A stretch of 64,000 bases of DNA from Flammeovirga sp. SJP92 (GTDB lineage Bacteria; Bacteroidota; Bacteroidia; Cytophagales; Flammeovirgaceae): the NCBI RefSeq assembly GCF_001583495.1, contig NZ_LQAQ01000012.1, forward strand, positions 1-64,000. Reading direction: 5' to 3'. Position numbers and translations under genes: made by a program. Numbering within the stretch: the stretch's first letter is position 1; every line of letters begins with the position of its first letter. This document shows, piece after piece, positions 1 to 64,000 of the stretch. Under the pieces are notes generated by a model, which was not told the origin of the DNA, did not search any database, and saw nothing but the letters and a program-made list of their open reading frames with translations.

Positions 1-45
1 ATTATCTTTTCCACTTAGACAGTCCGAACTACTGGGGTAACTATA

Positions 46-732
46 CTAAAAAGCAAATCCTTTTCCTAGTTCTAAAAGGAATTGTTGAATATCATCGATC
101 AATGCTTTTTCTAATTCCTGTTCTGTATAAGCAAAGTTTGTTGGAAGATTTAGAAACTCTAACACAGAAGGATTTTTAATGAAATTCTCAGGATTGAGTT
201 CTAAGTCTTTTGTATTTTCTTTCATTTCCGACTCTACTAACTCCTTTGATGGAGAGTGTAATAGCCGTTGATAATACTGAGTAGATATATTTCTATCTAA
301 TGTTCGGACTGACCAATTTTGGTTTAGACTCTCCTCCAAATAATACCATTTAGCTTTAGGATCAGTAACTCTCATAATTCTACGATTATGACTCCATGTC
401 AATTGGCTACACAGTGTGTAGCTTTTTTGTAAAGTTGATTCATCAGAAGAATAAGTAAGATAAAATTGTCTGAAGTTTTTAATACTGGCTATTGAAAAAC
501 CCTTCCCAAACTCCTCCGTTAACTGCTTCGATAATTCTTTTATTAAATAGCTACCATACTTTGCTTTCGCTTCTCCTTTTTGTTCTTCTTCTACAATGCG
601 TTTTCCAATAGACCAATAGGCTTCTACCATCGCAGAATTAACTACTGAGTGAACTTTATTTTTTGCAGAAGCTAAGATTTGCTTTATTTCTGAATAGAAA
701 TTATGCTGTTGAGATGGTATTTGATTTTCCAT
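46..732 (-). pseudogene. YhcG-type (DUF1016) nuclease, C-terminally truncated
   Basis: The 228-residue product matches the N-terminal winged-helix region of YhcG/DUF1016 proteins: 'AYWSIGKRIVEEEQ' near the start, a 'GKGFSIASIKNFRQFYL' helix and the 'LCSQLTWSHNRRIMRV' segment, followed by the linker that leads into the nuclease domain. The family normally continues past 'LLELGKGFAF' into a PD-(D/E)xK nuclease domain carrying the catalytic residues, giving roughly 330-380 residues. Here a TAG stop follows immediately and the downstream 45 bases do not continue the domain in any frame I could read. The gene is therefore probably broken by a deletion or an insertion whose other side lies outside the window. 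The start ATG is at 732. A second remnant of the same family lies at 19979-20223. Family assignment is firm; loss of nuclease activity is an inference. Confidence 0.8.
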
Positions 733-1118
733 ACTTTTTCATTCAATTATACACACAATCTAATCATTAAACAGCTATCATCAAAGAAAGAAAAAAGGAC
801 AAAAAGAAGATCTAAAAACGCTTTAAAAAAGCAATAAAACATTATTTTTTCATCTAGTTATAACTGGAATTGATGTCCCATAAATGTAAAGCATGCCCTA
901 ATAACTTGGTGATATTTTCCTCCAATACATTTTCCAAATCCTTTCAATGTGATGGCCTGGTATAAATTCAAATTTCAGAGTTCACACTACTGCATACTCT
1001 ATATTGTACTTACGTTACACTCTCTTTTATACTGATGAAAGTGTTTTTATAGTCAGTTATTGAATCGTTAATTTTAAGCACAATAGCTCTTCTTTTCAAG
1101 ATTCGTCTATGAAAGGTC
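733..1118. other. intergenic, no gene seen
   Basis: This 386-base AT-rich gap lies between the 5' end of the truncated yhcG gene and the 3' end of the DCC gene. I see no credible coding frame, tRNA fold or strong terminator. Confidence 0.5.
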
Positions 1119-1526
1119 TCAATCTAAAAATTTTTCTTTTAAGTCAGGGGTTAAAAGCATACAACTATCCTTCCTTCCAAACCATCTATAACGGTTCTTA
1201 GCGATATAATCATAAATATGATCTCTAATGAAAGGCGGAGTAATTAAAAATACAGCAGATAAATTTCTGGGAAAACCTAGTTTTAAAACAATGTTAAGAA
1301 CAGCAGTAGATTTTATATAGAATTTGTCCCCGACAGAATATACAATGGAATTATTAGGTTGAAAAGTTACAGATTTATTGTTGTGCAATAGCTGACTAGC
1401 GGTTTTTCCCTGTAGAGGAGCAAAGTAAAAGAGGTTCTTGCGATCATGCTTAATGATATATTGTATTGTAGAATCACAAAGGTTACAAACCCCGTCAAAT
1501 AAAATAATATGTTTTTTTTGATCCAT
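1119..1526 (-). CDS. DCC family (DUF393) thiol-disulfide oxidoreductase
   Basis: A 135-residue protein of the DCC/DUF393 family. It opens with 'IILFDGVCNLC', which holds the family's DxxCxxC signature (Asp11, Cys14, Cys17), followed by 'FYFAPLQGKTA', typical of the thioredoxin-like fold. The length is normal for the family. Proteins of this family are predicted to handle thiol-disulfide exchange; no substrate is known for this one. It is the last gene of a leftward operon: its ATG lies 6 nt after the stop of the outer-membrane protein gene. HTTM membrane proteins, one of which is encoded two genes upstream, are frequent neighbours or fusion partners of DCC proteins in bacteria. Family call is firm; role in modifying an exported cysteine peptide is speculative. 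Confidence 0.9.
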   Translation of the reverse strand: MDQKKHIILFDGVCNLCDSTIQYIIKHDRKNLFYFAPLQGKTASQLLHNNKSVTFQPNNSIVYSVGDKFYIKSTAVLNIVLKLGFPRNLSAVFLITPPFIRDHIYDYIAKNRYRWFGRKDSCMLLTPDLKEKFLD

Positions 1527-1532
1527 TTTACT

Positions 1533-4112
1533 TTACAATTTTATGGAAGTAGTTAAAAGTAAATAACCTAAATTGTTGTTCGTTGCAATTTGTGTCAACG
1601 TATTTCCAGATGAAATTGTATTGACATAATTGTAATTATTCAGCTTAAAAAGGGTGAGCAAAGATTGCCCAACCAATGAGAAGGATAATCGATCTGATAA
1701 GTCATATTTATAAGAAAAATGAAGATCTGGCACGTTGAATTCATCATCTTCAATACTATATTTTGTGAAAATAAAGTTCACATTCCAGATCGTTTTAGTT
1801 CCATGACCTCTAACAGAAAATGTATTGGTGATCACCGATTGTCTGTTGATCTCTTCATTATCTAACCAAAATATCATATGATTATAATTCAGTTCATTTG
1901 ACACTTCCTTGATGAAAAAACTTCGGGGCAAGAAGCTTATGTTGAGTGAAGGAACCCAAGCATCAGACCTGGAAGGGGTATTTACACTATTTACGGAGGT
2001 TGTATAATTGTTATAAGTGTAATCCAACTTACCGCCTAATTTAAGGAGATGATAGGATTTTCCGATATAGAAACCTTTTTGGTAGCCAGAACTTAGGGAA
2101 TGCGACTCTTTTTTATCAAATACTTGATTGGAGTAGTAAAAAACATTATTAGAAATAGAATCAAGTACATTCTGTAAAAAATCTTGTTCACGAGTGTACC
2201 TGTATATAATATGATTACTTTTGGATCGAGCAACATTGTTATTAAACCAACTCAATGACGCCTCATCTCTTGTCGCATATTGGTTCACATAGTCACTATT
2301 ATTGATGATAATTTGATTATAAGAACGCATCATCGTATCAAATAATACATGCAAATTATAAAAGCGATAATCACGGCCGGCACTGATACCTAAAGTGTTC
2401 TGCGTTTCAAAATTATAGGTAAGTGAATGATGCATTTTAAAAAAATTGCTATTCTTTGTTTTTTGAGTATGAATAAGCGTTGGTGTGGCTGAAAATGTAT
2501 AATCCAGTTTGTTTATACTTCCACTTAACGACAATGGAACATCCAAAATAGTGATATCTCGCTCTAAGCTTGTTGTGGTTGGTACATCATTATTAAAAGT
2601 CAAATGACCATTTTCAAGGTTTTTTGAAAGGTGTAGCCCCGTTTTAAGAGATGCTTTTTTGAATCTGAATTGCAGGTTAGCGAGAGTGGAAAAAAGTTGT
2701 TTTGAAGTCATCTCTTCTTGAGAAAGATCTGGAAAATTTATGTTCGTAAGAAGAGTAGTAAAATCACGGGTATTTCTCTCATTGAAATAATCAACATTGA
2801 GGTCAAAAGCAATGTTATCACTCAATAAGTGGGTAATTTTTAAAGCATTGGAAAGTGTAAAGTTCTTTGGCCTATTTTGGTTTAACTCTGTAAAAGTTGT
2901 CACCTCAGGTATGTACAATGTATTAAAACTTTTATTATCTCCCTGTTGATCTATAGTCATTGCACTCAATACATTTTGGAATACAGTTTTCTTAGAAAGT
3001 ATTCTACTATGATTTGCCGTCACTGAAATAAAATTTCCTTTATGTATGTTCTCCGTTTGTTTGTCCTGCGTCAACACATCTGCTACAAATGTGTTGACAT
3101 CTATTTTTCTTTCCGTTTGTATATTTCCATAGTAGAATACAACCCCTGTTTTACTATTAAGACCTTGCCAGCGAGTCGTTAAATTACTATTACTTACAAA
3201 GCTTTTAAAAGTGCGGGAATCGTCCATGAAAAATGGGCGTAATGTATTATTCAACGCACCCGTAGCATATTTTAAAACGGAAGAAGTTACATCTTTTTGT
3301 CCTAATTCCTTTTCCCCTACATTATTCGTATTTGTGGTTGCAAAAGCATTTAGCTTATCAGAAAAAAAGAACCCTTTTCCTTTTACAGCAAACTTTTCAG
3401 TATAGCCAATGCCTGCATCTATCTGTGCTTTAACAACTCCCTTAAACTCCTCTTTTGTGTCTATGTTGATCACAGGATCTTGTATACGCTTGAAGTCTAA
3501 AGTGAACTTATCTTTATAGTTATCGATAATTTGAACATTTTTCATTATCTCATAATTCAAATTATCCAATGCCACTTTATTTTGATTTATAAATACTTCT
3601 TTTCCATTAATTAAAACTTTGTTTATTTGTTTCCCTTGATATGAAATGGCACCTTCATCGCCGATTATTACTCCATCCGTTTTATTAAGCATTTCACGTA
3701 AAGTACTTTCTTTACTTAAATTCATATGTTCGGTATCCAAATTTAGTGTATCCGTTTCTTCTCGAAGCTCAACTACTACTTCTTTAAGTTCTGTTATACT
3801 TTCTTCTAAAGTAATTTCCACTGATTGTCCATTGAGTTGCAATGCCACTGTTTTTTCTTTAAAACCAATGGCAGTAACATTAATGGTGATTGTTTTCAAA
3901 TCAGAAGGAATTTTTAAAGAAAATTGGCCCTGTGCGTTACTGAAACCATAGGTTATTGGTTTTGACATATCCTCCTTAGGATAAGCAATAATATTGGCAA
4001 AAGGGACAACATCACCCGAAACACTTTTTATATCACCTGAAACACTTTTTTCTTGTCCAAATAGATTAAAAGAGTAAAAAATAAAAACAATAATACTATA
4101 CTGTTTCCACAT
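1533..4112 (-). CDS. TonB-receptor-like outer-membrane protein with carboxypeptidase-regulatory N-domain
   Basis: About 859 residues from the ATG at 4112, chosen because it begins a clean signal peptide (MWKQYSIIVFIFYSFNLFGQ); an ATG at 4160 would add 16 residues in front of it and overlap the HTTM gene more. The mature protein starts with a CarboxypepD_reg-like beta-sandwich ('VPFANIIAYPKEDMSKPITY', 'AIGFKEKTVAL'), then a plug-like region ('LREMLNKTDGVIIGDEGAIS', 'VLINGKEVFI'), then about 600 residues of alternating polar/aromatic strands expected of a beta-barrel. A TonB box is not obvious and the plug is short, so it resembles the outer-membrane beta-barrel proteins paired with GLPGLI proteins rather than SusC transporters. 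It overlaps the upstream HTTM gene by 17 nt and is followed 6 nt later by the DCC gene. Confidence 0.8.
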   Translation of the reverse strand: MWKQYSIIVFIFYSFNLFGQEKSVSGDIKSVSGDVVPFANIIAYPKEDMSKPITYGFSNAQGQFSLKIPSDLKTITINVTAIGFKEKTVALQLNGQSVEITLEESITELKEVVVELREETDTLNLDTEHMNLSKESTLREMLNKTDGVIIGDEGAISYQGKQINKVLINGKEVFINQNKVALDNLNYEIMKNVQIIDNYKDKFTLDFKRIQDPVINIDTKEEFKGVVKAQIDAGIGYTEKFAVKGKGFFFSDKLNAFATTNTNNVGEKELGQKDVTSSVLKYATGALNNTLRPFFMDDSRTFKSFVSNSNLTTRWQGLNSKTGVVFYYGNIQTERKIDVNTFVADVLTQDKQTENIHKGNFISVTANHSRILSKKTVFQNVLSAMTIDQQGDNKSFNTLYIPEVTTFTELNQNRPKNFTLSNALKITHLLSDNIAFDLNVDYFNERNTRDFTTLLTNINFPDLSQEEMTSKQLFSTLANLQFRFKKASLKTGLHLSKNLENGHLTFNNDVPTTTSLERDITILDVPLSLSGSINKLDYTFSATPTLIHTQKTKNSNFFKMHHSLTYNFETQNTLGISAGRDYRFYNLHVLFDTMMRSYNQIIINNSDYVNQYATRDEASLSWFNNNVARSKSNHIIYRYTREQDFLQNVLDSISNNVFYYSNQVFDKKESHSLSSGYQKGFYIGKSYHLLKLGGKLDYTYNNYTTSVNSVNTPSRSDAWVPSLNISFLPRSFFIKEVSNELNYNHMIFWLDNEEINRQSVITNTFSVRGHGTKTIWNVNFIFTKYSIEDDEFNVPDLHFSYKYDLSDRLSFSLVGQSLLTLFKLNNYNYVNTISSGNTLTQIATNNNLGYLLLTTSIKL

Positions 4113-4986
4113 GTTTTGCTTTTTCTTTAAGAGTACCATAAGCAGCAATATTCCATACAATCATGATAGCTGAAAAGGCATACAATTCCATCATAATGGC
4201 AATACTAACGTGCATTAATATTATAGCTGTAAGAGCATATTTCCTAGTTGGTTTTAAGAAGATCAACAAAGGATATAAAAACTCCAACAGTACTGTACCT
4301 ATCCCTACAAAAGTTAAAATTAAGGGCGAAATAGAAAAAAACGAATTATCTACAGAAGCAATCGCTTTCCAAACAGAATTGCCATTCCACCAACCAGGAT
4401 CCAACCCTTTGGATACTCCAGACAAACAATATGCAATCGCTAAATGAATTTGCAGTACACGTCTATAATTAAAATTTTCTTTGGATGCATATTTAAAAAT
4501 CTTCTCATCTATTGAATAGTACCTTCCAACAGGAAAAACGAAACAATAAAAAAGAGACATCGTGAGAAAATAATCATAGCCATAATTGAAAGGAGCAAAA
4601 CTTCTAAAAATAATAAGCTGAAGAAGCAATGCTAATAAAGCTGTATATCGGGTAAAAAATCCCGTCAATAAAGACAATAAAGCCAATATATAAATTGGAA
4701 CAGCCAATTTATAAAAAACAGCAGTAAGGTTATTTTCTTCTAAAAAAACGTAAAACACATGCAGATACTTAAAATAACCTGACTGTATATACATCAATTC
4801 TTGAGGAATAAGTGTGTTATACTGAGAAAAGAATAAATGCAAATCGGGAAATAATGAAGTAATTTCAATTATTGCCACGAGGCTAATAGCAACTCTATAA
4901 AAAACTAAAAATGGAATTATACTTTCTTTTACAGCAAATAGTTTTTCTAAGCTATTGTACAGGGAATTGACCTTCTTGAACAACAT
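4096..4986 (-). CDS. HTTM domain (vitamin K-dependent carboxylase-like) membrane protein
   Basis: A 296-residue polytopic membrane protein. Hydrophobic segments include those around 'VFYRVAISLVAIIEI', 'LAVPIYILALLSLLTGFF', 'LLALLLQLIIF', 'FLTMSLFYCFVFPVG' and two near the C-terminus. The motif 'HLAIAYCLSGVSKG' followed by 'PGWWNGNSVW' (about residues 176-206) is the hallmark of the HTTM domain, the membrane part shared with vitamin K-dependent gamma-glutamyl carboxylases. The lumenal extension of the animal enzymes is absent, as usual for bacterial HTTM proteins, so no carboxylase activity can be claimed. The start overlaps the end of the upstream 208-aa gene by 35 nt and the 3' end overlaps the outer-membrane protein gene, indicating translational coupling. 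Confidence 0.85.
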   Translation of the reverse strand: MLFKKVNSLYNSLEKLFAVKESIIPFLVFYRVAISLVAIIEITSLFPDLHLFFSQYNTLIPQELMYIQSGYFKYLHVFYVFLEENNLTAVFYKLAVPIYILALLSLLTGFFTRYTALLALLLQLIIFRSFAPFNYGYDYFLTMSLFYCFVFPVGRYYSIDEKIFKYASKENFNYRRVLQIHLAIAYCLSGVSKGLDPGWWNGNSVWKAIASVDNSFFSISPLILTFVGIGTVLLEFLYPLLIFLKPTRKYALTAIILMHVSIAIMMELYAFSAIMIVWNIAAYGTLKEKAKHVETV

Positions 4987-5578
4987 ATAATTGGGGTTTA
5001 ATTGTTTTTTTCTTTTGCCATATATCTTGCGGAACGAGCGTTAAAAGCTCAATTTTATAAGAATCACATTTAGGCATGTTTTTAACTTCATTTTTCCCGT
5101 ACCATTTTAAGACTTTTGCTACATAATCTTTTCTAAAATTATAATGCTCTCTCAATCGGATAGTTTTCGGATTCTCATCTTCGAAAGAGGTTGTATCTGA
5201 TTTTATTAACTTATCTGTATCAGCTACATAATTGGAGAAAAATGATGCAAACCCTTCTAATCTAGAAATACCATTAGAAGTAGAAAGGTTAAAGTACCTA
5301 TCCGTTTTCAATACATTATCAGTAGAATCTAAATAATAAGCTCTAAAATATTTTTCTGTTGAAGTATGGATTCCATAAAAACCATACCCTGTATTGATTC
5401 CAGTAATTACGTAATAAAAATCTGTATGTTGGTTCTGTTTTAATAAACTAATAACGGGTATATCTACACTTTTATCATGATAAAAAGATAGATAAGCATC
5501 AAAAGTTGCCCAAGATGCATGAAAAAAAATAAGTAATAAATGGCTGAAATAAAGTAAAATACGTATTTTCTTTTTCAT
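4952..5578 (-). CDS. membrane-anchored protein of the HTTM operon, unknown function
   Basis: A 208-residue protein with one N-terminal hydrophobic segment after a Lys-rich start (MKKKIRILLYFSHLLLIFFH), so probably an anchored periplasmic protein. A glycine/aromatic motif 'GINTGYGFYGIH' follows, then a soluble, mostly polar domain ending in 'QEGQFPVQ'. It is the first gene of the operon and overlaps the HTTM gene by 35 nt. In actinobacteria a small membrane-anchored protein (DUF5819) commonly precedes HTTM genes; this protein occupies the same position and has a similar build, but I cannot show homology by eye. Function unknown. Confidence 0.75.
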   Translation of the reverse strand: MKKKIRILLYFSHLLLIFFHASWATFDAYLSFYHDKSVDIPVISLLKQNQHTDFYYVITGINTGYGFYGIHTSTEKYFRAYYLDSTDNVLKTDRYFNLSTSNGISRLEGFASFFSNYVADTDKLIKSDTTSFEDENPKTIRLREHYNFRKDYVAKVLKWYGKNEVKNMPKCDSYKIELLTLVPQDIWQKKKTIKPQLYVVQEGQFPVQ

Positions 5579-6152
5579 TATTCAAAGTATATTATAAATT
5601 ATCTAAGCTTTCATCTCTATAAAAAAACCTTAATATTTAATTGACAATCACAACTTTAAGACATAAAAAGGTTAAGTATTATAAATTACACAGTGATATT
5701 AATCTCAGAATAATTCAAATCTATTATCTACCTTTAAATGCTACTATAAAGTATGATTATACCAATTACATAGTTCATCACCCTCGTTTGTATAAACCGA
5801 GGTAATGATATATCCACTATAAAAAGAGATTATTAAATGTGAAATACGATTATAAAAACACAAGATACTATTAGATAAAACTGAAAATAATTTGTAAAAG
5901 AAACTTAGACAAATCAAGTTCAAAATTATCAGCATCTTAACCAGGATACATCTAAACAATTGAAAATGAATAAAATAACCTCGACTTATTATCAAGTGAT
6001 GATAAAATTAATTAAAAAAACAACTGTCTAATATCTGAATAAGGTTACAATAACTTATGCTACTCAGAGTGAGAGTATAAAAATGTGTCGGCTTATATAA
6101 AAAGATGAAAAGTATATGTATGAAATTTATTATTCGTATTTATAGTATAAAA
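5579..6152. other. intergenic, no gene seen
   Basis: 574 bases, very AT-rich, between the GLPGLI gene and the HTTM operon. A leftward 83-codon frame (5744-5995) is present but is rich in Ile/Leu/Phe/Tyr as expected for random AT-rich DNA and has no family resemblance, so it is not called. The promoter of the HTTM operon should lie here, but I see no good TTG-N19-TAnnTTTG match. Confidence 0.4.
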
Positions 6153-6956
6153 TCAATTATTCTCTTTATAAGGCTTTTTATGATTATGTTCATAAAGTGA
6201 TCTTGCCAAATCTCCTTTCTTTATTAGTAAAATCGGTTCTTTGTCATAGTGTTTACCCTGTTCTTTCTCTCTTTCAAAGTGATCTAACTTACTAGAATAT
6301 AGAGTTTTAAAAGCTTCTTTTTCTTCTGTATACTCAATACTATGTAATTTTATTGTTCTAAAATAATCTTCTGCAAGAATTATTAACCCAGGTAATCCCT
6401 GATAAACTGAAGGGCCATTGGATATAGGAATATCTTTAGTATACCAAACAATAAGCATAGGGTAATTTTTGGCTTTACTTTTTGCTTTTTTACAATTCAA
6501 ACCATTTATTTTTTTTTCTTCATTAGTCAATTCCCACTCTATATTTCCTACTTCCCCTTCTGAAAAGAACGTTTGGTTCATAATCCATTCGTGTTTTAGT
6601 GTTTTTTGCAAAGGGGTTTTAAGCGTAAATAAAACGGTATCGACCAAAGATGCTCTAATTCTTGGATTTTCCCACCCTAAAGGTCTTACTTGTACTGTAG
6701 AGTCCAAAATGTATACAGAAGAATAATCTTCTAGATTAATATACAAACTATAATAGTCAGTAATACCTTTCATAAACTCATAGGTAGAAGCTTTTGATGG
6801 AGTGGAAACCATTTGATCTTCAGTCATTCTATATTGACTTATGGGAGAACTAGTATATGTTACTTTTACTACTTCATTTTTTTTTGATTGTCCCCAAACG
6901 GTTATTGTCGTGAAAAGTAAAAAGAAAGGAATGAGAGATCTTTTAAACTGTGTCAT
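6153..6956 (-). CDS. GLPGLI family exported protein
   Basis: A 267-residue protein with a signal peptide (residues 1-22, ending in 'TITVWGQ'). The literal family motif occurs in 'YQGLPGLIILAED' near residue 182, preceded by the expected 'MLIVWYTKDIPIS.GP' segment and followed by a 'RTIKLHSIEY' strand. This places it in the GLPGLI family (TIGR01200), a Bacteroidota-specific periplasmic family of unknown function, often encoded next to outer-membrane proteins with CarboxypepD_reg domains. Such an outer-membrane protein is encoded in this locus at 1533-4112. A TACTTTTG element at 6978-6985 on the same strand resembles a -7 box but lacks a correctly spaced TTG. Confidence 0.9.
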   Translation of the reverse strand: MTQFKRSLIPFFLLFTTITVWGQSKKNEVVKVTYTSSPISQYRMTEDQMVSTPSKASTYEFMKGITDYYSLYINLEDYSSVYILDSTVQVRPLGWENPRIRASLVDTVLFTLKTPLQKTLKHEWIMNQTFFSEGEVGNIEWELTNEEKKINGLNCKKAKSKAKNYPMLIVWYTKDIPISNGPSVYQGLPGLIILAEDYFRTIKLHSIEYTEEKEAFKTLYSSKLDHFEREKEQGKHYDKEPILLIKKGDLARSLYEHNHKKPYKENN

Positions 6957-7188
6957 TTGAGTTTAATATTTTTCAATAATCAAAAGTATAAGTAAAGACC
7001 CTCTATTTTACTTAAATAGAGTCTATTACGGTTTGTTTTGTAAAGAATTTTCGAGTTACGATAACCTTTAAAAATAGTATTAAAAAACACTTTTTGAGTA
7101 AAGCTAAGAACTTAGAAAGTTCTACTATTGCAAACTGTGATAAGGTCTGATATAAAATTAAATAAGAACAGAGGGTCTAGAATTTGAA

Positions 7189-7428
7189 TTAATACTTACT
7201 CAAGACATCTGTCATCAATTCAGGAGAGAGTGCATCTTCTGTCCAAGTATTATCACACTTACTGAAAGTGTTTTGTGTTTCCATTTTAGTCGAACACTTA
7301 CCAGCAGCCGCTAGCATAGCTTGAGTGTCTAACAATTCACCCATTGAATTGTTTTTTTGAACTGGAGTAAATGCAAAAGCCACGAATGTAAGGGCTATGC
7401 CTGTAGCTGAAAGAAATACTTTCTTCAT
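7189..7428 (-). CDS. small exported two-cysteine peptide precursor
   Basis: A 79-residue protein with a lysine-started hydrophobic leader (MKKVFLSATGIALTFVAFAF) and a short polar remainder containing exactly two cysteines (Cys45 and Cys58, spaced by 12), ending 'DVLSKY'. The segment 'GELLDTQAMLAAAGKC' resembles in layout, though not in exact sequence, the leader-end motif of NVEALA-type small exported peptides of Bacteroidales. The gene stands alone with about 230 nt separating it from the GLPGLI gene on the same strand and with a 689-nt gap upstream. Because it is the only small secreted thiol-bearing protein near a DCC thiol oxidoreductase and an HTTM enzyme, it is a candidate substrate of that operon; this is inference only. 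Coding status is supported by the clean signal sequence and ATG. Confidence 0.7.
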   Translation of the reverse strand: MKKVFLSATGIALTFVAFAFTPVQKNNSMGELLDTQAMLAAAGKCSTKMETQNTFSKCDNTWTEDALSPELMTDVLSKY

Positions 7429-8117
7429 AATTTTAGTTTTAAGGTGATTTACGATGTTATTATAGTTTAAATATTAATTGGCTAAAAGAAATTTAAGATT
7501 CTCTCAAAAAAAATTATTTAAATTAAAATTTAGTTAGTTTTTTAATTAGAATTTAGTCAGTTAGCTTTTTTATTTATTAAACTACAATGGTGCTATAGCG
7601 ATTCAATTTTAATATAAATTTTAATCAGTAAAAAATAGTTTAACATTATTTACAATTTAAAATAACTCACAAATTCCACAAAAATCACCTCTTATTTATG
7701 GTTGAATTTTATCACTTTTTCAATAAGTAGTTTCATAGCTCAAATACTTTTTAATACCCCGTTTTTTCACCTATACTTTGTTCCATTCTGAAGATTACAA
7801 ATATTACTTTTCATCATTTAAACGTGCCTTAAAATAGTATTTAATTTATTTTTGGGTTATTCTGATACTTCTAGGGGTAATTCTAATTGATCCTGTTTTA
7901 CCTTCAGTAAGTAGTTTAATATATACCTCTTTTTTCTTATACCTAATGTGCTAATTTCTTGCATTTTCAGATGAATTAATTGAATACTTACATCCGTAAT
8001 CTTCAAAATAATGTATGCTGTTTTGATTTTGTATATTAATTTTAAAATTACTTTCTATAAAACAGAAACAATACATTTTTAATCAACTTCCATTAAAATT
8101 TCACTTTCAAACAAGCA
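7429..8117. other. intergenic, divergent promoter region
   Basis: 689 bases between two divergently transcribed genes (peptide leftward, RecD2-like helicase rightward). Extremely A+T-rich. A loose tandem similarity (two copies of an AATTTAGTnAGTT core about 25 nt apart near 7528-7560) is present; I cannot assign it a function. No coding frame or RNA fold recognised. Confidence 0.4.
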
Positions 8118-10649
8118 ATGGAAAAATTCAAAGGCATAGTACACCGCGTTACGTATCATAACAAAGAAAATGGATGGACAGTCATCAGGGTAAATCCTGC
8201 AGACAGACCTCATGAACAAATCACTGTTACGGTGCATCAAGCGAATGTTTTTGCGGGGGCTACCTTAGAATTTGAAGGAGAATGGACTACTCATCCTAAA
8301 TTCGGTGATCAATTTAAAGCTCATTCTACCATTGAGAAAAAGCCAGCAAGTTCGTCTGCTTTGGAGAAGTATATCGGTTCTGGGTTGATTTATGGTGTGG
8401 GGCCTAAAATTGCCAAACGGATTGTCAATCACTTCGGGAAAGATACTTTGGAAGTTTTTGAAGAGAACATTGAGCGGTTGACGGAAGTGACGGGAATTGC
8501 CACCACAAAACTGGATCAGATTAAAGCTTCATGGACAGAACACCGTGAAATCAGAAATGTGATGCTTTTCCTTCAAGAGTTTGGAGTAAGTACATTGTTC
8601 TCTGTCAAAATTTATAAGACTTATGGGAACGATGCGATCAAGATTCTAAAAGAAAATCCTTACCGCCTTTCGAAAGATATTTATGGAATTGGTTTTTTCT
8701 CTGCAGATAAAATTGCTTTGAGTATGGGAATTGCCAAGGACAGCCCTAAAAGAATGAGAGCGGCGATCAGTCATGTGCTTTCAGCAAGCCGAGAACAAGG
8801 GCATTGTTATCTTGAACTGGAAATCATTCATCAAAATGTAAAAGTATTACTCAAAGAAGATTTCAAAGAGCTGGTGATTTCTGAAATTGAGGCCATGGAA
8901 AAGGACAATGACCTCTGTACAAGAATGAAGCAAATGGGTGAATTGGAAGTCAAATGCTATTATTCTAAATCCCTTTTTTACGATGAATTGAATACTGCCA
9001 AGATTGTCAAATCCTTTTTAAAGGAGAAAGTAAATGTGGATGCTGAACGTGTAAAAAGATGGCTGGATTTATTCAATTCCAAACAGCAATTCCCTCTGAG
9101 TGATGAACAGTTTGATGCCGTTTACGGGGCAGTTCAGCAATCTTTTTCGATCTTAACCGGCGGACCTGGATGTGGTAAAACAACGACAACGAAAGCTTTG
9201 GTAAAATTACTTTTAGCCATGAAAAAGCGTGTTCTGTTAGCGGCTCCTACAGGTCGTTCGGCACAGCGTATGGGAGAAGTAATCGGAAGAGAAGCACAAA
9301 CCATTCACCGCCTATTAGTATGGCAACCCAATACAGGTCAATTCAAAAAGAACGAAGAAGACCCATTGGAAGTGGACTTTATCATTATCGATGAATGCTC
9401 TATGCTTGATATTTCCATTTCAGCTTCACTGCTCAAAGCCATTCCAAAATCTGCCCAAGTGCTCTTTATCGGCGACCCTAATCAGTTGCCTTCCGTGGGT
9501 GCTGGAAACGTGCTGAAAGATTTGATAGAAAGTGAAGTAGTGCCTTGTTTCCACCTTAAAAAAGTATTCCGTCAGGCACAAGAAAGTCAGATTATCAAGT
9601 TTGCCCATCAAATCATAAAACGACAAATTCCTAGAATAGAATCTCCTATCAACTCCCCTAAAATATGGGAAGAAAATATGGATTGCTTATTTATTGATTC
9701 GGATGAAGCGACAAAAGAGCAAACGCAATTCATCAAGAAAATGACGCAATCCATGAAGTATGTAATCCAAAACGAAGGAGTTGCTTTTGTCAAAGAAAAA
9801 GGTGCAAATGGAGAGGATGACACTTACAAATCCGTAATTCAAGAAGACGATATTTATATTCACAACACCTCTGAAAACGAGATTGAAGAAATCAGAAAAA
9901 CGGGCGGAAGATCTTTTGTATTCCATATTCCTAATCATTACTTGCACGCTGATTTACAGACTTTGATTCAATCAGAGGATCATGCATCTGCTCTGAAAAC
10001 AATCATGGAGGAAATTCACCCTTGGTCGAGTTTGCATTATGGATTTGTGGCTTCGGAAATGGTCGTTCGACTTTATGGCAAAACCATTAAAGAAAAGGTG
10101 GGTGCAAATTTAGAAACGCAAATTCTCACACCAATGACCGTAGGAAGTATGGGTGCTAGAAATTTGAATCAATTGGTACAAGCGACTTGCAACCCTGAAG
10201 CACAAGGGAAAGCGAGCCTTACGATAGGTGATCGTATTTTCAGAATGGGAGACCGAGTGATTCAAAAAAGAAACAACTACGACCTTGAAGTTTTCAACGG
10301 TGATATCGGCAAAATTTCATCTATAGACACTGCAAACGTTCAACTAGCTGTTGATTTTGGGACGAGTGAAAATGCCAAAACGGTGTATTATGAAAAGCAA
10401 GATATCATTGATCTTGACTTAGCGTATGCTATTACCATTCATAAATCTCAGGGTAGTGAATTTGACGTAGTAATCATCCCCGTTGTGATGCAACATTTCA
10501 ATATGCTCTATCAAAACTTGATTTACACGGCACTTACCAGGGCAAAGAAAATGGCAATTTTTGTGGGTACAAGAAAGGCTTTTGGTATTGCAGTGAGGAA
10601 TATTGATAATAGAGCGAGGAAGACGATGCTAAAGGAGATTTTGCAGTAA
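8118..10649 (+). CDS. RecD2-like SF1B DNA helicase
   Basis: An 843-residue protein. The N-terminal part (1-80) is OB-like ('GIVHRVTYHNKENGWTV'), followed by helix-hairpin-helix segments ('GSGLIYGVGPKIAKRIV' about 87-103; 'LTEVTGI'), as in RecD2. The helicase core follows: Walker A 'GGPGCGKTTT' (348-357), 'LAAPTGRSAQRM', Walker B/DExx 'FIIIDECSM' (421-429), 'FIGDPNQLPSVGAGNVL', 'VFRQAQES', and near the C-terminus 'YAITIHKSQGSEFD' and 'YTALTRAKK'. These are SF1B 5'-3' helicase motifs. It is about 100 residues longer than typical RecD2 because of an extra polar insert between 'VFRQA' and 'ILTPMTVGSMGARNLN'. It stands alone and faces the SNF2 gene, separated by a 36-nt perfect palindrome. It is likely a RecBC-independent helicase for repair or recombination. 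Confidence 0.9.
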   Translation: MEKFKGIVHRVTYHNKENGWTVIRVNPADRPHEQITVTVHQANVFAGATLEFEGEWTTHPKFGDQFKAHSTIEKKPASSSALEKYIGSGLIYGVGPKIAKRIVNHFGKDTLEVFEENIERLTEVTGIATTKLDQIKASWTEHREIRNVMLFLQEFGVSTLFSVKIYKTYGNDAIKILKENPYRLSKDIYGIGFFSADKIALSMGIAKDSPKRMRAAISHVLSASREQGHCYLELEIIHQNVKVLLKEDFKELVISEIEAMEKDNDLCTRMKQMGELEVKCYYSKSLFYDELNTAKIVKSFLKEKVNVDAERVKRWLDLFNSKQQFPLSDEQFDAVYGAVQQSFSILTGGPGCGKTTTTKALVKLLLAMKKRVLLAAPTGRSAQRMGEVIGREAQTIHRLLVWQPNTGQFKKNEEDPLEVDFIIIDECSMLDISISASLLKAIPKSAQVLFIGDPNQLPSVGAGNVLKDLIESEVVPCFHLKKVFRQAQESQIIKFAHQIIKRQIPRIESPINSPKIWEENMDCLFIDSDEATKEQTQFIKKMTQSMKYVIQNEGVAFVKEKGANGEDDTYKSVIQEDDIYIHNTSENEIEEIRKTGGRSFVFHIPNHYLHADLQTLIQSEDHASALKTIMEEIHPWSSLHYGFVASEMVVRLYGKTIKEKVGANLETQILTPMTVGSMGARNLNQLVQATCNPEAQGKASLTIGDRIFRMGDRVIQKRNNYDLEVFNGDIGKISSIDTANVQLAVDFGTSENAKTVYYEKQDIIDLDLAYAITIHKSQGSEFDVVIIPVVMQHFNMLYQNLIYTALTRAKKMAIFVGTRKAFGIAVRNIDNRARKTMLKEILQ

Positions 10650-10672
10650 AAGCCTAGTACTATATTCTGCAT

Positions 10673-10708
10673 ATCATTAGCCCACGATTTAAATCGTGGG
10701 CTAATGAT
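10673..10708. repeat. 36-nt perfect palindrome between convergent genes
   Basis: Arms of 18 nt (ATCATTAGCCCACGATTT and its exact reverse complement) meet without a loop. It lies between the 3' ends of the RecD2-like and SNF2 genes. There is no clear T-run (TTTT only after 10710), so it could act as a bidirectional terminator or be a single REP-like hairpin; its AGCCCA...TGGGCT frame resembles the hairpins at 32877-33055. Confidence 0.75.
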
Positions 10709-10724
10709 GTTTTAAAAGTTACGA

Positions 10725-13571
10725 TTATTCTATCTCTGATAATTTCACCATCTCTTTCAATTCAGCATCACTTAAGTTGCCAATCCAAGTTTCCCCTTCG
10801 GCTACAGTAAGGTCTGATAGTTCTTTTTTACTTTGGATCATTTTGTCGATTTTCTCCTCGATTGTTCCCTTACAAATCATGCGATGTACCATCACATTTT
10901 TATTTTGCCCGATACGGTAAGCCCTATCTGTTGCTTGTGCTTCCACCGCCGGATTCCACCACAGATCAAAATGAATTACATGATTAGCCGCCGTAAGGTT
11001 TAAGCCTGTCCCTGCCGCTTTTAAAGAGAGAATAAATATGTTATCCGTTCGGTTATCTTGGAAATTGGACACCATTTCATCCCTATTTTTTCTCGATGAA
11101 CCACCATGCAAGAATTGCGGTTTCTTCTTCATTCGGTCTTCAATCCACTTTTGTAATAGATCTCCCATGGTTTTGTATTGCGTAAAAATCAATACCTTCT
11201 CCCCTTTCTGAACAATCTCTTCTACCAATTCAAACAGACGTTGTACTTTGGTAGAATGCATCGGGTCTTCTTCCTGATTACTCTTCAGTAATAAGTTAGG
11301 ATGATCGCACACTTGTTTCAAACCAAGCATCATTTTGAGCACCATTCCTCTTCTCGCACTTCCATCATTCTTTTCAATCTCTTCTAATGCGGATTGCACA
11401 AATTCCTCATATACCACCACTTGTTCAGGTGCTAGGTTGATAAACTGATTTTTCTCGATTTTATCCGGCAAATCAGAAATAATGCTCTTGTCCGTTTTCA
11501 CCCTTCTTAAAATAAAAGGCTGAGTGATTTTTTTGAATCGTTCCAATACCTTAAAGTCTTTGTCTTGCTGTATTGGCTTTGCAATGTTTTTGGAGAAATT
11601 AGACAGCGTTCCCAAGTAGCCTTTGTTGGCAAAATCCATGACCGACCAGTATTCCGACAGGCGGTTTTCTACCGGCGTACCACTCATACCTATATAAGTA
11701 TCAGCTTTGATAGACTTAATTAATTTGGTTTGCTGGGTGGCAGTATTCTTAATATTCTGTGCTTCATCAATCACCATCACCGCCCATTTCAACTTCTTCA
11801 GTTCGTCTTTAGAATTACGCACCATACCGTAAGTCGTAATCAAAACATCAAAATCATCTGCAAATTTTCGTTTTGCTCCATGATATACAAAAGCTGAAAG
11901 ATCCGGAGCAAAACGTTCGATTTCTGATTCCCAGTTGGTCAATAAACTAGTAGGCACGACAATCAACGCTTTCTTGCTTTTAAAGTAATTTTCGGTCTTC
12001 AATTTCAACAGCAAAGTGATCACTTGAAGGGTTTTCCCTAACCCCATATCATCAGCAATCAAACTACCAAAACCTACCTTAGTATTGCGGTACATCCACT
12101 CGAAACCCGCTTTCTGATAAGGTCTCAATGTCGCTTGAAGCCCTTCCGGTTCATGAATTTCTTTTACATCGGTTATCTGACGGATTCCTTTCTTCAATTC
12201 ATTGGAAAACGTCAATGGACTGCCTTGAATCTCTTCAGAAAATAAAGCTTGACTGATTTCATTAGCTTTAAAAGCAGGAGGCGTTTCCAACTCTTTCAAT
12301 AACTGTTTCAGCTCTTTTTGATCAAAAAGAACATACTGATTATTTACTTTCACCAAGCCTGACAGATGAGCGTATTTTTTCATAAACTCTTCTCTAGAAA
12401 TTTGCTCATCACCCAAAGCCACCTGCCATTTGAACCTCAACAACTTCTGTAAATCCATAAAACTTTCGACTCCTTCATCTACTGACTCCGAAGTATCAGC
12501 TTTCAATGACTTGCCCGGTTGTAATATTTTTCTCAATACCTTCGGCATCATCAAGTTGATTCCTAATAATTCTATTACAGGAAAAATATCGAATAATACA
12601 CTGACGATTTCAACATTGTCATACATCAACGGCATTTGTCCTTTGGAATTGATATGCTCTTTTAATGCCGGAAAATAAGACGCCACCAAGAGTAAATCCT
12701 GCAACAGATCAAACTTGAAAGCTTTGTATTTTTCATCCTTCCAAAAAGTTGCCAATGCAATAGGTTCCAATGCCTCTCCCTCCTTCTCTATCATTACATT
12801 GACGTAATAATTTTCGTCTACCTCTTGTAGCTGAATTACAGGAACGTATTCTTTATGTACAATCTGAAATTTCTGTAACCACTGATTAATACTTCTTGGC
12901 ACTTCTATCTCTCCAACACCATTAAATTGTTCTTTTCTATTATAGAAAAAGAGATTCAAAAGACGACCTTCTGCATTTAACAGCACCGTATCTTTTGATA
13001 AAAAATCTTGTAGAAATAAATGACACAACACATTTACTCCTTCTTTTTTACTCAAATGCTTTACTCCAGTGCTCGTTTTTACTGAGATATTCTGATGCAA
13101 CAAATGTTCTTGTACTTCTTCTATCACCGCCTTTACTTCCTTAGAAAAAGTAGCAGGTACCCACTGAATAAAATAATCCTCGTCCCGTTGTAATAATCTT
13201 GGAAAAAACGCCCCTTTATTCAACAATTTCAAACACAAAAGATAGATATTTCTCAATTGCCGAATAAACAACGGAAACTGATTTTTCTCCTCCTCTTCCA
13301 TCTGAGTGATGATATTCAATAACTCTTTTTGTGGTGCTTCTTTTGATGAGAAAACAGGAAAGAATTGATTATTTTCTAAGCCTAAAACCGACCATAAGTT
13401 AAGTGTCTCATCAAAAACCAAGTTGACCGTATCCTTATTTTTGATTTTCTCCAACAAGTCCTCATTCCTTCCCACCTTTATTTCCTTCTTGGTCAGTCGG
13501 TGTACTTTTTGGTAATTTTTATATAGTACATTTTTAAAATCACCTTCCGAAAAATGCGGTTTTTCTTCCAA
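10725..13571 (-). CDS. SNF2-family DEAD/DEAH helicase, N-terminus disrupted
   Basis: About 948 residues are open from a TTG codon at 13571. The C-terminal half is a complete SNF2 ATPase: Walker A 'DDMGLGKT' (about residue 507), 'VIDEAQNIKN' (about 604), 'MSGTPVENRLSEYWS', 'TQPFILRRVK', 'IFTQYKTMGDLL', 'SLKAAGTGLNLTAANHVIH' and 'ATDRAYRIGQ' (about 886). The N-terminal 480 residues are the poorly conserved region preceding SNF2_N in bacterial SNF2 proteins. No ATG starts the frame. Upstream, an ATG at 13667 opens a same-frame peptide (MSDISELEAIVNRW) that hits TAG at 13619-13617, while the +1-shifted frame between reads 'DQLDFSALPDLTREC' and runs into this frame at a T6 run (13570-13575). The natural start is probably 13667 with two compensating frameshifts. 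A paralogue lies at 48184-51099. Confidence 0.85.
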   Translation of the reverse strand: MEEKPHFSEGDFKNVLYKNYQKVHRLTKKEIKVGRNEDLLEKIKNKDTVNLVFDETLNLWSVLGLENNQFFPVFSSKEAPQKELLNIITQMEEEEKNQFPLFIRQLRNIYLLCLKLLNKGAFFPRLLQRDEDYFIQWVPATFSKEVKAVIEEVQEHLLHQNISVKTSTGVKHLSKKEGVNVLCHLFLQDFLSKDTVLLNAEGRLLNLFFYNRKEQFNGVGEIEVPRSINQWLQKFQIVHKEYVPVIQLQEVDENYYVNVMIEKEGEALEPIALATFWKDEKYKAFKFDLLQDLLLVASYFPALKEHINSKGQMPLMYDNVEIVSVLFDIFPVIELLGINLMMPKVLRKILQPGKSLKADTSESVDEGVESFMDLQKLLRFKWQVALGDEQISREEFMKKYAHLSGLVKVNNQYVLFDQKELKQLLKELETPPAFKANEISQALFSEEIQGSPLTFSNELKKGIRQITDVKEIHEPEGLQATLRPYQKAGFEWMYRNTKVGFGSLIADDMGLGKTLQVITLLLKLKTENYFKSKKALIVVPTSLLTNWESEIERFAPDLSAFVYHGAKRKFADDFDVLITTYGMVRNSKDELKKLKWAVMVIDEAQNIKNTATQQTKLIKSIKADTYIGMSGTPVENRLSEYWSVMDFANKGYLGTLSNFSKNIAKPIQQDKDFKVLERFKKITQPFILRRVKTDKSIISDLPDKIEKNQFINLAPEQVVVYEEFVQSALEEIEKNDGSARRGMVLKMMLGLKQVCDHPNLLLKSNQEEDPMHSTKVQRLFELVEEIVQKGEKVLIFTQYKTMGDLLQKWIEDRMKKKPQFLHGGSSRKNRDEMVSNFQDNRTDNIFILSLKAAGTGLNLTAANHVIHFDLWWNPAVEAQATDRAYRIGQNKNVMVHRMICKGTIEEKIDKMIQSKKELSDLTVAEGETWIGNLSDAELKEMVKLSEIE

Positions 13572-13695
13572 AAAAGTAAAAACACTCGCGTGTCAAATCC
13601 GGTAAGGCAGAGAAATCTAATTGATCCAGCGATTGACAATCGCTTCTAATTCGGATATATCAGACATTATTTTTTTTAAAATTTACAACTACAAA

Positions 13696-14553
13696 TCAAC
13701 CCTCTCCCCCAATCAAAACCTCCTGCTCCAAACACTTTTTATGATGATGAAATAGATCAACCAACCTTTTCATCCTTTCATCTTCTACACTTAATTTTCT
13801 TTTATTCAACTGAAGATCATACAAATTCCTATTCCCATATTTCTGGAGCAATTCTTTGATATTTGGAGGGATAAAGAAAGAAGCCCTTTCTCCTAAATAC
13901 TTATGATATTCATTTTGGAAAATGCCAATTCCTTCAAAGTCAAAATCGCCGAAATGAAGGTAGGAATTGGGAATGGATTGAAGCCATTGTATCAAATCTT
14001 TGGATTGGGATTGAGGATAACGACTGACAAATAAAACCTTTTGATCTTCAAAAAGATACTTTTGTTGTTCGATCATTTTAAAGTTTTCGGCATTCTCAAC
14101 TCCTACTATTGTAATCTCCTTATCTAAAGTGAAATTTTCATAATCGCTGATAAAAACAAAGCTCCCAAAAGCAGGTTGAAGTATCAATTCCTCTCCATTT
14201 AAAACTGCTGAAATAGGCTCATAGCAATTCACCAAAAAGCCTTTAAAAGTTCTTATTTTGGTGGATTTAGAATTAGAAGACACTTTGGTGTTATCGGCTC
14301 TACTCTCTCCAGTTTTGAAATTATCTATGTAGGCCAAAAGGTCATTTATTCCCAATTGATTTTTTAAATAAAATTTCAATTGAGAAGGATCTTTGCAGGC
14401 TATTTTACGTCTTGTTCGTCCTTGAGTAGAAGATTGTAAAATACCATCTTGAAGCATTTGTTCAAAAGGTGCTCCTTTCAATTGACTCCCCGAAATCACT
14501 TCTCCTTGACTTAATTGTAATAACTTTTTGGCTTTACTTTCAGATAACTTCAT
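13696..14553 (-). CDS. jetD: Wadjet JetD-like Toprim nuclease subunit
   Basis: A 285-residue protein, last gene of the four-gene condensin operon. A Toprim-like core is visible in the second half: 'ITIVGVENAENF' with Glu153, and 'HFGDFDFEGIGIF' with the Asp203-x-Asp205 pair, as in topoisomerase VI-type Toprim nucleases and JetD. The N-terminal 130 residues look like a winged-helix/adaptor region ('LQDGILQSSTQGRTRRK'). In Wadjet systems JetD is the nuclease that cuts circular plasmid DNA after loop extrusion by JetABC. The protein is shorter than most described JetD proteins (about 350-400 residues). Its ATG overlaps the jetC stop as TAATG, implying translational coupling. The symbol is assigned by synteny and active-site motifs; the subtype is not determined. 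Confidence 0.82.
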   Translation of the reverse strand: MKLSESKAKKLLQLSQGEVISGSQLKGAPFEQMLQDGILQSSTQGRTRRKIACKDPSQLKFYLKNQLGINDLLAYIDNFKTGESRADNTKVSSNSKSTKIRTFKGFLVNCYEPISAVLNGEELILQPAFGSFVFISDYENFTLDKEITIVGVENAENFKMIEQQKYLFEDQKVLFVSRYPQSQSKDLIQWLQSIPNSYLHFGDFDFEGIGIFQNEYHKYLGERASFFIPPNIKELLQKYGNRNLYDLQLNKRKLSVEDERMKRLVDLFHHHKKCLEQEVLIGGEG

Positions 14554-17500
14554 TACGCTTTAGAGATAATTTGTCGAACCATCGTTTTATGCCCTGCCAC
14601 TTTATCCAAATGATAAATATGACCATAATCCAACTGATTATTTGTTTCAGGCGATCCGTTCAATACTATAATGTTTCGTTCATTGGCAAACCTCAACAAG
14701 CCTTTCACGTTGGTAGAGTGCAATTTTCCAATCTCATCCATAATGATATGCAATTGGAATTCTTTAAACTTCCTCGAAGCACCTTCCTTAAAGACATTCA
14801 ATAACATGATATTCAACATGGCTTTTACCAAAATATCTGTTCCTTCAGAACCCACATTTTTCAGTTTCTCAATCCAACCAGTATCGTTGCCATTCTCTTC
14901 TATTTTAAATAAAATATGAATGGTATCCGACAACAACAATTTCCCAGTTTTTGATTTTCCTATTTCATCTTTCAGGTACTTCAACAGCTTGACGGCATTC
15001 CTATTGATCTTATTCAAATCTTTGTTCTGAGTAAAAAGATTTGCAACACCTAAAGAACTATTATTCTCTTCCTGAAACTCCTTGATTCTCTTCAAAACAC
15101 TGATAATTGGATTTCTACTTTCCTCCAATTTCAGCTCAATATTAGTGACTGCACTAACAAAGTTCTTCAGCTTAAAGTCCTTATTGATCTTTTTAATGAC
15201 TTGATCTATCTCTGCCGTTTTCTTTAAAAGATCCTGAGTTTCTGTACCGAAAATATTGATGATATTGGCAAATCGTTCATTGAAAATTTTCTCTATTTCT
15301 GAAATCTTATCCTCACGAACAAACTCTTTCAGTCGCTCACCAGTATCTCTTACGCCTTTACTTTCTAATTCCTCTACAGATGGGAATTTAAGCACTGAGT
15401 TGATTGTAAACTTCCCTAAGTAATTTTTCAGTTTGGTGTAAAGCGTGTTTTTCTTTTCCTCCAAAGTATCAAAGGTCTGATACACTTTTCGATGCAGTTC
15501 ATCAAAAGTCAAATCTCCTTCCAATGAAGTTACCGTAGTTGCATATTCTTCCAACGCAATCAGCTTATCATCGTCTTTCTGATCTGCATAAATCTTGAGC
15601 TCTGCTTCATACATTTGGATAGATTGATTGATCTTGAAAAGCTGTTGTTTTACTTCTTTATGCTTCTCTTCTAAAACATTCAAAGAATTAGAAAATTCAG
15701 CCACCAAATTATTGAGCTTTTCTTCTTCATGAAGCATTTCATTTTCAAACGTTTTCTGCTTGTCGATAAACTCACGCTTGTCTTTATCATATTCAAAAAC
15801 CAATTGCTGATGTTTTTGAATATAGTCTAACTCTGCTTTATGATTTTTAATTTGAAGCGACAGTTTTTCAAGGTGTTGTTTATCCACTCCTTTTCCAGAG
15901 AGTTCCTCATTTTTCTGTTCAATCAGTTCTTCAATTTCATTTCTAATCTCCTGTTTATAGTTTTCGATCGCTAATCGTAGTCCGTTTTCTTTCTCTTGAA
16001 AATCCTTTTTAAACTGATTCAAACGTCTTGTTTTTTCTTTACGCTTGACCTCTTTCTGTTGCTTTACTCCTTCCTCAAACGAACTTAATTGTTGTTTTAA
16101 TTCTTCCAGCTGAAGCTGAATGCCCTTCAAATCTTTATTAAGCTGAACTAATTGTAATTCCTTTTCTTTCTGTCCTTTTTCTTTCCACTCTTCCAATAAA
16201 ACTTCTTGGCGTTCCTTTTCCTTTTTATTTTTCTTAATGGTATTATTGGACACCTCCACAAAGGTCTTCAGCTTATTAATTTGAGGCTGATATTTTTTCT
16301 TTAGGTTTTGTTCTTTCTTGATTAACCCCTGATCTAATTCACTCGACTCCTTCCTTACTTTTTCAATCTCACCTAATGTATCTTTCAACTGTTCCTCCAA
16401 TAGCGACAATGAAAAAGATTTTCCTTCTATCGTTTTCAAATCAATACCTACTCCATAAAATGAAGTAGCTAACTGCTCTAATACCTGAGGGTTAAGTTCA
16501 TCATGAAATAATAAATCTTGATCAATAACTTTACCGATATTCTCTGACCAATCTTTTTTATAATTCGTCAACCAAGCCAAAAGGGTGTGATTGTATTTTT
16601 GAATTTTACCCTCTAAATCCTTTTTCGTTTGAGTCAGTTGCTCAAAACGCTGATTCAAATTAGCTCGTTCATTTTCAACCTCTTTTTGATAGATTTCTAA
16701 TTCATGCGTCCAGCTGATACGAAGTCCCTCTATTTCCTGTTCAGACTTCAGCACTTCTTGTGCTAATGTATTCGTTTCCTCTATTCCTTTTTGAAGTAGC
16801 TTTTTTACTTGTTCAATTTCAGATTGATAAAATTGCTTATTTCTACACTCATTGATCTCAATTTGTTTCTCCGATTTGTTGTTTTGAACTGTAGAAAAGT
16901 GTTCTTGTAAAGCAATTCTTTTGTCAGCATTGGTCTCATCCAACTGATCAAATAATTGTTCGTACTCTTGATTTAAACCTCTCTCCTGCTCAATTAATTT
17001 ATCTTTCAACTCACCTATTGAAGCCTCTTTCTGCTGAATAAATACAGATTGTTCTGCTTCCTTTTGAGCTTGGAGTGATTTGTATTTCACTTCTATATCT
17101 TGATACTGACTAGTAAGCGAAGACTCTTCTGATTCAAGATTTTTAAGTTTGATTGCAATACTTGGACGCTCTTTTACTCGACGTTCTACCTCATGAATAT
17201 TTTGAGATTGATAATACTTTTTCTTTTCTCTCGTCTTTTTAAGATTATCCCTTAATACACTGATTTTTGAAACTATCGTCTCTTTCCTTTTAGAATGCAA
17301 CGACATTTCATGAGCTATTTTATCACTCAACTTCACCTCATTTTGAGAAAGTAGATCTGCATTATCTTTTAAGGCAGGTAATTGATCATTCAACCATTTT
17401 TCTCTGCTGTACAACTGACTATACAAAGAATACAACTGACTATCCACATCATCTAATTCGAGTAAAACCTCAAAAGATTGCTCTAAAATTTTTACATTTT

Positions 17501-18197
17501 TATCCTTTTTATATTCATCAATATCATTCAATTGTTCTTCAAAATCATATAAGTGATGACTGTAAGTATTCAGATCAATGTACTTTTCTTCACTGTCCAA
17601 TGAATCAATAATAATTTTCTGAATATCGTCTGCCGAAACATCTGCATTGAGGTATACACTCTGAATCGTTTTATAAATAGTACCGTATTGCTTCGTTTCT
17701 AGTAAATTGTATTTTTTGAATTCCCTTTGATTCTGTTGAGCACCATAAATGATATCACGATAAGTAGTATAATTATCGATTACCTTTGAAAGTCCAATTC
17801 CCTCTTTATCTAAAACCCCTCTGATCTGATTCCAATGATTGAAAACTTCCCCATTTTCAGTCATAAAAAATCGCTTTTCAAAACGACTATCAAAGAATCG
17901 AAATTGTACTTTAGACTGAGCACGAAACAGCACTACACAAAAACTTCCTCTTTCCGTCGCTACCTCATAAATGATATAAGAATTATCATTTTTCAAATAC
18001 CAATTAACAAAACGAGTTTGTTCCCTTTTAATGCCCAGCTTTTTGGTATCCGCATTATAAAAGAATAATAACGTTCTAAGAATTGTACTTTTCCCTACTC
18101 CTTGCGTACCACCAAAATGACAATTACTGTCCAATTCTATTTCTGCATAAGGAATATTCGCACAATGGATTAATATAACTTTATTGAGGGTTCTCAT
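14553..18197 (-). CDS. jetC: Wadjet JetC / MksB-like SMC ATPase
   Basis: A 1214-residue SMC-like protein. Walker A is 'GGTQGVGKST' (residues 29-38) in an N-terminal ATPase lobe. Long Lys/Glu/Gln-rich coiled coils fill roughly residues 270-950 with a break in the middle ('ATSFYGVGIDLKTIEGKSFS') that may be the hinge. The C-terminal lobe carries an ABC-signature-like 'NVGSEGTDILVKAM' (from 1116), Walker B 'LHIIMDEIGKL' (Asp1149/Glu1150 region) and 'IIVLNGSPE'. In MukB/MksB/JetC proteins ATP binding drives head dimerisation and DNA loop extrusion. The ATG follows the jetB stop by 2 nt and its TAA overlaps the jetD ATG. Complete, with no frameshift seen. Confidence 0.9.
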   Translation of the reverse strand: MRTLNKVILIHCANIPYAEIELDSNCHFGGTQGVGKSTILRTLLFFYNADTKKLGIKREQTRFVNWYLKNDNSYIIYEVATERGSFCVVLFRAQSKVQFRFFDSRFEKRFFMTENGEVFNHWNQIRGVLDKEGIGLSKVIDNYTTYRDIIYGAQQNQREFKKYNLLETKQYGTIYKTIQSVYLNADVSADDIQKIIIDSLDSEEKYIDLNTYSHHLYDFEEQLNDIDEYKKDKNVKILEQSFEVLLELDDVDSQLYSLYSQLYSREKWLNDQLPALKDNADLLSQNEVKLSDKIAHEMSLHSKRKETIVSKISVLRDNLKKTREKKKYYQSQNIHEVERRVKERPSIAIKLKNLESEESSLTSQYQDIEVKYKSLQAQKEAEQSVFIQQKEASIGELKDKLIEQERGLNQEYEQLFDQLDETNADKRIALQEHFSTVQNNKSEKQIEINECRNKQFYQSEIEQVKKLLQKGIEETNTLAQEVLKSEQEIEGLRISWTHELEIYQKEVENERANLNQRFEQLTQTKKDLEGKIQKYNHTLLAWLTNYKKDWSENIGKVIDQDLLFHDELNPQVLEQLATSFYGVGIDLKTIEGKSFSLSLLEEQLKDTLGEIEKVRKESSELDQGLIKKEQNLKKKYQPQINKLKTFVEVSNNTIKKNKKEKERQEVLLEEWKEKGQKEKELQLVQLNKDLKGIQLQLEELKQQLSSFEEGVKQQKEVKRKEKTRRLNQFKKDFQEKENGLRLAIENYKQEIRNEIEELIEQKNEELSGKGVDKQHLEKLSLQIKNHKAELDYIQKHQQLVFEYDKDKREFIDKQKTFENEMLHEEEKLNNLVAEFSNSLNVLEEKHKEVKQQLFKINQSIQMYEAELKIYADQKDDDKLIALEEYATTVTSLEGDLTFDELHRKVYQTFDTLEEKKNTLYTKLKNYLGKFTINSVLKFPSVEELESKGVRDTGERLKEFVREDKISEIEKIFNERFANIINIFGTETQDLLKKTAEIDQVIKKINKDFKLKNFVSAVTNIELKLEESRNPIISVLKRIKEFQEENNSSLGVANLFTQNKDLNKINRNAVKLLKYLKDEIGKSKTGKLLLSDTIHILFKIEENGNDTGWIEKLKNVGSEGTDILVKAMLNIMLLNVFKEGASRKFKEFQLHIIMDEIGKLHSTNVKGLLRFANERNIIVLNGSPETNNQLDYGHIYHLDKVAGHKTMVRQIISKA

Positions 18198-18199
18198 GT

Positions 18200-18760
18200 T
18201 TAGTTTTCGTTTGTTGTTGGTTCTTCAATATCAATGCTCAAAATCAATTCTTCGAGGTAAGAAAAAGAATTCAATACTTTGTAAGTCATAGAAAGGTCAT
18301 CAATCACTTCCACAAAACCTTCCTTTTTTAAGATCTCAAAAAGTTCGTTCACACTCTCATCGTATTTCTCTTTTTTAGTGATCCTTTTTAATAAATTGAG
18401 TTTATTTTTCAGGTTCTGATTTACCCCAATAATAGATGAAATTTCTGAAGGTGTGATTTGCGTTCCTACTCCAAAAGATTCATCATACGACTTGAAAAAG
18501 TCCAAAATACTGATCCATCGCATCGCCCTTTCCAACTTACTTTTGAGTGTGCTCTTTTCCTCCTCTCTACTGAAATAAAAACAGTCCTTCCCTTCCACTA
18601 AATAAAAACCAATCTGATCAAAATAATCCTGTGTCGCTTCCTTCTCTTTTTCTAAATACTGATAGAGTTTCTTCTGTGTAGAATTGATAGAGTTTGAAGA
18701 AATAAAATGTCCTTTACTCAAGATTTCAAAAATTTGTTTGTTATAGTTTTCTCTAGGCAT
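18200..18760 (-). CDS. jetB: Wadjet JetB / MksE-like subunit
   Basis: 186 residues from the ATG at 18760, which I prefer over an upstream in-frame codon at 18790 because it overlaps the jetA stop by only 8 nt (ATGCCTAG) and has an A/G-rich stretch (AAAAGAAAGAAAT) just before it. The sequence is mostly helical with winged-helix-like parts ('QIFEILSKGHFIS', 'YFDQIGFYLVEGKDCFYFS', 'TPSEISSIIGVN', 'LFEILKKEGFVEVID'), the layout of MukE/MksE/JetB, which dimerise on the kleisin and bind DNA. Its position between a kleisin-like and an SMC-like gene supports the call. Sequence conservation is weak in this family, so the identity rests partly on synteny. Confidence 0.83.
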   Translation of the reverse strand: MPRENYNKQIFEILSKGHFISSNSINSTQKKLYQYLEKEKEATQDYFDQIGFYLVEGKDCFYFSREEEKSTLKSKLERAMRWISILDFFKSYDESFGVGTQITPSEISSIIGVNQNLKNKLNLLKRITKKEKYDESVNELFEILKKEGFVEVIDDLSMTYKVLNSFSYLEELILSIDIEEPTTNEN

Positions 18761-19964
18761 ATTTCTTTCTTTTAGGGTAAACTTTCGCAAAATATCGATC
18801 TTCGTATCTTATTTTATCATCGGTAATTTCAATCTCATTACTATAGTAATTGATGATCTTATAATAGCACCCTACCAATTCGACATAAGACACTTCAAAA
18901 GGAAATTCATAGTGAAATACAAAATTAAACAAATCATTTCCTTGAGCTAAAAAGCTACGTTTCACTTCTTCATGATTGATAAAATAGACTCTTTCTGTTT
19001 GCTGACTTAAAAGGTTGACATCAATAGCTTCTGCTGAAGGTGCTTTTCTTCTCTCCTTGTTTTTTTGATTTTGATTGATCTCTTTAATCAATTGATACAC
19101 ATCATCCTCTTCGAGAATATCCAAGTCCAACTTCAATGGATACGTTTTCCTTTTCTCAAAAAGTACCTCCTTCCTATCATTGAGCACTTCCTTGATATTA
19201 GTTTGAGCTTCCAATTCCACCTGATCCATCAATAATTTCAGTTGCTTGACTTTCTCTACCACTTGAGAATTATGTCTCACCTGATTGATATACTGAAGCA
19301 ACTGCCTTTGAATTTCGACCAAATTATGATTGGCAGAATTAAATTCTTTCTTCAACTCCACAACTATCGTTTGCAACTCTTCATCGGCAGAAAGTACAAA
19401 AAAGGAAACCTCTTCTTTATCAATCAAATGTCTAGATTGAGCAATTAAGTTCTGAATCTCTTCGGTTTTCCCTTTAAAATTTTCGAGCTTCTTTAATTTG
19501 ATTTGATAGTTTTCTTCCGTTTTAAAAGTCGTATCAATATTTCTGATCAGATCGTCAATATTCCTCGAACAGATTTTACCGATTCTACTTAAATCTTTCT
19601 TGATTATTTTGAAGTAACGATGCTTTCTATGTTGACTATTTTCCTTAGAGAAGTAGTCAATATTCTCCTTTATAATTTTTATATGCTCGTTAAAAGAGGA
19701 AATATTGATGGTTTCATTTACCTGCATCAACTCCTCAAAAAAGGAAAGAAACTGATCTTCTATTTCAAGGTGCTGTCCATTTTCTTTTAAAATACCTTTA
19801 TCAATCAAACGCTGAATTTTAACCTCTCCTCCTTCCCCCAACAATTCCAACGCCTGCTCATATTCATAATCGTATCTTTTCCTGTTCTTAAAAATCTCAT
19901 CAATCAGCTTTTTTCCCTCATTAAGGGTGCCTATGATTTCTGATATATCTTGGAAGTGGTACAT
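18753..19964 (-). CDS. jetA: Wadjet JetA / MksF-like kleisin subunit
   Basis: 403 residues, first gene of the condensin operon. The N-terminal third is winged-helix-like ('ALELLGEGGEVKIQRLIDKG', 'ENGQHLEIEDQFLSFFEELM'), the middle is a long helical bundle, and the C-terminal part ('EEVKRSFLAQGNDLFNFVF', 'ITDDKIRYEDRYFAKVYP') resembles the C-terminal winged helix that contacts the SMC head. This is the expected architecture of MukF/MksF/JetA kleisins. The ATG lies 14 nt after the stop codon of a decayed yhcG nuclease reading frame, so this promoter region has been remodelled. It overlaps jetB by 8 nt. Operon membership and gene order make the assignment good; sequence similarity alone would not. 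Confidence 0.82.
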   Translation of the reverse strand: MYHFQDISEIIGTLNEGKKLIDEIFKNRKRYDYEYEQALELLGEGGEVKIQRLIDKGILKENGQHLEIEDQFLSFFEELMQVNETINISSFNEHIKIIKENIDYFSKENSQHRKHRYFKIIKKDLSRIGKICSRNIDDLIRNIDTTFKTEENYQIKLKKLENFKGKTEEIQNLIAQSRHLIDKEEVSFFVLSADEELQTIVVELKKEFNSANHNLVEIQRQLLQYINQVRHNSQVVEKVKQLKLLMDQVELEAQTNIKEVLNDRKEVLFEKRKTYPLKLDLDILEEDDVYQLIKEINQNQKNKERRKAPSAEAIDVNLLSQQTERVYFINHEEVKRSFLAQGNDLFNFVFHYEFPFEVSYVELVGCYYKIINYYSNEIEITDDKIRYEDRYFAKVYPKRKKYA

Positions 19965-19978
19965 TCTTAAATTTTGAG

Positions 19979-20223
19979 TTAATTATCTTTCAATCTCTCC
20001 TTAAAAACCTCTTTTTGTCTTTCAATTTCGGCTTTTAATTCCTCTTCTGTAGGCAGGTAAGTTAAATATTTTGAATCAAATAATTGTTGACTATCATTCA
20101 ATATCTATATAAAAACTTGTAGTGAATCCAAGTCAATTGGGCATACAGTGTGTGCCCAATTTGAAAATCAGGAAAAGCAAGTAGAATTGTCTGAAATATA
20201 TTAGAAGTAAAAAGATATATACT
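19979..20223 (-). pseudogene. decayed yhcG (DUF1016 nuclease) fragment upstream of jetA
   Basis: Two pieces of a DUF1016/YhcG protein are readable. The first (about 20121-20200) gives 'FQIGHTLYAQLTWIHYKFL', matching the 'LCSQLTWSH' region of the copy at 46-732, and ends in TGA. The second, in a different frame, gives 'SKYLTYLPTEEELKAEIER' and ends 'KERLKDN' at TAA 19981-19979, the usual C-terminus of the family. The intervening nuclease domain is deleted and no start codon remains. The stop lies 14 nt from the jetA ATG, so an intact yhcG gene would have been the first gene of the Wadjet operon. Confidence 0.78.
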
Positions 20224-20235
20224 TTATCAGTAGTC

Positions 20236-20866
20236 TTAAACTATCAATTTTAATTGTCTATACTTTTTCTCCAAAACCTCTTTGTATTTTTCTTTTAACT
20301 CCTTAGATAAAAAAGATTGATCTAAAACCTCTATTGCTTTAGGGAGATTCTTTAGCATTCTTTTAAACACCATTTATTTGTTTTTGATTCAAACCTAGTT
20401 CTACTCCCAAAGACTCAAAATGCTCTCTTTTTAATTTCATTCTTTTCCCTTTTAAAGTTAAAGCCAATTCTTCCTCACCTTCTGGTAATAGCACATTTAC
20501 ATTCAATAAGTCATAAGCAGGAGCTAATACCCATCCATTCTCAGTATTGATCAATGAGAAGTTTTTCAAATGCATATCATTATTTCCAGTTAAAAAGCTG
20601 AATACAGCTAATTCAAAGAAATAGATATTATCTAATAAAGGTTGATCTGAATATTCATTGATCACCTTCCCAATTTTTTCCATGGAACTTCGATACTTAT
20701 CAAAGGCTTCAGTAATTTGAAACATATCGATCATGTGGATCTTCTCTCCTTTTTTAGTTCTATCAATTCTCCTTGTGGTATAAGAAAGTTCACCCAATAC
20801 CAAACGAATAAGACTACAAGGAATATAGTTGTAATAGAAAACCAATACATTAAGCCATTTTTTTCC
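20236..20866 (-). pseudogene. hipA remnant (HipA-like kinase C-terminal part), frameshifted
   Basis: A 160-codon stretch (20363-20845) reads as the C-terminal kinase half of HipA-type Ser/Thr kinases: 'RRIDRTKKGEKIHMIDMFQI', 'FFELAVFSFLTGNNDMHLKN' with the HipA catalytic-loop N-x-D-x-H, 'APAYDLLNV', and 'ALTLKGKRMKLKREHF'. It has no ATG (a TTG opens it) and lacks the N-terminal subdomain, about half the protein. At its end the frame breaks: an overlapping +1 frame continues as 'VFKRMLKNLPKAIEVLDQ' and 'LSKELKEKYKEVLEKKYRQL', stopping at 20236. So the gene is both 5'-truncated and frameshifted. It sits in tandem with the yhcG remnant, marking a decayed accessory region beside the Wadjet operon. 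No hipB partner is visible. Confidence 0.8.
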
Positions 20867-21058
20867 TCATAAGATATTAACCGTGATAAAGTCTAATGAA
20901 AAACAATAAAAGTATACGATAAATTATCGCATGTAATTAATATTGACTACTAGAGTTTACTCTACTTGAAAAAATAACAATTCAATTTTTACTCCTACAT
21001 TAATAAGACAATTAATACAAAAACTTCTTCTCATTTTGTATATTTATTAAAATTCTAA

Positions 21059-21370
21059 ATGATTAACATGCTGACACCTGAAGAACAAAATGCTGAAAAT
21101 GCCCTAGATAATAGCTTCAAAGGATCTATTGAAGTGATCAAGAATGCATTAGAAGAAGAAGATCTTAACACTATTAGAGAAGTGATTGGGAATATTACTG
21201 TTTGGTCTGGACATTTGGGAGATCGCCCCAAGTGGTTATCTGGATTTAATCAATCTTTAAATGATCTTTTGGATATATATGGAAATAGTGACGCTCCAGA
21301 AGCAAAAACCATTTTCTTTGAAAAACTTCGGTTAGCTTACCGTTCCATTATTATCGAAAACAATTCGTAA
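21059..21370 (+). CDS. small hypothetical protein
   Basis: 103 residues, acidic, helical-looking, with no signal peptide or membrane segment ('LTPEEQNAENALDNSFKG', 'WSGHLGDRPKWLSGFNQSL'). I do not recognise a family. It is a lone rightward gene between the decayed hipA region and the mnmE gene, which converges on it. An ATG at 21068 (MLTPEE) is an alternative start. Confidence 0.65.
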   Translation: MINMLTPEEQNAENALDNSFKGSIEVIKNALEEEDLNTIREVIGNITVWSGHLGDRPKWLSGFNQSLNDLLDIYGNSDAPEAKTIFFEKLRLAYRSIIIENNS

Positions 21371-21539
21371 CACCTCCATTTAGACTGGTAAAAGCATGAT
21401 TATATCAGTGATATGCTCGCAAACCCAATAGCCTCTTTGAATAGTTTTTTATCATTATGTAAATTCATACAATATGCCATTTTTGAGAAGTAGATACTCC
21501 ATTAAGTCTATATAATTTTCTGTATACAAACTATATCAC

Positions 21540-21566
21540 AAAAAAAGAGGGCAAAAACCCTCTTTC
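21540..21566 (-). terminator. mnmE terminator hairpin
   Basis: Stem AAAGAGGG / CCCTCTTT with a CAAAAA loop, followed on the minus strand by a run of T (the A-run at 21540-21546). It lies about 30 nt downstream of the mnmE stop. Confidence 0.8.
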
Positions 21567-21596
21567 AAATATCTATATACTATTTTTAGTATTACA

Positions 21597-22976
21597 TTAT
21601 TTTCCGATACAGAACTTACTAAAAATATTCTCCAACAAATCATCTGTTGTCACTTCACCAGTGATCTCACCAAGGTGATGTAACGATGTACGAATATCCA
21701 ATGCTAAGAAATCTCCAGTCATGCCCATTTCCACACCATTAATTACATCGTCTAATGCTTTCATGGTTTCACGGAGCGATTGATAGTGACGGGCGTTGGT
21801 GACCATAGTGTTTCCTGATTGTACTTTATCAAGGTTGACAAGGTGTAATGCTCGTTCTTTTAGTTCTTCAACTCCTGTTCCTTTGTCGGCTGAAATTTCT
21901 AAAAGATGCTCTGAGAATTCTTTGAACTCAGGTGCTAAACCGCCTTCTAGTTGATCCAATTTATTGGCTACTAAAATGTAGGGAACACCCAATTGTTCTA
22001 AGGCTTCTACTTCAGCTTTTACGTCTTCAAAAGTGGAAGTAGCAGCATCGAACATGTACATGATCAATGAGGCTTTCTTCATCTTTTCATAAGAACGTTG
22101 CACACCGATGGCTTCTACTCTGTCTTCTGTTTCACGCAATCCGGCTGTATCTACAAAACGGAAAGTAACGCCACCGATATTGATTTCGTCTTCGATAAAA
22201 TCACGAGTGGTACCTGCTACATCTGATACAATCGCTTTTTCTTCATTTAGTAGAGCGTTCAATAGCGTTGATTTTCCGGCATTTGGTTTACCTGCGATTA
22301 CGGTAGGAACACCGTTTTTCAACACATTACCCATTGAGAAGGAATCGATCAAGGCTTTGATCACGCGTTTCAATTCGTTGATCAAATCGACTAACTCATC
22401 TCTTGAGGCAAATTCAACATCTTCTTCTGAGAAGTCTAATTCCAATTCGATCATAGATGCAAAGTGGATCAGCTTTTCACGAAGTGCTTTGATGTCTTTT
22501 GAGAATCCACCACGCATTTGTTGCATTGCGGCATCTCTTGAGGCATGAGAATCGGCAGCGATCAAATCAGCTACGGCTTCTGCTTGTGCTAAATCGAGTT
22601 TTCCATTGGCAAATGCACGTTGGGTAAACTCGCCTGCTTTGGCGTAGCGAGCTCCTGTTTTCATAAAAAGCTGGAGCAATTGATCGACGATAAACTGAGA
22701 ACCGTGACATGAAACTTCCACGGTATTCTCACCTGTATATGACTTAGGGCCATAGAAAATAGTCGCCAAAACTTCGTCTACAATGGTTCCATCCTCTTCA
22801 CGGATAGTTCCAAAGTGAGCAGTATGACCTTCTTGTTTTTCTAGGTTTTTCCCTTTGAAAACTTTGTTGACAATTTTGATGGCATCAGGTCCAGACAAAC
22901 GGATGACATGGATGGCTGACTGCCCTGGTACTGTTGCTAAGGCAACAATTGTATCTAATTCTAACGTATTATGCAT
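21597..22976 (-). CDS. mnmE: tRNA modification GTPase MnmE
   Basis: 459 residues, the normal length. MnmE with MnmG installs the aminomethyl-type modification on U34 of certain tRNAs. Visible are the N-terminal formyl-THF-binding domain ('TIVALATVPGQSAIHVIRLS', 'YTGENTVEVSCHGS', 'AEAVADLIAADSHASRDAAM'), the G domain with G1 'GKPNAGKS', G2 'VAGTTRD', G3 'DTAGLRET', G4 'NKLD', and the C-terminal 'CIGK' with the catalytic cysteine. Start ATG at 22976. A TATCTTTG on the minus strand at 22999-23006 matches the -7 consensus without a well-spaced TTG. Single gene with its own terminator. Confidence 0.97.
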   Translation of the reverse strand: MHNTLELDTIVALATVPGQSAIHVIRLSGPDAIKIVNKVFKGKNLEKQEGHTAHFGTIREEDGTIVDEVLATIFYGPKSYTGENTVEVSCHGSQFIVDQLLQLFMKTGARYAKAGEFTQRAFANGKLDLAQAEAVADLIAADSHASRDAAMQQMRGGFSKDIKALREKLIHFASMIELELDFSEEDVEFASRDELVDLINELKRVIKALIDSFSMGNVLKNGVPTVIAGKPNAGKSTLLNALLNEEKAIVSDVAGTTRDFIEDEINIGGVTFRFVDTAGLRETEDRVEAIGVQRSYEKMKKASLIMYMFDAATSTFEDVKAEVEALEQLGVPYILVANKLDQLEGGLAPEFKEFSEHLLEISADKGTGVEELKERALHLVNLDKVQSGNTMVTNARHYQSLRETMKALDDVINGVEMGMTGDFLALDIRTSLHHLGEITGEVTTDDLLENIFSKFCIGK

Positions 22977-23061
22977 TAGGTTGATATTAAATTCAGTGCA
23001 AAGATACAGTTAATTTTTTTAAGGTCATTTTTATTCAAAGTCATTCGTATTCTACCAATAA

Positions 23062-23101
23062 AAAAGTGGTAAAACTATATCAAAATAGCTTTACCACTTT
23101 T
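23062..23101 (-). terminator. hairpin terminator downstream of the DJ-1-like gene
   Basis: 12-bp stem (AAAAGTGGTAAA / TTTACCACTTTT) with a 16-nt loop, A-run on the left arm giving T's on the minus strand. It lies 50 nt after the stop of the 23152 gene. Confidence 0.75.
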
Positions 23102-23151
23102 AAATATCTATTGAATTTATTCTTTTGACCTAGAACCTAATACACTTGAAA

Positions 23152-23946
23152 TTAGTTCAATTGCTTCAATAATTTTTCAGCCACTAACTCTGATGAAGCT
23201 GGATTTTGACCTGTAATGATCAAGCCATCCTCTACTGCATAGGCTCCCCAATCTGCACCTTTTGAGTAGGTACCGCCGTTTTCTTGTAACATATCTTCTA
23301 CTAAGAAAGGAACGATTTCAGTCAATTGAATTGCCGCTTCTTCACTGTTAGAGAAACCTGTTACTTTTTTACCTTTTACTAATGGAGCACCATCTTTTGC
23401 TTTTACATTTTTGAAAATAGCTGGCGCGTGACAAACTGCAGAAACAGGCTTACCTGAATTGTAAAAGTCCTGAATCAATGCAATTGAATTCTCATCTGTT
23501 ACTAAATCCCACAATGGACCGTGACCACCTGGATAGAAAACAGCATCATAATCTGCCGCATTTACCGTAGATAATTTCAATGTATTGGCCATTTGAGTTT
23601 TTGCCTCTTCATCAGCTTTGAAACGTACAGTCGATGGTGTTTGTGCATCTTTTGCATCACTTTTCGGATCAAATGGAGGTTGTCCGCCTTTTGGTGAAGC
23701 CAAGGTAATTTCAACGCCTTTATCTTTTAGAAAATAATAAGGGGTAGCAAATTCTTCGATCCAGAACCCTGTTTTTTCACCTGAATCACCTAATTGATCG
23801 TGGCTCGTTAAAACGAATAAAACCTTTTTTACAGCTTTCGTTTCACTCTTTGTTTCTTTTGATGATTGAGAAGAATTGTCTGCTCCACATGAAGCAAAAA
23901 TTAAAGTCGATAATAAACCGATTAAGAAGTTTTTAATATTGATCAT
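23152..23946 (-). CDS. DJ-1/PfpI-family (Hsp31-like) lipoprotein
   Basis: 264 residues from the ATG at 23946, chosen because it begins a lipoprotein signal peptide (MINIKNFLIGLLSTLIFASC, lipobox FASC); a non-canonical upstream start at 23979 would bury it. The mature domain is a class I glutamine amidotransferase-like fold of the Hsp31/DJ-1 type: 'VLFVLTSHDQLGDSGEKTGF', 'GVEITLASPKGGQPPFDPKS', 'YDAVFYPGGHGPLWDL', the nucleophile elbow 'PVSAVCHAPAIF', and 'WGAYAVEDGLIITGQNPASS'. Such proteins act as glyoxalase III/deglycase-type enzymes or chaperones. Export to the periplasm as a lipoprotein is less common than the cytosolic form. It follows the Crp-like gene on the same strand by about 75 nt and may be co-transcribed with it. 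Confidence 0.9.
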   Translation of the reverse strand: MINIKNFLIGLLSTLIFASCGADNSSQSSKETKSETKAVKKVLFVLTSHDQLGDSGEKTGFWIEEFATPYYFLKDKGVEITLASPKGGQPPFDPKSDAKDAQTPSTVRFKADEEAKTQMANTLKLSTVNAADYDAVFYPGGHGPLWDLVTDENSIALIQDFYNSGKPVSAVCHAPAIFKNVKAKDGAPLVKGKKVTGFSNSEEAAIQLTEIVPFLVEDMLQENGGTYSKGADWGAYAVEDGLIITGQNPASSELVAEKLLKQLN

Positions 23947-24021
23947 AACTGTTTTATTTTTTGATGATGCAAAGCTCAAAAAAATAATTCAGTGAAAAAA
24001 TTGATCTATGATAAGAAAAGA

Positions 24022-24594
24022 CTAGTCCTTCGCGATTTCCCTTCTAATTCTACTTAGGCTTTCTGTTGTTATGCCCAAAAAAGACGCAATATGATAGTTT
24101 TTAATATGGGTTTCGATTTCCTTATGAGTTTGAAGAAAATCAAGGTATTTCTCTTTGGCTGTTTTTGATAGATCATTAATGATTCTTTTTTGAAATGCAC
24201 CAAAACTATGCTCCATTTTTTCTCTGAAGAAACTTTCTACTTTCGGTATATTCTCAAAAATCTCTATTTGAGCTTTCCTTGTAAATTCTAATACAGTCGT
24301 TTTCTGAATACTTTCAATCGTTAAAACAGCAGGATTTCCATCAAAAAAGGCAGTATAATCACTGATCCACCAATCATGAATGGCAAACTGTAATGTATGA
24401 TCCCGCTCCTGTGCATCTTCAAAAAAAGAACGTAAACAACCTTCCAACACATAATATTGAGACAAAGTAGGCTGTCCTTTTCTTAAAAGCACCTCCCCTT
24501 TTTTAAGTGCTACTTCCTGACACCTTTCTTTGATAAAAGCATATTCTGAATCGGTGAGTTCTAAACCTTTGAAGATTTCTGTGATTGATTTCAT
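24022..24594 (-). CDS. Crp/Fnr-family transcriptional regulator
   Basis: 190 residues with an N-terminal cyclic-nucleotide-binding-like beta-roll ('CQEVALKKGEVLLRKGQPT', 'YYVLEGCLRSFFEDAQERDH', 'SIQKTTVLEFTRKAQ') and a C-terminal helix-turn-helix ('KNYHIASFLGITTESLSRIR'). This short form without cysteine FNR ligands is common in Bacteroidota; whether it binds a ligand is unknown. It lies upstream of the DJ-1-like lipoprotein gene on the same strand. A TATTTTTG is present at 24599-24606 just upstream. Confidence 0.9.
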   Translation of the reverse strand: MKSITEIFKGLELTDSEYAFIKERCQEVALKKGEVLLRKGQPTLSQYYVLEGCLRSFFEDAQERDHTLQFAIHDWWISDYTAFFDGNPAVLTIESIQKTTVLEFTRKAQIEIFENIPKVESFFREKMEHSFGAFQKRIINDLSKTAKEKYLDFLQTHKEIETHIKNYHIASFLGITTESLSRIRREIAKD

Positions 24595-24654
24595 TTTACA
24601 AAAATAATCAATTCACTCTTTTTACTATTCTAAAGTTACGAAGAAAGTAAAATC

Positions 24655-24683
24655 AGGTGAGGTTCATTATTTTCACCTCACCT
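24655..24683 (-). terminator. hairpin downstream of the DUF2798 gene
   Basis: 8-bp stem AGGTGAGG / CCTCACCT with a 13-nt loop, directly after the DUF2798 stop. It is followed by a short T-rich stretch on the minus strand, so it is probably the operon terminator. Confidence 0.6.
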
Positions 24684-24689
24684 TGAAGA

Positions 24690-24926
24690 TTATTTTGATG
24701 TATAAAGCCATTTACCCAAATAACGATAAACAAGTGGCATCACAGGATTTACCATTAGTGCTCCAACAATTACTACCGTAAAAAAGATATTCACTTTTGG
24801 ATGAAATTCTTCCATTGGAAACAAATATTGAAGCATCATATCTACCATAACAATTAATGGGTAAACTGTAAATATGGTCACTAAAACCTGCTTCCAATAC
24901 ACAGGATTTTCTTTATTTTTGCTCAT
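24690..24926 (-). CDS. DUF2798-family small membrane protein
   Basis: 78 residues with two hydrophobic segments ('VTIFTVYPLIVMVDMMLQYLF' split at 20: VTIFTVYPLIVMVDMM) and ('FFTVVIVGALMVNPVMPLVY'), joined by a polar turn and ending 'KWLYTSK'. The 'NPVMP' proline motif in helix 2 and the length match DUF2798 proteins. Function unknown. It starts 3 nt after the pirin stop and is the distal gene of that operon. Confidence 0.75.
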   Translation of the reverse strand: MSKNKENPVYWKQVLVTIFTVYPLIVMVDMMLQYLFPMEEFHPKVNIFFTVVIVGALMVNPVMPLVYRYLGKWLYTSK

Positions 24927-24928
24927 GA

Positions 24929-25648
24929 CTAATAGGCTGTTTTATACCCTACATTTACAGGTGAAGACAGAATGAATAGTTCTGCCTCTTCCAAAGCTTT
25001 CCAAGTCAATAGCTCTTGACCTTCCACCTTTACAAAAGCATCTTTTTCCATTAACTTTCCTGCCACTTTTACGGCTCCATCCATCAAATAAATAGAATAA
25101 ACTTTTGAAGGGTCTAAATCAAACTCACCTTCTCCTTTTGGTAATTTGTAGCGTTTGATTTCCACCTCAGGAGCATTGGTCTGAATAGGCCCTGCCTGCC
25201 CAGCGTAATTCATTACTTCCAACCCGTTTTCTGTTGTCCATGAAAACTCATTGGACTGGAAATCTCTATAACTTGCTTTTTGGGTGAGTGACTTTGAAAA
25301 ATCAGGATCAAACCATATTTGAAATGCTCGAGATCCTTTTAGATATTTTTCCGAGTGATATACTCCATTACCCGCATAGATTTGCTGAACCCCTCCTCCT
25401 GGTAACGGAGTCCATTTATTTGTGGCTGTATCAAAGTGTTCTAATCCTCCTTCAAAAATGAAAGTGAGAATTTCTATTCCTTTATGAGGGTGCATAGGGA
25501 AAGTCCCTTCCTCATTGGCTTCCACGTGGGCCCAATAGATTAAATTAGAGTACAAAGGGTCTCCTGCCAATGGTTTATTTTCATGCAATTTTCCTCCAAA
25601 AAGTGCAACTGCATGTTGTTGTGAGCGTTTTTTTATATTTAATTCCAT
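24929..25648 (-). CDS. pirin family protein
   Basis: 239 residues forming a bicupin. The pirin N-terminal motif is 'PLAGDPLYSNLIYWAHVEAN' then 'FPMHPHKGIEILTFIFEG' with the metal-binding histidines (HPHKG), then 'GVQQIYAGNGVYHSEK' and 'FQIWFDPDF'; the C-terminal cupin follows. Pirins bind iron; some have quercetinase activity, others act as cofactors of regulators. It lies between the isochorismatase-like gene (60 nt upstream) and the DUF2798 gene (2 nt downstream) on the same strand. Confidence 0.92.
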   Translation of the reverse strand: MELNIKKRSQQHAVALFGGKLHENKPLAGDPLYSNLIYWAHVEANEEGTFPMHPHKGIEILTFIFEGGLEHFDTATNKWTPLPGGGVQQIYAGNGVYHSEKYLKGSRAFQIWFDPDFSKSLTQKASYRDFQSNEFSWTTENGLEVMNYAGQAGPIQTNAPEVEIKRYKLPKGEGEFDLDPSKVYSIYLMDGAVKVAGKLMEKDAFVKVEGQELLTWKALEEAELFILSSPVNVGYKTAY

Positions 25649-25708
25649 GATGATTTTTTTAATGTGATTGATAAAGGAAAAAGAGTATTCTTATCCATCT
25701 TACCTCAA

Positions 25709-26344
25709 TTAAGCTTCTTGTTTTTGAGTGGATAAATAGCTTTCATAGACTAACCCATATGAAGTATGTTCACTTAAAACACCAGCCAATGGATACGCCT
25801 TTTCCGATCTCCAGTCATGCATTATTTCGGCTAAAGCTGAAGCCCATGTAGATACTTTAACTCCTGCTTGGGCTAAACGCTGTACGGTCACTTCCTGCAC
25901 CAATTTATTCCAAGTACCGCTTGCATCAAAAATAGCATAAGGATCATACCCTTCAGCTAAAGAAGATAACGCTGGGAACATCAAACAAACGTCCGTTACA
26001 ATCCCTGCCATGATTATTTTCTTTCTTCCTGTAGCTTCAATGGTTGCTTTAAAATCAGGGTTATTCCATGCATTGATTTCACCGTCTCTTTTGATGTAAG
26101 TTGCATCTGGAACAAGGTCCAACACCTCCTGAATAAAAGGGCCATTCGGTCCTTCGGGCATACTGGAAGTGATCACAATTGGAATACCTGCCTCTTTCGC
26201 CATTTTGGTTAAGGCCAATAAGTTCGTCTTCAATAAATCAGGCTCTATATCTCTCACACTAGATAGCAAACCTGTTTGGTGATCAATAAGTGCTAGTACA
26301 CTGTTTTCTGTCGATAAAAATTCTGAGAATCTGTGATTGTTCAT
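25709..26344 (-). CDS. isochorismatase-family (YcaC-like) hydrolase
   Basis: 211 residues. The cysteine-hydrolase triad is visible: Asp21 in 'LALIDHQTGL', Lys85 in 'TYIKRDGEINAW', Cys120 in 'GIVTDVCLMFPAL'. The 'NAW' sequence and length fit the YcaC-type subgroup rather than true isochorismatase; the substrate is unknown. The reading frame precedes the pirin gene by 60 nt on the same strand and probably heads a three-gene operon with pirin and DUF2798. Confidence 0.9.
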   Translation of the reverse strand: MNNHRFSEFLSTENSVLALIDHQTGLLSSVRDIEPDLLKTNLLALTKMAKEAGIPIVITSSMPEGPNGPFIQEVLDLVPDATYIKRDGEINAWNNPDFKATIEATGRKKIIMAGIVTDVCLMFPALSSLAEGYDPYAIFDASGTWNKLVQEVTVQRLAQAGVKVSTWASALAEIMHDWRSEKAYPLAGVLSEHTSYGLVYESYLSTQKQEA

Positions 26345-26495
26345 CTTCGTAATGTTTAAGTTTTTGTTTTGATTACATTACAAAGGTGTAGGATTGAAGA
26401 AGGATATATTAAACCAAAAAGCAGTCAAAAAGAACCAATAAGTCGTATAGATAAATTAAATAAGGTTTTTAATAAAAAATAATAAACCAATAAAA

Positions 26496-27407
26496 TCATA
26501 TTATCCTTTTCCTATATTCCACAGGTGTGATTTCTTTATATTTTTTGAAAAAGCGTCCAAAGTGAGAAACGGTATCAAAATTTAGAGCATAAGTAATTTG
26601 GCTGATCGACTCTCTAGTGTAGGTTAATAGATATTCGGCTTCATTGATCAATCTCTCATGTATAAAATAAAGTGCTCGCTGTCCTGTGAGTTGTTTTATC
26701 GTTTCGCTAAGATGTTTGGGAGTGATTGCTAATAAATCTGCGTATTCTTGAACGGTTTTCTTTTCTATGAAATGGATTTCAATGAGTTTTTTATAGCTCA
26801 AAAAAAGGTTTTGCTGACTGTTTGTTCCTTCTTCTAAACTTTTATTCAAGTATAATCTGCTTTTAATGTGTCCCATTAATGCCAGTAAATGACCATTGAT
26901 TATATTTCCTTTAAAGAGGTGCTGATGTTTAACTTCACTCTCAATCTGTTGAAATAATTGGGTATAGATCCTTAAACTATCACTTTCTAACTCAAAATAA
27001 GGAATACAACTTTCATTATAGCTTAATAATTTGTCAAGTACTTCAAACTGAATTCCCAACTTTTGTATATGATCTTGGTGGAACAATAACACTTGGATTT
27101 CAAAGTCTGAAGAGATATTGGATAAAGAAGCAATTTGTCCAGGTTTTATGATATGAATTGAGTTGGCATTGATGGAAAAATTATGATGATTGACCCTTCT
27201 AAAGGCAGAACCTCTTAAGCACATGATGACAATGAAATGATCACACCTCATCGGCACTCCTTTGTTTCCTTCTCCATTATTGGAAAGAATTACTACATCA
27301 TCATCGGTAATCGCATCATTAAAAATATCAGTCCCAAATGTAGGCTGAGGTGCATGAAAAGATTGATATAATTGAAGGCTTTTAGTAATAGTTTGAAAAG
27401 GAATCAT
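26496..27407 (-). CDS. AraC-family transcriptional regulator
   Basis: 303 residues. The N-terminal 160 form a cupin-like sensor region ('RCDHFIVIMCLRGSAFRRVN'), and the C-terminal 100 residues are an AraC/XylS double helix-turn-helix ('KTVQEYADLLAITPKHLSET', 'SISQITYALNFDTVSHFGRF', 'KEITPVEYRK'). It lies about 150 nt upstream of the isochorismatase-like/pirin operon on the same strand, so it may regulate that operon; this is inferred from position only. Confidence 0.92.
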   Translation of the reverse strand: MIPFQTITKSLQLYQSFHAPQPTFGTDIFNDAITDDDVVILSNNGEGNKGVPMRCDHFIVIMCLRGSAFRRVNHHNFSINANSIHIIKPGQIASLSNISSDFEIQVLLFHQDHIQKLGIQFEVLDKLLSYNESCIPYFELESDSLRIYTQLFQQIESEVKHQHLFKGNIINGHLLALMGHIKSRLYLNKSLEEGTNSQQNLFLSYKKLIEIHFIEKKTVQEYADLLAITPKHLSETIKQLTGQRALYFIHERLINEAEYLLTYTRESISQITYALNFDTVSHFGRFFKKYKEITPVEYRKRII

Positions 27408-27430
27408 ATTTTTATCAAAAATAAAGCAAC

Positions 27431-27460
27431 AAAAAAGTCACCCTAAATATAGAGTGACTT
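27431..27460 (-). terminator. terminator after fecR-like gene
   Basis: Stem AAGTCAC-CTA / TAG-GTGACTT with an AATA loop and single-base bulges; an A6 run on the left arm gives T's on the minus strand. It lies 28 nt after the FecR stop. Confidence 0.75.
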
Positions 27461-27487
27461 CCTTGATTTATGCATGAAGGGTTCTAA

Positions 27488-28687
27488 TTATTTTAAAACC
27501 ACTGTTCCATCTTCTAATTTTTCAATATCGCAACCTACTACTTCTGAAACTTGCTCAATCACTGTTTCTAGGGTTTTGTTTCTAAAAATACCAGTGAATT
27601 TACGTTTCTCTAATTGCTTATTCTCAATCACAATTGAAGTGTTGTATGCTTTTCCTATTGCTTTGACTGCATCTGACAAATTAGCTCCTTCAAATGAAAG
27701 TTCTGTCTGCATTAAAGAAGCAGCATTGATATCCTGCTCATAAGATTTCTTGTTGACCGTTCCATCAGCAACAGCTCCTGTTTCATTTTTAACAAGAACA
27801 ACATACTCGCCAGTCTCTTTGCTTTCAAATCTTACTTTACCCGTTACCACCTCAACTTGATTTTGTGTCAAGTGGAATGAAGTACCTAACACGGTAGTAG
27901 TTGCTTCTGAAGTGATGATATTAAAAGCATGTTGTTCATCTCTTTTCACTTCAAAGAAAGCATCACCTTCCAAAGAAACTACTCTATCGTTATCACCAAA
28001 AGTTTCAGGATAACGAATTGAACTTTCTTTGTTCAGCCAGACTTTTGTACCATCAGGTAATTTCACTAAAGCAGTTGTATTGCCTGTTTCTTGTTGCAAC
28101 ATCTGTACTTTATCACTGTCTAAATAATAGAACATTGACAAGCCCAATGTCAACAAAATGGCTACCGCCGCTGCCATACTATTCGGGAATGACCATGTTG
28201 AAGTATTATTTTTCTTCACTGCAAGATTCTTCTCCACTTTAAAAGTTGGAGCTTCTTTCTTTTCTTCGGCAGTAACGTTCATTCTCAACAGCATTTTGGC
28301 CATTGCAGCGTCCATCTCTTCAGATGAAACTTCCTTACGTTGTTTCTTACCGAGTGAGCCAGCAGAAGACCAAATGTCCTTTACATCGTCACATACCTCA
28401 TTAGTTTGGTTTTCTAATGTAGTAGCAATTTTTGTTTCTTCAGATTCAACTTCCAAAATCTTATCCCAGATTTCGTTTACTTTAGCGTCCAACTGAGAAG
28501 TATTTAAAATACGCTTCTTTTCTTGTCCGATGCTAGTGGATTGAATCCAGATCTCTGTTACTTCTGAAAGAACACTTTTGAAAGTTTCGTCGGTTTCAGC
28601 CAGCTGTTTTGCTTTAGTAACAGCCATTTGGTCACCACCTAAGCTTTCTGCAATCAGTGTCCAATCAATGTTAATTTCCTTATCCAT
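27488..28687 (-). CDS. FecR-type anti-sigma factor (FecR + DUF4974)
   Basis: 399 residues. The cytoplasmic N-terminal part is long (about 165 residues, 'LAETDETFKSVLSEVTEIW'), followed by one membrane segment ('MAAAVAILLTLGLSMFYYL', about 168-188). Next comes the periplasmic FecR domain ('VKLPDGTKVWLNKESSIRYP', 'VVSLEGDAFFEVKRDE', 'TTTVLGTSFHLT') and a C-terminal DUF4974/STN-like domain ('LSFEGANLSDAVKAIGKAYN', 'RKFTGIFRNKTLETVIEQVS'). It follows the ECF sigma gene by about 175 nt on the same strand. In Bacteroidota such pairs normally precede a TonB/SusC receptor, which is absent here. Confidence 0.92.
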   Translation of the reverse strand: MDKEINIDWTLIAESLGGDQMAVTKAKQLAETDETFKSVLSEVTEIWIQSTSIGQEKKRILNTSQLDAKVNEIWDKILEVESEETKIATTLENQTNEVCDDVKDIWSSAGSLGKKQRKEVSSEEMDAAMAKMLLRMNVTAEEKKEAPTFKVEKNLAVKKNNTSTWSFPNSMAAAVAILLTLGLSMFYYLDSDKVQMLQQETGNTTALVKLPDGTKVWLNKESSIRYPETFGDNDRVVSLEGDAFFEVKRDEQHAFNIITSEATTTVLGTSFHLTQNQVEVVTGKVRFESKETGEYVVLVKNETGAVADGTVNKKSYEQDINAASLMQTELSFEGANLSDAVKAIGKAYNTSIVIENKQLEKRKFTGIFRNKTLETVIEQVSEVVGCDIEKLEDGTVVLK

Positions 28688-28862
28688 AAAATGTCGGATA
28701 AATATGATAAATTCTTTATTACTCTAAATAATATTAAGGACAAGTCATGATGAATTTTCATTTTCAGTCCTTGTGTCTATAATGACGCTTCATAGCGGAA
28801 TCACACAGTTATATCGTCCTTTAAGCCAAGACAATTGAAATCTATGTGAAGACAAAAAAAAT

Positions 28863-29492
28863 CTAAAATAAATTGAACTGTAATAAATAGTCTATAATTA
28901 AGCCCACTACAATTCCGCCTTCCAATGCCATTAGACTAGGGTCAACATGCCCTTTTAATTTTTCTCTTAATTGTTTTAAAGCTAAGCCAATTTGATAATG
29001 CACTGTTCTTACAGGAATATCTAATGCATCAGCAATTTCTTTATAAGTCAAATCTTCAAAACGGCTCATTTTGAAAATTTCTTTCATTTTTTCTGGTAAT
29101 TCCTCAATGGCTTCAGAAAGTCTTTTCTCTAATTCGGAAAAATGATAGGTATCCTCCGTATCGTTACTGGAAATAACCATTCTTTCTGCTACACCCTTCT
29201 GGTAATCGCGCTCAAAGTTTCTTCTTTTGATGAAGTTCAGCGTATGATTTCTTGCAGAGCGGTATAAATAAGCTTTTAAGGATAAGTTTATATTTAAAGA
29301 TTCTCTTTTACTCCAAAAGTTTACAAATATATCTTGAACTAATTCTTCGGCCGTTTCCCAGTCTTTTACCATTCCATTGATAAAATTAAGAATTGCCTGA
29401 TAGTATTCTTTAGTTATATATTCCCAAGCAAAACGATCTCCCCCTTTCACAAGGTCAATCAGTGCTTCTTCTTCTAAGTTTTCGAAATTCAT
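28863..29492 (-). CDS. ECF RNA polymerase sigma factor
   Basis: 209 residues from the ATG at 29492; a GTG at 29525 would add 11. Region 2 is visible in 'FAWEYITKEYYQAILNFI', 'AEELVQDIFVNFWSKRES' and 'YLYRSARNHTLNFIKRR', region 4 in 'LPEKMKEIFKMSRFEDLTYK' and 'IADALDIPVRTVHYQIGLAL'. This is the Bacteroidota ECF subgroup paired with FecR anti-sigma factors. The C-terminus extends into a hydrophobic tail ('GGIVVGLIIDYLLQFNLF') longer than usual. The FecR gene lies directly downstream, so it is likely held at the membrane until an outer signal arrives. Confidence 0.92.
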   Translation of the reverse strand: MNFENLEEEALIDLVKGGDRFAWEYITKEYYQAILNFINGMVKDWETAEELVQDIFVNFWSKRESLNINLSLKAYLYRSARNHTLNFIKRRNFERDYQKGVAERMVISSNDTEDTYHFSELEKRLSEAIEELPEKMKEIFKMSRFEDLTYKEIADALDIPVRTVHYQIGLALKQLREKLKGHVDPSLMALEGGIVVGLIIDYLLQFNLF

Positions 29493-29849
29493 TAGATTAA
29501 ATATCGATTTTATTGATTTTGGCACTAAAAAATGTCACCTGCTTCTCGTTAATTTCTTGCTAATTCCTATTGGAATATTGTTTTCTCACTCTTACTTGGT
29601 TTTCCGCTTCAAGTTCAACTCTAAATACGAATGAAAAACAAAATCAACGATTTCCGATCACCTCTATCTTAGCACTTCGCCTAATACTGAAGCTATAATC
29701 ACACAATATATTTAAAAAATAGTGTATTATAAACCTCATTAATGAAAATTTGAATTATTCGCTATTAGTATGTTGATATAAGCAATTGATCAATTACCTA
29801 CAACCTTGATACTTTTATTAAATTGCCACCTCAATTAAAACTATAAACA
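29493..29849. other. intergenic, divergent promoter region
   Basis: About 357 bases between the divergent sigma factor and nth genes. No coding frame, RNA fold or convincing promoter seen. Confidence 0.4.
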
Positions 29850-30530
29850 ATGACTAAGCAGGAAAAAGTTCAAGACATCGTTCAAACTTTACAAAGTTTA
29901 TACCCTAATCCACCCATTCCATTAGACCATAAAGATCCTTTTACTTTATTGGTGGCTGTGGCACTTTCTGCACAGTGTACTGACGAAAGAGTGAATAAAA
30001 TCACACCTCTTTTATTTGCCAAAGCGGATAATCCTTATGATATGATGCAATTGAGTGTGGAGGAAATTAGAGAAATCATAAAGCCTTGCGGGCTTTCTCC
30101 GATGAAATCGAAAGGGATTTATGGAATGTCAAAGATAATTGTTGAAAAGTTTGGCGGTGTAGTTCCTGATAATTTTAAAGACCTAGAGTCTCTTCCTGCG
30201 GTGGGTCATAAAACGGCTTCTGTAGTGATGTCACAAGCTTTTGGTGTACCTGCCTTTCCTGTAGATACACATATTCATAGATTGATGTACCGTTGGGGAC
30301 TTTCCACTGGAAAAAGTGTGGAGCAAACAGAGAAAGACGCCAAACGCTTGTTTGATGAAAAAGACTGGAATGATCTTCATCTTCAAATCATCTATTTTGG
30401 AAGAGAGTACTGCCCTGCTCAGAGACACGATCCTAGAGAGTGTCCTATATGCTCAAAGCATGGCAGAAAAACACTTTTCACAGAAAAAAAATCTTCAAAT
30501 CCTAAACGAAAGGTAAAGAAAAAAGCATAA
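29850..30530 (+). CDS. nth: endonuclease III (DNA glycosylase/AP lyase)
   Basis: 226 residues. The helix-hairpin-helix 'LESLPAVGHKTASVVMSQAF' carries the catalytic lysine, and 'FPVDTHIHRLMYRWGL' the catalytic aspartate. The enzyme removes oxidised pyrimidines and nicks AP sites. The C-terminal iron-sulfur loop is altered: cysteines in 'YCPAQRHDPRECPICSKHG' give C-x9-C-x2-C and there is no fourth cysteine before the Lys-rich end, whereas the E. coli enzyme has C-x6-C-x2-C-x5-C. The 4Fe-4S cluster may be absent or differently ligated. Monocistronic by spacing. Confidence 0.93.
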   Translation: MTKQEKVQDIVQTLQSLYPNPPIPLDHKDPFTLLVAVALSAQCTDERVNKITPLLFAKADNPYDMMQLSVEEIREIIKPCGLSPMKSKGIYGMSKIIVEKFGGVVPDNFKDLESLPAVGHKTASVVMSQAFGVPAFPVDTHIHRLMYRWGLSTGKSVEQTEKDAKRLFDEKDWNDLHLQIIYFGREYCPAQRHDPRECPICSKHGRKTLFTEKKSSNPKRKVKKKA

Positions 30531-30621
30531 TTCAACATCCTGTTAACATTAAATTGAAGTTATCTTCTCAAAACATTTGGGAGTTAACACGCCTTTGAGT
30601 GATTTAACAATCATTGTCGCT

Positions 30622-30656
30622 TTAAACGGCACACTTCAACGACAAACGCCGTTTAA
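30622..30656. repeat. inverted repeat upstream of nagB
   Basis: 9-bp arms TTAAACGGC and GCCGTTTAA separated by 17 nt, about 120 nt upstream of the nagB start. Possible regulator site or 5' transcript boundary; no T-run follows. Confidence 0.5.
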
Positions 30657-30681
30657 CCATAGACGAATGCTTTGCGCCGAA

Positions 30682-30717
30682 AAATTTATGTACAATGTAC
30701 ACGTATACATAAATTTG
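30682..30717 (+). promoter_or_regulatory. operator-like inverted repeat overlapping the nagB -7 box
   Basis: Perfect 11-bp arms AAATTTATGTA (30682-30692) and TACATAAATTT (30706-30716) with a 13-nt spacer that itself contains TGTACAATGTACA-like symmetry. The right arm ends in TAAATTTG (30710-30717), a match to the Bacteroidota -7 consensus TAnnTTTG, 58-64 nt before the nagB ATG. The expected -33 TTG position reads ATG. A repressor bound to the repeat would block the promoter; the regulator is not encoded nearby. Confidence 0.6.
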
Positions 30718-30774
30718 GGTATAAATCAATAAAAAAGCATTGATTCTATCTTATCACACTACTAAGAAAATTTA

Positions 30775-32712
30775 ATGATTATGAACACAACATTGTTGAA
30801 CCAACAAGTTATGACGGACAGAGAATTTGAACGTCTTCAAACCTACACTTTTTCAACAAATGCTGAAGCGTCTGTAGTTATCGCTCACGAAATCGCTGAT
30901 CTTATTAGAGACAAAGCGTCGAAAGGTGAAAATGCAGTTTTAGGCTTGGCTACTGGTTCTTCTCCTTTAAAAGTATATGACGAATTAATTCGTTTGCACA
31001 AAGAAGAGGGGTTATCATTTAAAAATGTAGTGACTTTCAATTTGGATGAATATTATCCTATGCAACCTGATTCTGTACATTCTTATGTACGTTTCATGAA
31101 CGAAAATTTATTCAACCATATTGATATCGAAGAGAAAAATATCCATATCCCTGACGGTACTTTAGCGATGGAAGATGTTTATGCTTTCTGCAAAGACTAT
31201 GAGGCTAAAATTGCTAACGCAGGTGGATTGGACATTCAAATATTAGGTATTGGTCGTACAGGTCACATTGGTTTCAACGAGCCAGGCTCAACAGAAAATA
31301 GCCGTACTCGTATGGTGACTTTGGATGCGATCACTCGTATTGATGCGGCTCCTTCATTTGGTGGTTTGGATTTCGTTCCTAAGCGTGCTATTACAATGGG
31401 TGTGAAGCCGATTATGCAAGCTAAAAGAATCATCATGATGGCTTGGGGTTCTGGTAAAGCACCTATCGTGAAGAAAATGGTAGAGGGCGATATCTCAATG
31501 CAAGTACCTGCAACTTTCCTACAAAAACATGATAACGTGTCTGTATTCATCGATGAAGGTGCAACGGAACAATTGACACGTATCACAACTCCTTGGTTAG
31601 TTTCTGAAGTAGAATGGACTACTGCAATGACAAAGAAAGCGGTAGTTTGGTTAGCTTACAAAACAGGTAAGCCGGTCTTGAAATTAACGAACAAGGACTA
31701 TTTGGAAAGTGGTTTAGATAGCTTATTATCCACTAAAGGTTCTGCTTACGATTTGAACATCGAAGTATTCAACCTTTTACAACATACAATCTCAGGATGG
31801 CCAGGCGGTAAGCCTTCAGCAGACGATACACAACGTCCTGAAAGAGCTGTTCCTGCTAAGAAACGTGTAATTATCTTCTCTCCTCACCCTGATGATGACG
31901 TAATTTCAATGGGTGGTACATTCCAACGTTTAGTGGACCAAGGACACGAAGTACACGTTGCTTACCAAACTTCAGGTAACATTGCCGTTTCTGATGATGA
32001 TGCTCGTAGATATGCTACATTTGCGAACTCATTGATGGACAAATTTGGTTTTGGATCTGCTGAATCTAAATCGAAGTTTAAAGAAATCACTGGTTTCTTA
32101 GATGCAAAAGAGGAGGGTGATATCGATTCATTAGCAGTAAGACAAATCAAAGGTCAGATTCGTAGAGACGAGTCGATCGCGGCATGTCGTTACACTGGTA
32201 TTCCAAAAGAACAAGTACACTTCTTAGATTTACCTTTCTATGAAACAGGTAAAGTTCGTAAAAACCCAGTAGGTGAAGCGGACATTGAGATCATCAAAAA
32301 TATCATTTCTGACATCAAGCCTCACCAAATCTACGCAGCAGGTGACTTAGCTGACCCGCATGGTACTCACCGTGTATGTTTAGATGCTATCTTCGCTGCT
32401 TTGGAAGAGTTGAAATCAGAAGAATACATGAAAGACTGTTGGGTTTGGATGTACAGAGGTGCATGGCATGAGTGGCCAATCGACGAAATCGAAATGGCTG
32501 TACCAATGTCTCCAGAACAAGTTCTTACAAAAAGAAAAGCTATTTTCTTCCATGAGTCACAAAAAGATGGCGTAGTATTCCAAGGAACAGATGACCGTGA
32601 ATTCTGGCAAAGAGCAGAAGAGCGTAATTCGGGAACTGCGAAATTATACAATGCACTTGGTCTTGCAGAGTATGAAGCAATGGAAGCGTTTGTGCGCTAC
32701 CACTTCATCTAG
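30775..32712 (+). CDS. nagB: glucosamine-6-phosphate deaminase fused to PIG-L/LmbE deacetylase domain
   Basis: 645 residues (643 if the ATG at 30781 is used). Residues about 15-300 are a complete NagB domain: 'LGLATGSSPLKVYDELIRLH', 'VVTFNLDEYYPM' with the catalytic Asp, 'LGIGRTGHIGFNEPGS'. It converts GlcN-6-P to fructose-6-P and ammonia. A linker then leads to a PIG-L/LmbE domain from about 365: 'VIIFSPHPDDDVISMGGTF' (zinc-binding HPDDD), later 'YAAGDLADPHGTHRVC' with the H-x2-H-type ligand. That family removes acetyl groups from GlcNAc-type sugars. The double-domain form is common in Bacteroidota, and the pairing suggests deacetylation and deamination in one protein, although activity of the second domain is unproven. 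Codon use looks like that of a highly expressed gene. A strong terminator follows. Confidence 0.94.
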   Translation: MIMNTTLLNQQVMTDREFERLQTYTFSTNAEASVVIAHEIADLIRDKASKGENAVLGLATGSSPLKVYDELIRLHKEEGLSFKNVVTFNLDEYYPMQPDSVHSYVRFMNENLFNHIDIEEKNIHIPDGTLAMEDVYAFCKDYEAKIANAGGLDIQILGIGRTGHIGFNEPGSTENSRTRMVTLDAITRIDAAPSFGGLDFVPKRAITMGVKPIMQAKRIIMMAWGSGKAPIVKKMVEGDISMQVPATFLQKHDNVSVFIDEGATEQLTRITTPWLVSEVEWTTAMTKKAVVWLAYKTGKPVLKLTNKDYLESGLDSLLSTKGSAYDLNIEVFNLLQHTISGWPGGKPSADDTQRPERAVPAKKRVIIFSPHPDDDVISMGGTFQRLVDQGHEVHVAYQTSGNIAVSDDDARRYATFANSLMDKFGFGSAESKSKFKEITGFLDAKEEGDIDSLAVRQIKGQIRRDESIAACRYTGIPKEQVHFLDLPFYETGKVRKNPVGEADIEIIKNIISDIKPHQIYAAGDLADPHGTHRVCLDAIFAALEELKSEEYMKDCWVWMYRGAWHEWPIDEIEMAVPMSPEQVLTKRKAIFFHESQKDGVVFQGTDDREFWQRAEERNSGTAKLYNALGLAEYEAMEAFVRYHFI

Positions 32713-32747
32713 AGATATATAAAGTGTGCGATAAAATAGATTGAATT

Positions 32748-32779
32748 AAACGTCTGGGAGAAATCTCAGACGTTTTTTT
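32748..32779 (+). terminator. nagB terminator
   Basis: 9-bp stem AAACGTCTG / CAGACGTTT with a GGAGAAATCT loop followed by a T-run (to 32779), 36 nt after the nagB stop. Confidence 0.9.
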
Positions 32780-32876
32780 GTTTCAAGACAAACCTGTATT
32801 AACAAATCAATTTTTTATTGGCTATATTTATTTGACGATAAGTACTGGTTCAGAATAAAACGAGTATTTCGTAGCC

Positions 32877-33055
32877 CCATAATTGAAATTATGGACTTTT
32901 GGGAAGACATCTCAATTATCACTTTTGATTATAATATTTGTCTTAATCTGTATTAAAGCGATGTAAGAACTTGTAAATTATTGAAACATTTCAAGTTCAT
33001 AATGAGTGTCGAAAAAAAGGATAGCTTCCCAAAAGCCCATGACTTCAAGTCATGG
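32877..33055. repeat. pair of inverted REP-like hairpins
   Basis: Left hairpin CCATAATT-GA-AATTATGG (32877-32894) is followed by CTTTTGGGAAG (32896-32906). After 118 nt comes the exact reverse complement CTTCCCAAAAG (33025-33035) and a second hairpin CCATGACTT-C-AAGTCATGG (33037-33055). The unit is symmetrical: hairpin, conserved 11-mer, spacer, inverted 11-mer, hairpin. This is the layout of paired REP sequences (BIME-like). No RAYT transposase is in the window. Confidence 0.7.
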
Positions 33056-33152
33056 TGTACGGTGTTTTGACCCTTTTCTTCTGACCTGATACTTCGACTT
33101 TGTCACTCCTAAAAAGTGTATCTCAATATAATTTTTAACTTACCTATTTTGA

Positions 33153-34418
33153 ATGAAATCCTCTAAATATTATCCTCAAAGAACGTTATTACTATTAACC
33201 CTATTCTTTTTCAACTCCATTATTTCCCTTGCCCAATCCCCTGAACCACTCGTCAAAGTAGGCATAGAAGTATTGAGAGATCAAAATTTTAAAGCATTAG
33301 AAGGTAAAAGAGTGGGATTGGTCACTAACCCTACAGGTGTTGACCATAGCTTTATTTCTACTGTAGATATTTTATATCAAGCTAAAAATGTGAATCTCAC
33401 TGCTCTTTACGGACCCGAACATGGTGTGCGTGGGGATACAGATGCTGGTGCGCATGTGGATAGTAATACGGATGCAGTGACTGGACTTCCTGTTTATTCA
33501 CTTTATGGAAAAACAAGAAAACCTACTCCTGCCATGCTTCAGAATGTGGATGTGATTGTATATGACATTCAAGATATTGGTGTGAGATCCTATACTTTCA
33601 TCAGTACTTTGGGGTTGGTAATGGAAGCAGCGGCTGAAAATAATAAAGAAGTAATTGTATTAGATAGACCTAATCCGCTTGGTGGTACTAAAATAGAAGG
33701 CAACATTGTTGAACCGGGCTACTTTTCTTTTGTGAGCCAATTCCCTATTCCTTACATCTATGGATTGACAGTAGGAGAACTAGCCTACATGATGAATTAT
33801 GAAGAGTGGCTGAAAAATAAAACGCAGTGTAAATTGAATGTGATTCCGATGAAAGGCTGGAAAAGAGATATGCGTTTTAAAGATACTGGCAGACATTGGA
33901 TTCCTACTTCACCTCATATTCCTTTCCCTGAAGTAGCTGAACTTTACCCTGCCAGTGGAATTATTGGTGAACTAGAAGGAAACTTTATTGGAATTGGTTA
34001 CACTCTACCTTTTACGCTTTTCGGGGCAGAATATATCAATACTAGACAGTTTGCTCAACAACTGAATGCTTTAAACTTGGAAGGTGTTTATTTTAGAGGA
34101 CTTTCTTTTACGCCATATTATAAAGAGAAGAAAGGGATGAAATTACATGGAGTGCAGATTTACATTACTGATTATGATAAAGTGCGACTGTCAGAAATTC
34201 AATTCCATGTTTTAGAGGTACAGCATAAGTTACATGCCACTAAAGATCTTTTTAATGCACACAAAGACCGATGGACCATGTTTGACAAAGTTTGTGGCAG
34301 TAATAAAATAAGAGAAGGATTTATGGCTTCTTACAGTTTTGCAGGAATGAAGGATTACTGGAGAAAAGATGAGGCAGCCTTCAGGAAGAAAGCTGCCGTG
34401 TATTTAATGTATCGTTAA
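33153..34418 (+). CDS. namZ: exo-beta-N-acetylmuramidase NamZ-like (DUF1343), exported
   Basis: 421 residues with a signal peptide (residues 1-27, '...IISLAQS'). The DUF1343/NamZ fold is recognisable from 'GKRVGLVTNPTGVD', 'NLTALYGPEHGVRGD', 'VIVYDIQDIGVRSYTFISTL', 'VIVLDRPNPLGGTKIEGNIV', 'IPYIYGLTVGELAYMMNYE' and 'YPASGIIGELEGNFIGIGYT'. NamZ enzymes release single MurNAc residues from the non-reducing ends of peptidoglycan chains, in contrast to endo-acting lysozymes. The gene lies downstream of the nagB-PIG-L gene on the same strand but behind that gene's terminator and the REP-like pair, so it is probably transcribed separately. The two fit a wall amino-sugar recycling theme. Confidence 0.9.
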   Translation: MKSSKYYPQRTLLLLTLFFFNSIISLAQSPEPLVKVGIEVLRDQNFKALEGKRVGLVTNPTGVDHSFISTVDILYQAKNVNLTALYGPEHGVRGDTDAGAHVDSNTDAVTGLPVYSLYGKTRKPTPAMLQNVDVIVYDIQDIGVRSYTFISTLGLVMEAAAENNKEVIVLDRPNPLGGTKIEGNIVEPGYFSFVSQFPIPYIYGLTVGELAYMMNYEEWLKNKTQCKLNVIPMKGWKRDMRFKDTGRHWIPTSPHIPFPEVAELYPASGIIGELEGNFIGIGYTLPFTLFGAEYINTRQFAQQLNALNLEGVYFRGLSFTPYYKEKKGMKLHGVQIYITDYDKVRLSEIQFHVLEVQHKLHATKDLFNAHKDRWTMFDKVCGSNKIREGFMASYSFAGMKDYWRKDEAAFRKKAAVYLMYR

Positions 34419-34465
34419 GCATAGTTAGTCATATAGTTTTGCTTTAAAAAATTGGGGAAAGTGGA

Positions 34466-34843
34466 TTAAGATTGCATTGCATCAATATCATTTTTAAATC
34501 TGGTTAGTAGGTCTTGGGAAAAAGATTGCATGACGGCTGTTTCGTTTTCATCGATACCATCTGCTGCTTCTGCCACAACCTCCATTGCCTTGATAAATTC
34601 TTGGTACTCATTTGTAGGGCCGTAATGCTTACAATAGTCTATGACCTTGTTGTAAACATCATCTACGGGAGTGTTTCGTTTCGCTTCATAATTAAAGGAC
34701 CATCTGATGTCTTCCCCATAAGGATGGTCTTTAAAATAACTCTCTAGCACCTCCTTTTCTTCTACTTGAATCACTCCGTCCGCTTTTGCTACTACAAACA
34801 ATAGTTCACCTAAGATTTCGTAAAGTTTTTCTTTGTCTGACAT
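34466..34843 (-). CDS. TerB-like tellurite-resistance family protein
   Basis: 125 residues from the ATG at 34843 (MSDKEKLYEIL); an upstream codon at 34882 would add a basic stretch lying in the leader hairpin. The helical pattern 'LLFVVAKADGVIQVEEKEVL' and 'MEVVAEAADGIDENETAVMQ' repeats the TerB D-G-x-(I/V)-x-x-x-E motif twice, as in calcium/metal-binding TerB-like domains. No other ter gene is nearby. It converges with namZ. Confidence 0.8.
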   Translation of the reverse strand: MSDKEKLYEILGELLFVVAKADGVIQVEEKEVLESYFKDHPYGEDIRWSFNYEAKRNTPVDDVYNKVIDYCKHYGPTNEYQEFIKAMEVVAEAADGIDENETAVMQSFSQDLLTRFKNDIDAMQS

Positions 34844-34860
34844 AATCAATAAAGTTTTAA

Positions 34861-34878
34861 CCCGAGCGTTAACTCGGG
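34861..34878 (-). promoter_or_regulatory. hairpin in the leader of the TerB-like gene
   Basis: 6-bp GC-rich stem CCCGAG / CTCGGG with a CGTTAA loop, 18 nt upstream of the ATG, in otherwise AT-rich DNA. Possibly a transcript-leader structure; function unknown. Confidence 0.4.
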
Positions 34879-34882
34879 CCAT

Positions 34883-35490
34883 AAGTTGTTATAAAGTACT
34901 CTATTGTATACGTTAATGAGTGCTAATGTGGATATATTTTAAAGTGTCTTATATACATTTTTATAAATGTTTAACAATAGGTTAAAATCCGTTATAAAAT
35001 ATGGTATATCACATATAAAAAGTATATGATTTGCCACAACCGATTGAATTAGAAATAATATATGGCTCAACATCTTGTAAGACACAATAGATATTGATTT
35101 CTCAACTCTCTTATTATTTATATCTAAATAGAGGTAGTTCATGATGTTCAAAGGAACATTTTTTTATTTAGTAGCTCTACTACATTCTCAATTAGACAAT
35201 TTATCTCATTAAGCATAATTACTCTATGGCTACAAAAAAAGCAGTGAACTTTTCAATTCACTGCTTTTTTTAAAATAAGAATAGTCTATAATACTATAAT
35301 CTATCATCTTATTATAGACAACAGCAGTCGTATTCAATTTCATAGTTAAATGGCCTCATGTGATGTCTCCACCCTAAGGGTAATTTTTGATATACATTAA
35401 AATATATGGTAATATGGATATACTTTTCAATACCTTACTTACATATCTTATAAATTTTCAACGACTTTTCAGGAGAAAGATATTTTATAC
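34883..35490. other. intergenic region with one terminator
   Basis: About 600 bases. It contains the duplicated hairpin at 35234-35271. A 70-codon leftward frame at 34939-35151 is Ile/Leu/Asn/Tyr-rich AT noise and is not called. Confidence 0.4.
35234..35271. terminator. bidirectional terminator, copy 1 of a 31-nt repeat
   Basis: Stem GCAGTGAA / TTCACTGC, loop CTTTTCAA, A7 on the left and T7 on the right, so active on both strands. The first 31 nt (35234-35264) are identical to 36904-36934. It lies 220 nt downstream of the leftward 35491 gene. Confidence 0.85.
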
Positions 35491-36714
35491 TTATTGATAA
35501 GAGATAACATTGTGTCGCTTTAATAAATCTTCAAAATTTACTTTTTTAAGTTTCTTCTTAGTCATATCCTTTAACTCTAAGCGTTTAGCTTTTCTCACTT
35601 TTTTTATTGTTGAGGAATTGTCAGACCTTATTGATGAACCACCATGACTATGACTCAATACACCATTACGAGAGGTACTATTATATGCATTTCGTTTTAT
35701 TGCATCTATATTATTAGGTTGAAAAAAATGATTAGAGTTATAAGTTAGATCATAATAACTGGGACCAGAAGCAGGATGTGCTATTATCATTGGTGTGTTC
35801 AGATCTTTGGATTTAATAGGTTTTATTATATCAAACAATAAAACTGAATACTCATAAAAAGAAGGTACAACTTCGTTATTAAGTATAGCTCCTTTCCATA
35901 AACCTTTCGTTTCTTTCAATCCTTTAATGAGATTTCGATTCAAAAGATCAGTGAACCCCTCCTTTAACTCTACATCTGTGACATTACCATCTTTATCCAC
36001 AAGTACCCACATTTTCAATTCCATCTGGTGATAGATTTCATACTTGATTCCTTTGAGGCATTTCTTCAAATACTTTCTTAATTCATCATCTGACTTTAAC
36101 ACAGCAGATTGATGTGTCTTGATATAAGTAGTATCCATACTCTGATTAGAAATATATGAATAATCTAACACTCCATTTTTATACAATTCATGATAATAAG
36201 AATGTTTTCCAACTTGAAACTTAATTGTCCCCTCACCTTTTATCAATATTGTATCTCCTTTCTGTGTTCGAACTGTAGTTACCAATTCTCTATTATTATT
36301 GTAGGTGTATTCTTTGATAAAAGAATCATAAAAAAAATAATCAACCCACTGGCCAGTTTTAATACCATTTTTATAATTACCCTTTATTCTTAAGCGTTTA
36401 CTCTGATCAAACAAAAAGAATTCTCCATGATTTTCACCTGATTTCACTTCATTAACGCTTATCAAGTGATCTGAATGAACATCAAAAATGAGATCATACT
36501 CATTACCATTTTCTGCCTCATAGTTCACCTTTGCATAAAATACTCCTTTGGAATAATTACTGAAAGACATTTTCTTAAAATCTTTATCTAACCATTCTAA
36601 AGATGAATATGTTTTTTGCGATTGAGGTTCTTCTTCTTCTAATACATATTGACCATAAGTGCAGAAAGGGAGTGTTAACAGCATAATAATGCCCCAAAAT
36701 AATAGTTTGTTCAT
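35491..36714 (-). CDS. secreted protein with MORN-like repeats and TonB C-terminal-like domain
   Basis: 407 residues with a signal peptide (MNKLLFWGIIMLLTLPFCTYG). A middle part contains MORN/YwqK-like strands ('GEFFLFDQSKRLRIKGNYKN', 'GIKTGQWVDYFFYDS'), and a domain around residues 215-290 resembles the TonB C-terminal fold used in periplasmic proteins ('MELKMWVLVDKDGNVTDVEL', 'NRNLIKGLKETKGLWKGAIL'). The C-terminal 100 residues are Ser/Asn/Lys-rich and end 'LLKRHNVISYQ'. Function unknown. It is flanked on both sides by copies of the same 31-nt terminator repeat. Confidence 0.75.
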   Translation of the reverse strand: MNKLLFWGIIMLLTLPFCTYGQYVLEEEEPQSQKTYSSLEWLDKDFKKMSFSNYSKGVFYAKVNYEAENGNEYDLIFDVHSDHLISVNEVKSGENHGEFFLFDQSKRLRIKGNYKNGIKTGQWVDYFFYDSFIKEYTYNNNRELVTTVRTQKGDTILIKGEGTIKFQVGKHSYYHELYKNGVLDYSYISNQSMDTTYIKTHQSAVLKSDDELRKYLKKCLKGIKYEIYHQMELKMWVLVDKDGNVTDVELKEGFTDLLNRNLIKGLKETKGLWKGAILNNEVVPSFYEYSVLLFDIIKPIKSKDLNTPMIIAHPASGPSYYDLTYNSNHFFQPNNIDAIKRNAYNSTSRNGVLSHSHGGSSIRSDNSSTIKKVRKAKRLELKDMTKKKLKKVNFEDLLKRHNVISYQ

Positions 36715-36903
36715 TTTTTTAATTTATATCAAGTTTGCATATAAGTAAGTACTCTACCAAAATTAGCTTATTATCATTATTTTTTACGATTATTTCATCT
36801 AAAAACTTTCAACAGAGCCACTACTAATGCATTTTTAATCAACACACTCACAAAAAATAAGTAGAAAACTAGAGATAAGTTACTTTTGGTAAATACTGAG
36901 TAT

Positions 36904-36934
36904 AAAAAAAGCAGTGAACTTTTCAATTCACTGC
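36904..36934 (-). terminator. nitroreductase terminator, copy 2 of the 31-nt repeat
   Basis: Same GCAGTGAA / TTCACTGC hairpin as at 35234, with A7 on the left giving a T-run on the minus strand, 27 nt after the nitroreductase stop. The right flank lacks the T-run of copy 1. Confidence 0.85.
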
Positions 36935-36961
36935 CTTTCTATGATCTATAATTAAAATGGT

Positions 36962-37630
36962 CTAGTACCACTCAACAATATCTTCTAGCGGTTTCCTTGT
37001 GATATTAGGCACCTTTGCGTCTTCTGCTGGATATCCTACTGGTATTAATAAGTAAGGTCTTTCATTTGCAGGGCGTTTTAATTCTTTTGCCAAAAAATTC
37101 ATGGGAGATGGAGTGTGTGTCAATGCCACTAACCCTGCTTCATGAATAGCATTCAATAGAAAGCCACTAGCCAAACCTACAGACTCATTCACATAATAAT
37201 TATTGTGTCTTATACCATGCTCATCAATCTCATATACCTGCTTGAAAACCACTATTAACCATGGTGCAGTTTCCAAAAAAGGCTTATTCCAATCTGTTCC
37301 AAAAGGTTTTAAATCGTCCAGCCATTCTTCGCTCATTCTGCCATGATAGCCTTCATACTCTTCTTTTTCAGCAGCAATACGGATATTTTTTTTCACTTCC
37401 TGGCTTGAAACGGCACAAAAAGTCCAAGGCTGTTTGTTGGCACCTGAGGGAGCACAACTCGCCGCCTTTATGATATTTTCAATCACTTCCTTCTCTACTG
37501 GTCTGTCAGAAAAATCTCTCAGTGATCGTCTTTTGTTAATCTTTTCGTAGTACTCCTGCGTTTTCTTCAGCATTTTTTCTTCTGAAACTTCTAAAGAATT
37601 ATAAGGTATAAAATCTTCCACAGCGTGCAT
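36962..37630 (-). CDS. nitroreductase-family FMN oxidoreductase
   Basis: 222 residues from the ATG at 37630 (MHAVEDF); the frame opens at a TTG three codons earlier, which is less likely. FMN-binding motifs of the family are 'INKRRSLRDFSDRPV', 'AASCAPSGANKQPWTF' and, near the C-terminus, 'YLLIPVGYPAEDAKVP'. The 'SGANKQPW' form is typical of the subgroup related to iodotyrosine deiodinase-type nitroreductases. It starts about 70 nt downstream of the alpha/beta hydrolase stop on the same strand. Confidence 0.9.
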   Translation of the reverse strand: MHAVEDFIPYNSLEVSEEKMLKKTQEYYEKINKRRSLRDFSDRPVEKEVIENIIKAASCAPSGANKQPWTFCAVSSQEVKKNIRIAAEKEEYEGYHGRMSEEWLDDLKPFGTDWNKPFLETAPWLIVVFKQVYEIDEHGIRHNNYYVNESVGLASGFLLNAIHEAGLVALTHTPSPMNFLAKELKRPANERPYLLIPVGYPAEDAKVPNITRKPLEDIVEWY

Positions 37631-37698
37631 ATGTGTCAATGGGTTGAACGAATAAAAGTATTTATAACACCTAAAAATACAATAAAAACTTTAATAAA

Positions 37699-38466
37699 TT
37701 AAAAAATAAAGCTATTAATTGCCGAAAGTAGCTCCTGAGGCTTCTCAGCGTGTACCCAATGCCCTGCTCCTTCAATCATTTCGACCGAAACAGAGGCAAA
37801 TTTTTCATTAATCTCTTCTTGATCTGCTTGTTGTATATAGTTGGAGTTCGTACCACCAATAAATAAAGTTGGTACTTCAATGGTATGTGTCATTGCTAAA
37901 GCTTTACCTACCTCCTCAATTTTGGCAGTTATCACCGGTAAATTGACTCTCCAAGCAAAACCTCCTTCTTTCTTTCGATAGATGTTCTTCAATAAGAACG
38001 ATCTTTCACCAAAGTTTGGTATATATTCTGCCAATAACTTATCTGCTTCTCCCCTAGTTTTTATAGAATCTATTGGCAAAGCGTTCAATCCTTCCAATAT
38101 TGTTTGGTGATGAACAGGGTAAAAACGAGGAGAAATATCCACTACAATCATTCTGCTTACCATGTCAGGATAGTTGGCGGCAAACTGCATGACAGTCTTT
38201 CCACCCATAGAATGCCCCAGAATAATTGGCTTCTCAAGCTGATGTGTTTCAATAAACGTTTTCAAATCATCCGCCATCAACTGATAACTGAAATCATCAC
38301 TGTGCGGCGATTGCCCATGATTTCTCTGATCGACTAAAAAAACATGTAATTTTTCTGACAATTGCTTTCCTAGTGTCATCCAATTATCGCATTGTCCGAA
38401 AAGGCCATGTAATATGATTAATGGTTTATTTCCTCTCTCACCAATTTCTCTGTAAAACAAATTCAT
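37699..38466 (-). CDS. alpha/beta hydrolase (YbfF-like esterase)
   Basis: 255 residues from the ATG at 38466 (MNLFYREIGERG); an upstream frame to 38529 would add a hydrophobic stretch not typical of this cytosolic family. Oxyanion-loop 'LIILHGLFGQCDNWMTLG', nucleophile elbow 'ILGHSMGGKT' (Ser), and 'EGAGHWVHAEKP' (His) are present, as in YbfF-type esterases. 'VDQRNHGQSPHSDDF' is also characteristic. It precedes the nitroreductase gene and diverges from the lipoprotein gene at 38550. Confidence 0.9.
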   Translation of the reverse strand: MNLFYREIGERGNKPLIILHGLFGQCDNWMTLGKQLSEKLHVFLVDQRNHGQSPHSDDFSYQLMADDLKTFIETHQLEKPIILGHSMGGKTVMQFAANYPDMVSRMIVVDISPRFYPVHHQTILEGLNALPIDSIKTRGEADKLLAEYIPNFGERSFLLKNIYRKKEGGFAWRVNLPVITAKIEEVGKALAMTHTIEVPTLFIGGTNSNYIQQADQEEINEKFASVSVEMIEGAGHWVHAEKPQELLSAINSFIF

Positions 38467-38549
38467 TATATATGAAATTTTAATTAGAAAATGTAAAGAT
38501 GTAGTTTTGAGGAGAAATAAAAAAAACATCCTCTTTAAAAAGAGAACAA

Positions 38550-39047
38550 ATGAAATCTATAAATCAATCACTTCTTGCTTATTTTTTAATCATTGCATCC
38601 CTTTTTTCTTGTGGCCTAAGAACCTCAGATAAGATTGATGCCAATAGTGTGAATAAGCAAATCAAGGAACGAAAAATCAAACAGATTCATGAAAATGATA
38701 TTGCTGAAAAAGGCTATTCAATTGGCAGGTCTATTGTAAAAACAACAACAATTGATCAACCTTGTGGTGATTTGGCTTTATCTATTTTTGCAGACAGCTT
38801 GAAGCCCTACATTAAAAAAGCGTGGGTAGAATGTTCTACACCCACTGATGAGATTGAAAAAAGCGTCTGGGAAGCATATCAATACAATATTGACAATAAG
38901 TTACCCCTCAATGATAACATCCAGGGAATTATCACTTCTTCCAATAAGAAGTCTTATTTATATTCTTCGCCTTTGAGTAAAGATGATTCGTTGAAAGTAA
39001 TTCAAATTGAACTCAACCATAAAGCTTTAGTGTTGGCATTATATTAA
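38550..39047 (+). CDS. hypothetical lipoprotein
   Basis: 165 residues with a lipoprotein signal peptide (MKSINQSLLAYFLIIASLFS followed by Cys; lipobox LFSC). The mature part contains further cysteines ('DQPCGDLALSIF', 'AWVECSTP') and a C-terminal 'SYLYSSPLSKDDSLKVIQIE'. No family recognised with confidence; the build recalls small periplasmic domains of DUF3365-like proteins but key histidines are not evident. It is divergent from the esterase gene and precedes pth by 81 nt. Confidence 0.7.
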   Translation: MKSINQSLLAYFLIIASLFSCGLRTSDKIDANSVNKQIKERKIKQIHENDIAEKGYSIGRSIVKTTTIDQPCGDLALSIFADSLKPYIKKAWVECSTPTDEIEKSVWEAYQYNIDNKLPLNDNIQGIITSSNKKSYLYSSPLSKDDSLKVIQIELNHKALVLALY

Positions 39048-39079
39048 AAATCAACACTATTAATAATTCTAGAAAATAG

Positions 39080-39087
39080 TACCTTTG
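39080..39087 (+). promoter_or_regulatory. putative -7 element of the pth operon
   Basis: TACCTTTG matches TAnnTTTG 42 nt before the pth ATG. No TTG at the ideal 19-nt spacing, so moderate support only. Confidence 0.45.
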
Positions 39088-39128
39088 CGTATTAAATTCG
39101 TTATCAAGAAATTTCTTTAACAAAAACA

Positions 39129-39689
39129 ATGAAATATTTAATCGTAGGCTTAGGCAATATTGGTCCTGAATATGAAAAAACGCGTCATAATATTGGTTTT
39201 ATGGTAGCTGATTATTTAGCAAAAAAACATGATGCTTCTTTTAAAATGGATCGCTTGGCCTATGTTGCTGATTTTAAACATAAAGGAAGAAGTATTACGG
39301 TAATCAAACCGACTACCTATATGAACCTGAGCGGTAAGGCTGTAAAATATTGGGCTAATCAATTAAAAATAAAAACAGAGAATATTCTAGTGATTGTTGA
39401 TGATTTGGCTATTCCATATACAAGTCTTAGAATGAGAGGAAAAGGTGGTGCTGCAGGTCATAATGGACTAAAAGATATTGAAGCTCAATTACAGACAGCT
39501 GCATATCCAAGATTGCGTTTCGGAATTGGCGACAATTACTCTAAAGGAAAACAGGTTGATTTTGTATTGGGAGAGTTCACAGAAGATGAGAAAATTGATT
39601 TGGAAGGATTGATTGAAAAGTCAGCAGATATGTGTCTTTCTTTTGCTTCCATTGGTTTATCAAGAACAATGACACAATACAATAAATAA
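39129..39689 (+). CDS. pth: peptidyl-tRNA hydrolase
   Basis: 186 residues, normal length. It recycles peptidyl-tRNAs released during translation. Family motifs: 'LIVGLGNIGPEYEKTRHNIG' with Asn10 and the catalytic His20-equivalent, 'KPTTYMNLSGKAVKYW', 'ILVIVDDLAIPY' and 'GKGGAAGHNGLKDIEAQL'. First gene of a compact pth-SPFH-rimM cluster: the next gene starts 1 nt after its stop. Confidence 0.96.
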   Translation: MKYLIVGLGNIGPEYEKTRHNIGFMVADYLAKKHDASFKMDRLAYVADFKHKGRSITVIKPTTYMNLSGKAVKYWANQLKIKTENILVIVDDLAIPYTSLRMRGKGGAAGHNGLKDIEAQLQTAAYPRLRFGIGDNYSKGKQVDFVLGEFTEDEKIDLEGLIEKSADMCLSFASIGLSRTMTQYNK

Positions 39690-39690
39690 T

Positions 39691-40440
39691 ATGACAGACA
39701 AGAAAATCAAAGGAATATCAGGATATATCATGATCATTGTACAAGCTGTTGTGTTTGGCGGCGCAGGTTATGTTTTATCTCTTCCTGATCTTGGAGCACT
39801 TGCTATGCTCCTGCTCTTTGTTGATTTAGTATTATTGAGAGGCTACTTTGTAGTATCAGAAGGAGATTCAGCTTTGATTTCTCTTCTGGGTAAATATAAA
39901 GGCTCTATCAATACTTCAGGCTTTTATTGGTATCATCCTTTCAGAACTATCCAAAAAATATCATTGAAAGATGAGGTACACATGGTAGGACCTTGGGATA
40001 CTTTTGCAAAAGACGGGGTACAATTGGAGATGAGTGTTGAGCTGAGATGGAAAGTAGAAGATGCTGCAAAAGCATATTATGGCATGTCAAGTATCAAAGA
40101 TTCAGTGCTTTCTATTGCAAAAGAAACAGCTCAAACGTTAATAGAAATGTATCCATATGAGGATTTTGGTGAAGAACGTGTTTCTTTGCGCTTACATTCT
40201 ACCACAGTGAATCATGCTTATGCCACTGCCCTGAAGAAAAAACTGGAAGAAGTGGGTGTTCAACTTGAAAGTGCACGCTTCAATAGTATCCGTTCTTTGG
40301 GTAAAAAGAGAGCGGCAAACGAAGCTGTTGCCATTGCACAGCAAATGATTCAAGAGGTAGATCAAGTCAATCAGTTGACAGAAAGTGAAAAGGCTGGAAT
40401 GAAGTTGCAGTTGATGTCACTTTTAATGACTGAAAAATAA
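39691..40440 (+). CDS. SPFH/band 7-domain membrane protein
   Basis: 249 residues. An N-terminal hydrophobic hairpin ('IIVQAVVFGGAGYVLSLPDL', 'ALAMLLLFVDLVLLRGYFVV') is followed by an SPFH domain ('SEGDSALISLLGKYKGSI', 'YHPFRTIQKISLKDEVH', 'DGVQLEMSVELRWKVED') and a helical tail ('KKRAANEAVAIAQQMIQEVD'). Such proteins form membrane scaffolds and are often linked to proteases. It is translationally coupled to pth (1 nt gap) and followed by rimM 24 nt later, a link with translation genes that is probably only operon-level. Confidence 0.88.
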   Translation: MTDKKIKGISGYIMIIVQAVVFGGAGYVLSLPDLGALAMLLLFVDLVLLRGYFVVSEGDSALISLLGKYKGSINTSGFYWYHPFRTIQKISLKDEVHMVGPWDTFAKDGVQLEMSVELRWKVEDAAKAYYGMSSIKDSVLSIAKETAQTLIEMYPYEDFGEERVSLRLHSTTVNHAYATALKKKLEEVGVQLESARFNSIRSLGKKRAANEAVAIAQQMIQEVDQVNQLTESEKAGMKLQLMSLLMTEK

Positions 40441-40464
40441 CATTAGAAGAAGTTTTTAGAAGAT

Positions 40465-40992
40465 ATGCATAAAGATGAATGTTTCGAGTTTGGTAAAATC
40501 ACCAAAACTCATGGTCTGAATGGTGAGGTATTATTTTTCCTCGACGTAGATGATCCTTCAAAATATGAAGGTCTTGATGTGGTATTTTTAGAGAGAAGAG
40601 GAAGTTTAGTTCCTTTTTTCCTAGAGTACTTGTCACTTCACAACAATAGATATATCGCCAAGTTTGAAGATATTGACAGCATTGAGGCGGCCGCCGAATT
40701 AAAAGATGCCCAATTGTACCTTCCACTTACTGCTCTTCCAGAATTGAAGGAAGGACAATTCTACTATCACGATATTGAAGGGTTTACTGTAGTAGATAAT
40801 AATTTAGGTTCTTTAGGAACAGTTCATAAAGTTTATACTAATTCAGCTCAAGATATCTTGGAAATGCAGTATAAAGGAAAAGAAGTTTTAATTCCAATCA
40901 ATGATGAAATTATCATCAAAGCTGATTTAGAGAAAAAGGAATTATATACTAATATTCCAGATGGGCTGTTAGACATCTACATGGAGGAATAA
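40465..40992 (+). CDS. rimM: ribosome maturation factor RimM
   Basis: 175 residues with the N-terminal barrel 'FEFGKITKTHGLNGEVLFFL' and the C-terminal PRC-barrel 'LPELKEGQFYYHDIEGFTVV', 'LGTVHKVYTNSAQDILEMQY' and 'VLIPINDEIIIKAD'. RimM assists 30S subunit assembly at the S19/16S head. It usually sits with rpsP and trmD; here it closes a pth-SPFH-rimM unit instead, followed by a terminator. Confidence 0.94.
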   Translation: MHKDECFEFGKITKTHGLNGEVLFFLDVDDPSKYEGLDVVFLERRGSLVPFFLEYLSLHNNRYIAKFEDIDSIEAAAELKDAQLYLPLTALPELKEGQFYYHDIEGFTVVDNNLGSLGTVHKVYTNSAQDILEMQYKGKEVLIPINDEIIIKADLEKKELYTNIPDGLLDIYMEE

Positions 40993-41030
40993 TGCAATAA
41001 CAATCTCCATTACGGAATAAAATATTCACT

Positions 41031-41077
41031 AAAAGCTTCATTTTTAAGAGTTCTTCACTTCTTAAGATGAAGCTTTT
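41031..41077 (+). terminator. rimM terminator
   Basis: Outer stem AAAAGCTTCA / TGAAGCTTTT with an inner TCTTAAGA-type extension; TATATTTTG follows. 39 nt after the rimM stop. Confidence 0.75.
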
Positions 41078-41179
41078 ATATTTTGTAACATAACAGTTGT
41101 TTATATTCAAACTCATTTAATTGAATAGATAGCGCTTTGTTATTCAGTCACGTAAGTTTGTATATGCATAAACCTAATA

Positions 41180-41800
41180 ATGTTGTATTTGGTGTTTATG
41201 CCACATTCATTATCAATATTTAAACTACTTTACGTGAAAAAGCTACTACTAATTTCCAGTCTAGTATTGCTGGGACTAATCACTTCCAAAAACGATGCTA
41301 ACGCACAAACAAGTGTTCAATACTACTATGGTATGGGCAATATTCAGCAGATCTCAGTATGGCAGAATATTGACGAAACTAATCTGTTGAACTTCCGTGT
41401 TGGTTATCAAGATTTTGCTGAAGAAAATATTAGTATGTCCGTAGGTTATGGACATTTATTTGGTAAGTTTTTACCTTATTTGGTTTTTAACAAAGATGTT
41501 ACTTCTGAGTTAAATAATTACTCGTTTACCAACGGTTATTATTGGGCTCCAGGCGGGCGTTGGGACTGGGCTGTGGGCTGGACGCTCAATCAGCATGAAA
41601 CCATGAGAGGCACTTCAGAACGCCCTGAAGGAACCTACTCTGCATGGTCGCAAAGTTATTGGTTTGATGCTTATTACAACTTAATTGAATGGAGAGCTCA
41701 AATCGGTGTTGAAGTGGGTATTACTTCTTCAGGAGTGAAATTCTGGGGAGTGATGTTCAGTAAGGCCTTAGATTTTAGTAAGAAAAATAAAATGAAATAA
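41180..41800 (+). CDS. exported beta-rich protein, unknown function
   Basis: 206 residues. The likely signal peptide starts at a GTG at 41234 (KKLLLISSLVLLGLITSKND..AQ), which may be the true start; the ATG at 41180 adds 18 residues. The mature part is rich in aromatic alternating strands ('SVQYYYGMGNIQQISVWQNI', 'MSVGYGHLFGKFLPYLVFN', 'WRAQIGVEVGITSSGVKFWG') suggesting a small outer-membrane barrel. No family recognised with certainty. A TAAGTTTG at 41153-41160 matches the -7 consensus just upstream. Confidence 0.7.
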   Translation: MLYLVFMPHSLSIFKLLYVKKLLLISSLVLLGLITSKNDANAQTSVQYYYGMGNIQQISVWQNIDETNLLNFRVGYQDFAEENISMSVGYGHLFGKFLPYLVFNKDVTSELNNYSFTNGYYWAPGGRWDWAVGWTLNQHETMRGTSERPEGTYSAWSQSYWFDAYYNLIEWRAQIGVEVGITSSGVKFWGVMFSKALDFSKKNKMK

Positions 41801-42114
41801 ATATATTTCTAAAAGCATGTTTAGAATAATATGTTTTAAAAGTAAAAATTTTCCATTTTAGGTTATAAGGGAATTAATTTATAAAAAATAGTGGTTCTAT
41901 AGTTGATGGAATTAATAAACTCAAGTTCTGAAAGGGTGAATTTTTACTAAAAGAGATATTTAAAACATGCTCTAAACATAAAATAAGAAAGTGATAAATT
42001 TCAATCATGAAAATTCATCACTTTTTTTATGTTTAAATACAAAGACAAAATTATTTAATACTATTTTTGACTTAATACTTACTCTGAAATAACAATTATC
42101 AAAAACTGAAGTAA
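41801..42114. other. intergenic with terminator and imperfect inverted repeat
   Basis: 314 bases. Segments near 41812-41840 and 41959-41980 (AGCATGTTTAGA and TTTAAAACATGCTCTAAACA) are partly complementary, so a long imperfect stem is possible. A terminator lies at 41988-42027. Confidence 0.4.
41988..42027 (+). terminator. hairpin terminator
   Basis: Stem AAAGTGAT / ATCACTTT with inner pairing AAATTT, followed by T-run TTTTTT (42022-42027). Confidence 0.75.
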
Positions 42115-42981
42115 ATGATACTCCAACTGCTAAAAGCCCCTTTTCCATTTTTAGATTCCTATCGTTCTAAATGGCTTTTTTCCATTTTAGCAGGTATGTT
42201 TGTGTACTTTTTCCTATTAATATTCCAACCCTTTGAATTACATCAAATTCAATACAACAAGCCCATATTTATTATGGGGTATGGGTTGATTACTTTTGGA
42301 GTAATCAGTTTTGCTTTATTTCTATTGCCAAAATTGATAAAATCGGTTTTTCAAAGAGATCAATGGACCGTTGGAAAAACAATTCTATATGCGTTTTTCC
42401 AATTACTTTCTATCAGTATTTTAAACTGGGCTTACACGCACTATTTTTCTTGCCTCTCTACAGATAATGTAGCTGATCATTCTTTTACTTATTTCATATT
42501 TATTACACTTTCTGTAGGTATTTTCCCTTGCACCTTTTTAGTACTATTTCTAGAAAGAAAATTAAGGATAGAAAAAGAGAACAAGGCTGAAACTATTAAT
42601 CAAAATATCTCATCGCATAAAAATGAAATATTAAGCCCCAGTCAAAACATCTATAAGATTGGAACAGAAAAGCAATTTATCACTTCATTAGCTAATGAAT
42701 TATTATGCATTAAATCTGAAGGTAACTACTTAGAACTCTATCAATGGAAAAATAATCAATTGATCAAAAATGTGATTCGCTTACCTCTAAAAACTGCTAA
42801 ATCCATTCTTGAAGAAGAAAAAGATATTCATCATTGTCATAGATCATACATTGTCAATTTTCAGCACTTAGAGAAAGTTTCCGGCAACGCAAGAAACTAT
42901 GAAATACAACTTCAAAACCTTCCTTTCTCCATTCCCATTTCAAGGTCTTTTTCTAAAGAATTAGTTAATTTCTACTTATAA
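42115..42981 (+). CDS. LytTR-family membrane-bound transcriptional regulator
   Basis: 288 residues. Four hydrophobic segments fill residues about 22-150 ('WLFSILAGMFVYFFLLIFQP', 'ITFGVISFALFLLPKLI', 'ILYAFFQLLSISILNWAY', 'TYFIFITLSVGIFPCTFLVL'), then a LytTR DNA-binding domain from about 185 ('LLCIKSEGNYLELYQW', 'RLPLKTAKSILEEEKDIHHC', 'HRSYIVNFQHLEKVSGNARN', 'SIPISRSFSKEL'). There is no response-regulator receiver domain, so the membrane part presumably senses the signal. It lies upstream of and in line with the DUF2141/desaturase-fusion pair and could regulate it (position only). Confidence 0.9.
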   Translation: MILQLLKAPFPFLDSYRSKWLFSILAGMFVYFFLLIFQPFELHQIQYNKPIFIMGYGLITFGVISFALFLLPKLIKSVFQRDQWTVGKTILYAFFQLLSISILNWAYTHYFSCLSTDNVADHSFTYFIFITLSVGIFPCTFLVLFLERKLRIEKENKAETINQNISSHKNEILSPSQNIYKIGTEKQFITSLANELLCIKSEGNYLELYQWKNNQLIKNVIRLPLKTAKSILEEEKDIHHCHRSYIVNFQHLEKVSGNARNYEIQLQNLPFSIPISRSFSKELVNFYL

Positions 42982-43127
42982 CAGCCTTCCCATTCGTCAC
43001 AAAAAAGCCCATTAATCACTCAAAAATGTCACTTCACATCATATCTTCCCACTTATAACTTCTTTGTAGCAAGCTCCATTTATGCTCTCTATGTTTGTAT
43101 TGTTATCCACAGAAAATTATAATACAA

Positions 43128-43556
43128 ATGAAAACAGTAGTTCTATTATCCACCTTTTTTCTCTCCTTTTATCTTAATGTAACTGGAGAAAAAAATACCG
43201 TGGAAGTGACCATTACTTCTATTGCATCTGATGAAGGCAATATCATTATTGGCGTTTATAATAAAGAAGACGCATTTCCAAAATATGAAGAAGTTTACAG
43301 AGGCAAAGTCATTCCAGCTCAAAAAGGAAAAGTACATTGCTCTATCCCCAACCTTCCTAATGATAAATATGCTATTGCGGTATGGCATGATAAAAACAAC
43401 AATGTCGAATTAGATAAAAACTGGGTGGGCACACCAAAAGAAGAATATGGTTTTTCCAATAACCCAGACTCACGCTTTGGTCCTCCGACCTTTGATGAGG
43501 CATCCTTTGATTTCGATCAAAATAATTCTATTGCATTAACGATAAAACTTCAATAA
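43128..43556 (+). CDS. DUF2141 exported protein
   Basis: 142 residues from the ATG at 43128, which begins a signal peptide (MKTVVLLSTFFLSFYLNVTG); an in-frame upstream extension to 43095 would spoil it. The domain 'VEVTITSIASDEGNIIIGVY', 'AFPKYEEVYRGK', 'LPNDKYAIAVWHDKNNNVEL' and 'GTPKEEYGFSNNPDSRFGPP' is the DUF2141 signature (Asp/Asn-rich 'HDKNNN' and 'EGYGFSNN'-like). The family is frequently encoded beside carotenoid/isoprenoid desaturase-like genes, as here: the next gene starts 2 nt later, indicating one operon. Confidence 0.9.
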   Translation: MKTVVLLSTFFLSFYLNVTGEKNTVEVTITSIASDEGNIIIGVYNKEDAFPKYEEVYRGKVIPAQKGKVHCSIPNLPNDKYAIAVWHDKNNNVELDKNWVGTPKEEYGFSNNPDSRFGPPTFDEASFDFDQNNSIALTIKLQ

Positions 43557-43558
43557 TC

Positions 43559-45790
43559 ATGACTAAAAATACATTTGACACAATCATCATTGGTGGTGGA
43601 TTAGGCGGGCTGACTGCTGGTGCTACATTGGCTAAATTAGGTAAAAAAGTATTACTTCTAGAACAACATTATGTGGTAGGGGGGTGTGCTACAACTTTCA
43701 AAAGAAAAGACTTTGTGATGGAAGTGGGTTTACATGAAATGGACGGCCTTTTTGAGAAAGATTTGAAACAAGATATTTTTAAGTTTCTAGAAGTAGAGAA
43801 AAATGTTGATATGATTCAAGTACCCGAATTATACCGCTTAAAATCTCATAATTTAGACTTTGTTTTTCCTCATGGAAACAATGAAAGTATCAATGCATTG
43901 ATTGAGAAATTTCCATCTGAAGAAAAAGGCATCAGAGCTTTTATGAAATTGATGAATGGAGTGTTAGAAGAGTTGCCAAGCTTTCCGAATAAAAAATGGA
44001 AACAGAATTTAAGTTTACCTTTTATGCCACTTACTCATCCAAATGTAGTAAAAGCGTCACGTAAAACAGTTGGTGAATGGCTTGATCATTATTTTGAAGA
44101 TGAAGATCTAAAACTATTATTACAAGCCAACTTGCTTTATTATCATGACGACCCGTATACGATGTCCATGATTTATTTTTCCGCTGCGCAATCAAGTTAC
44201 ATTCAAGGAGGAGGGCACTTTGTAAAAGGTGGCTCACAGAAGTTATCTGATTATTTAGCCTCTGTAATTGATCAAAATAAAGGGCAAGTACAAGTAGGTA
44301 AAAAAGTCAATAAAATCATCATTGAAAATGGCAAAGCTGTTGGTGTAGAATACATTGAAAAATATAACCCGGATAATATCCACACTGTATTTGCATCAAA
44401 AATCATCGCAAATACAGCTATTCCGTTAGTGCAAAAATTACTTCCAGCAAAAGAAGGAAAGAAACTGAATCAAAAAATTAAAAACTTAAAAGCCGCTTGC
44501 TCCTTATTGAGTATTTATATTGGCTTCAAGAAAGAAATTAAAGCACTGGGGAATAAATATTATTCCACGTTTATATCTGGTGATAATGTATCAAGCATCA
44601 AAGATGTTTACAGCAACAACAGAGGCTCATGGAATAAACGAAATTTTGTATTTGTAGATTATAGTCAAATTGATTCACAATTAGCTCCTGAAGGAAAATC
44701 ATTTGGTGCAATATGCACTGCTGATTACCTAACAGACTGGGAACACCTCTCTGCAAAAGAGTATATGCAGAAAAAAGAAGAAGTAGCTCAAATCTTTTTC
44801 AACCGATTAGAGAAGCATTTCCCAGGTATTAAGGATGAAATTGAATATTATGAGGTGGGGACATCTAAAACAATTCAAAGGTATACGATGAATCCTGAGG
44901 GAACTCCATACGGTTTTGCACAAACAGCTTCTCAGGCAGGAAAAAATAGAACTCTATTAACCTCTCCTATTCCAAACCTTCACTTTGCGGGTGCATGGAC
45001 TTTTCCTGGAGGAGGTTTTACAGGTGCAATTATCAGTGGCTTTTTAAGTGCTCAAGAGGTCAATAAAGGAATAAAAACTACAGTTAACGACTACAGTGTG
45101 TTGGAAGATGATAATATCATTCACCTAATTGATAAAAAGTGCGTTGCTGACAATACGTATGAATTCACTTTTACAAAGCCCAAGGGATTTAATTATCAAG
45201 CAGGACAGTATGGAATATTAGAATTAATAAATCCAAAATTCAATGAGGTAGAAATTCCTCATAGAGCTTTATCTTTTGTTTCACACCCTAGTGAACCCTA
45301 TCTTAAGTTTGCATTAAAACTCAGCAACAGTAGCTATAAAAGGTCATTGATGACTTTAGAAACAGGAGCAAAATGCAAGTGTTATGGTCCTATTGGAAAT
45401 TTCACTGAAAAGAAATTGAGTAACAAGCAAAAAGGTATTGTATTTATAGTTTCAGGCATTGGCATCACGCCTATTTTGCCTTTAATCAAAGATTATCAGG
45501 AACTGTATCAGAGCACTCCTATTACTTTACTGTATTCAAATAAAACACTAGAGGCTTGTGCTTATCATGAACATTTCATTCAACTGGAAAATGAAAATTT
45601 CAGTTACCATACTGTTTTAACAGCAACTGAAAAAAGAATAGACCGATCTTATATCAAGGGAAAAATTGACAACTTGGAACAACATCGTTTCTGCATTGTT
45701 GGGGGAAGGTCTTTTGTTTTGGGAATGCAAAAGGAATTACAAAAACTTCATATTCCTAATGAGGATATCATCGTAGATGATTTTGGGTAA
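43559..45790 (+). CDS. CrtI/RetSat-like FAD oxidoreductase fused to ferredoxin-reductase-type module
   Basis: 743 residues. The first 500 form a phytoene-desaturase/retinol-saturase-like flavoprotein: 'IIIGGGLGGLTAGATLAKLG' then 'VLLLEQHYVVGGCATTF', and the C-terminal family motif 'NLHFAGAWTFPGGGFTGAII'. After a short linker, residues about 520-743 form a ferredoxin-NADP reductase-like module: 'FTFTKPKGFNYQAGQYGILE', FAD motif 'PHRALSFVSHP' (about 565) with the R-x-x-S pattern, NAD(P) motif 'IVSGIGITPILPLIKDY' (about 630) and 'FCIVGGRSFVLGMQKEL'. No 2Fe-2S ligand cluster is seen. A built-in reductase could feed electrons to the saturase. Co-transcribed with the DUF2141 gene (2 nt). Confidence 0.88.
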   Translation: MTKNTFDTIIIGGGLGGLTAGATLAKLGKKVLLLEQHYVVGGCATTFKRKDFVMEVGLHEMDGLFEKDLKQDIFKFLEVEKNVDMIQVPELYRLKSHNLDFVFPHGNNESINALIEKFPSEEKGIRAFMKLMNGVLEELPSFPNKKWKQNLSLPFMPLTHPNVVKASRKTVGEWLDHYFEDEDLKLLLQANLLYYHDDPYTMSMIYFSAAQSSYIQGGGHFVKGGSQKLSDYLASVIDQNKGQVQVGKKVNKIIIENGKAVGVEYIEKYNPDNIHTVFASKIIANTAIPLVQKLLPAKEGKKLNQKIKNLKAACSLLSIYIGFKKEIKALGNKYYSTFISGDNVSSIKDVYSNNRGSWNKRNFVFVDYSQIDSQLAPEGKSFGAICTADYLTDWEHLSAKEYMQKKEEVAQIFFNRLEKHFPGIKDEIEYYEVGTSKTIQRYTMNPEGTPYGFAQTASQAGKNRTLLTSPIPNLHFAGAWTFPGGGFTGAIISGFLSAQEVNKGIKTTVNDYSVLEDDNIIHLIDKKCVADNTYEFTFTKPKGFNYQAGQYGILELINPKFNEVEIPHRALSFVSHPSEPYLKFALKLSNSSYKRSLMTLETGAKCKCYGPIGNFTEKKLSNKQKGIVFIVSGIGITPILPLIKDYQELYQSTPITLLYSNKTLEACAYHEHFIQLENENFSYHTVLTATEKRIDRSYIKGKIDNLEQHRFCIVGGRSFVLGMQKELQKLHIPNEDIIVDDFG

Positions 45791-45797
45791 AAAAGAA

Positions 45798-45848
45798 ACT
45801 CACTATGCTATCCAGTTATTATTATAACTTGATAGTATAGTGAGTTAT
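45798..45848. terminator. bidirectional terminator between convergent genes
   Basis: Long imperfect stem starting AACTCACTAT and closing ATAGTGAGTT, with inner CTATC/GATAG and AGTTAT/ATAACT pairs, followed by T-rich sequence. Serves the desaturase fusion and the TMEM43-like gene. Confidence 0.8.
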
Positions 45849-45867
45849 TATTTTTTTGAATAAAGTA

Positions 45868-47292
45868 TTATTCTACTTCTTCAAGTTCACGCTCTTCCTC
45901 TTTTGATTGACCTCCTTTAGGCTTATCAATATATGTTTTATAAACAAAGAAAGCACCTGCTACAATACCAATTCCCAATAGAGAATAAGCTAATACAGGA
46001 CGTGCAGCAATCCATGCAATTGAGATCGTGATAAAACTAAAGCAAATTGTCAATACACCTGCAATCAATGAAACACCAAACGAAACAATACTTCCGATAA
46101 ATGGTATTACATCTGCAAGTACTGCTAAAGGCTTAAAGATCATTGTAAATGATACAAACATCAATATAATACCACCAATTCGGCATAACCATAATACCAT
46201 ATTGTTACCTGATTCAGCCTTCTTGATTACATTTTTAGGTGAAACTTCGCCTGAGTTTACCTCAAAAAGAGTTTCTCCATCTGATGTTGTATAGTTCACC
46301 AACTTGTTGCCTTTTTGCATTGCCATCACTGTTTTAGTGGCATCATTAGGTTCATATGTAAATGTCACCAACATGTCACCTACTTTAGGATCAGAATAAG
46401 TTCCCTTACCAACAAAAATCTCTGTATCGCTAACAAGTTTAGCATATTTGTTTCCTTTGATATTTGATTCATCCACTTTTACATCAACAGGATTGTTGCT
46501 CATTAAGTTAGAACCATCATAAGCTCCAAATGTTGCTTTCTTAGCATCGTAAGTAGTGGCTTTATATAAAAATCTCTTCGGGTTTTTATGCCCTTTTGCG
46601 ATTTTAAATTTCTCAGAGTTTTTTAAAGAGCTTGACCATTCTTTTCTGTAAGTATACTCTTTTGTTGTTTCCTTACTTCCTCCAAGTTTTTTCTCAGATT
46701 TAGAGTTTACATCCTCTACCCACTGGAACATTTTTACTTCTCTACTTAAAGAGAATCCATTGACCTCAACCTTGAATTTTTTATCCTTCAAAGTTTCATC
46801 TGTATGAACTTTCCCAACTACGTGAACAAGTTTACCTTCATTTTTTGGATCGATTTTATTTACATCAGCCACAACAAAAGACGACGCACCTTCTTCTAAA
46901 GCATCTGCTCTTTTAACGGCACGGCCTTCATTCCACCATAATAAATAACATGAACCAAATAATAGTACAAAACCAAATAAGATACCGAACAATGAACTTC
47001 CGATACGCTCACCGTAAGATTCTGTTGAGGTTTCTACATAGCGATCTTCTCTTTCTTCAACACTAACCTCATCTTCATAATCACTGGCAAAGTGATCGTC
47101 TTCCATAGAATCATCATCAAAAGAAGCCGCTATTGCTTCTTCTTCTACATCATCTACCTGCTCTTCTTCATCGGTTTCAGTTTCTTCTTCTTCGTCGGAT
47201 GCATCATTAAAAAAATCATCTTCAGCTGAAGATTCTTCTTCATTCGTTTCTTCGTTTTCGTTGAAGAACTCTTCTTCTTCGTTATTAGTCAT
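45868..47292 (-). CDS. TMEM43-like membrane protein with acidic N-terminus
   Basis: 474 residues from the ATG at 47292 (MTNNEEEEFF); an upstream extension to 47373 is less likely. The first 90 residues are extremely acidic (Asp/Glu/Ser). One membrane segment follows (about 105-125, 'GSSLFGILFGFVLLFGSCYL'), then a large soluble domain with the TMEM43/LUMA signature 'VNKIDPKNEGKLVHVVGKVH', 'SREVKMFQWVED' and 'YTYRKEWSS', and three membrane segments near the C-terminus (about 365-455). TMEM43 is a eukaryotic nuclear-envelope protein; bacterial relatives are of unknown function. Monocistronic. Confidence 0.85.
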   Translation of the reverse strand: MTNNEEEEFFNENEETNEEESSAEDDFFNDASDEEEETETDEEEQVDDVEEEAIAASFDDDSMEDDHFASDYEDEVSVEEREDRYVETSTESYGERIGSSLFGILFGFVLLFGSCYLLWWNEGRAVKRADALEEGASSFVVADVNKIDPKNEGKLVHVVGKVHTDETLKDKKFKVEVNGFSLSREVKMFQWVEDVNSKSEKKLGGSKETTKEYTYRKEWSSSLKNSEKFKIAKGHKNPKRFLYKATTYDAKKATFGAYDGSNLMSNNPVDVKVDESNIKGNKYAKLVSDTEIFVGKGTYSDPKVGDMLVTFTYEPNDATKTVMAMQKGNKLVNYTTSDGETLFEVNSGEVSPKNVIKKAESGNNMVLWLCRIGGIILMFVSFTMIFKPLAVLADVIPFIGSIVSFGVSLIAGVLTICFSFITISIAWIAARPVLAYSLLGIGIVAGAFFVYKTYIDKPKGGQSKEEERELEEVE

Positions 47293-47480
47293 TTGAATAT
47301 AGTTTGATGTTGAAAAATAATTTGCAAAAAACTTTAAAAAATTCACTAGCATTTGTCGATGCTGCAGACCCAAACTACGATAAAATCGAGAAAATAAAAA
47401 ACAAGACTATTACATATCTTTAATTTTTTTTACATAAATTAAAACGGCAAATAAATCTTAACTAATTTTATTTTTAAACT

Positions 47481-47849
47481 ATGAAATTCTTAGCTATCGC
47501 ACTGGCGTTAACTTTTTCGACTGCATTCGCGAACCCTCTAGTAACCAAGTACTATGTATGCGGTACAAGTAAAGTTGCCCATATCAAAAAAGATTGTCCT
47601 GCTTTAAAGAAGTGTAAAAATAAAGTTACAGAAGTAACTTCTCTTAAAACAGGTATGACGGTATGTAAATTTAAAAGTGGTTGTAATGGAGGAGGCACTT
47701 CTTCTCAAAAAGCATCGAGTAGCTCTTCTGCTACAAAAAAGACTTCTAATTCAAGTTCTACTGATAAGAAAACGTCTTCTAGCAGCTCAACGCAAAAGAA
47801 AACGTCAAGTTCTTCATCATCATCTAGCAGCACTACAAAAAAGAAATAA
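47481..47849 (+). CDS. small exported Cys-motif protein with Ser/Lys-rich tail
   Basis: 122 residues: signal peptide (MKFLAIALALTFSTAFA), then a compact cysteine domain 'YYVCGTSKVAHIKKDCPALK' with Cys also in 'KCKNK', 'TVCKFKSGC', and a low-complexity tail of repeated Ser runs separated by Thr-Lys-Lys blocks to the C-terminus. The cysteine part resembles small 'KVYH..KDC..L..C' domains in exported bacterial proteins. The tail is repetitive at the DNA level too. Function unknown. Confidence 0.78.
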   Translation: MKFLAIALALTFSTAFANPLVTKYYVCGTSKVAHIKKDCPALKKCKNKVTEVTSLKTGMTVCKFKSGCNGGGTSSQKASSSSSATKKTSNSSSTDKKTSSSSSTQKKTSSSSSSSSSTTKKK

Positions 47850-47890
47850 TTCAACCTCACAGAGGCTATTCTTTAAATGTAGGCTAAATA

Positions 47891-47932
47891 AAAAAGCTGT
47901 CTTAGTTTCGAAACTAAGACAGCTTTTTTGTA
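47891..47932. terminator. bidirectional terminator
   Basis: Near-perfect palindrome: AAAAAGCTGTCTTAGTTT and its complement around a CG centre, A-run left and T-run right. It lies between the Ser/Lys-tail gene and the 3' end of the SRP RNA, and can stop transcription from both sides. Confidence 0.88.
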
Positions 47933-47947
47933 TAAAATCTTGGACAT

Positions 47948-48038
47948 AAAAAAACAAGCCGGGAACGCATCGCTCAACTCCTTACCCTTGCTTGCTTCCG
48001 CACCTGGGGGATTCGGAGGAGCAAATCGACCCGACTTG
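47948..48038 (-). ncRNA. ffs: signal recognition particle RNA (4.5S type)
   Basis: The minus strand reads CAAGTCGGG (48038-48030) at its 5' end pairing with CCCGGCTTG (47963-47955) at the 3' end. Nested pairs TCG/CGA and CTCCT/AGGAG enclose the universal SRP domain IV sequence CCCCCAGGTGCGGAAGCAAG followed by CAAGGGTAAGG, which carries the GGAAGC-type tetraloop and the A-rich bulge bound by Ffh. A run of seven T (47954-47948) directly after the closing stem terminates the transcript. About 84-91 nt, the compact bacterial form. A consensus promoter lies just upstream. Confidence 0.93.
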
Positions 48039-48043
48039 CGATG

Positions 48044-48073
48044 CAAAGGTAAGTACATTTTTTAATTCCGCAA
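48044..48073 (-). promoter_or_regulatory. promoter of the SRP RNA gene
   Basis: On the minus strand TTG (48073-48071), 19-nt spacer, TACCTTTG (48051-48044): an exact match to the Bacteroidota housekeeping promoter TTG-N19-TAnnTTTG. The expected start point is the C at about 48038, which is where the RNA's closing stem begins. Confidence 0.9.
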
Positions 48074-48183
48074 TGGTTTTTTATTATTTTTTTCTCAAAA
48101 ACTTATAAGTTAGCGCTAATTATTTAGCTTTCAATAAATTAAAGATGATTTTTTATTTTAAAAAAAATTGATCGTCGAATACA

Positions 48184-51099
48184 TTATGATAAAAGGTTAG
48201 TGATATCGTCTTTACTTAACTTCTTCATAAAACTTTCCTCAGTCGTGATCAAAGTATCAGCTAGCTCTTTTTTGCTTTGCTGTAAAGCCAAAATTTTCTC
48301 TTCAACCGTACCTCTGGTAATGAATTTATAAACCATCACCTTATTTTCCTGTCCAATACGATGTGCTCTATCTACAGCCTGAGCTTCGATAGCCGGGTTC
48401 CACCATGGATCTAAAATAAAGACATAATCTGCCGCAGTAAGGTTTAAGCCTAGTCCTCCTGCTTTTAATGAAATCAAGAAGATCTGTACGTCCTTAGAGT
48501 TTTGGAATTTACTCACCTCTTTCTTTCTGTCCTTCGTTCCACCATCCAAGTAAGCATAATCAAAACCTTTATCATCTAACTCTTTTCTGAACAATGTCAA
48601 GTGCTTTACAAATTGACTGAACACTAAAATTTTATGTCCTTCTGCTGTTGCATTTTCCAATGATCGAATCACTTCATCAAACTTACCTGCAGAGTGCTCG
48701 TATTTCTCTTCTAAGAGCACCGGGTGATTAGCCAGCTGTCTGAGTTCCGTCAAACCTTTAAGAAGCATAAACTGAGATCCCTTCACTCCTGTACTTTCAA
48801 TATGCTCTAAAATCTCATTCCGATAAGAAGACTTGATTTCTTCATATTTTGCTTTCTGTTCAGATGTCATATCAATATACATTACCTTTTCGATCTTCTC
48901 TGGAAGTTCAGAGGCAACTTGTGATTTATGTCTACGCATCACAAATGGCTTGATCAAACGATAGAGCTTTGCATATTTTTCTTCGTCCTTCTTTCTTTCA
49001 ATCGGATGCAGGAATTCTTTCTTGAAGAAATTTTGTCCACCTAATAACCCCTCATTCGCAAAATTCATCTCAGACCAAAGGTCCATCGTTGTGTTTTCAA
49101 TAGGTGTACCTGTCAATAAAAGACGTTTTCTAGACTTTAACTGATTGACTGATTTTGTAACTATAGAAGATGGGTTTTTAATGATTTGAGCTTCATCCAA
49201 TATGATATAATTGAAGAAATATTGTGATAGAATCTCTGCATCAATACGTGCTGTACCATAAGAAGTAATCACCAAATCGTACAATCCAAACTTCTCGGGA
49301 TTCTTTTGTCTATTGGTACCTGTATAGTTGAGAATCTTCATTTTAGGTGTAAACTTCTTGGCTTCCATTTCCCAGTTATAAACCAAAGAAGTTGGCATAA
49401 TCAGTAATGAAGTACCATTTTCGGCTCCTCTTTCATGTTCTAAAACAGCCAAAGTTTGTACTGTTTTACCCAATCCCATATCATCTGCTAAACAGCCACC
49501 AAAATTGTACTCAGAAAGGAATCGCATCCAATTATAACCTGCTTTTTGGTAAGGTCTTAATTTTCCCTTGAAGCCTTTAGGAACATCATAATCCTCTATC
49601 TGATCAAAATCGTTCAACTTCGATAACCTTTCATTCAAACTCACTTTAGCCAATGAACCTTCTTTCAGTTCTTGCACTAAAGCCAAGTGATGTTTATGCA
49701 GACGTGGTGTTTCGCTATCATTATTAAGGAAATAGAAAAGTTCCTGATACTGAGAGAACCACACATTAGGTATCACGGCAATTTCACCATTTGGAAGTTC
49801 AAATTCATGACGGCCAGAAACGATTAATTTTCTGATCACTGTAAATGGAATTTCAAACTCACCAAACAATACTTTGGTCTTGATATCAAACCAATCCCTA
49901 TCCTCTTCTACCTCAAGATTGATCACTGATTTACCAATGAAATATTTCTTTTCAATGGCTCCATCCTGATCAATCAAGACATTATTTTCTTCCAAAGCTT
50001 GAGCATTGTTTGAAATCCAAGAGAAAGCGTCATTCTTAGGTAAAATGATTTTTCCTTTCTTGCCAATCTCCAACCCTAAATGTTCAATATTTTCTTTAAC
50101 GGCCGTTTCAAAATTGACTTTTCGGTTCATTTTGAAAAATGTAAATTCATCGTCTTTGTACTCCAAATTCACATGGCTTCTTTTCCCGATTGTTCCTCCA
50201 TCAATCACACGATCTCCATATTTGAAGACCAAACTCAATTCCACGTCATTGACAACTGGAGCACTTTCTTCGGAACCATTTTCAGCCGTTACAATTTCTT
50301 TCAGAAGTAAAGATGCTGTAGCTTCTTCTTCCAAACGGACAATATTAAAACCATCCGCTTTTACTTTGTAATCTTCAATCAGGTGTGTAATAAACTTTTC
50401 GTAGTAGCTAGGTTCCATTTTCTTAGGAATAGCAATAAAGTTTTTGAATAAGAAAGGCTTAATTTTCTTTCCATCCACATCACCTTCAAAAGTATAAAGT
50501 TTTCCTTCCAATAGTAACCAAGCAGGTCTATTGGAAAGTAGAACGGCATTTTTATATTGGAACTCGACCTTTTCACCATTGAAAAACATGAAAGGCCTGT
50601 AATTGGTATTTTCTTTTTCTTTGTTTCTCCAGAAACGGAAGGTAATAGAAGCTTTTTCTTTTTGAACGCGAATCGTTTTGTAAGTAGGGTTACCATCTTT
50701 TCCCATCTCAAACACCATTTTTCCTGAAAGGCGATTAAGAATTTTGATTCTTTCTTCCTCTACATAATCGAGGATTCTTTTCTGAAGCAGTTCATCTCCT
50801 TTTTTATCATCAAAAGTGGATAAGAAAAATGCATTCGCTTTTTGTCGTTTTTTTCCACCAAAACGATGTGCTACTGCATCAGGTTGAATATTGTCCATCA
50901 GGTCAATAAGTTCATAATCCTTCTCATCCAGTCTGCTTGAAAACTCATGGGCATTTCTTGCAGAAATATTCTGATGTTGAAGGGTCAACTTATTTTCGTG
51001 GTTCAATTGAACTACAAAGGATTCGAATAAATAGCCTAAAAATTGATGTTCAAATAAAGAAAAAACCAATTGAAAGGGTTGGGACGTGGAAACTTTCAT
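48184..51099 (-). CDS. SNF2-family DEAD/DEAH helicase
   Basis: 971 residues, complete. The N-terminal 490 residues are divergent; the C-terminal half is a SNF2 ATPase with Walker A 'LADDMGLGKTVQTLAVLEHE' (about 533-552), 'IILDEAQIIKNPSS' (about 632), 'LLTGTPIENTTMDLWSEMNF', 'IKPFVMRRHKSQVASELPEK', 'ILVFSQFVKHLTLF', 'FLISLKAGGLGLNLTAADYV' and 'AQAVDRAHRIGQENKVMVYK'. It is an intact paralogue of the 10725-13571 protein. It is expected to be a nucleic-acid translocase; the substrate is unknown. Driven by a consensus promoter 50 nt upstream. Confidence 0.92.
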   Translation of the reverse strand: MKVSTSQPFQLVFSLFEHQFLGYLFESFVVQLNHENKLTLQHQNISARNAHEFSSRLDEKDYELIDLMDNIQPDAVAHRFGGKKRQKANAFFLSTFDDKKGDELLQKRILDYVEEERIKILNRLSGKMVFEMGKDGNPTYKTIRVQKEKASITFRFWRNKEKENTNYRPFMFFNGEKVEFQYKNAVLLSNRPAWLLLEGKLYTFEGDVDGKKIKPFLFKNFIAIPKKMEPSYYEKFITHLIEDYKVKADGFNIVRLEEEATASLLLKEIVTAENGSEESAPVVNDVELSLVFKYGDRVIDGGTIGKRSHVNLEYKDDEFTFFKMNRKVNFETAVKENIEHLGLEIGKKGKIILPKNDAFSWISNNAQALEENNVLIDQDGAIEKKYFIGKSVINLEVEEDRDWFDIKTKVLFGEFEIPFTVIRKLIVSGRHEFELPNGEIAVIPNVWFSQYQELFYFLNNDSETPRLHKHHLALVQELKEGSLAKVSLNERLSKLNDFDQIEDYDVPKGFKGKLRPYQKAGYNWMRFLSEYNFGGCLADDMGLGKTVQTLAVLEHERGAENGTSLLIMPTSLVYNWEMEAKKFTPKMKILNYTGTNRQKNPEKFGLYDLVITSYGTARIDAEILSQYFFNYIILDEAQIIKNPSSIVTKSVNQLKSRKRLLLTGTPIENTTMDLWSEMNFANEGLLGGQNFFKKEFLHPIERKKDEEKYAKLYRLIKPFVMRRHKSQVASELPEKIEKVMYIDMTSEQKAKYEEIKSSYRNEILEHIESTGVKGSQFMLLKGLTELRQLANHPVLLEEKYEHSAGKFDEVIRSLENATAEGHKILVFSQFVKHLTLFRKELDDKGFDYAYLDGGTKDRKKEVSKFQNSKDVQIFLISLKAGGLGLNLTAADYVFILDPWWNPAIEAQAVDRAHRIGQENKVMVYKFITRGTVEEKILALQQSKKELADTLITTEESFMKKLSKDDITNLLS

Positions 51100-51149
51100 C
51101 TGCGCTCAGAACTCTTTTTACTAAACAATTTTTCCAATTTCTAAATCAT

Positions 51150-51179
51150 CAAAAGTAGTATAATTAATCTTATCAACAA
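51150..51179 (-). promoter_or_regulatory. promoter of the SNF2 helicase gene
   Basis: Minus strand TTG (51179-51177), 19-nt spacer, TACTTTTG (51157-51150), matching TTG-N19-TAnnTTTG, about 51 nt upstream of the ATG at 51099. The same spacing as in front of the SRP RNA supports the motif. The rest of 51100-51487 holds a rightward TACCTTTG (51230-51237) without a matching TTG, possibly for the DUF4230 gene, and no coding frame. Confidence 0.8.
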
Positions 51180-51487
51180 ATCGTAGCATCAAAAAGTAGC
51201 ATATCAACACTCAATCGTGATGCATTTTGTACCTTTGTAAAAACACTTTTTCACAACATTGTTTCCTCTTAATTTTCAATTAATTAATGACAGATAGTGT
51301 CATCAATATTTTTGACAATGTTATTCTATTTGAAGTAAAATATGTTAAGAAAAATCATCATCTTTAAGTAAATTTTATTTACTAACATTAATTATGTAAA
51401 CATTTGTAAGTCATTCTACTGAATGTTAGCGATTTGATTTTTCTGAGCTTAAATTTACATTTAATCTAACGATCCAAAATTAAGATT

Positions 51488-52102
51488 ATGTCCTCGAAGT
51501 TACATACATCAATCCTTACTGTTTTGGCTATACTTATGGCTACTTATATTGTTTGGGATTTTTTTACAGAAAGCTATGCTGATACTACTAATGAACATCA
51601 ACTCATTGTCGAAGAATTAGAAGGTCTTGGCCGTCTTGAATTATACAAGGCCCATGTGAGAGATGTGGCAGAATATACGGAAGACAGTAAATATTTTGCT
51701 GACATTCCAGTGGCGAATGATTATTTCAAATCAAAAATACTCGCTGTCATCGGCGGTGAGATTGTAGCTTATATCAATCTAAATGAAATTCAAGAAGATG
51801 ATATTCATATCATCGATTCTACTGTGGTTGTTGACCTTCCAATGTTGAATATTGACGGCAGAGTGAATCCAAAAGAAGTGAAAGTTTACTCTTCTGAATT
51901 TGCCAGCCCTGAAGCTATGAATCAATTATATATTGAAGCTGAAAATAAATTGAAGAAAACCGGACAAGAGATGCAATTGGAAGCTAAGGCTAAAGAAAAT
52001 GCAAAACTCTACCTCGCTCCGATTCTTTCAAAAATCAGTGGTCACAGAAAAGTTAAAATCAACTTTAAAGACAGTGTCAATTTACATTACATGCGTAAGT
52101 AA
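51488..52102 (+). CDS. DUF4230 family membrane-anchored protein
   Basis: 204 residues with an N-terminal signal-anchor ('SILTVLAILMATYIVWDFF') and a periplasmic domain with the DUF4230 order 'ELEGLGRLELYKAHVRDVAE', 'ILAVIGGEIVAYINLNEIQE', 'IIDSTVVVDLPMLNIDGR', then a helix and a C-terminal strand. Function unknown. Single gene upstream of the SpoIIE-type regulator on the same strand, separated by 275 nt. Confidence 0.83.
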   Translation: MSSKLHTSILTVLAILMATYIVWDFFTESYADTTNEHQLIVEELEGLGRLELYKAHVRDVAEYTEDSKYFADIPVANDYFKSKILAVIGGEIVAYINLNEIQEDDIHIIDSTVVVDLPMLNIDGRVNPKEVKVYSSEFASPEAMNQLYIEAENKLKKTGQEMQLEAKAKENAKLYLAPILSKISGHRKVKINFKDSVNLHYMRK

Positions 52103-52377
52103 AAAAACACTTCCTCTTTCTTTAGAAATAGTACTATTCAAATATTTCGCCTGATTTATGTTATATGTTAACAGATAAGTTTTCATCGCTTTTTTAGGGC
52201 ATTAACATATAGAATCATTGAACTATGAGTATTCTATTACATATTTAGAATCAAAATATTCTAATATTTGATTATTTTGAGAAAAAACTGTATTATACAG
52301 CAACTCATTAGTCTTTATTTTTTAATATATCAAAGACTGTCCATTTGAACTATACATCATAATCGCATTTTTTTGTT

Positions 52378-55300
52378 ATGGTTAGAGCAACAAATACGAA
52401 TCTTCGCATTCATTTTTTGATACATCTTATTACCTCAATTTTACTTCTCATTAGTACATCTATCTCTGCCCAGAATATCCTAAGTACACACTACTCTAAG
52501 GATAATGGACTTAAGTCGGAGTACATAAAAAGTATTGCCAAGGATTCTATCGGGTATCTATGGATGGGTACAGACAATGGCCTAGTACGCTATAATGGTT
52601 TGACCTTTAAAGGTTACGGAAGCAGTCAGCTTCACAGTAATTATATTAAACAACTTTTGCAGAAAAAGGACGGTTCATTATATGCGATTACAGACAAAGA
52701 AATTGTTCAAATATACAGTACGCCAGACGAAGTAACATTTAAAGTATTGATGCAAACAAAGACACCTGAAGCAGATGAAGGGGATTTGTTTTATGGTAAA
52801 ATGCTTTATGAGGACAGAAACAATGTACTTTGGGCAGCTGATAACTCACAAATTTTTAAACAAACTCCTTCTGGAGAATTTGAGCTTACTTTCAGTAATT
52901 TCGACTTGATCAATGAAGCTCAAAATAGATCATTCCAACTTGTTGAGAACATTGATGGAGAATTATTTGCTTTTCACCATACAGGAGTGGTTCTAAAGTA
53001 TGATGAGGAAGCCAATCAGTTCCGTGATATGAAAGCCAATTTATCATTGGATAATATTCAACATGCGATTTGGTACAACGGTTCATCTTTCCTTGTTGCA
53101 GATACAGGAAAAGGTGTTTCACTTGTAGAGATTAAAGGAAATAAAGTAACTCGCCGACAAATTGGCCAGAGATTAGACGCTTCCTACATTCAGGAAATCG
53201 GCACTGACACTTACATGGTTTCTTGTTGGTTAAAGGGTATGTATAGACTAGAAAGTACTTACGAAGGTTTCAAACTTCATAGAGATGCTGAATTAGGTGT
53301 ATACAACGGTAATGCAATGTATTACAACGACTTGGATCTTTGGTTAGCAAGAGATAACGGTGTTTCTTTATTCCAGCAGCTTCCTTTTAATCAGTTTGCT
53401 CAAAATGTTACTACTTCGTTTATCCAGCATGTTAACGGTGACGATAAGAACTTATATTTCACAGATGGTGATAATTTCTACACTGGTACTATAAACTCTA
53501 TCAACGAATTTAAGTTGACGCAGAAAATTAAGGTGAAGCCTTCAGGAAACGCCTTTTTGAGGATATTACCCACTAAAAACGGTGTTTGGACTTCTGATGC
53601 TGAAGGACACCTTGTTTTATGGAAGGGAACACAAGAAATTAAGAAATTCGATTTATCACATTTAGGTGGAGCCATATTCGTAATGAAACAAGATAAGAAT
53701 GGTAACCTTTGGGTCTGTCAAGATGGTATTGCGGGTGTGATTAAGATTCAACCAAGTGGAAAAACAAAAATATATAGTGTAGAAGAAGGTGTTTCTAGTA
53801 GAGCTATCAGTATTGAAATTACAGAATCAAATGAAATACTTCTTGGTGGTTCTTCTAAAGAGGGGCTGGTATTCCAATACAATGATGTAATTGATGGTTT
53901 TGATAACTTGACAACGGATTTGAATTTCAAGCTAGAAGGAAACCTTCAAACCAATGATATTAGAAAAGCTTCAAATGGTGATGTTATTTTAGGTACATCT
54001 TATGGTACAATGATATTGAAAGATGAAAAGATCAAACGTCTGAACTTAGGTGACTTCACTACAATTTCAAATAATGCTTTAGCGATTGACCCTTCGGAGC
54101 AACAACTTTGGATTTCTACTCCATCAGGTCTAATTCGTTACAATTTTGAACATGACGAGTACTTACGCTATACTTATAAGGATGGTCTTCCTGATGGTCA
54201 GTTAAACCACAGAGGTCTATACATTGATGATTTTGGTAAATTATTTATCTCCTCTACTAGAGGTATTGGTTTTGCTCCAAACTTACAGGTATTAAAAGAA
54301 ACTCCGAAGCCTTTTATTGAACAGGTTCATGTGGGTGGTGATAAGATTGGTAATGATGAAAGACCAGAAGTGGCATCAGATTCATATTTGAGAGTTGATT
54401 TCCATATTCCTGTATATCCAACTGAAAACGTTGCCTTGCAAAAACGTATTTTAGGTTACCCTGGATTGGACGAGTGGACCAACTTTGAAAAAGACCATGA
54501 AGGTTTATTAATTGATAAACTAGAAGCGGGGTCGTCTTATACTTTAGAAATCAGAGGTAGAAAAACGGGTAACTTCTCATGGAGTAGACCTATGGCCTTT
54601 AGATTCTCTGTATTTACTCCTTTCTACAAGCAATGGTGGAGTTACGTAATTTATATAGTAGGTACAATCACAATTGTCCTCATTTTCGTACAATTGAACA
54701 TTCTTAGAAGTAGAAGAGATAAAAGAAGACTGGAAGAGCAAGTAAACCTAAGAACAAAAGAGGTTGAGCAACAATCTTCGGAGTTAACAGAGAAAAATAG
54801 TGAATTGGAAAAAGCCTTTAACAGACTAAAAAGGTCTGAGGCTATTCTTAATCATAACACCAAAGAACTAGAAAGAGCAAAGAAAGAAGCGGACAAAGCC
54901 GTTTCAAAGCTGAAAGATAAAAACACCGAGCTTGAAGAGACTTCTCGTACAATTCGTGAACAACACCAAGAGATGAAGAGTCACCGAGAGCAAATCCTAA
55001 GACAAAACGAACTTGTAAAAGAACAAGCTCTTCTACTTTCTCAGCACAATGACAAGGTAAAGAGTTCTGTAAACTATGCAAGACGAATGCAAACTGCCGT
55101 ATTCGGTCAGCCTTCTGAAATGGCTGAGCAAATGAAAGGTATTGGTCAGCATTGGGATGGTTTTGTATACTTGAAACCTAGAGATATTGTATCGGGTGAT
55201 TTCCACTGGTATGGGGAGAAAAATGAGAACCATATTATTGTAGCAGCCGATTGTACAGGCCACGGTGTTCCGGGTGCCTTCATGTCCTTGATTGGTAATG

Positions 55301-55914
55301 ACCTTCTAAACCAAATTGTTTACGAAAGAGGTATTCTTGATCCAGGTAGAATTTTAAAGTTGATGAATGACATGATTCGTCAAGCCTTGAACCAAGCTGA
55401 AAATGAAAATAGCCGTGATGGTATGGACATTGCCATCTGTGTTGTTTCTCCAAAGCGTAAAACATTAACCTTTGCAGGTGCAGGCAGACCTTTATACTAT
55501 ATTGACAACAATGATCCTGATGAGCTGAAACGCTTGAAAGGTGGTAAATTTGGTATTGGTGGTAAGGCTACGAAGAAAAAAGTATTCGATTCTTATTCAT
55601 TGCCTTTAGAAGACATCAAAGTAATGTATATCTGCTCGGATGGTTACCAAGATCAGTTTGGTGGCCCTAATGGACGTAAATTGATGCAGAGACCATTCAA
55701 AGAACTTCTTTTCTCTATTCATGATAAAGAAATGGACCTTCAGAATAAGTCATTAGATCAGTTTATGGAGCAATGGATGTTGCATGGTAATCAGAAACAA
55801 ATTGATGATATGTTGATTATCGGCTTAAAACCACACGTAGTGGTTGATGAAGAAAGTGAAAAAGAAATATTGCTTGTGGATGAGCATGAAGCACAAAGAC
55901 AATCAATTTTCTAA
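52378..55914 (+). CDS. two-component-type propeller sensor with SpoIIE/PP2C phosphatase output
   Basis: 1178 residues. Signal sequence (1-32), then about 640 residues of beta-propeller repeats of the two-component-regulator type ('IKSIAKDSIGYLWMGTDNGL', 'MLYEDRNNVLWAADNSQIFK', 'MKQDKNGNLWVCQDGIAGVI', 'GLPDGQLNHRGLYIDDFGKL'). A Y_Y_Y-like domain ends in 'LEIRGRKTGNFSWSRPMAFR', followed by one membrane segment (about 755-775), a coiled coil (about 780-895) and a SpoIIE-type PP2C phosphatase with 'KPRDIVSGDFHWYGE', 'VAADCTGHGVPGAFMSLIGN' and 'YICSDGYQDQFGGP'. It should sense an extracytoplasmic ligand and dephosphorylate an anti-anti-sigma-type or similar partner; no partner gene is adjacent. 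A strong terminator follows. Confidence 0.92.
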   Translation: MVRATNTNLRIHFLIHLITSILLLISTSISAQNILSTHYSKDNGLKSEYIKSIAKDSIGYLWMGTDNGLVRYNGLTFKGYGSSQLHSNYIKQLLQKKDGSLYAITDKEIVQIYSTPDEVTFKVLMQTKTPEADEGDLFYGKMLYEDRNNVLWAADNSQIFKQTPSGEFELTFSNFDLINEAQNRSFQLVENIDGELFAFHHTGVVLKYDEEANQFRDMKANLSLDNIQHAIWYNGSSFLVADTGKGVSLVEIKGNKVTRRQIGQRLDASYIQEIGTDTYMVSCWLKGMYRLESTYEGFKLHRDAELGVYNGNAMYYNDLDLWLARDNGVSLFQQLPFNQFAQNVTTSFIQHVNGDDKNLYFTDGDNFYTGTINSINEFKLTQKIKVKPSGNAFLRILPTKNGVWTSDAEGHLVLWKGTQEIKKFDLSHLGGAIFVMKQDKNGNLWVCQDGIAGVIKIQPSGKTKIYSVEEGVSSRAISIEITESNEILLGGSSKEGLVFQYNDVIDGFDNLTTDLNFKLEGNLQTNDIRKASNGDVILGTSYGTMILKDEKIKRLNLGDFTTISNNALAIDPSEQQLWISTPSGLIRYNFEHDEYLRYTYKDGLPDGQLNHRGLYIDDFGKLFISSTRGIGFAPNLQVLKETPKPFIEQVHVGGDKIGNDERPEVASDSYLRVDFHIPVYPTENVALQKRILGYPGLDEWTNFEKDHEGLLIDKLEAGSSYTLEIRGRKTGNFSWSRPMAFRFSVFTPFYKQWWSYVIYIVGTITIVLIFVQLNILRSRRDKRRLEEQVNLRTKEVEQQSSELTEKNSELEKAFNRLKRSEAILNHNTKELERAKKEADKAVSKLKDKNTELEETSRTIREQHQEMKSHREQILRQNELVKEQALLLSQHNDKVKSSVNYARRMQTAVFGQPSEMAEQMKGIGQHWDGFVYLKPRDIVSGDFHWYGEKNENHIIVAADCTGHGVPGAFMSLIGNDLLNQIVYERGILDPGRILKLMNDMIRQALNQAENENSRDGMDIAICVVSPKRKTLTFAGAGRPLYYIDNNDPDELKRLKGGKFGIGGKATKKKVFDSYSLPLEDIKVMYICSDGYQDQFGGPNGRKLMQRPFKELLFSIHDKEMDLQNKSLDQFMEQWMLHGNQKQIDDMLIIGLKPHVVVDEESEKEILLVDEHEAQRQSIF

Positions 55915-55935
55915 AAAAGAATATCAAATCTTAAA

Positions 55936-55970
55936 CAGGAAGCTCAATTTCGATTGGGCTTCCTTTTTTT
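55936..55970 (+). terminator. terminator of the SpoIIE-type gene
   Basis: Stem AGGAAGC-CAAT / ATTG-GCTTCCT capped by a TTCG tetraloop, followed by T7. 22 nt after the stop. Confidence 0.92.
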
Positions 55971-56111
55971 AAGCCATTCAACCCTTACGATCAACACATT
56001 ACACCAAAACATTTACTAAAAACGTTTTAAATATTGAAATAAATTTTTTAAGAAATTTTAAGTTATTATTTTTACAGTACACATTCTAATATAACATACT
56101 ATACGCTATAA

Positions 56112-56561
56112 ATGCCCTACATCATCTTTTTTTTAATATTACTGTTTTCAAGCAACTCATTGGCTCAAACCCAGCAAGTCAGTACCTCCTACAAAACAAT
56201 ATACCTTGTAGAAGATGAAGGGCTTCTTGATAAAGTTGATGCTAAAGAAAGAGATATCATTACCCTCACCCACCCACACTCTATGGAAGAGTGGCAATTT
56301 TTCTTCGAAAAAAATAAATTGATCGCCTTTGAATGTATTCAAAAAAACTTCCTTTTTGAGGAACTCTTTGAAGTAAGACCCAACATATATGAAGACAAAA
56401 GCGGGCTTTATAAACTCTACACCCAAATCAAAAAGCCGAATGAAATTTCTATTACAATAGAATCTCAAAATAACCTTACAGACTTGTGTTTTCCAGAAAA
56501 TAACAATGAACAAGCAACATTTTACTTCAAAAAAATGGTAGTTAATAAAAGTAAATTGTAA
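56112..56561 (+). CDS. small exported protein, unknown function
   Basis: 149 residues with a signal peptide (MPYIIFFLILLFSSNSLAQ). The mature part is acidic and mixed alpha/beta ('TIYLVEDEGLLDKVDAKERD', 'EEWQFFFEKNKLIAFECIQK') with two cysteines. No family recognised. It precedes the outer-membrane barrel gene on the same strand by 85 nt and might be co-transcribed. Confidence 0.65.
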   Translation: MPYIIFFLILLFSSNSLAQTQQVSTSYKTIYLVEDEGLLDKVDAKERDIITLTHPHSMEEWQFFFEKNKLIAFECIQKNFLFEELFEVRPNIYEDKSGLYKLYTQIKKPNEISITIESQNNLTDLCFPENNNEQATFYFKKMVVNKSKL

Positions 56562-56646
56562 ATTACAACAACTTTCAGTTAAACAAACATTATCAATCTA
56601 ACTAAAGTGATGTACAATTCTTCACTTTTACATAACTCTCATTAAT

Positions 56647-57564
56647 ATGAAATACATTTTTTCGAAGGCACTTCTAACACTCGTTTTCTGTGCTCTATTC
56701 TCTTTGCGATCTAACGCACAAGGATGTGCTGATGCCGGTTTATGTAGCATTGGTCCAATGAAAAGCAGCGAATTCTTTAATGAAACACCTACACATGGAG
56801 AACTCCGCTTCCGCCCTTCTTATGGATTAGGAGAAAAACAAGTGAGCGTAATAGGTTTACAATTAGAAGGAGATTACAACATTAAAGATGTCGTTTATTT
56901 CCAGTTCCAGTTACCTTACATAATCACAGCAGGAGACCTTGGAAATGCAAACGGTCTTGGTGATTTAACTTTATCATTATCTGTTCCTGTATATAAAAGC
57001 GATCAAGTAACCACTACAATTTTTGGTGGAACTAAGATTCCTTTTCAAGATGGAAATGCAATGCATAATGGCAACCCTCTTCCTATGGCTTATCAACCAA
57101 GTTTAGGTACGTATGATATTCTTGGTGGAATTGCGGTAAGATATAATCAATTCTTATTCTCTGCAGGTTATCAGCAACCTCTTACTCAAAATGAAAATAC
57201 ATTTTTTGAGACAGGCTCAGACCCTGATAATGAATCATGGTCAACAAACCAATTTGAAAGACAAGCTGATTTGGCAATCAGAGCTGAATATTCTAAAGAC
57301 AACCCTGAAAAAATCAATTGGAAAGCAGGATTACTTGGCATTGTTCATATGGGCAATGACACTTTTGTAGATACTGACGGTGTTAGAAAAGAAATTGACG
57401 GTTCCAGTGGACTTACGCTTAATCTTACAGGAGGACTATCAAAAACATTCGGTAAATATACATTGGGTGCTGATTTAGGTTTTCCAGTAATGGCGAGAAC
57501 TGCACGCCCTGATGGTCTTACTAGAACGTTCGTTATCGGATTTTATGGTGGATGGAAATTCTAA
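56647..57564 (+). CDS. outer-membrane beta-barrel protein
   Basis: 305 residues with a signal peptide (1-24, '..SLRSNAQ') followed by two cysteines ('GCADAGLCSIGPM') and then alternating strands typical of transporter-like barrels: 'ELRFRPSYGLGEKQVSVIGL', 'LEGDYNIKDVVYFQFQLPYI', 'GLGDLTLSLSVPVYKSDQVT', 'FIFGGTKIPF'-like and a terminal aromatic 'VIGFYGGWKF', the usual outer-membrane insertion signal. It recalls the phenol-MetA-pathway/transporter barrel family; substrate unknown. Confidence 0.78.
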   Translation: MKYIFSKALLTLVFCALFSLRSNAQGCADAGLCSIGPMKSSEFFNETPTHGELRFRPSYGLGEKQVSVIGLQLEGDYNIKDVVYFQFQLPYIITAGDLGNANGLGDLTLSLSVPVYKSDQVTTTIFGGTKIPFQDGNAMHNGNPLPMAYQPSLGTYDILGGIAVRYNQFLFSAGYQQPLTQNENTFFETGSDPDNESWSTNQFERQADLAIRAEYSKDNPEKINWKAGLLGIVHMGNDTFVDTDGVRKEIDGSSGLTLNLTGGLSKTFGKYTLGADLGFPVMARTARPDGLTRTFVIGFYGGWKF

Positions 57565-57591
57565 TAGATTTCTTCCAATTAGTTATAAATT

Positions 57592-57635
57592 AAAAAGCTT
57601 TCCATGCCGTATAAAAGACATGGAAAGCTTTTTTT
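57592..57635 (+). terminator. terminator of the barrel gene
   Basis: Stem AAAAGCTTTCCATG / CATGGAAAGCTTTT with a 12-nt loop and T7. 28 nt after the stop. Confidence 0.92.
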
Positions 57636-57781
57636 CATTAAGTAATATTTAACTGTGTGTTCATAATTTCAAAAGGGTTCATTAAGCCTATTTTACCTTT
57701 AGATGAACTCTCTCAAAATGTGTTTTTCGCTTTGAGTATAGTGGTATATTGATAGTGTCAAAGCCCAATTAAATTGAAATT

Positions 57782-58009
57782 ATGAGTTTAGTAAATCAAC
57801 AACAGTACCTGTGGGAAGGTGGTTTTGAGAAAGCCGAATCAAAAGAAATGAGCTTTCAAATTACACTTTACTACAATGATGAATCAGAAGAAACATTTTA
57901 CGAGTCTTCCTCAACTGATCTTACTGAAGATGAAAAGTATCATGAAAAATTATTAGACTTTGAAGATGTGATTGATTTCTATATTGAATTAGAAGGAGTC
58001 ATCGCTTAA
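57782..58009 (+). CDS. small acidic hypothetical protein
   Basis: 75 residues, strongly acidic ('YYNDESEETFYESSSTDLTE'), no signal peptide or membrane segment. No family recognised. Flanked by strong terminators on both sides, which supports an independent transcription unit. Confidence 0.6.
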   Translation: MSLVNQQQYLWEGGFEKAESKEMSFQITLYYNDESEETFYESSSTDLTEDEKYHEKLLDFEDVIDFYIELEGVIA

Positions 58010-58099
58010 AAAAATTATAACATTCAGACTAATGTAAATACTTAAATTTATTTTACTGAATGCTTTATAATCCAAAAACTATTTACTCTTGAAACATTT

Positions 58100-58126
58100 A
58101 GCCCTTTCTGTTATTAGAAAGGGCTA
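58100..58126. terminator. bidirectional terminator between convergent genes
   Basis: 10-bp stem AGCCCTTTCT / AGAAAGGGCT with GTTATT loop, T-rich on the right. It separates the 75-aa gene and the L,D-transpeptidase-like gene. Confidence 0.82.
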
Positions 58127-58151
58127 TTTTATTATTTGATACAGAAAAACA

Positions 58152-60323
58152 TTAATCAGCTAATGATAATGCTTCTCCATCTACTTCAGAAGAAATAATA
58201 TATTGATTGGCCTTCCATTTATACTTACTGTAATAGGCTTCTGCCAGCATTATCATTCCATACAGCATTTCATCTTTAGGATAAGCTACAGAAACCATTT
58301 TCATTAATGTTTTATTTTCTGAACTATGAGAATATTGAAAAAGTACCCATAAACCTGCTTCATCCATCATTTTCATTGTATCTTTCATTCCATACTCATT
58401 CCACAATTTATCTTGAAAAAGCTGTCCTTTTACAGATACTAACTCACCTGCTTTTACTCTTCGTTTATACAACTCCTCCTCTCCCAAAGCATAAATGTAA
58501 GCCTGCATTAATACCGCATCATTATAGTCAACACCATTATCTTCAGAGGCAGAAACCATATTTCCTCTGAAAGGAATATATTTCTCTACCCATTCCAAAT
58601 GCTCCCATTCTGTAAAAACTTCAGGTTTGGACTGGGTCAATGAATCTATCATTTCCATATAATGCAATACTCTTTTTCGCTCATTTGATATAGAAAAATA
58701 CTCCAAAGGGTCTAAAGTGTCCTGTAAGACATTAAAATGGTCATCTATTAAAGTTTGATCATTAATTTCAACAGAAGACAGTAATACTGTATCTAGCTCA
58801 TATTTTGTCAAAGCTTTACTTAAGTCGGCATGTAATGCATTTTTAGTATCTGAAATCCTGTTTGAAAAATAGTGATTGATTTCTTCTGATTTGTAGGCCT
58901 TGAAAAAAGGATTGTGAGATGTTCTATTGACATTCTTATAATATTCTCCTCTGAAGCCAAAATGCTGCTGAAAAAGGATATTTTCATTCTCATTATTTTG
59001 ATGAAGTGTAAGCCAATACTTCATAGCTGATTCAGGGAACGGTACTGTAACATAGATATCAACGTTTGCATGCTGCTTATCTACCTTAGACATTCTGTAA
59101 GCTAATGAATTAGCTAGTTCAGGTAACACATTAGCATAAAGATTTTTCAATAAAGAAACCGAATCCAACAAGTTCTGCTTTCTGATGACTATAGACTGAG
59201 TATTATAAATCGACTCTAAATCAGTATCATCAAATCCAGGAACTTTAACTGGTTTAGGTTCATGAAAGGGCACTGCATCTAAAAACACAGGCATTGTACC
59301 TTGCTTAGCTACAATTTCTTTGATGATAAATGAATTGATATTTGAAATCCTGACACACCCACCTGAAAGTGCAAAACCTAATTGATCCACACGGTTAGAT
59401 CCATGGATGTACAATTGTCTCTTTCCTGAATTACTATTATCAATATAGCAAACTTCCTCTGGTGATTTTCTCAAATAATCAGGAGCAGAAAGATCCACAT
59501 ATTCTGATCCAAAATTCTGTCCTATCAACCCAAATTGATTACTGCATATATAGGCTTTCTCAATTTTAGTGCTTTTTCTATAAATGTACATTGCCTCCCC
59601 ATCATAGGTTTGACGATGCAGTTTGTAAAAAATATGTTTTGGATCAGTAGTAATCGTTTTTGATTGCCACCCTTTTTGATGATAATCTTTATACACTAAA
59701 AAATAACCCAAAGGAGTTTGTCCCGAGTCATTTTCAAAACCTACTCCTTTCCAAGCGGAAGAAATATCAATCTCCACCAATTCTCCATTAGCCATATTAA
59801 TAATATATCCCTTTTGTCCTCCCACATTTTTCTTGGCGATATTTCCAACAAAAGCATACCCTGTTTGAATTCCTTTTGTATCTCTCAGGTATAAAAACGC
59901 TTTTTGTAGTTTATGATGTACTAGGGAAAAATACTTTGGGTCTGTCTTTTTTGACAAAACTCTCATACCACACTTTGCATCAGCATTGAGCATTTCCTTC
60001 TGATGCTCTGTTAGTTCTGGATATTGTTCTAATAATTGATTCAGGAAATGCTGTGTAAGCTCTGCCAAACTCTCCGGCATCAAAGCTTTTGCTTCTTCTA
60101 ATTGCTGTATGGCAGGAATAGTATATACTTCTTCTTTGATATTTGCAGGTGCACTTCCTCTAGCATTGACATAAACAGCTTTTCCTGTCAGTGCTTGCCA
60201 ATTAAAATCTTCAGATGAAAATACAGCCAACTCATCTTGTTTTTTGTAAGGTTGCTGGGTTACACATGAAAAGAACAGTGCCAGGCCAACTGCAATAGTC
60301 AATATATATTTTAATGATTTCAT
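58152..60323 (-). CDS. large L,D-transpeptidase (YkuD)-like lipoprotein
   Basis: 723 residues with a lipoprotein signal (lipobox 'FFSC' at Cys20). The L,D-transpeptidase catalytic motif is in the middle: 'LYIHGSNR' followed by 'SGGCVRISNI' (about residues 315-340), with the catalytic Cys and His. These enzymes form or exchange 3-3 crosslinks or attach proteins to peptidoglycan. The domain is preceded by about 160 residues ('LMPESLAELTQHFLNQLLEQ') and followed by about 380 unassigned residues; most family members are 200-400 residues, so this is an unusually long form. It lies about 100 nt downstream of the SDF-SBP fusion gene, behind a hairpin terminator. Confidence 0.85.
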   Translation of the reverse strand: MKSLKYILTIAVGLALFFSCVTQQPYKKQDELAVFSSEDFNWQALTGKAVYVNARGSAPANIKEEVYTIPAIQQLEEAKALMPESLAELTQHFLNQLLEQYPELTEHQKEMLNADAKCGMRVLSKKTDPKYFSLVHHKLQKAFLYLRDTKGIQTGYAFVGNIAKKNVGGQKGYIINMANGELVEIDISSAWKGVGFENDSGQTPLGYFLVYKDYHQKGWQSKTITTDPKHIFYKLHRQTYDGEAMYIYRKSTKIEKAYICSNQFGLIGQNFGSEYVDLSAPDYLRKSPEEVCYIDNSNSGKRQLYIHGSNRVDQLGFALSGGCVRISNINSFIIKEIVAKQGTMPVFLDAVPFHEPKPVKVPGFDDTDLESIYNTQSIVIRKQNLLDSVSLLKNLYANVLPELANSLAYRMSKVDKQHANVDIYVTVPFPESAMKYWLTLHQNNENENILFQQHFGFRGEYYKNVNRTSHNPFFKAYKSEEINHYFSNRISDTKNALHADLSKALTKYELDTVLLSSVEINDQTLIDDHFNVLQDTLDPLEYFSISNERKRVLHYMEMIDSLTQSKPEVFTEWEHLEWVEKYIPFRGNMVSASEDNGVDYNDAVLMQAYIYALGEEELYKRRVKAGELVSVKGQLFQDKLWNEYGMKDTMKMMDEAGLWVLFQYSHSSENKTLMKMVSVAYPKDEMLYGMIMLAEAYYSKYKWKANQYIISSEVDGEALSLAD

Positions 60324-60370
60324 TTGGTAATTGGGTTTTAATAAAGAGAGAAGTGAGGTATAATTTCTAT

Positions 60371-60409
60371 AAAAAATTCCAAGATGGAATCACTCTCCGC
60401 ATCTTGGAA
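60371..60409 (-). terminator. terminator of the SDF-SBP fusion gene
   Basis: 10-bp stem TTCCAAGATG / CATCTTGGAA with a 13-nt loop; the A6 left of it gives T's on the minus strand. It lies 12 nt after the stop at 60422. Confidence 0.85.
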
Positions 60410-60421
60410 TTTATCTTTTTT

Positions 60422-62617
60422 TTAATCTACCCAGTGTAATACATTTCGAATCACACTCCAGTGTTTATCTGTACTTGTTGGGTCTTCACCCAATATCCAA
60501 TAATCGTAAAAACGCTGGATGGTGCCATCTTTCTTATTGACTTCAATCCAGTCAGAAACAAAATTGGCCATATTTTCATCATTATTTCCTACCGGGTAAG
60601 CAAGCGGAAGTGTAATACTGTAAGGCAACGGATTTGCAATTTGGAACTCCGGATGGAGAAGCGTTAAAGCTGCTCCTCTCTCTGCACTTGTCAGTAAGCC
60701 ACTTAAAGGAATACTGTCTGGTTTAGTATCAAAAAACTCATCAACAGAATCCAGTCGCACAGCTTGAGCATTAGGGAAATATTTCAAAAATTTATCGGCA
60801 ACATCGCGTCTTTCAAAATAGCCAATATTGAAAGAATCTAAAGCTGCTGTTTTTTCAAAAGTCTTAAATTGATCTGCCTGATCTCCTACCACCAATGCCA
60901 TTGTAACATCGATATAAGGTTTAGAGAATACCAACTCTGCGGAATATTGACTCGACATAAATATATCCGACATTACAATATCAAAATTGTCATTTTTCAA
61001 CTCTTCAGGCATGTTACCTACTGTAATTGGTACAAATTCGATTTCCACATCAAGCACTGAACCTAATTCATGAGCCATATCAATTCCAAACCCCACCAAT
61101 TCTCCTTTTGCGTTAAAGTAGCTGAATGGAATTTCATTTTCATAAAAACCTACTCTGATAATCCCTCTTCTTTTAATCCTGTCCAAAATTCCTTCTCCTT
61201 CTATTAACGGAATTGGATTTGGAGATGCCTCGGGAAGTACTTTAAAGGGTACCAACTGATGAACCAACTGCATATTAGCAATTACTTTATCATTCTGATA
61301 AACATCTTTTAATGAATAAGCCAAGAAGTATCGTAATGGAATTAATGTTCCTATAAATAATCCAATCGAAACAGTAATCAACATGGAGATCTTACGCTTC
61401 TTAACCTTGAAAAATCCATGTGAAGTACCTAATGTTAAAATAGTGAGTGTAATCAAATGCATAGCTCCTAATACCACTCTTACTCTATCTGTAAATACTG
61501 TTGATACTACGAAAAGCTGGAACATATCTTTTGGAATTTTCAAGATATCCAGCATAAAGGGAATACCTGTCACTGGTGCCACGAAGCTACTCAACAACGT
61601 TGCCCCCACAAACATAGGGTAGTCTTTAAAGGTGATTTCATTCCCTACAAACCACGCTGCAAAGGGAACAAAAACAAATATCACTAAAGTACCAAGGTTA
61701 GGAAAAGGATAAGCTAACGGCATTAGAATGTCAGTTCCTGCATCATTTTCATCATTTCCTAAATTATACTCTTTGTATAACTCTTTTAAATCTTCGATCA
61801 ATTGAGGAAGTACAACAATGATTTTTCCTGTTGCAAAAATTGTTATCAAAGTAGCTTTTGTATACTTAAAAATGTCTTTGTATTTAAAAGGTGTACAAGC
61901 CGAAATCAACATTGGCAATACCCAAAATACCATGATCATCACAGCCACAATATAGGTCAGCAAATACGCTTGCATCTTACCTAATTCATCCAGCGTCATT
62001 GTCCCTGCCGTACTTGCTGCAATGGCAAAAACCCCTGCTGGTGTCAACTTCACAACCAGTTTATTAACCTGATTCAGTGCTTTGTTAAACGCATCTAAAC
62101 TATTTAGTAATAGATCCTTATCCTTCCCACTAATTTGCATTACTCCAATTCCTACTAGAATAGAAAATAATACCACTGCAGGTACTTTACTTTCTGCCAA
62201 AGAGAAAAACGGATTGGAAGGAATATATAACTTCAGAAAATCAATCTCTGGTGGAGGAGTGATAAAGCTAGTACTGAAAAAGTTTGCTGACTTCCATTCT
62301 GGAAAAGCAAAAGGCAGTATTAAAACCACACCTATTCCTAGCAATAATAAGAATGATAGACATCGAATGCCGTTTACAATAAGCTTGCGTCCTTCTTCTA
62401 AAGAAAGACGGCCAATGTTCACTATCAATGAAAAAACAATATAGGGTAGTACTGTCATTTGCAGTAACCCAATAAATGCATCACCGAAAATTCCTAGATG
62501 CTCGCAATATTCACCAAAAAATAAACCTATAGCAATTCCCAAAAATAGACCAATCAAAATCTTTGTTGATAAAGTCATGGGTTTCTTTTCTTTTGAAGTT
62601 TTGGATGGATTAGACAT
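60422..62617 (-). CDS. SDF (DAACS) transporter-like protein fused to periplasmic solute-binding domain
   Basis: 731 residues. Residues about 15-405 have the multi-helix layout of sodium:dicarboxylate symporters ('GLFLGIAIGLFFGEYCEHLG', 'LLQMTVLPYIVFSLIVNIG', 'VNKLVVKLTPAGVFAIAAST'). An additional membrane segment follows (about 410-432, 'LITVSIGLFIGTLIPLRYFL'), then a family-3 solute-binding domain from about 474 ('RRGIIRVGFYENEIPFSYFN', 'LVGFGIDMAHELGSVLDVEI', 'DNFDIVMSDIFMS', 'VFSKPYIDVTMALVVGDQAD'). The extra helix would place the binding domain in the periplasm. Core transport motifs are degenerate: HP1 reads 'IFATGKIIVV', the NMDGT position reads 'PFPNLGT', and the last helix reads 'DRVRVVLGAMHLITL'. 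It may be a receptor-like or altered-substrate protein. Confidence 0.88.
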   Translation of the reverse strand: MSNPSKTSKEKKPMTLSTKILIGLFLGIAIGLFFGEYCEHLGIFGDAFIGLLQMTVLPYIVFSLIVNIGRLSLEEGRKLIVNGIRCLSFLLLLGIGVVLILPFAFPEWKSANFFSTSFITPPPEIDFLKLYIPSNPFFSLAESKVPAVVLFSILVGIGVMQISGKDKDLLLNSLDAFNKALNQVNKLVVKLTPAGVFAIAASTAGTMTLDELGKMQAYLLTYIVAVMIMVFWVLPMLISACTPFKYKDIFKYTKATLITIFATGKIIVVLPQLIEDLKELYKEYNLGNDENDAGTDILMPLAYPFPNLGTLVIFVFVPFAAWFVGNEITFKDYPMFVGATLLSSFVAPVTGIPFMLDILKIPKDMFQLFVVSTVFTDRVRVVLGAMHLITLTILTLGTSHGFFKVKKRKISMLITVSIGLFIGTLIPLRYFLAYSLKDVYQNDKVIANMQLVHQLVPFKVLPEASPNPIPLIEGEGILDRIKRRGIIRVGFYENEIPFSYFNAKGELVGFGIDMAHELGSVLDVEIEFVPITVGNMPEELKNDNFDIVMSDIFMSSQYSAELVFSKPYIDVTMALVVGDQADQFKTFEKTAALDSFNIGYFERRDVADKFLKYFPNAQAVRLDSVDEFFDTKPDSIPLSGLLTSAERGAALTLLHPEFQIANPLPYSITLPLAYPVGNNDENMANFVSDWIEVNKKDGTIQRFYDYWILGEDPTSTDKHWSVIRNVLHWVD

Positions 62618-62667
62618 ATAGTTTTTTGTAGTAAAAAAGTACGGTTTTGTTAAGCCTAATATAAATA

Positions 62668-62703
62668 AAGGTTACTCCTATTCCTAAAAATAAGAGTAAC
62701 CTT
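62668..62703 (-). terminator. hairpin downstream of the canonical symporter gene
   Basis: 10-bp stem AAGGTTACTC / GAGTAACCTT with a 16-nt loop and T-rich minus-strand flank, 60 nt after the stop at 62763. Confidence 0.75.
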
Positions 62704-62762
62704 CTGTTTATTTTAAGTCTTTCACTTCTGTTATATAAAATTGCAACTGAAGCTTAAACAAC

Positions 62763-63971
62763 CTAACCTTTTTCAATTCTATCCATAATCACTGCACATG
62801 AAGCATCACCTGTGATATTCACTGCCGTTCTAAACATGTCGAAAATTCTGTCTACACCAAAGATCAATGGTAAAGCTTCCACTGGAATACCAACTGCCAT
62901 TAATACCGCCACAGACAACAACGTTGGCCCTGGAACACCTGCTGTCCCAACAGCACCCAAAACGGAAGTAATAGCAATTGCTACATAATGCCCGAAATCT
63001 AGTTCCATTCCATACATCTGTGCAAAGAAAATAGCAACCATTGGGTTAAACACTGCATTCCCTGCCATGTTTACGGTAGCACCAAGAGGCAAAACAAATG
63101 AAGATACCGAACGACTTACTTTCATCTTATCACAAGCTTCATAATTTAATGGAAGTGTAGCTAAAGATGATGCAGAAGAAATTGCAAAAATCTGAGGAGT
63201 AATCATTTCTTTTATAAATTTCAATCCTGAAACTTTTCCAAAAAGATGAACAAGGCCTCCAAATACAGGGAAAGTAACAATTAATAAAGCCACCATATAC
63301 AAGATAAACAGGTTGCCAATATTGAATAAAACATCATATCCAAAAGTACCTACAGCATCTGCCATTAAACTCAAAACACCAAATGGTGCCAGCCACATCA
63401 CTTTGATGATCATCCAAGTTAAAACATCATTCACTCCTTCAATAAATTGACTTACAATGTTTCTTTTTTCATCTGATAATTTGCCAATACCTACCCCAAA
63501 AAACAATGAGAATAAAATGATTTGCAATACACTTCCTTCAGATAACGATAGGAAGGGGTTAGATGGTATTGCACCCAATATCGTATCCCAAAAACCGGCT
63601 ACTTCCCCCTTCTCTTCAAGGCTTGCATCCATCATTCCATTTGCCAAAATGGATAAATCAAGGCCTTTGCCTGGTTCAAAAAGTACTGGTAAAAGAATAC
63701 CGAAGAAAACGGCTATAAATGAAGTTATACCAAAATAGACGAAGGTTAATGTACCAATTGCACCTGCATTTTTTGATTTCCCCAATGCTTGAGCTCCCAT
63801 GATAATAGAGAAGAAAACCAATGGTATCACAAGCATTGACAATAGCTTAATAAAGATTTTTCCGATAGGAGCAATAACAGATACCTCAGGTCCAAAAAGA
63901 ACACCTAACAGTACCCCTAGAATCATGGAAATAAGAATAGCTATTCCAAGATCTATTTTAAAAAACTTCAT
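62763..63971 (-). CDS. dicarboxylate/amino acid:cation symporter (SDF/DAACS)
   Basis: 402 residues, normal length, eight-helix SDF fold. All hallmark motifs are present: HP1 serine-rich 'FAISSASSLATLPLN', TM7 'LPLGATVNMAGNAVFNPMVA' (NMxG), HP2 'GAVGTAGVPGPTLLSVAVLM', TM8 'VDRIFDMFRTAVNITGDASC' with the substrate-binding Asp/Arg/Asn. It is expected to take up C4-dicarboxylates or acidic/neutral amino acids with Na+ or H+; the substrate cannot be read from sequence. It is encoded directly upstream of the degenerate SDF-SBP fusion, whose binding domain might relate to the same substrate. Start ATG at 63971, 30 nt from the window end. Confidence 0.94.
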   Translation of the reverse strand: MKFFKIDLGIAILISMILGVLLGVLFGPEVSVIAPIGKIFIKLLSMLVIPLVFFSIIMGAQALGKSKNAGAIGTLTFVYFGITSFIAVFFGILLPVLFEPGKGLDLSILANGMMDASLEEKGEVAGFWDTILGAIPSNPFLSLSEGSVLQIILFSLFFGVGIGKLSDEKRNIVSQFIEGVNDVLTWMIIKVMWLAPFGVLSLMADAVGTFGYDVLFNIGNLFILYMVALLIVTFPVFGGLVHLFGKVSGLKFIKEMITPQIFAISSASSLATLPLNYEACDKMKVSRSVSSFVLPLGATVNMAGNAVFNPMVAIFFAQMYGMELDFGHYVAIAITSVLGAVGTAGVPGPTLLSVAVLMAVGIPVEALPLIFGVDRIFDMFRTAVNITGDASCAVIMDRIEKG

Positions 63972-64000
63972 GTTAATCGATTAGTATGATTTAAATAATT

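Follow-up and report, generated by a model that had tools for sequence, protein, structure and literature searches.

We consider it fairly probable that six genes on the minus strand of the DNA analysed (64,000 nt of the marine bacterium Flammeovirga sp. SJP92, contig NZ_LQAQ01000012.1, positions 1 to 64,000; hereafter the window) form a peptide-maturation operon working like SdpABC, in which an HTTM membrane protein, B, would modify or cleave a small exported peptide via menaquinol, and a GLPGLI protein and an outer-membrane barrel would carry or display the product. A broader and more tentative reading is that such loci make up a scattered class in Bacteroidota: a membrane enzyme of the vitamin K carboxylase type, stripped down and driven by menaquinol, would modify small secreted peptides with little in common except a C-terminal docking tag ending in KY, and in the window the GLPGLI protein and the barrel would take the product across the outer membrane. 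If true, this would give GLPGLI proteins a function and SdpB a chemistry.

The genes are ordered peptide, GLPGLI, A, B, barrel and DCC. The overlaps reported in the first-pass annotation, 35 nt for A/B and 17 nt for B/barrel, and its 6-nt gap between barrel and DCC were confirmed from the gene calls, as was the presence, upstream on the same strand, of a GLPGLI gene and a gene for an exported peptide of 79 residues with two cysteines. The window has wide gaps between peptide and GLPGLI (232 nt) and between GLPGLI and A (574 nt). In relatives they are tight, with GLPGLI and A separated by 6 nt in both Kordia and overlapping by 17 nt in Flavivirga. The order peptide, GLPGLI, A, B, barrel was kept in six other loci, with B and the barrel shortened in Galbibacter. 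The peptide and GLPGLI genes thus lie beside the HTTM operon in related genomes, the kind of conservation on which the first-pass proposal depended. These sequence comparisons support the view that the peptide, GLPGLI, A, HTTM and outer-membrane-type proteins constitute one conserved unit.

The precursor gene (7189-7428, minus strand) was called as an ORF with homologs at the same place in the six other loci. Its product carries a signal or anchor segment, a core with the only two cysteines (Cys45 and Cys58), and the end LMTDVLSKY. No Pfam or NCBIfam match to the peptide was found at E ≤ 0.1. Because homologs are in place in six loci with both cysteines invariant, and the Ka/Ks ratio is 0.34 versus F. 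aprica, the peptide is, by these comparisons, a real gene. A small signal-bearing ORF was found in the upstream chain for 74 of 83 A genes. Cysteines are not a common theme of these precursors; fewer than two were present in 22 of the 74 A genes with a scored precursor. Among GLPGLI loci with a scored precursor, at least two cysteines were found in 16 of 16; the precursor of another GLPGLI locus, L074 minus, contains no cysteine.

The C-terminal segment LMTDVLSKY (residues 71-79 of the peptide; 7192-7218, minus strand), identified by family consensus and profile score, is proposed to be a recognition element. The consensus across the wider family is L[DN]x[IV][LI]xKY, and with a tag profile trained without the window clade the window tail had an empirical p of 0.0125 versus 561 long ORFs. 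A tagged precursor was counted by script for 70 of 83 A genes, a count whose loci are not independent because many are close relatives (29 of the 84 rows in the B tree belong to one Chryseobacterium/Flavobacterium clade). Eight more A genes, outside the script limits, have a tagged or near-tagged precursor by eye (L019, L029, L047, L054, L056, L082, L100 and L102). For the remaining five, the small ORF was untagged or poorly tagged in L020, L026, L027 and L074 minus, and none was found in L064. Left out of the 83 were L023 (the same as L015), L017 (the same as locus L088) and the degraded L018; L030 and L080 are without an A gene. This count was preferred to an alternative of 51/54, which is inflated because untagged ORFs were dropped from every chain containing a tagged one. 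The tag is uneven inside the window clade, where the window, F. aprica and Galbibacter scored and both Kordia, Weeksellaceae and Flavivirga gave no score with the profile, and precursors of a divergent A-B group (L020, L074 minus, L128 and L129) are untagged. Related gene sets, as far as their sequences indicate, often share a short tail on otherwise unlike peptides. Neither the A-B system nor the KY tag was recognised among the matches listed in the mostly open-access literature searched.

Protein B (4096-4986, minus strand; 296 aa), a putative enzyme and remote SdpB relative, was assigned from the matches of its relatives and its predicted fold. Its initial HTTM label found no model match on the window protein itself (PF05090, E ≤ 1), and was borne out by 18 of 32 relatives matching PF05090 at E ≤ 0.01 and by a predicted fold equal to the HTTM membrane module of GGCX. 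Similarly, the SdpB model TIGR04033 (cut-off 178.4 bits) had no match to window B at E ≤ 1 and was matched at E ≤ 0.01 by 21 of 32 relatives (best 9e-9). Comparison of the B alignment with seven standard Bacteroidota SdpB proteins by hhalign gave a probability of 97.9% and an E-value of 6.4e-13 over 256 columns; to judge from this profile comparison, B is homologous to SdpB over its length. B aligned to residues 41-326 of GGCX only, and the lumenal substrate-binding domains of GGCX are missing from it. Lys193 of B (codon 4408-4410, minus strand) aligned with GGCX Lys218, and K was found in 32 of 32 relatives; K218 is named as the catalytic base in PMC12589487. Equivalents of GGCX W223 and F299 were also present. 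Carboxylation as such is not predicted, because the Glu-binding N159/H160 of GGCX are not kept in B, which has YGxD at that place.

Protein A (4952-5578, minus strand) occupies the SdpA position and, according to an alignment of 33 relatives and a structure model (pLDDT 85.7, pTM 0.64), has an N-terminal membrane anchor and a small alpha/beta domain. The alignment showed a TGxxxGYGFF/Y motif. A has no Pfam or NCBIfam family of its own; none of the 33 A proteins matched any NCBIfam model at E ≤ 0.01, and the SdpA model TIGR04034 (cut-off 53.1 bits) had no match at E ≤ 1 in the genome carrying the window. The hhalign match of A to SdpA was weak (probability 6.5%, E 0.0056), with GYGFF aligned on GWAFF, and its score was reached by 0 of 120 full shuffles but by 2 of 120 anchor-keeping shuffles. 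A is part of a fusion in one Chitinophaga locus and is otherwise a separate protein.

In the proposed mechanism, an N-terminal signal would direct the 79-aa precursor across the inner membrane, and A and B would recognise it in the membrane, most likely via the amphipathic C-terminal tag ending in KY. B would act as a GGCX-type HTTM module without lumenal domains, and A would supply the periplasmic substrate-binding part, which in GGCX is on the same chain. To alter the peptide covalently or to cleave it, B would draw on menaquinol, the form of vitamin K2 in these bacteria, as its source of power; the use of menaquinol is proposed because B keeps the base lysine and residues lining the vitamin K pocket of GGCX. 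The two-Cys core would then be released and exported or displayed by the GLPGLI protein and the barrel. It would most likely serve antagonism or signalling among close relatives.

It is unlikely that the locus carries out plain SDP-like processing, with A and B only escorting or cleaving the peptide, B being non-catalytic or assisting a protease, and the product being a bacteriocin against close relatives. PMC6818787 reports that SdpA and SdpB are required to convert SdpC to the SDP toxin and that SdpC homolog groups vary in the toxin part, and an SdpABC-like toxin system is described from a member of the Flavobacteriaceae in PMC6421346. An arms race would fit the patchy distribution (2 of 9 genomes drawn from the genus), the tandem, dissimilar precursors within one locus, and the drop in Ks versus F. 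aprica along the locus from 0.60 in the peptide to 0.05 in DCC. However, the precursors are hydrophilic, and the hydropathy scan did not find in them the C-terminal hydrophobic toxin segment present in most standard SdpC. The maximum 15-residue hydropathy past residue 30 was 0.7 in the window peptide and at most 1.4 in 47 of 48 tagged relatives (2.0 in the other), versus 1.9 to 3.4 in ten of 12 SdpC-position proteins in L119-L125 and 1.3 in two. The invariant catalytic-type residues of B favour chemistry, no immunity gene was found among the six genes judging by their family matches, and the peptide has a Ka/Ks below 1.

The GLPGLI protein (6153-6956, minus strand), predicted to be exported, scored 98.2 bits against TIGR01200 (cut-off 50) and also matched the PNGase F-II N-domain. 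Its gene holds the same place across the window clade, and in the B tree GLPGLI turns up with A-B at three points. No other gene in the genome matched TIGR01200 at E ≤ 0.001, and its position here is unlikely to be due to chance. We are not aware of any GLPGLI member with a part in peptide maturation. The outer-membrane-type gene (1533-4112, minus strand) was given a start at the ATG at 4112, longer starts being possible. Of the TonB-receptor-like barrel described earlier, the N-terminal CarboxypepD_reg-like domain held up (CarbopepD_reg_2, 33.3 bits versus a cut-off of 32.2), while the remainder, presumed to be a barrel from its sequence type, had no family match and no solved-structure match. 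Relatives in the window clade also encode the protein after B, reduced to a fragment in Galbibacter. Barrel-profile proteins adjoin A-B outside this clade in L019, L020, L065 and L082, with a short fragment in L091. This, with a precursor that has no toxin-like segment, would suit a signalling or surface-display molecule matured by A and B, for which the CarboxypepD_reg barrel is receptor or anchor rather than exporter. We regard that as improbable, given that the profile found 17 ORFs across 86 loci and nothing near most A-B pairs, and that the patchy distribution and fast-changing core suit antagonism better.

The last gene (1119-1526, minus strand), an ORF with a CxxC motif, was correctly named at first as a DCC1-like thiol-disulfide oxidoreductase type (PF04134, 90.9 bits versus a cut-off of 27.8, 1.7e-25). 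The first-pass annotation suggested that the locus could oxidise or otherwise modify the peptide and present it; in the version weighed here, HTTM and DCC would join the two cysteines in a disulfide and the barrel would present the oxidised peptide. The invariance of both cysteines in the window clade, the two or more cysteines in every scored GLPGLI locus and the CxxC motif agree with it, but DCC was not found in the DNA examined at 5 of 7 window-clade loci, whose peptides keep both cysteines. Across the 74 A genes, precursors with at least two cysteines occurred at 11 of 17 DCC loci versus 41 of 57 non-DCC loci, and DCC and precursor cysteines are therefore not associated. DCC also lies beside Cys-free precursors in L065, L091, L096 and L097, and the precursor at the GLPGLI locus L074 minus has no cysteine. 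The disulfide reading is thus very improbable and DCC appears to be an optional accessory; the more general idea of a locus maturing a small peptide survives, as that role fits the relation of B to SdpB and GGCX. It is scarcely credible that the peptide and GLPGLI genes are chance neighbours of the A-B operon, as the wide window gaps might suggest, since six other loci preserve their order, in places with as little as 6 nt between genes or with an overlap, and a single GLPGLI gene was found in the genome.

To our knowledge, no chemical action has been assigned to SdpA and SdpB, though the SDP toxin depends on both. Fold and catalytic residues, in the operon reading preferred here, tie proteins of the SdpB type to a human enzyme of solved structure; B is predicted to be shaped like the core of the human vitamin K-dependent blood-clotting enzyme. 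This reading also offers many natural candidate substrates that end in a shared tail, and it pairs GLPGLI proteins with a partner that can be put to the test. Should it be right, it would amount to a new Bacteroidota route to secreted peptides and to a quinone-linked way of modifying peptides beyond the carboxylases known so far. Three features go further than the first-pass annotation: the resemblance to SdpABC, the tag at the C-terminus of the peptide, and the match of a lysine of B to the catalytic lysine of GGCX.

Among known systems, SdpABC/YitPOM of Bacillus subtilis (TIGR04034, TIGR04033) and Bacteroidota loci L119-L125 likewise encode a secreted precursor next to a small anchored protein and an HTTM membrane protein, and the homology of B to SdpB includes the K...W..G region. 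In two of these standard loci an ORF that looks DCC-like by eye follows SdpB, immediately in L120 and two genes on in L123. Unlike SdpABC, window A and B fall below the SdpA and SdpB models, A-B precursors are hydrophilic and often KY-tagged, and the window clade adds GLPGLI and the CarboxypepD_reg barrel. GGCX, of HTTM family PF05090, resembles B in its membrane-module fold and in the K218, W223 and F299 equivalents, and it recognises its secreted substrate via a propeptide distant from the modified site. B differs from it in having no lumenal propeptide-binding domains and in the change of the Glu pocket N159/H160 to YGxD, and A is a separate protein. The HTTM protein CrdG of the linaridin (corynaridin) cluster has an assumed role in secreted-peptide maturation with an unclear mechanism, according to PMC9927463; its likeness to B is by description, and its cluster differs from A-B loci by carrying other enzymes. 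Finally, the window GLPGLI protein is a clear member of TIGR01200 with its PNGase F-II N-domain likeness, and here it travels with A-B.

The window's minus strand carries six genes, read in the order exported peptide (79 aa, two cysteines; 7189-7428), GLPGLI protein (6153-6956), A, an anchored protein (4952-5578), B, an HTTM-like membrane protein (4096-4986), a CarboxypepD_reg outer-membrane-type protein, the barrel (1533-4112), and a DCC protein (1119-1526). From A to DCC, successive genes overlap by 35 and 17 nt and are then separated by 6 nt, exactly the figures of the first-pass annotation. A B-protein alignment was used to scan genome contigs, giving 94 relatives, with 80 loci retained. 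In the window's clade, the order peptide-GLPGLI-A-B-barrel was kept in the six other loci, from F. aprica, Kordia (two), Flavivirga, Galbibacter (B shortened, barrel a mere fragment) and Weeksellaceae MIP2422 (GLPGLI in four copies). GLPGLI lies 6 nt from A in both Kordia loci and overlaps it in Flavivirga. The peptide is homologous in all seven loci, with Cys45 and Cys58 invariant, and the GLPGLI gene is the sole match in its own genome at E<=0.001. Peptide, GLPGLI, A, B and barrel are one unit.

In the wider family, A usually has a small secreted ORF upstream; the sequences are many and unlike, sometimes tandem, and 96 of them fell into 11 BLAST clusters (largest, 69). By script, such an ORF preceded 74/83 A genes, and in 70/83 it matched the pattern of the C-terminal tag (two hydrophobic residues, two of any kind, Y/F/H, then at most 5 residues; consensus L[DN]x[IV][LI]xKY), counts from loci that are not independent, one Chryseobacterium/Flavobacterium clade making up 29/84 B rows. 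In the same loci the pattern matched 22/549 long ORFs and 105/738 other small signal-like ORFs, a set that includes spurious ORFs and missed paralogs. With a tag profile trained without the window clade and 561 controls, the window tail gave p = 0.0125, the F. aprica and Galbibacter tails exceeded all controls, and those of both Kordia, MIP2422 and Flavivirga failed to score. Five loci found through A instead of B (L127 being the same as L059 and not new; a sixth, L133, left out) each had a small secreted ORF just upstream, with the tag in three and an unlike tail in two. Precursors of a different class, 67-76 aa and without the KY tag, were observed in a divergent A-B group (L020 13431-14330, tandem; L128 4149-4352; L129 5253-5483; L074 minus), with tails like EWTFVSxxYVY or DWVLVKGCECDSK. 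Four loci (L046, L068, L077, L047) carry one A-B pair with arrays of at least three unlike or near-identical small precursors, as expected for a peptide arsenal.

GLPGLI accompanies A-B at three places in the B tree: the window clade, nine Chryseobacterium and the L020/L074 pair. At least two precursor cysteines were present in 16/16 scored GLPGLI loci versus 36/58 without GLPGLI, the loci not being independent; outside the 16, L074 minus has a Cys-free precursor and L027 one with two cysteines. In L027 (4625-8417) four GLPGLI genes follow one another, with a single peptide gene separating the first two. DCC showed no link to precursor cysteines (at least two in 11/17 DCC loci versus 41/57 without), and it was not found within the stretch examined in 5/7 window-clade loci. 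Among standard SdpABC loci of Bacteroidota, a DCC-like ORF was seen by eye immediately after SdpB in L120, which has four precursors in the SdpC position, and two genes downstream of SdpB in L123.

Compared with F. aprica, Ka/Ks was below 1 for all six genes (0.08 to 0.44; the DCC value is based on about 11 changes), Ks dropped along the operon, being 0.60 for the peptide and 0.05 for DCC, and change was fastest in the peptide core. In the B tree (84 rows) the window groups with flavobacterial sequences (support 100/100), and L020 B, which comes from a different genus in the window's own family, is distant on a long branch, so horizontal transfer is likely. The operon is patchy, occurring in its own genome and one other among nine genus genomes drawn. 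Counting its own genome, A was found in 6/395 phylum genomes (narrow profile) and 4/395 class genomes (wide profile), and B at E<=1e-5 in 12/291 order genomes, five of which matched weakly, with longer frames (454-526 aa). A decayed copy in genome G193 (L018, 7788-11510) has GLPGLI and barrel open and B in pieces; A was not found in it, and transposase-like ORFs, IS30-like by eye, flank it on both sides.

The host genome is an 8.49 Mb draft. At the contig start the operon adjoins a YhcG/DUF1016 nuclease-type gene (46-732, minus; PADLOC PDC-S02), its C-terminal nuclease domain shortened to 45/157 positions. The peptide gene adjoins a RecD2-type helicase (8118-10649, plus) for which four congeners gave no match at E<=1e-100, so the operon neighbourhood may itself be accessory. 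Further on (13696-19964, minus) lies a Wadjet/Mks-like gene set: DUF7281 (JetD-like), DUF3584 (JetC/MksB-like), MksE and, in the JetA/MksF position, an ORF (18753-19964) without a match.

Of 86 loci, 83 have an A gene beside B; in Chitinophaga rhizophila the two are fused. In the predicted model of A (pLDDT 85.7) a single N-terminal membrane helix precedes a small alpha/beta domain; G60, G64 and F67 are invariant in an alignment of 33. No family model covers the A proteins, one weak TMEM128 match apart. A may be linked to SdpA by its position, its anchor and a merely suggestive match of the motifs GYGFF and GWAFF. A Hymenobacter plasmid record labels the B relative 'HTTM domain-containing protein' and calls both genes ahead of it 'hypothetical protein'.

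We take the operon as an SdpAB-like maturation unit. Enzyme B would be a reduced module of the GGCX (vitamin K-dependent gamma-carboxylase) type, probably driven by menaquinol, and would work together with A on the tagged secreted peptide; GLPGLI and barrel would serve the outer membrane. Menaquinone is a quinone used by Bacteroidota. As for known systems, an HTTM protein is assumed to participate in linaridin maturation (PMC9927463), an SdpABC-like system is mentioned for a member of the Flavobacteriaceae (PMC6421346), and production of the Bacillus subtilis toxin SDP requires both SdpA and SdpB (PMC6818787).
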